Shown here: positions 1 to 21,149 of the stretch, in pieces | Numbering within the stretch: the first letter of the stretch is position 1 | How the letters are laid out: each line of letters opens with the position of its first letter | DNA from: a virus | IMG/VR virus record: IMGVR_UViG_3300031801_000895 | Coordinates: 1 to 21,149 of that record | Reading direction: 5' to 3' (one strand) | Length of the DNA stretch: 21,149 nt | The notes under the pieces: model-generated | What the model saw: the letters and a program-made list of their open reading frames with translations, nothing else | The model's database searches: none | What the model was told of the DNA's origin: nothing | Translations under genes and position numbers: made by a program

Positions 1-1062
1 GAAGGCGTTGAGTAGGAGGGTCTTGCCGCAACCTGGCGGGCCGACGATGAACATCCAGATGGGGTCGCCTGGGAGCTGGATGGAGAGGACGGTGGCGAAC
101 ATGAGCGCTAGGCCGTCCGCCATTTGCTTGTCGATGTGGTAGCTCTTTTTGAAGTCGCCTAGGACTTGTGAGAATTTGTTGCGGCGAGGGAGGTCGAGGG
201 CTTTGACGTCGATTACCGTCTTGGTGCCTCCTGAAAGAGGATCAACCATCGCCATTAGGTCGGACCAGACGCGGGCAGGCTTTTGCTTTGCTTCGTCTAG
301 GCAACTGTGGACGTGGTCGCGGATGTCCCACTTCTCGGGGAAGGTCGAGTTCCAGCGGATGCCTTGGATGGAGTTGGCTACGGTTTTCAGTTTGTCGGCA
401 GATCGACGCATGCCTTCCGTGCCGGGGTTGTCGTTGTCGTAGAGAAAGATGATGTCACGCTTGGTTAGGAGCGTGTGCCATTCGTCTTTCATCATTTGGG
501 ATCCGGGTACGCCAAGGACGGAGCCATTCTGTCGACAGGATAGGCGTAGTCGTTCTAGGGCTAGGGCGTCCCATTCGCCTTCGCAGAGGTAGACGGGACC
601 GCGTCCGCTCATTTGGTCGGCTCGCCAGAGTTGGAGGCCGAGACCGGCGGTTCTCATTACGTCGTGCTCTTCTTGGTAGACTGCCAGGTTGATGAGTCCG
701 CCGCGACGGGATTTGATTGGGATTAGCCAGCGGGGATCCGAGAAGAGGTGGTCTTGCGCGAAGCCGTGGTCCTTGAACATTTTCCAGGGGATGCCGAAGC
801 GGTCGACTGCAAGGCGTCGATAGTCGGCGGTCGTTGTGGTCTCGGCTGCGGCGTCCAGGGTTTGTTGTAAGAAGCTGGATAGGTTGCCTTTACGACCGCA
901 GTGCTTGCAGTCCCAGAGTTGTTTTTCGATGTCGACGTAGAGCTTTCGACCTTCGGCGTTGCAGAAGGGGCATGTCCCCCTAGCTTCCTTATCACGTTCT
1001 GTCGTTCTGTTGAAGTCGACTCCGTGGAACGCGAACGGACGAAGTTTCTGATGAATTGCCAC
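1..1062 (-). CDS. Bifunctional DNA primase-helicase, 3' end cut by window edge
   Basis: The frame is open for 354 codons from a GTG at 1062-1060 to the window edge, so the C-terminus is missing. The GTG is chosen because AAAGGAAG lies just upstream and no in-frame ATG precedes the zinc motif. Visible in order: a zinc ribbon with Cys31, Cys34, Cys52 and Cys55 (CPFC, then 17 residues, then CKHC); a Toprim domain with YLCEGEWDALAL (Glu161) and LYDNDNPG (Asp209, Asp211); and a Walker A motif GPPGCGKT at 341-348 just before the edge. In phage enzymes of this layout the zinc ribbon and Toprim domain make RNA primers and the P-loop domain unwinds DNA. It is the last visible gene of the leftward replication block. 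Primase is clear. The helicase part rests on Walker A alone, because the later motifs lie outside the window. Confidence 0.88.
   Translation of the reverse strand, partial: MAIHQKLRPFAFHGVDFNRTTERDKEARGTCPFCNAEGRKLYVDIEKQLWDCKHCGRKGNLSSFLQQTLDAAAETTTTADYRRLAVDRFGIPWKMFKDHGFAQDHLFSDPRWLIPIKSRRGGLINLAVYQEEHDVMRTAGLGLQLWRADQMSGRGPVYLCEGEWDALALERLRLSCRQNGSVLGVPGSQMMKDEWHTLLTKRDIIFLYDNDNPGTEGMRRSADKLKTVANSIQGIRWNSTFPEKWDIRDHVHSCLDEAKQKPARVWSDLMAMVDPLSGGTKTVIDVKALDLPRRNKFSQVLGDFKKSYHIDKQMADGLALMFATVLSIQLPGDPIWMFIVGPPGCGKTLLLNAF
229..241 (+). repeat. Dispersed 13-bp motif, copy 1
   Basis: TCCTGAAAGAGGA, 12 of 13 bases matching the consensus TCCTGAAAGAGAA. It lies inside the primase-helicase gene, antisense to it, and is flanked so that CCTC/GAGG can pair around a CTGAAA loop. 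Confidence 0.75.
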
Positions 1063-1114
1063 GAGCTTCCTTTCTAGTTACACTAACAGTTGAGTTGCGA
1101 GCACACTGGGTCGG

Positions 1115-1151
1115 CCCCGGCAGGGTTTCGCACTTCCCTGCCGGGGTTTTT
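1115..1151 (+). terminator. Strong hairpin with T-run, facing against the genes
   Basis: A perfect 11-bp stem (CCCCGGCAGGG at 1115-1125 with CCCTGCCGGGG at 1136-1146, 10-nt loop) is followed by TTTTT at 1147-1151 on the plus strand. It lies between the DUF932 gene and the primase-helicase gene, both leftward. Read leftward there is no T-run after the stem, so by sequence it is a rightward terminator, or an mRNA stabiliser or processing hairpin for the leftward message. Confidence 0.7.
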
Positions 1152-1159
1152 ACTTCCGA

Positions 1160-2020
1160 CTAGAACGTCAAGTCTCCCTGAGCCTTCTTCGGGATCAGGC
1201 TGTTCGCGACTCGGAATCCTTTCTCCAGCGTTAACAGCTGGCTCGGGGGCGGAATCTCCTTCACGATGTGGGTGAAGGCGTTGTACCAATCCCATACCGT
1301 GCTGTTGAAGTCCCAAGCCTTGCGGTCCTGGTCTTCAGGGATCCAGAGGGCAGTGCCTTCAGTCTTGATGACGTTCCAGACACGGTCGACCTCGCCAACC
1401 AGCCGCCAGGAGAGTAACCCTTCGCGGCCGATCCGCAAGAGGGTCTGGTCGTGCAGCTTGTCGGTAACTTGGTGGTTGGTAAACTCAGAAGTTACCCCGC
1501 CCACCCCGCGCAGCCGATCCATCAGACCTTGGATCTTCTCTTTGACCCAATCCATCAGGTTCAGGCCCGTTGTGTGGCGTCGTTTCCACACCTCGGAGCC
1601 GCCCACGATTCCGTTGGTACACATAAGGACTGATCCGCCGACGCACATTGTGAGTGACGACTTGGAGTCGTTGGAGTGCTTGAAACCGAGACCGTACCGA
1701 GTTTCCTGGGGGACTCCTTCCATTAACATCGGCGTCGGCTTGGCTGTCTTGCGAGCCTTCTTCGGTACGCTGCCCAGCTCGAACCCGCCGATGAGCGCGG
1801 CCCCGTTGGGGCTGACCGCGTACGTCTCGTTGAGGGGCTTGTAACGGAATTCGTCCCACAGGACTTCGTGAAGTGTGTTGACGAGTTCCCCGTGCTGGAT
1901 CCCACGCCACCGACTGGAGCGTGTCAGTTTCCCGACAGTAACGTCGGTTACAGGCACATCGTTTAACTCCTTCGCGGTGTGCTTGGAGTAGTCACCTCGC
2001 ATGATATTAAGCATCGTCAT
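1160..2020 (-). CDS. DUF932-family phage/plasmid-like protein
   Basis: A 286-residue protein. The stretch around residues 111-150 (LGFKHSNDSKSS, then GGSVLMCTNGIV, then WKRRHTTG) has the pattern seen in DUF932 proteins, common in phages and plasmids and of undetermined biochemical role. The start at ATG 2020 is supported by AGGAAAGG directly upstream and overlaps the preceding gene by 14 bases, which indicates translational coupling. The next gene downstream encodes the primase-helicase, so a role in DNA replication or DNA handling is plausible, but this is inference from position only. No signal peptide or membrane segment is seen. Confidence 0.7.
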   Translation of the reverse strand: MTMLNIMRGDYSKHTAKELNDVPVTDVTVGKLTRSSRWRGIQHGELVNTLHEVLWDEFRYKPLNETYAVSPNGAALIGGFELGSVPKKARKTAKPTPMLMEGVPQETRYGLGFKHSNDSKSSLTMCVGGSVLMCTNGIVGGSEVWKRRHTTGLNLMDWVKEKIQGLMDRLRGVGGVTSEFTNHQVTDKLHDQTLLRIGREGLLSWRLVGEVDRVWNVIKTEGTALWIPEDQDRKAWDFNSTVWDWYNAFTHIVKEIPPPSQLLTLEKGFRVANSLIPKKAQGDLTF

Positions 2021-2282
2021 TCGCCTTTCCTAAGAGAGTTCCTTCCCCGAAAATCGGGGTTTCGTATGGTACGGGAAGATTCTCGTTCTGTGTGAACTCG
2101 ACATCCTCCATCCGTTGCTTCCATTCACAAAACCAGTCCATGAGTCCCCGGACGATCCGATCCGGGTCGTTGGCGACGTCGCCAGGTCCCAGTTCAACTC
2201 GTCTTCCGTCTGGGAAGGTAATCATCGGGATTCGTTGTCCTGCTTGGTTGGTGATCGTCACCGCGTCTTTTGATGTGGTCAA
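2007..2282 (-). CDS. Small conserved-looking protein of unknown function, TTG start
   Basis: A 91-residue acidic protein that I do not recognise. The start is a TTG at 2282-2280 that overlaps the polymerase stop codon (TTGA). It is preceded by AAAGGAGGTG at correct spacing, one of the best ribosome sites in the window, which decides the start. The middle reads PDGRRVELGPGDVANDPDRI and suggests a small beta-rich domain. The gene is coupled to the polymerase upstream and to the DUF932 gene downstream by overlaps, so all three are likely made from one message. The function is probably accessory to replication, by position only. Confidence 0.75.
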   Translation of the reverse strand: MTTSKDAVTITNQAGQRIPMITFPDGRRVELGPGDVANDPDRIVRGLMDWFCEWKQRMEDVEFTQNENLPVPYETPIFGEGTLLGKANDDA

Positions 2283-4237
2283 AGTGACACCTCCTTTACG
2301 TTTTTCCAGTTGGATCCTTCCGTCGCCACTGCAACATCCACCGGGGTTGATACTCCGATAGGAGTTCCAGCGGATTCCATAATAGACTTAATATGTTGCA
2401 TCAGTTCTATAGGCGTTCCCTTCTTAATGAGGAAGATCAGTTCGTCGTAGATTGTCGCGACCAAGCGTATTCGGCCTTCGGACTTGGTCACGACCTTGGC
2501 GTCAGTCTCGATGATGGAATTCTTACATAGGTCTCCTGCGGTTCCTTGGATGATGTAGTTCGTCCCCTTGTAGCCCTCGTGACGTGGGACAGACAACGGA
2601 TAGTCAAAGAGGGTTCGTACTTGTCCTGTCTTCTCGCTTTGTCGGATCGTCTTCTTCATGAAGGATACGACGCCGGGATAGTTGCGCGACATGCCTTCTA
2701 GGAACGTGGTTGCATCCGTTCCTACCATCCGCGAGAGCCTGCTGGCGGATGCCCCGTACTGCCATGCGAAGTTGACGGACTTGCCTTGGCCTCGGTGGAT
2801 GCTGAAAGTATCCGCCGTCAGTTGGTGCATGTCCAAACCCTCCTTGAGGACTCGGAGCAGTGTGGGATCCTTGGAGGCGTGAGCCATCAGACGGAGTTCT
2901 AGTTGCTGCCAGTCAAAGCACCACATCTCCCAGCCGGGTGGTGGACCGAAGACGGAACGGAGCGGGGCGTCGTCTCGCTTTCCTACGTTGTACTCGTTGG
3001 GGTTGGAGCTAGAGAATCGTGTGGTCGCAGTCCCCCACGGGTTGTGGCCGCCGTGTAGAACCCACCGGTCAGCCTCCTTGACCATCTTGTCTTCGTAGCC
3101 GGCAAGGTAGGTGAAATTTGTATTCGTCTTTCGATAGTCGAGGATGGTTGCTAATATCTTGGACCGCATACGTGCCCACTGTTTTTCGGTGGGTGTTGCG
3201 TAACGAACACCGGGTCGAGCTTTCCCACGCCCCCACAACTCGTTAGAGAGGATATGACTTACCTTGCCGGTTGCGGCAACTGTGGCACACATAAAATCGA
3301 GCAACCCTAAAGACTCCGCATCGCATGAACGGTTCCTGGTCGGGGTGTATTTGACCACCGGCAGGCCCAAACTTTCAGCTCCATACAACGCATCAGATAA
3401 CTGAGCCGGAGAACGAACATTGAAGCGTGCCCCAAACTTCTTTTGCAGAAAGGACTCAGCCTTGGTCTTGCTCCGCATGTATTCCCGCCGCTTCTTTGTG
3501 ACGGCGGTAGGTCGCAGGGGGAGGCCCTCCCGTTTCATGTTGAATGAATGGCGGCACATTTGTCGCTCACGTTGGTAGCGGGACCAAAGCCCCCCCTTGC
3601 GAAGCTCTTTCTGAAAGAGAATATTGAGTAGGGCCGTGCGAATCGGATCTTGTTTGCCGTAGACCTGGGCAGACTCGTCTCCCGATATATGGAAGGGGAG
3701 CCAGTAGTCGTTGTAGACTCCTGCATCGTCTCGTAAGCCTGGTCCGCATGGAATCCCATCTCGCTTAGCGATACGACGTGCCTTGATGACGTTCTCCTTA
3801 AGAATGTCTTCGTCGGTGTCCGGCATCTCCAAGTACTTGATGGCAAGGTTTTTTAGACCGTGCGATTCCCCGGAGTCGAGGATGTGGGACATAGGTAGGG
3901 TGTCGTCGATGTCGTCCCAGCGATCGGTGAAGTCGATCTTGAGTTGCAGCAGGGCTTCGACGTCGAACGATGCGTTGTGAAACACGAGCCGGGGGTAGTC
4001 GGCGGCAAGTTCTTGGAAGTCCTTCAGGTCTTGTCGTTTCCACTTCGCCTTGCGGGTCCAGGGATCAACCGGGGCGTGCCATAAACGACTCTCTCCTTTC
4101 TGGTTGCATGTCGAAATGATGAACGGCATGCACACGTTGGGGAAAGGCTTGCCGGTCAGGTCGTTGATGTATGGAACGTAGAATTCGCCGCCGGTCGTCT
4201 CAGTGTCGATTGCGAGGAAGCGTTGTGTTTTTGCCAT
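2279..4237 (-). CDS. polA: Family A DNA polymerase with 3'-5' exonuclease domain
   Basis: A 652-residue replicative polymerase of the Pol I family without the 5'-nuclease domain, as is usual for phages. Exonuclease: Exo I DTET (Asp11, Glu13), Exo II FHNASFD (Asp92), Exo III YGKQD (Tyr193, Asp197). Polymerase: SSSNPNEYN near 409-417, motif A CFDWQQLELRLMAH (Asp442), O-helix HRGQGKSVNFAWQYG with Arg482, Lys486, Phe490 and Tyr494 at the canonical four-residue spacing, IIQGTAGDL near 562-570, and motif C IYDEL (Asp598, Glu599). Motif C normally reads HDE; here the histidine is tyrosine (Tyr597). All metal-binding acids are present, so it should be active. Phe at position 490 is the usual Pol I residue. 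The gene follows a strong terminator and begins inside repeat element A, so its expression may be set separately from the SSB gene upstream. Confidence 0.96.
   Translation of the reverse strand: MAKTQRFLAIDTETTGGEFYVPYINDLTGKPFPNVCMPFIISTCNQKGESRLWHAPVDPWTRKAKWKRQDLKDFQELAADYPRLVFHNASFDVEALLQLKIDFTDRWDDIDDTLPMSHILDSGESHGLKNLAIKYLEMPDTDEDILKENVIKARRIAKRDGIPCGPGLRDDAGVYNDYWLPFHISGDESAQVYGKQDPIRTALLNILFQKELRKGGLWSRYQRERQMCRHSFNMKREGLPLRPTAVTKKRREYMRSKTKAESFLQKKFGARFNVRSPAQLSDALYGAESLGLPVVKYTPTRNRSCDAESLGLLDFMCATVAATGKVSHILSNELWGRGKARPGVRYATPTEKQWARMRSKILATILDYRKTNTNFTYLAGYEDKMVKEADRWVLHGGHNPWGTATTRFSSSNPNEYNVGKRDDAPLRSVFGPPPGWEMWCFDWQQLELRLMAHASKDPTLLRVLKEGLDMHQLTADTFSIHRGQGKSVNFAWQYGASASRLSRMVGTDATTFLEGMSRNYPGVVSFMKKTIRQSEKTGQVRTLFDYPLSVPRHEGYKGTNYIIQGTAGDLCKNSIIETDAKVVTKSEGRIRLVATIYDELIFLIKKGTPIELMQHIKSIMESAGTPIGVSTPVDVAVATEGSNWKNVKEVSL
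3609..3621 (+). repeat. Dispersed 13-bp motif, copy 2
   Basis: TTCTGAAAGAGAA, 12 of 13 to consensus, inside the polymerase gene and antisense to it. The flank makes CTCTTTCTGAAAGAG, an almost perfect inverted repeat. Confidence 0.75.
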
Positions 4238-4271
4238 AGTGGTACCTACCGCAAATTGCGGTTTTTATTCC
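4235..4271 (+). repeat. Gene-boundary element A (hairpin plus T-run)
   Basis: On the plus strand: CATAGTGGTACCTA, then the dyad CCGCA-AAT-TGCGG (4249-4261), then TTTTTATTCC. It is one of four related elements (A-D). The CAT is the complement of the polymerase start codon, so the leftward polymerase message begins with the dyad and only a weak AGGT ribosome site. Read rightward it resembles a short terminator aimed against the gene. It could be an operator, a translation-control hairpin or a cassette boundary. Confidence 0.7.
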
Positions 4272-4281
4272 TAGAGGTATG

Positions 4282-4320
4282 AAAAAGAGGGGCGGTCCCC
4301 TGCTAGAAAGACCGCCCCTC
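4282..4320 (-). terminator. Rho-independent terminator after the SSB gene
   Basis: A perfect 11-bp stem, GAGGGGCGGTC pairing with GACCGCCCCTC (4287-4297 with 4310-4320), has a 12-nt loop and is followed on the minus strand by TTTTT (4286-4282). It lies 33 bases past the stop codon of the SSB gene and faces the right way. It should end or attenuate the upstream transcript before the polymerase gene. Confidence 0.92.
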
Positions 4321-4352
4321 GACGCGACGACACCGTGCCGTGCCGTGTTGGG

Positions 4353-5033
4353 TTACTCCTCGTCGTATTGGACTTGGTGTTCGCTCAGTTCTTCGTCGTC
4401 GACCAAGCCGTTGCAGTAGACGTTCTGGAAGTGTTGTGGCTTACCCGACGTACTCTCGCTGGCCGAGATGAGGGTGTTGACCACGTTTGCGCGGACGAAC
4501 GGACGTGCCCCCTCAACCTCATCCGGGTTGCCGTTAAGCATCGTTGCGACCTTCGGCAGTTCGCGAATGCTTTTGATCTTCTTCGTATTGACGCCCATGT
4601 TCTGTAGGCGTTCCGAGAGCCTGATTAGGCCAGTCTTGCCGCCACGCTCTTCCGTAGTAGCGGAGTCATAGGACTTGACTGTTTCACCGGCCAGATCACC
4701 AACGCGGATCGTGTACCGGCACCGCATGTATGCGGAGGGCTCCCGGTCAACCATCTCGCCAGTTTCCTTGTCCTTCACCTTCTTCAGTTTGGTTGCGCCG
4801 ACCGTACAGCCGGTGAGCTGCATGATGTACTCGCCGTTCACTACTGCTTGGTTGGGTCCGAAGTCGGGGGAGGAAGGTTCCGCACTGCGGGCCTCATCCC
4901 ACGCACCATCTAAACCCTCGACCGCTTCTGCAAACGACATAACTTTATTCGCCTTCTTAGTGGGTGAAGGTCGAGTTTTCTTTGTGGCAGCAGGTCGAGT
5001 TCGCTTTGATGCAGCAGTTTTCTTCTTAGCCAT
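4353..5033 (-). CDS. Probable single-stranded DNA-binding protein with basic N-terminal tail
   Basis: A 226-residue protein. Residues 1-30 are a lysine/arginine/alanine/proline tail. Residues about 64-165 contain VVNGEYIMQLTGC, MRCRYTIRVGDLAG and a long amphipathic part, the layout of phage DUF669-like SSB proteins. The last 16 residues are acidic (VDDEELSEHQVQYDEE), like the protein-docking tails of SSBs. The role would be coating single strands at the fork and in recombination. Neighbours fit: Sak4-like ATPase upstream and polymerase downstream. The start has AAGGG upstream. The histone-like N-terminal tail is unusual for an SSB. The family call rests on pattern and context, not on an invariant catalytic motif. 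Confidence 0.65.
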   Translation of the reverse strand: MAKKKTAASKRTRPAATKKTRPSPTKKANKVMSFAEAVEGLDGAWDEARSAEPSSPDFGPNQAVVNGEYIMQLTGCTVGATKLKKVKDKETGEMVDREPSAYMRCRYTIRVGDLAGETVKSYDSATTEERGGKTGLIRLSERLQNMGVNTKKIKSIRELPKVATMLNGNPDEVEGARPFVRANVVNTLISASESTSGKPQHFQNVYCNGLVDDEELSEHQVQYDEE

Positions 5034-5086
5034 TTAACTTACCCTTACATTTGTTGAAAACTAGTGAGCTACGAAACACAGTGTGA

Positions 5087-5941
5087 CTACTCGTCGGAAT
5101 TCATGAAGTAGCCTTCGCACTTGTTCTGCCAACCAAGGCAGAGATTGCCGTACGCCTCTTGCGGAGAGGTCCCCATGAACAGGAGTTCGTACGGTTCACC
5201 AGCGCTGTCCTTTCCCTTCGGCTGGATGAAGTGTTCTTCGGAGTTAGCGACGGAACAGAGGGTAGTGTTACCCCCACGGATATATAGGACCCTGTCGTCT
5301 CCGTCCCAGCCGTAGTACGCGATGTACGCGGCTGGTTCGTAGGTCCATTGAACCGACCAAGGACGAGAGGTCGGTTGTCGTTGGTAGCCGATCACACCTT
5401 CTTCGACCAGCTCCTTGGTATTCTCCCGCGAGACTCCCTTCACATCTCGGGGACGGTGTCGGGCGTGCGATAGGAAGGTGAACCGCCAACCGTTGAAGAT
5501 CAAATCGGAATGGGTGTTGATCCAGTCTGTCTTCATCTCGTCCCATGACCGCCCGTGATCGTGCAGTCCGAGCAGGCTTGCCACTCCTTTGCGGCGGGCG
5601 TGGTAGTCCTCGCAGGCTTTAGCGGCGCGGTCGATCGTGTCGAGTACGATTCGTCCAGGTTTCTCGTCCGCGTTCAAGAGCTTGAGGTACTCTTGGTAGC
5701 GGGGCCACGATAATCTTTGCTCCCCCTGCTGCGGAATGATTGGGGACTTGATGTCGTAACGGCGGGCCTCCCACATGAAGTGAGCGGTGGTGTCTGGGAA
5801 TTGGGCAGCAAGAGTTGACTTGCCAATCCCTTTCTCCCCGTAGATGAACCAGGAGTAAGCATCGATGTTGGGCGGGGGTACGTTTTTCTGTCGGGGTATA
5901 GACAGCGCGGATGCCCGCCGCTGAACTTTCTTCTTTGCCAT
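5087..5941 (-). CDS. Sak4-like RecA-fold ATPase (phage recombinase)
   Basis: A 284-residue single-domain P-loop ATPase. Walker A is GEKGIGKST at 35-43. Walker B is GRIVLDTID near 96-104 (Asp101). A later TFLSHARHR near 155-163 fits the sensor strand of this group. This is the AAA_24/Sak4 type found beside phage SSBs and exonucleases, where it pairs single strands during recombination. The preceding gene encodes a RecE-like exonuclease and the next an SSB, matching that partnership. The start ATG 5941 has AAGGCGACC upstream and opens with MAKKK, shared with the genes on both sides. A generic phage ATPase is the alternative. Confidence 0.8.
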   Translation of the reverse strand: MAKKKVQRRASALSIPRQKNVPPPNIDAYSWFIYGEKGIGKSTLAAQFPDTTAHFMWEARRYDIKSPIIPQQGEQRLSWPRYQEYLKLLNADEKPGRIVLDTIDRAAKACEDYHARRKGVASLLGLHDHGRSWDEMKTDWINTHSDLIFNGWRFTFLSHARHRPRDVKGVSRENTKELVEEGVIGYQRQPTSRPWSVQWTYEPAAYIAYYGWDGDDRVLYIRGGNTTLCSVANSEEHFIQPKGKDSAGEPYELLFMGTSPQEAYGNLCLGWQNKCEGYFMNSDE

Positions 5942-5987
5942 GAGGTCGCCTTGGGGTCGAGCCTAGATTGGAACAGACACGGCCCTC

Positions 5988-6000
5988 TCCTGAAAGAGAA
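5988..6000 (+). repeat. Dispersed 13-bp motif, copy 3 (intergenic)
   Basis: TCCTGAAAGAGAA, exact consensus, in the 90-base gap between the exonuclease and Sak4-like genes. Flanking GGCC and AGGCC make a longer imperfect hairpin with the motif at the tip. Confidence 0.8.
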
Positions 6001-6031
6001 AGGCCGCATTTTGTGTGTCCGTGAGAAGCCG

Positions 6032-7051
6032 CTACGATATGTTGCGGTGGTATTGTGTCCACCAATCCTCTTTGAACCAGTTGGACAGGTCCCATTCCAT
6101 CGGGTCGACCGGGCCAGGCCACTTCCGCGATCGGCGGCAATCTTTCACCCGTTGCAGCAAAGTGACGCAAGTGTTTTCACCGATTGCCCCTGCCCGTTCT
6201 GACATTGGAGCCGCCATAACACCAAACGGCGGTTTAGATTCGGCCAACACGACGAAGACGTCGAAGTCTTTACTCTTTGGAATCAGGGCGCGGACACCTC
6301 TTCGGTAGAACGCTAGCTGGCAATGGGTGTCGAAGTTATCCAGCTCCCACCTGAAAAGTTTCTCGGTAGTCTTCAGGTCCGAGATCCATTCGTGCTTCCG
6401 ACTGAGGAAGTCGAGCCGGGCTTTACAGCGTACGTCCAACTCGGGATCAGTCCAAACGAGAACCGTCTCCGCGTCTCCGTCTGTGAAGTACTCGCGAGCC
6501 CTGAGGTTTTGGTTGAGCGACTTGAGCATGCCCACCATGTTGGCGAACCACTGCGCACTCACTGCCGTCTTGCCGACGTGAGATTGCATGTACATGAGCA
6601 CCTTGTCCTTGTACAGTTTGGTGGCTTTGGGGGATGCATACTCTGCCGGACTCTTTCCCTTGCTGTCGACCTGGCGGACACGTTCCGACTGGGTTTCTGC
6701 TACGAACTTCTCTTCTGGAATCACCACGTAACGTCGGGTGAGCATCGCCGGTTCGAGAGCCCCGCTATGTAGCAGGTTGCCAAGGGCAAGGTGTGGGGCT
6801 TCGTTTCGCTGCGGGGTGTAACGGAAATGCAGGGGTGAGTATTGCATCAGCGCGAGCGAGTGCCAGTTGACGGCGTCGATCTGGCAATAGTCAGCGAAGG
6901 GAACGTCGTTATAGATCCCGTCGCTTATGTTGAAGGGGTTGTGAACGGAGTCCGCCGGTCGGCGGGCAACCTTCCACGCTGCCTCCAGGGCTTCGTCTTC
7001 AAGGGGGTTTTTGGGTAGCTGCTTCTTTACGATTGTCTTCTTCTTTGCCAT
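6032..7051 (-). CDS. RecE-like PD-(D/E)XK exonuclease (DUF3799/PDDEXK_1 type)
   Basis: A 339-residue protein with the features of RecE/exodeoxyribonuclease VIII C-terminal nucleases: LALGNLLHSGALEP with His95, VRCKARLDFL with Asp214, WISDLKTTE with Asp225 and Lys227 (the D-x-K core), and THCQLAFYRRG with Gln245 and Tyr249. It should resect one strand of double-stranded ends to load the recombinase. The adjacent Sak4-like ATPase and SSB make a complete exonuclease/annealing module. The start ATG 7051 follows AAGGA and again opens MAKKK. A RecB/Cas4-type nuclease is the alternative, but the Cas4 iron-sulfur cysteines are not seen. Confidence 0.85.
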   Translation of the reverse strand: MAKKKTIVKKQLPKNPLEDEALEAAWKVARRPADSVHNPFNISDGIYNDVPFADYCQIDAVNWHSLALMQYSPLHFRYTPQRNEAPHLALGNLLHSGALEPAMLTRRYVVIPEEKFVAETQSERVRQVDSKGKSPAEYASPKATKLYKDKVLMYMQSHVGKTAVSAQWFANMVGMLKSLNQNLRAREYFTDGDAETVLVWTDPELDVRCKARLDFLSRKHEWISDLKTTEKLFRWELDNFDTHCQLAFYRRGVRALIPKSKDFDVFVVLAESKPPFGVMAAPMSERAGAIGENTCVTLLQRVKDCRRSRKWPGPVDPMEWDLSNWFKEDWWTQYHRNIS

Positions 7052-7062
7052 GGGTCGGGTCC

Positions 7063-7731
7063 TTAGAGTTCAAGGTTCGTGACGAATTCGACAAGGTCAA
7101 CTAGCATCGTTTTGTAGGACAGTGCAGAGTCACCTCCTTGTCGCAGGCAGTACGCGGGGTGGTAAATCTCCAGAATTGGGACTCCCCAGTGATCTAGGGC
7201 AGGCTTTACTAGCTTCTTAGCGACCTTTCCCATCAAGACGATTGCGCGTGGGTCGGCAATGTCGAGCATCTCTAGAAAACGAGGCCGACACTTCTCGCCT
7301 TCCGCCAGGGTTGGTTGTCGGAGCGGAGGCAGCTTGCCCGACGTTGGGTCGTGGTCGGTGTAGTCCAGCGGAAGACAAGACACCGCATTTGTGACAGCGT
7401 AGGAAAACGGGTCAAACAGACGATCGAAGGAGTCGAGGAGTAGGAGGTCGAAAATTTTCTTCCCTGCCTTACCGACGAAGGGGTAGCCGAGTGAGTCCTC
7501 GTCTCGACCGGGGGCTTCTCCAACGAAGAGAATGTCACACGGAACAGTACCTCGCCAGTACACCTTCTGGCTTGCAGTCTTGTGTAGGGGACAGCGTTTG
7601 CAGCCGTCCCAGTCGTCTTCGTGTCGGGAGCAGCTTTCTACAATTTTTTTGTGAAGTTCTACGCCGTAGGTCGCCTCTCGGGTGAGATCCCGAGCGTGGA
7701 TCAGCTGGTACTTATCCTGTTCGAGCTTCAT
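7063..7731 (-). CDS. Family 4 uracil-DNA glycosylase (iron-sulfur type)
   Basis: A 222-residue protein. The signature VGEAPGRDED at 70-79, then GYPFVGKAGKK, TNAVSCLPLDY near 114-124 and IYHPAYCLR with His191 identify family 4 UDG, which removes uracil from DNA. Four cysteines for a 4Fe-4S cluster are present: Cys44, Cys47, Cys119 and Cys148. The gap between the last two is 28 residues, longer than the 14-17 I recall for classical thermophile enzymes. The gene sits between the helicase and exonuclease genes with gaps of about 10 bases, so it is part of the replication operon. Uracil repair is likely; a structural role at the fork is speculative. Confidence 0.93.
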   Translation of the reverse strand: MKLEQDKYQLIHARDLTREATYGVELHKKIVESCSRHEDDWDGCKRCPLHKTASQKVYWRGTVPCDILFVGEAPGRDEDSLGYPFVGKAGKKIFDLLLLDSFDRLFDPFSYAVTNAVSCLPLDYTDHDPTSGKLPPLRQPTLAEGEKCRPRFLEMLDIADPRAIVLMGKVAKKLVKPALDHWGVPILEIYHPAYCLRQGGDSALSYKTMLVDLVEFVTNLEL

Positions 7732-7740
7732 GTCGGTCCC

Positions 7741-9420
7741 TTAGAATTGGAGGTCTTCGATGTCTTCGAGGCTGTTGCGTTCTTCCGCCCATTCCTGCTC
7801 CAGGTAGCCCCCGATCTCGGCTTCTGACGCGGAGAACTGTTCTCGTCCATCTTTGATGAGAGCCTTTCCTCGGGATCCGAAGCAGGGGGATACGCTACCG
7901 ACGAAGTAGAAGGTTTCTATAGCGCGGGTGACGGCGACGTAACCGATGTTCATCTCTTGGGCTCGTTCCCAAGGTTTGTCCGCAAGCGGATGGGGAATCA
8001 GTTCGGGGGCGAGTAGGAAGACGCGGTTTGCTTCGAGCCCCTTCGCCCGGTGGACCGACGATAACCGGATGCTGTGTTCGGGGTTGTCGTCGGCGAAGAG
8101 GAGTTCGAGTTTCGTTTTCAAGACGGGTACGTCCTTGCAGGGTTCCATGATGACACGGAGACAGTCGCACTTGTCGTTTAGGGCGATCACCCTAGACGCG
8201 GGGGCCTTGCGGGCTTGGAGTCGCTCTTGCTCTTGGGTTTGCCAAGCGGTTAGGTTTGTCTCCAGGTCTAGGATCTTGCCGGAACTGGACAGCCTTTCGA
8301 CTAGCTTAATGAGCCCCTCCCCGATGTCGCGGCCTTGCATGAATGCACGGCGACCGTCGCCAAAGAAGCGGTAGATGGTGTCGACTAGTGGGGCGTTGCA
8401 TCGGCACAGGAACATATCTCCTGGCTTCGCGATCTTGACCGCTGTGGCGTAGTCTATGACGTTTACTCCTCCTCTCGGGGCGTCGGCCATCGGTTCGATG
8501 TCGGGTACCAAGATTTGAGCCATCGCGATGACAGTCTTTGGGCAACGTCGACACACAGTGAGGGGGAGAATGTCCAGACCCCGCGACGATGCCTTGAGGG
8601 TCTTGGTCGCTCGGGGGATCGCTTCGGCATCTGCTCCGCGAAATGCGTAGATGCTTTGGCGGGTGTCGCCTACGACAACGAGCCGATCCCCGCACTTCTG
8701 GACAAGGTTTTGCTGACACTCGTTTAGGTCTTGGTATTCGTCGACACACAGCAGGTCGTGTCTGTCCGAACTGAGTCCCAAAGCGTACGGCCAGTAAATC
8801 ATGTCGTCAAAGTCGATGATGTTCCAGTCGTCGAGGTACAAGGATGCGTAGACGATCTGGCAAACGATCTCCCACAGCATGTCTTTTGACCTCGTCCAAG
8901 TGACGCTGTGATACTCCGACAAGTCGTCCATTGATTGCTCTAACGCTGCCGGTACTGCCTTGTCGGGGGTCCACTTGCTGGGCAGAAGTAGCCCTGTGTT
9001 TTTGAACAGGCTTACCATCTGGGCGATCGCGGGACGCTCGCCCGCCTTCCATGCCCAGCGGTCACGCTTTCCAAAGTTGGGGCCAACCACTTGGTCTAGG
9101 ATGTCATATGTCTTGTCCTGCTGGGGAGAGCCGACGCCTTCGTAGTTGTCGCGGATGATCTTGAAACCGAGACTGTGGAGCGTTCGGCATTGGACACCGT
9201 GCGGTACCTTGCTGCTCAGTTCCTTGGCGATGGATTTGTTGAAGGCACAAAACAGGATGCTTCTCTCCTTCGGAACCTTCTTCAAGCCTTCGACGATGGT
9301 GAATGTTTTGCCGGTACCTGCTCTGGCCGAGATGAGCAGGTGCTTGTCCGACTTTCGCATGGCGGTCCAGATGGCCTTCTGCTGCGGACTGCCGACAATT
9401 CGTTTCGCTGCGTACGACAT
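7741..9420 (-). CDS. UvrD/PcrA-type superfamily 1 DNA helicase
   Basis: A 559-residue helicase. Motifs in order: Q-motif SPQQKAIW near 11-18, Walker A SARAGTGKT at 31-39, DEYQD at 227-231, GDTRQSIYAFRGAD at 251-264, VHRAKGLE near 456-463 and YVAVTRA at 494-500. These are diagnostic of UvrD/Rep/PcrA 3'-5' helicases. The ATG at 9420 is preferred over in-frame codons up to 9603 because GGGAGAG precedes it, the Q-motif follows within a dozen residues, and the longer version would run through the terminator hairpin at 9460-9517. At 559 residues it is shorter than cellular UvrD (about 720). It is the first large gene of the replication block. Confidence 0.94.
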   Translation of the reverse strand: MSYAAKRIVGSPQQKAIWTAMRKSDKHLLISARAGTGKTFTIVEGLKKVPKERSILFCAFNKSIAKELSSKVPHGVQCRTLHSLGFKIIRDNYEGVGSPQQDKTYDILDQVVGPNFGKRDRWAWKAGERPAIAQMVSLFKNTGLLLPSKWTPDKAVPAALEQSMDDLSEYHSVTWTRSKDMLWEIVCQIVYASLYLDDWNIIDFDDMIYWPYALGLSSDRHDLLCVDEYQDLNECQQNLVQKCGDRLVVVGDTRQSIYAFRGADAEAIPRATKTLKASSRGLDILPLTVCRRCPKTVIAMAQILVPDIEPMADAPRGGVNVIDYATAVKIAKPGDMFLCRCNAPLVDTIYRFFGDGRRAFMQGRDIGEGLIKLVERLSSSGKILDLETNLTAWQTQEQERLQARKAPASRVIALNDKCDCLRVIMEPCKDVPVLKTKLELLFADDNPEHSIRLSSVHRAKGLEANRVFLLAPELIPHPLADKPWERAQEMNIGYVAVTRAIETFYFVGSVSPCFGSRGKALIKDGREQFSASEAEIGGYLEQEWAEERNSLEDIEDLQF

Positions 9421-9459
9421 GATGTACTCTCCCGTTACGGTTTGGGATTGGTTGGATAG

Positions 9460-9517
9460 GAAAAAGAAGTGCGGTGGTTGTGGACGATCTCGTGCATGTC
9501 CGAGGACGCCACCGCAC
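9460..9517 (-). terminator. Terminator-like hairpin upstream of the helicase gene
   Basis: GTGCGGTGG and CCACCGCAC (9469-9477 and 9509-9517) form a 9-bp stem around a 31-nt loop that can pair internally (CTCG/CGAG). On the minus strand it is followed by TTCTTTTTC. It lies about 115 bases past the stop at 9633 and 40 bases before the helicase start. The rest of the 9421-9632 gap shows no gene and no clear promoter to me. Confidence 0.65.
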
Positions 9518-9632
9518 ATCGAAAGAACCAGCGCCCCCGGAAAGGATCCCGAATCCGCATTACAGCTCCCGACTCGGACGGATTCAGAATATGTCTCATC
9601 CACTAAAACAGTACCGATGATACCGAGTCAGG

Positions 9633-9989
9633 TTAGCCGTCATAAAGTCCACGAAGTTCCTTAAGCGTTTTTGGATCTTGAGCCAACACCGCGTCTCCAT
9701 TCTTGACCACGATAGTCTGGCCTTCCAGAGTCGGAATGGTGGGCGCCAAGTGCTGCCCTCGGGCCGCACATCCTTCTGAAAGAGAATAGCACTCGGCGTT
9801 GTCTTCCGTCAGGTAGTCGCCGCAGCGCAGGCCGTACATGATAGGCACCTTGACCCGCGAGGGGTCGCGTTTCCAGGTCTTCACCATCCCGTTGACTCTC
9901 CATCTCTGCGGAGTTCCGTCGGCATTTAAGAACTTGATGGAGAAGATGACGGTGCCGCGGGTGAGTTTTTTAGCGTCTTGGATTCGCAT
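9633..9989 (-). CDS. Small protein of unknown function
   Basis: A 118-residue protein that I do not recognise. It starts MRIQDAKKLTRGTVIFSIKF and contains WRVNGMVKTWKRDPSRVKVP and a C-terminal part with alternating strands, suggesting a small beta-barrel-like domain followed by a short helix. Start ATG 9989 has AGAGGA upstream. It ends about 115 bases before a terminator-like hairpin, so it closes the run of small early-type genes. The dispersed 13-bp motif (copy 4) lies inside its coding region in the frame CYSLSEGC. Confidence 0.75.
   Translation of the reverse strand: MRIQDAKKLTRGTVIFSIKFLNADGTPQRWRVNGMVKTWKRDPSRVKVPIMYGLRCGDYLTEDNAECYSLSEGCAARGQHLAPTIPTLEGQTIVVKNGDAVLAQDPKTLKELRGLYDG
9774..9786 (+). 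repeat. Dispersed 13-bp motif, copy 4
   Basis: TTCTGAAAGAGAA, 12 of 13 to consensus, antisense within the 118-residue orphan gene. Confidence 0.75.
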
Positions 9990-9993
9990 CGGG

Positions 9994-10182
9994 TTAGTCC
10001 TCTTGTTCGATTTTGTCCAGTTCGTGGTACACGGTAAGCAAGTGACTGGTTGCGTTATCGATCCAACTGCATACGTCGGTTTCGTTACCTGTGGTGAGAG
10101 TTTCTAGGTCGTCTCTAGCCTCTTGCAACCAGACGATGAGGTGGGAGATGGTTACCTCTGCTTGTTGCTTTTTGCTTGGCAT
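9994..10182 (-). CDS. Very small helical protein of unknown function
   Basis: A 62-residue protein, mostly helical by composition (VTISHLIVWLQEARDDLETL) with an acidic end. It starts at ATG 10182 with AAAGGG upstream, overlaps the upstream gene by 31 bases and ends 4 bases before the next start. The tight packing and ribosome site support a real gene; no family is recognised. Confidence 0.65.
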   Translation of the reverse strand: MPSKKQQAEVTISHLIVWLQEARDDLETLTTGNETDVCSWIDNATSHLLTVYHELDKIEQED

Positions 10183-10397
10183 CCGGTGGCCCTTTCTGGG
10201 CGGAATTCGTTGGGGGTTAGCCAGGGTCCTTTGTCCATGATGTAGAGGATCTTACCTCCCGCAACGACGCTGATGTGAACGCCGACGATCTTCATGCGGG
10301 TCATGAAGAGGTTGGCTACTTGCCCGACGACTTTTGTGCCGAGCGGAAGTCTGTGAAGTGCGGTTCGTTCTAACGTACGTCGACAGGAACTTTTCAT
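10152..10397 (-). CDS. Small protein of unknown function
   Basis: An 81-residue basic protein. Start ATG 10397 overlaps the stop of the upstream gene (ATGA), the usual sign of translational coupling, with AAGG upstream. The centre (LPLGTKVVGQVANLFMTRMK, then VHISVVAGGKILYIM) looks like a small beta-rich domain. The 31-base overlap with the next gene is long but both frames look coding. No family is recognised. Confidence 0.65.
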   Translation of the reverse strand: MKSSCRRTLERTALHRLPLGTKVVGQVANLFMTRMKIVGVHISVVAGGKILYIMDKGPWLTPNEFRPERATGCQAKSNKQR

Positions 10398-10558
10398 TTG
10401 AATGTGACCTTGATTCCAGTGTAGCCATGTGATTCAGCGTAGTCGCGTGCAGCTTGCAGTTTTGAGAAACGTAGGGTACTCCTGTTTTTTCCGGTGATTT
10501 TTCGTTGCCATACGTAGGCGACGACCGGTAGCTTGCCTTTGTTAGTTCTGGCGATCAT
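10394..10558 (-). CDS. Very small basic protein of unknown function
   Basis: A 54-residue protein beginning MIARTNKGKLPVVAYVW and ending SHGYTGIKVTFK. The ATG at 10558 is chosen because AGAGGA precedes it at good spacing. An upstream in-frame ATG at 10612 has no ribosome site and lies inside the inverted repeat at 10599-10617. The beta-strand/helix pattern and ATGA coupling to the following gene support a real product, possibly a small nucleic-acid-binding domain; the function is unknown. Confidence 0.65.
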   Translation of the reverse strand: MIARTNKGKLPVVAYVWQRKITGKNRSTLRFSKLQAARDYAESHGYTGIKVTFK

Positions 10559-10598
10559 GGGTTTCCTCTTTACGGTTCGAGGGTTAGAAAAGGTAGTG

Positions 10599-11077
10599 GT
10601 GATCCCGCACATGTCCCCGGTCGAGAGTAGCTAATCAACGCAGCGTGTTACGACTTTTTCGACTTCTTAACGACCTTCTTCTTCGTGACGGCTTTCTTCG
10701 GTGCTGCCTTCTTCTTGGGAGCAGCTTTCTTCGCGGGGGCAGCTTTCTTCGGGGCTGCCTTCTTCTTCGCGGGGGCCATCGCTTCACCAGCCGATTCCTT
10801 GAGCCGATTGGCGGCCTTCGTATAAAGACCGTACAGCTTTTTGGATTCGGCTTCGTCTACAGCGCCGATTACGACCTTGGATGATTTCGTTTCCGAAACC
10901 ATGTAGAGGTTCGAGTCGGAAATGTCGGCGTAGAAGTATTCGACGTTTTTCTTGCACTCGTCGGCAGTGTTACCATCGACGACACCAGTAATAACGATTG
11001 TGGCTGTAAAATTACGCATGGTCTTTTCCTTGTTCTAACTGGAAACTGGAAATGACCAGGGACATGCGCGGAATCAC
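10599..11077. repeat. 19-bp inverted repeat flanking the histone-tailed gene
   Basis: GGGACATGYGCGGRATCAC occurs at 11059-11077 on the plus strand and at 10599-10617 on the minus strand with 17 of 19 bases equal. The pair brackets the gene at 10648-11019. In its leftward message the 5' and 3' flanks could pair, or a protein could bind both. Confidence 0.7.
10648..11019 (-). CDS. Small domain fused to histone H1-like Lys/Ala/Pro tail
   Basis: A 123-residue protein. Residues 1-80 form a small acidic domain (FTATIVITGVVDGNTADECK, then NLYMVSETKSSKVVIGAVDE) that I do not recognise. Residues 81-123 are a tail of lysine, alanine and proline with repeated KKAAP units, ending VVKKSKKS, like eukaryotic and bacterial histone H1-type tails. 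Such tails bind DNA without sequence preference, so a role in compacting or coating phage or host DNA is likely. Start ATG 11019 has AAGGA upstream. The gene is bracketed by the 19-bp inverted repeat at 10599-10617 and 11059-11077. The SSB protein carries a similar tail at its other end. Confidence 0.8.
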   Translation of the reverse strand: MRNFTATIVITGVVDGNTADECKKNVEYFYADISDSNLYMVSETKSSKVVIGAVDEAESKKLYGLYTKAANRLKESAGEAMAPAKKKAAPKKAAPAKKAAPKKKAAPKKAVTKKKVVKKSKKS

Positions 11078-11088
11078 TAGCAATGATC

Positions 11089-11359
11089 CCACATACACTC
11101 TCCAGCGAGGTTAGTTATCGTGACCTAGTTGACCAGCGTACTTGTGAGATTGCAAAAGTCTTTGTGGTTGTGCGCGCTTGCAACGTATCGTCTGAAATGC
11201 TGATTATTCGTTCTTCTGTCGGTACTGATCTATCATCTGGCCAGCCGATCCAAATCCAACGACCGATATCTGACGAGCGGAAATTCGTACGTAGTTTGCG
11301 TGCTGTTTTTATTTTCGTCATAGGAGAGTCCTTTGTGCTGTGCTGGAGAGTGTATGTGG
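11089..11359. repeat. 18-bp perfect inverted repeat flanking a small gene
   Basis: CCACATACACTCTCCAGC occurs at 11089-11106 on the plus strand and, without mismatch, at 11342-11359 on the minus strand. It brackets the gene at 11115-11321 as a 271-base unit. The left arm lies only 12 bases from the repeat arm of the neighbouring gene. Confidence 0.85.
11115..11321 (-). CDS. Small basic protein of unknown function, first gene after the leftward promoter
   Basis: A 68-residue protein starting MTKIKTARKLRTNFRSSDIG, with a central IGRWIWIGWPDD and a C-terminal SISDDTLQARTTTKTFAISQ. ATG 11321 is chosen over an in-frame codon at 11384 because AAAGGA lies just upstream and the longer version would run through the inverted repeat. 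No family is recognised; it could be a small regulator or host-takeover protein, by position only. It is bracketed by a perfect 18-bp inverted repeat and is the first coding region downstream of the promoter at 11905-11934. Confidence 0.6.
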   Translation of the reverse strand: MTKIKTARKLRTNFRSSDIGRWIWIGWPDDRSVPTEERIISISDDTLQARTTTKTFAISQVRWSTRSR

Positions 11360-11401
11360 AACCACCACGCTGCTCTGTATCCATTGCGTTTATTTCAACG
11401 A

Positions 11402-11802
11402 CCGTGCCGCGAGGCGTTTTCAGGATTTCTTACATGGCATGGCGAGCAGGCACGCCTTGTGGGGCGTTCGTGATTCCACAGCATCCGACAGGGTCTTCAT
11501 CGTATGGGTGGCGATTCTTCCTGGCATGGCGCGAGCCGTTTTCAGCCGTCCCATCATGCCGTCAACGAATATGGCGCAAACCGTTTTCAACTCGTTGGGG
11601 ATTCCGTAGGGGGGTAAGGAAGATGCTCCTCAGATGAACCCGTTTCATCGGTTATCGGGCTAGAGACCCGGCCGACTTAATCGGATACGTTTGAGATGGC
11701 TGCTGTGATACCACCGTAGGCATTTCACACGGCTATGGTCGCGCTGACCACCATCATAGGTCGTCTGACCTGCGCCACATGGTTCTGCGAACCGTTTTCA
11801 GA
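11402..11802 (+). repeat. Four copies of a CCGTTTTCA-containing repeat
   Basis: The core CGTTTTCA lies at 11415-11422, 11537-11544, 11582-11589 and 11793-11800, all in the same orientation. The left flanks are alike: CCGCGAGG, GGCGCGAGC, GGCGCAAAC and CTGCGAAC, giving the consensus GGCGCGAACCGTTTTCA. The spacing is irregular (122, 45 and 211 bases), so this is not a tandem array or CRISPR. The copies lie in the untranslated leader of the leftward message. Confidence 0.7.
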
Positions 11803-11806
11803 GGCG

Positions 11807-11831
11807 TCGGGGTTTTCGCATCCCCGATTTT
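11807..11831 (+). terminator. Rightward terminator-like hairpin in the control region
   Basis: TCGGGG (11807-11812) pairs with CCCCGA (11822-11827) around a 9-nt loop, followed by TTTT on the plus strand. It sits directly after the fourth CCGTTTTCA copy. No rightward gene precedes it, so it may insulate the divergent promoters or end a non-coding transcript. Confidence 0.5.
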
Positions 11832-11904
11832 GGGCAGCCCGCTGAGGCCAGTTCGTCGGCCTGTCCTGACTACCCGGTGCCGGTATCCATACCGTACAGT
11901 ATTC

Positions 11905-11934
11905 ATTGTACCGGTTAGATATTCTGGTTGTCAA
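11905..11934 (-). promoter_or_regulatory. Strong sigma70-type promoter for the leftward operon
   Basis: On the minus strand: -35 TTGACA (11934-11929, perfect), an 18-base spacer, -10 TACAAT (11910-11905, 5 of 6). Transcription would start near 11898 and run through a leader of about 575 nt to the first gene at 11321. It is the best promoter I see for the leftward replication block. Confidence 0.8.
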
Positions 11935-11945
11935 TCCCGATTGAC
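11930..11945. promoter_or_regulatory. Operator-like dyad over the leftward -35 box
   Basis: GTCAAT-CCCG-ATTGAC is a perfect 6-bp inverted repeat with a 4-base centre. It overlaps the -35 hexamer of the leftward promoter and is followed by a second small dyad TTCCGGGAA. This is where a repressor would compete with RNA polymerase; no repressor gene is identified in the window. Confidence 0.55.
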
Positions 11946-12026
11946 CATTCCGGGAAACTATTTTAGGTGTACAGACGTTCACCTGAGCTGGGGCTCATGA
12001 AACGAGCTGAACGCTTGTCGTGACGG

Positions 12027-12064
12027 TTGCATTTTGGTCGCATTTTGGTTGCACGTAATGCAAC
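12027..12064 (+). repeat. 11-bp helically phased direct repeats plus hairpin
   Basis: TTGCATTTTGG, TCGCATTTTGG and a partial TTGCA follow head to tail at 12027-12053 with an 11-base period, about one helical turn. The last unit begins the hairpin GTTGCA-CGTAA-TGCAAC (12048-12064). It lies just upstream of the rightward promoter and fits an activator or repressor array. Confidence 0.65.
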
Positions 12065-12079
12065 TCGCTGCTGAACGGT

Positions 12080-12108
12080 TAGACACTGGCCAGTCTGGGA
12101 GGTATGAT
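12080..12108 (+). promoter_or_regulatory. Sigma70-type promoter for the rightward operon
   Basis: -35 TAGACA (12080-12085, 5 of 6), a 17-base spacer, -10 TATGAT (12103-12108, 5 of 6). The spacer begins inside a perfect 10-bp palindrome ACTGGCCAGT (12085-12094), a likely operator. The start would be near 12115, about 35 bases before the first gene. Confidence 0.75.
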
Positions 12109-12149
12109 AAAGCAGGGAGCAGGAACGGGAATAACCTCCTAGGAATACA

Positions 12150-12617
12150 ATGGCTAAACGACAACTGCAAACGGCCAAGGCAGCGGTGGCGATTGCCCAG
12201 CTTGGCGGAATCGAGAAGACCCCGGATCCTCCCTCCCGCGTCGATTACGTTCCAAGGACAAAGGGCCAGACTAGTGGGCTCGGGATATGCATGTTCTGGT
12301 CGGCGATGTTCAAAGCGAACGGAGCGTTGCCGAAGACAAAGAAGATGACGGATGAGGAGATCAAGCGGAAGGTGATTGGTGAGTTTCCTGCGGAGAACCA
12401 GCCTCCGAGGACCCAGAGTTTTTTGGGGAAGCTGGGGGAGGTTGGGCAAAAGGGGACTGTAACCGTCAACGCTCAACGTATCATGTATAACAATGGGAAG
12501 CTTACTTCTGGCAACGTACCGGACAAGGTTAGCGTTCGGTACAACGAGGATGGGGAGGTGGTTAATGGCCGGACAGGGAAAGTTCACAGGCGGACCACGG
12601 AAGGGTCAGAGAACTGA
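12150..12617 (+). CDS. Protein of unknown function, first gene of the rightward operon
   Basis: A 155-residue basic protein that I do not recognise. It opens MAKRQLQTAKAAVAIAQLGG (helical), has a middle part LGICMFWSAMFKANGALPKT, then KMTDEEIKRKVIGEFP, and a C-terminal part rich in Asn, Gly and Lys. The start ATG 12150 has AGGA upstream and lies about 35 bases after a good promoter. It overlaps the next gene by 53 bases, so the two are probably translated together. Being promoter-proximal and divergent from the replication operon, it could be a regulator, but no helix-turn-helix is obvious and no function should be assumed. Confidence 0.75.
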   Translation: MAKRQLQTAKAAVAIAQLGGIEKTPDPPSRVDYVPRTKGQTSGLGICMFWSAMFKANGALPKTKKMTDEEIKRKVIGEFPAENQPPRTQSFLGKLGEVGQKGTVTVNAQRIMYNNGKLTSGNVPDKVSVRYNEDGEVVNGRTGKVHRRTTEGSEN

Positions 12618-13110
12618 ATACAAGGAGATCGCGTTCAAGTCGATCCATGAAGCCCGATGGGCTGCTTTCTTTGACTCCCTCAATATCGATTGGGAGTACG
12701 AGCCGGGGTGGTACGGCGATTACTTGCCCGACTTCTACCTGCCGGATTTCGACGAGTTCGTCGAGGTCAAGCCGCTGGGTTGGGAGACGCGGGTGGGCTC
12801 GTCCGACATTTGTTGGTTGAAGCTGCGCGAGGGGATCAAGCGGCTTAAGGGCGACTTGGTTCTGGTCTGTGGGTTGCCTATCTTCGATCCTAATGGAGGC
12901 ATCTGGAAGTTCTTTTGGGCAGGTCGGGTTAAACTTCAAGGCTGGGCCGGGGGAGGGAAGCCTTCTCTGAAAGAAAAAGGACTCCAACCGGGCCGGGGTT
13001 ATGTTCGCGGACTGACCGGCCGCGCCTTGCTTGGTAAGAAGATCCAGTGGCGGATTAGCTTGCGGGGCGAACATCAGTTCAACCAGAATGCGACCATACT
13101 TCATTATTGA
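12565..13110 (+). CDS. PD-(D/E)XK endonuclease-like protein
   Basis: A 181-residue protein. FKSIHEARWAAFFDSL (Glu29), then WEYEP (Glu45), YLPDFYLPDF (Asp56) and FVEVKP (Glu67, Lys69) form the E...D...E-x-K signature of small PD-(D/E)XK nucleases of the TnsA/VSR/phage-endonuclease type. ATG 12565 is chosen for GGGAGGTGG upstream and because the signature follows; longer in-frame versions start inside the preceding gene without a ribosome site. The C-terminal third (from about residue 100) is glycine- and basic-rich and may contact DNA. It would cut or nick DNA in recombination, packaging or host-genome attack; which is unknown. Confidence 0.78.
   Translation: MAGQGKFTGGPRKGQRTEYKEIAFKSIHEARWAAFFDSLNIDWEYEPGWYGDYLPDFYLPDFDEFVEVKPLGWETRVGSSDICWLKLREGIKRLKGDLVLVCGLPIFDPNGGIWKFFWAGRVKLQGWAGGGKPSLKEKGLQPGRGYVRGLTGRALLGKKIQWRISLRGEHQFNQNATILHY
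12965..12977 (+). repeat. Dispersed 13-bp motif, copy 5 (variant)
   Basis: CTCTGAAAGAAAA, 10 of 13 to consensus, on the sense strand of the rightward nuclease gene (frame SLKEKG). Confidence 0.5.
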
Positions 13111-13124
13111 GTGGAGGGTTTGAC

Positions 13125-13565
13125 GTGGCGGTGATGACGCAAGCAACCGACAAAGCTAGTCTTGCCTTGTTGAAGAAGTACGGGTATCGCGCGGACATCG
13201 TGGAGCGGTGGGTGTCTGGGAAGCGGTACGACTTCTGCGGCTTTGGCGATATCATCGCTTTCCGCAGTGTGGCTTGTGATGAGTTGCGCACGCGGCTGGG
13301 AGCGATTGACTTTAGCTTTGACGGAACACTGTGCGTACAGACATGCTCACGTGGGTCGGTTAACGCGCATGTTGAGAAGGTGACGGAGGGAAGGCCGAGA
13401 CATGCGTTGATGGATTGGTTGGAGTGCAAGGGGAATCGCTTCGAGGTGTGGGGGTGGACTGGTGGAGGGTTGGCGAGAGTCCAGAGGGTTAGCTTGTGTG
13501 GTGGAGAGTTCTTTGCGTTCGACAACTCCGAGCTTGCTGTCTTCGGTTTTGATGTCCCGAATTAA
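13125..13565 (+). CDS. Predicted nuclease-like protein, GTG start
   Basis: A 146-residue protein. RADIVERWVSGKRYDFCGFGDIIAF followed by TLCVQTCSRGSVNAHVEKV and a closing NRFEVWGW resembles a phage/bacterial group of predicted PD-(D/E)XK-fold proteins with a GDlla...vQvT core (here Asp42 and Gln72). Gln in place of Glu occurs in some members of that fold. This is recalled resemblance, not a test. GTG 13125 is chosen for GGAGG seven bases upstream; a TTG at 13107 and an ATG at 13134 are also in frame. The stop codon TAA adjoins repeat element C. It is the last gene of the rightward operon. Confidence 0.55.
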   Translation: MAVMTQATDKASLALLKKYGYRADIVERWVSGKRYDFCGFGDIIAFRSVACDELRTRLGAIDFSFDGTLCVQTCSRGSVNAHVEKVTEGRPRHALMDWLECKGNRFEVWGWTGGGLARVQRVSLCGGEFFAFDNSELAVFGFDVPN

Positions 13566-13594
13566 AACCGCGATCTGCGGTAGATACCCCTATC
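13562..13594 (-). repeat. Gene-boundary element C (hairpin plus T-run)
   Basis: On the minus strand: TGATAGGGGTATCTA, then the dyad CCGCAGATCGCGG (13568-13580), then TTTTAATT. It matches elements A, B and D. The TAA stop of the rightward operon lies inside it. Read leftward it would stop transcription coming from the convergent side. Confidence 0.7.
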
Positions 13595-13627
13595 ATTCCG
13601 GGGATAGATTCCGGGTGGTTAACCCTG

Positions 13628-13656
13628 TTGACTATTCTATATATATTTATTACACT
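13628..13656 (+). promoter_or_regulatory. Intergenic promoter between convergent operons
   Basis: -35 TTGACT (13628-13633, 5 of 6), a 17-base AT-rich spacer, -10 TACACT (13651-13656, 4 of 6). Two direct copies of ATTCCGGG (13595-13602 and 13608-13615), 13 bases apart, and a GGTTAACC palindrome lie just upstream. No gene follows on this strand. Confidence 0.5.
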
Positions 13657-13662
13657 GGGGTG

Positions 13663-13745
13663 GTTGGCCGGGGCGTCACATCAAAAATAGGTTAAAGAGG
13701 GTCACACCCCATAGGGGTACATGCCGCAGGTTGCGGATTTAATTA
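13663..13745 (+). ncRNA. Candidate small RNA of about 80 nt
   Basis: The promoter at 13628-13656 would start a transcript near 13663. It would contain the hairpin ACCCC-ATA-GGGGT (13706-13718) and end at the CCGCA/TGCGG hairpin followed by ATTTAATT (element D). There is no reading frame. It overlaps the 3' end of the sulfotransferase-like gene by only a few bases. Start and end are inferred, not seen directly. Confidence 0.35.
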
Positions 13746-20920: not shown

Positions 20921-21149
20921 TTACCAGTCTTCGACGGTTGGGATTCGGCCTACTCGCATCTCGTTAAGAATGAATTTGGCTTCCTGCTTTTCTGCTTGGT
21001 CTTTGTCGCCGGTCGTTAGGTGGATTAGGTCGTGGACCCGTTTGGCTGTGAGGTTTGAAGTGTAGCTGCGCTGTCGGATCTCTTGGTGAGCCAAGAGCGT
21101 AGCCAGTTGTGTTTCGTAGGCTTCGGCGTAACCGGGTGGGAGGGTGCGG
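20921..21149 (-). CDS. C-terminal part of an unidentified protein, 5' end beyond the window
   Basis: The frame is open from the right edge to a TAA at 20921-20923: 75 residues including AEAYETQLATLLAHQEIRQ, NLTAKRVHDLIHLTTGDKDQ and FILNEMRVGRIPTVEDW at the end. It is helical and soluble, with no cysteine-rich or catalytic motif. It lies directly upstream of the small basic gene and the portal gene, so it belongs to the late operon. Without the N-terminal part no identification is possible. Confidence 0.7.
   Translation of the reverse strand, partial: RTLPPGYAEAYETQLATLLAHQEIRQRSYTSNLTAKRVHDLIHLTTGDKDQAEKQEAKFILNEMRVGRIPTVEDW

Follow-up and report, generated by a model that had tools for sequence, protein, structure and literature searches.

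The 765-bp intergenic stretch that separates two divergent gene units in the window (a linear fragment of 21,149 bp, the whole of the IMG/VR record) is probably the divergent early promoter region of a tailed phage, read by the RNA polymerase of the host, and would not be a bistable switch. The divergent arrangement is conserved in a group of related contigs, in which the genes on the two sides are exchanged relative to the window, and the promoters may be tuned by a further factor. The preliminary description had taken the region for a phage decision switch or an early/late switch. A divergent control region with a conserved arrangement does exist, but neither kind of switch found support, and both are unlikely because no recognisable repressor is encoded on either flank, the two promoters have no operator in common and neither of them reads the late genes.

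Results

Gene layout

Leftward genes fill the right part of the window (21149 to 13739), among them the portal (phrog_113) and a glycosyltransferase gene, and a second leftward operon occupies the left part (11321 to 1). A rightward trio of genes (12150–13565) lies between them, and the promoter region is the gap between this trio and the left operon. The left operon consists of small genes together with those for a UvrD-type helicase, UDG, a nuclease of the DUF3799/exonuclease VIII type, Sak4, PolA, a DUF932 protein and primase. The late genes are read from neither promoter, and the rightward trio converges on them, a layout that does not fit the proposed early/late switch. The third-position GC skew of the + strand is positive throughout the window and increases from 0.01–0.44 in the left genes to 0.40–0.65 in the long late genes; the step falls across the gap, with the coding strand unchanged.

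A DNA similarity search against 50,697 phage records gave no match to the window. Single-sequence look-ups, which detect close relatives only, also gave no match, either in IMG/VR (p155, nuclease, PolA and portal) or, for p155, in genomes.

Table 1. Features in and around the divergent promoter region, with positions in the window.
Feature	Position	Strand	Remarks
UvrD-type helicase	7741..9426	-	on the opposite side of the divergent promoter region in relatives
27-bp RNA stem bracketing the 68-residue ORF	11080..11368 (11368-11342 with 11106-11080)	-	longest stem in the leftward RNA of the window
68-residue ORF, doubtful gene	11115..11321	-	coding score -0.08 bits/codon; no relatives
Four direct copies of the 20-nt motif RTGGCGCGARCCGTTTTCAR	11404, 11526, 11571, 11782 (11404..11801)	+	in the leader of the leftward transcript
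Leftward promoter, TTGACA-18-TACAAT	11905..11934	-	11/12; first base expected near 11898
Dyad GTCAAT-CCCG-ATTGAC over the leftward -35 box	11930..11945		exact; single copy in the window
Phased array GTTGCA/GTCGCA/GTTGCA with inverted TGCAAC, 11-bp steps	12025..12064		upstream of the rightward -35 box
Rightward promoter, TAGACA-17-TATGAT	12080..12108	+	10/12; first base expected near 12115
Palindrome ACTGGCCAGT in the rightward spacer	12085..12094		exact
p155, conserved protein family	12150..12617	+	homologues in eight IMG/VR contigs, 40-46% in seven and weak in the other
Nuclease related to Holliday-junction-resolvase-type families	12565..13110	+	phrog_21138 1e-15, phrog_9019 7e-9
146-residue orphan, third gene of the rightward unit	13125..13565	+	no relatives found

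Promoters, dyads and phased repeat

Both promoters claimed in the preliminary description are present, back to back, and as a pair they are beyond chance, a divergent pair of equal quality occurring in 0.2% of shuffles of the 765-bp stretch. Three sites scoring at least 10/12 are found in the whole window, both divergent promoters included, where chance would give 0.91 sites at this level and 0.07 at 11/12 or better. From their sequences, both promoters are predicted to be active, and early in timing. A third promoter, identical to the leftward one in hexamers and spacing (TTGACA-18-TACAAT, 16126 to 16097 on the - strand), lies within the late region and precedes the glycosyltransferase gene.

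Each promoter also carries a dyad, as had been described. Both dyads are exact, but their number is not beyond chance: perfect 6-bp dyads with loops of up to 8 occur at 0.64 per 269 bp in the window, and about 0.26 palindromes of the 5-0-5 type are expected per 269 bp (4^-5 per position). The two sequences are unrelated to each other. No operator common to both promoters was found in the window, the -35 dyad being present once and the other palindrome being unrelated to it, and CTGGCCAG recurs only at 11237.

The 11-bp phased repeat reported between the promoters is real and far beyond chance. Its half-sites GTYGCA at 12026, 12037 and 12048 are followed by the inverted TGCAAC at 12059, in steps of exactly 11 bp. 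Sixteen of 18 positions match at period 11 over 12025–12053, the best period-11 stretch of the whole window, and a value above 14 was reached in 0 of 300 shuffles. After the promoters, this is the strongest element of the region. It lies about 53–90 bp upstream of the expected rightward start, a position that an activator or a wrapping protein could occupy, and its regularity hints at a binding factor.

Leader of the leftward transcript

The products encoded on either side had been named as natural candidates for the regulator. This stands in part for p155, which is a conserved family (see below), but the 68-residue ORF is a poor candidate. About 577 nt lie between its first codon and the expected leftward start, and its coding score compares with 0.2 to 0.6 bits per codon for most leftward genes, so it is not a secure first product. 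The training set of the coding score is biased to leftward genes, and the low scores of the rightward trio therefore mean little.

The 27-bp RNA stem around this ORF is uninterrupted, and its 18 inner pairs are all Watson–Crick. The DNA repeat has five mismatches; each is a G-U pair once transcribed leftward, and none would pair in RNA of the opposite strand. Such a pattern suggests that the stem works as RNA in the leftward transcript, for example in RNase III processing, and speaks against transposon ends. A mobile element around the 68-residue ORF was considered and rejected; the inverted repeat, searched as an 18-mer, has no copy in IMG/VR.

The four direct copies of the 20-nt motif score 28–30, with the next best site at 11, and the motif occurs nowhere else in the window. 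No RNA family was matched. Neither the leader taken in its entirety (z -0.8) nor the start of the rightward transcript shows unusual structure. The stem and the 20-nt repeats may be the more unusual part of the locus.

Related contigs and exchange of the flanking genes

The real relatives were reached only with an alignment of helicases, which brought in 80 IMG/VR loci. Two of these, L015 and L029, also encode relatives of the portal (44% and 36%). Eight related loci were found in all (L015, L029 and L099 to L104), and they apparently form an undescribed phage group with the phage of the window. An ORF with a run of about 60 serines lies beside the late genes in one of them (L029:13119-13631).

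A p155-family gene is divergent from a UvrD-type helicase gene in all seven relatives that carry both; the eighth, L104, gave no helicase match in the stretch covered. The p155 operon of the relatives opens with a Lys-rich ORF of 55–80 residues and has p155 in second place, except in L029, where p155 comes first. It is followed in L015 by a Holliday-junction resolvase gene (phrog_1770, E=8e-22), and by the same type of gene, as judged by sequence likeness, in L099, L101, L102 and L103. The next genes are UDG (found in L029, L099, L100 and L101), exonuclease, Sak4, a p226-like gene, PolA and primase. The replication operon of the relatives is headed by p155 and the resolvase, and the helicase stands across the promoter region from them, directed at the late genes.

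The order UDG-exonuclease-Sak4-p226-PolA-primase is collinear between window and relatives, and the window is reversed at the head of this operon: the helicase comes first, and p155 faces the late genes together with a different nuclease, of the phrog_21138/phrog_9019 type. Helicase and UDG are separated by only 10 nt in the window, and the p155 and nuclease genes overlap, so the exchanged order looks like that of genuine operons. An inversion of the cassette made up of p155, the promoter region and the helicase would be the simplest explanation of the exchange. The nucleases beside p155 differ in type (12565-13110 in the window, L015:18-494 in the relative), suggesting that one resolvase-type enzyme has been replaced by another. 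In phages of Rhizobium, Ruminococcus and Vibrio, the neighbours of the window's type of nuclease do not include p155.

The promoter region is shorter in the relatives, with a gap of 156–226 bp. The pattern TTGN3-N17-TANNCT, which was set after inspecting the gaps, is present in five of six independent gaps, 11–66 nt before the first gene on the p155 side, and shuffled sets never reached three of six. L103 has instead TTGACA-17-AATAAT (11/12) and an opposing TTGACA-17-TAGTAT, with both -35 boxes inside a perfect dyad, TGTCAAACC-N9-GGTTTGACA. Apart from this contig, promoters on the helicase side score no better than shuffles. The leftward promoter of the window resembles that of L029 beyond the hexamers (TTGACAACC....ATC.AACCG.TACA); this likeness is the best of 12 comparisons (p=0.012) and is not significant after correction. 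The phased array was not seen in the relatives. Judged on these sequences, a divergent, putatively early promoter region is conserved within the phage group, with a conserved promoter on the p155 side and a weak one on the helicase side. Two anonymous promoters are thereby recognised as part of a conserved control region in what seems to be an undescribed phage group, and the exchange of helicase and p155 across it is a case in which the rearrangement of regulatory cassettes during phage evolution can be tested.

The p155 family

The homologues of p155 in related contigs show that it is not an orphan. One homologue is encoded in L015 (44%, E=5e-29), with a weaker one in L029 (E=0.004); a search with an alignment of three rows, the L029 protein among them, gave six further contigs with homologues of 40–43%. 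The shared core reads GLGI..FW..LF..NE.LPK.KKMT..E...VR.EFP...SVN..R.LYNKG...P..ISFRYNE.G. Between L099 and L100, the gene has 30 synonymous and 5 non-synonymous codon changes, which identifies it as a real gene under purifying selection. Matches by tblastn in Kozie, SKA49 and BUCT548 (E of 5 to 7) were rejected as weak, gapped and covering no shared core.

No significant match was found between p155 and Pfam families, HTH families among them, or solved structures, and no HTH family matched any of the flanking proteins, in agreement with the preliminary description. A PHROG whose function is not described (phrog_28737) weakly matches six of the nine members (best E=7e-4). The structure model, made with one sequence as input, has a pLDDT of 36, and neither it nor the model made in the same way for the 68-residue ORF is usable. 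Three helices and then a hairpin are one possible reading of the conserved core. A similar EFP...YR motif may be present in other phage proteins, which we take as a lead only. The family always adjoins the promoter region, is absent from Pfam and the PDB, and is unnamed in PHROGs. As a factor tuning the promoters, p155 is only a candidate; if it binds DNA of the promoter region, it would represent a new type of regulator.

Integrase and repressor genes

Tyrosine integrase (PF00589) and serine recombinase (PF00239) were absent from the nine records, i.e., the window and eight related contigs of 12–57 kb (332 kb); the records are fragments, so such genes could be outlying. HTH_3 (PF01381) was above the cut-off in none of these same fragments, and both PF00589 and PF01381 were detected in each of 14 control genomes. 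Coming from fragments, the result is strong evidence, though not final, that these phages have no integrase and no repressor of this type.

Discussion

Role of the promoter region

The reading that we consider probable is that of early promoters on which a host sigma-70-type RNA polymerase would act in both directions. On infection, the leftward promoter would give a long leader and then the replication and recombination operon, with the small genes, helicase, UDG, exonuclease, Sak4, PolA and primase as its products. The rightward promoter would give p155, the resolvase-type nuclease and the 146-residue protein, in a unit whose far end is turned towards the late genes. If the promoters are tuned, the factor responsible would sit at the phased GTTGCA array or at the -35 dyad. 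The exchange of genes between the two sides would have come about most simply by inversion.

Regulation of any kind is a further step, and a region in which p155 or a partner binds the phased array, the -35 dyad or both, represses or activates one promoter and so times early expression is somewhat unlikely. It would account for p155 being the only protein always encoded beside the promoter region, for an array far beyond chance placed upstream of the rightward start, and for a core that may fold as three helices and a hairpin. However, p155 has no significant match to an HTH family or a solved structure, the array is not seen in the relatives, and p155 always accompanies a resolvase, UDG and other DNA enzymes, so that a role in recombination fits as well. 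The bolder proposal, which we regard as doubtful, would make p155 the first member of a new family of DNA-binding phage regulators, taking the part of a classical repressor at the divergent promoters; the promoter cassette would have been flipped together with its flanking genes from phage to phage, which would place p155 at the head of the replication operon in some and the helicase in others. A replication origin formed by the repeats and the leader, and primed or activated by the promoters, is less probable again. The four direct repeats, found nowhere else in the window, the lower G+C around 10.5–12 kb, the step in third-position GC skew (0.01–0.44 to 0.40–0.65) and the adjoining replication operon all suggest it, but the skew changes in size and not in sign, the repeats are not tandem (spacings of 122, 45 and 211) and the relatives have only about 160–230 bp in the gap. 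An origin would be compatible with the promoters and does not exclude them.

Two readings are very improbable. Consensus matches alone prove nothing and the dyads are at chance level, as expected if the sequences had no promoter activity, but the 0.07 sites of 11/12 expected in the window, the 0.2% of shuffles with a comparable pair, the location between two divergent operons and the conservation in relatives all speak against coincidence. A lysis-lysogeny decision, with its repressor outside or beside the promoters, is suggested by back-to-back promoters with dyads, which resemble those of temperate switches such as that of phage 13 (PMC8516035). Against it are the nine records, fragments as they are, without integrase or HTH_3 above the cut-off, the missing common operator, flanks that encode no recognisable repressor, and the DNA-metabolism genes that make up both flanking operons in the relatives.

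Comparison with known systems

The 20-nt repeats of the leader resemble the stoperators of Cluster A mycobacteriophages in being several same-strand copies downstream of an early promoter (PMC9283540). Stoperators occur across the genome, and a known repressor binds them (PMC9283540), whereas the four copies in the window are confined to the leader and have no known repressor. With the CI/Cro-type switch of S. aureus phage 13 (PMC8516035), the window shares back-to-back promoters between divergent operons and dyads near the -35 boxes. It differs from that switch in having no recognisable flanking repressor gene, no common operators and no integrase in the fragments covered, and in that both of its operons are DNA-metabolism units.

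Lytic tailed phages have plain divergent early regions, in which near-consensus sigma-70 promoters lie in one gap and replication genes are read outward from it. The window agrees with these in its near-consensus promoters, its single gap and its outward-reading replication genes. Unlike them, it has a long structured leader on one side, an array of phased half-sites upstream of the promoter on the other, and flanking genes that are exchanged with respect to its relatives.
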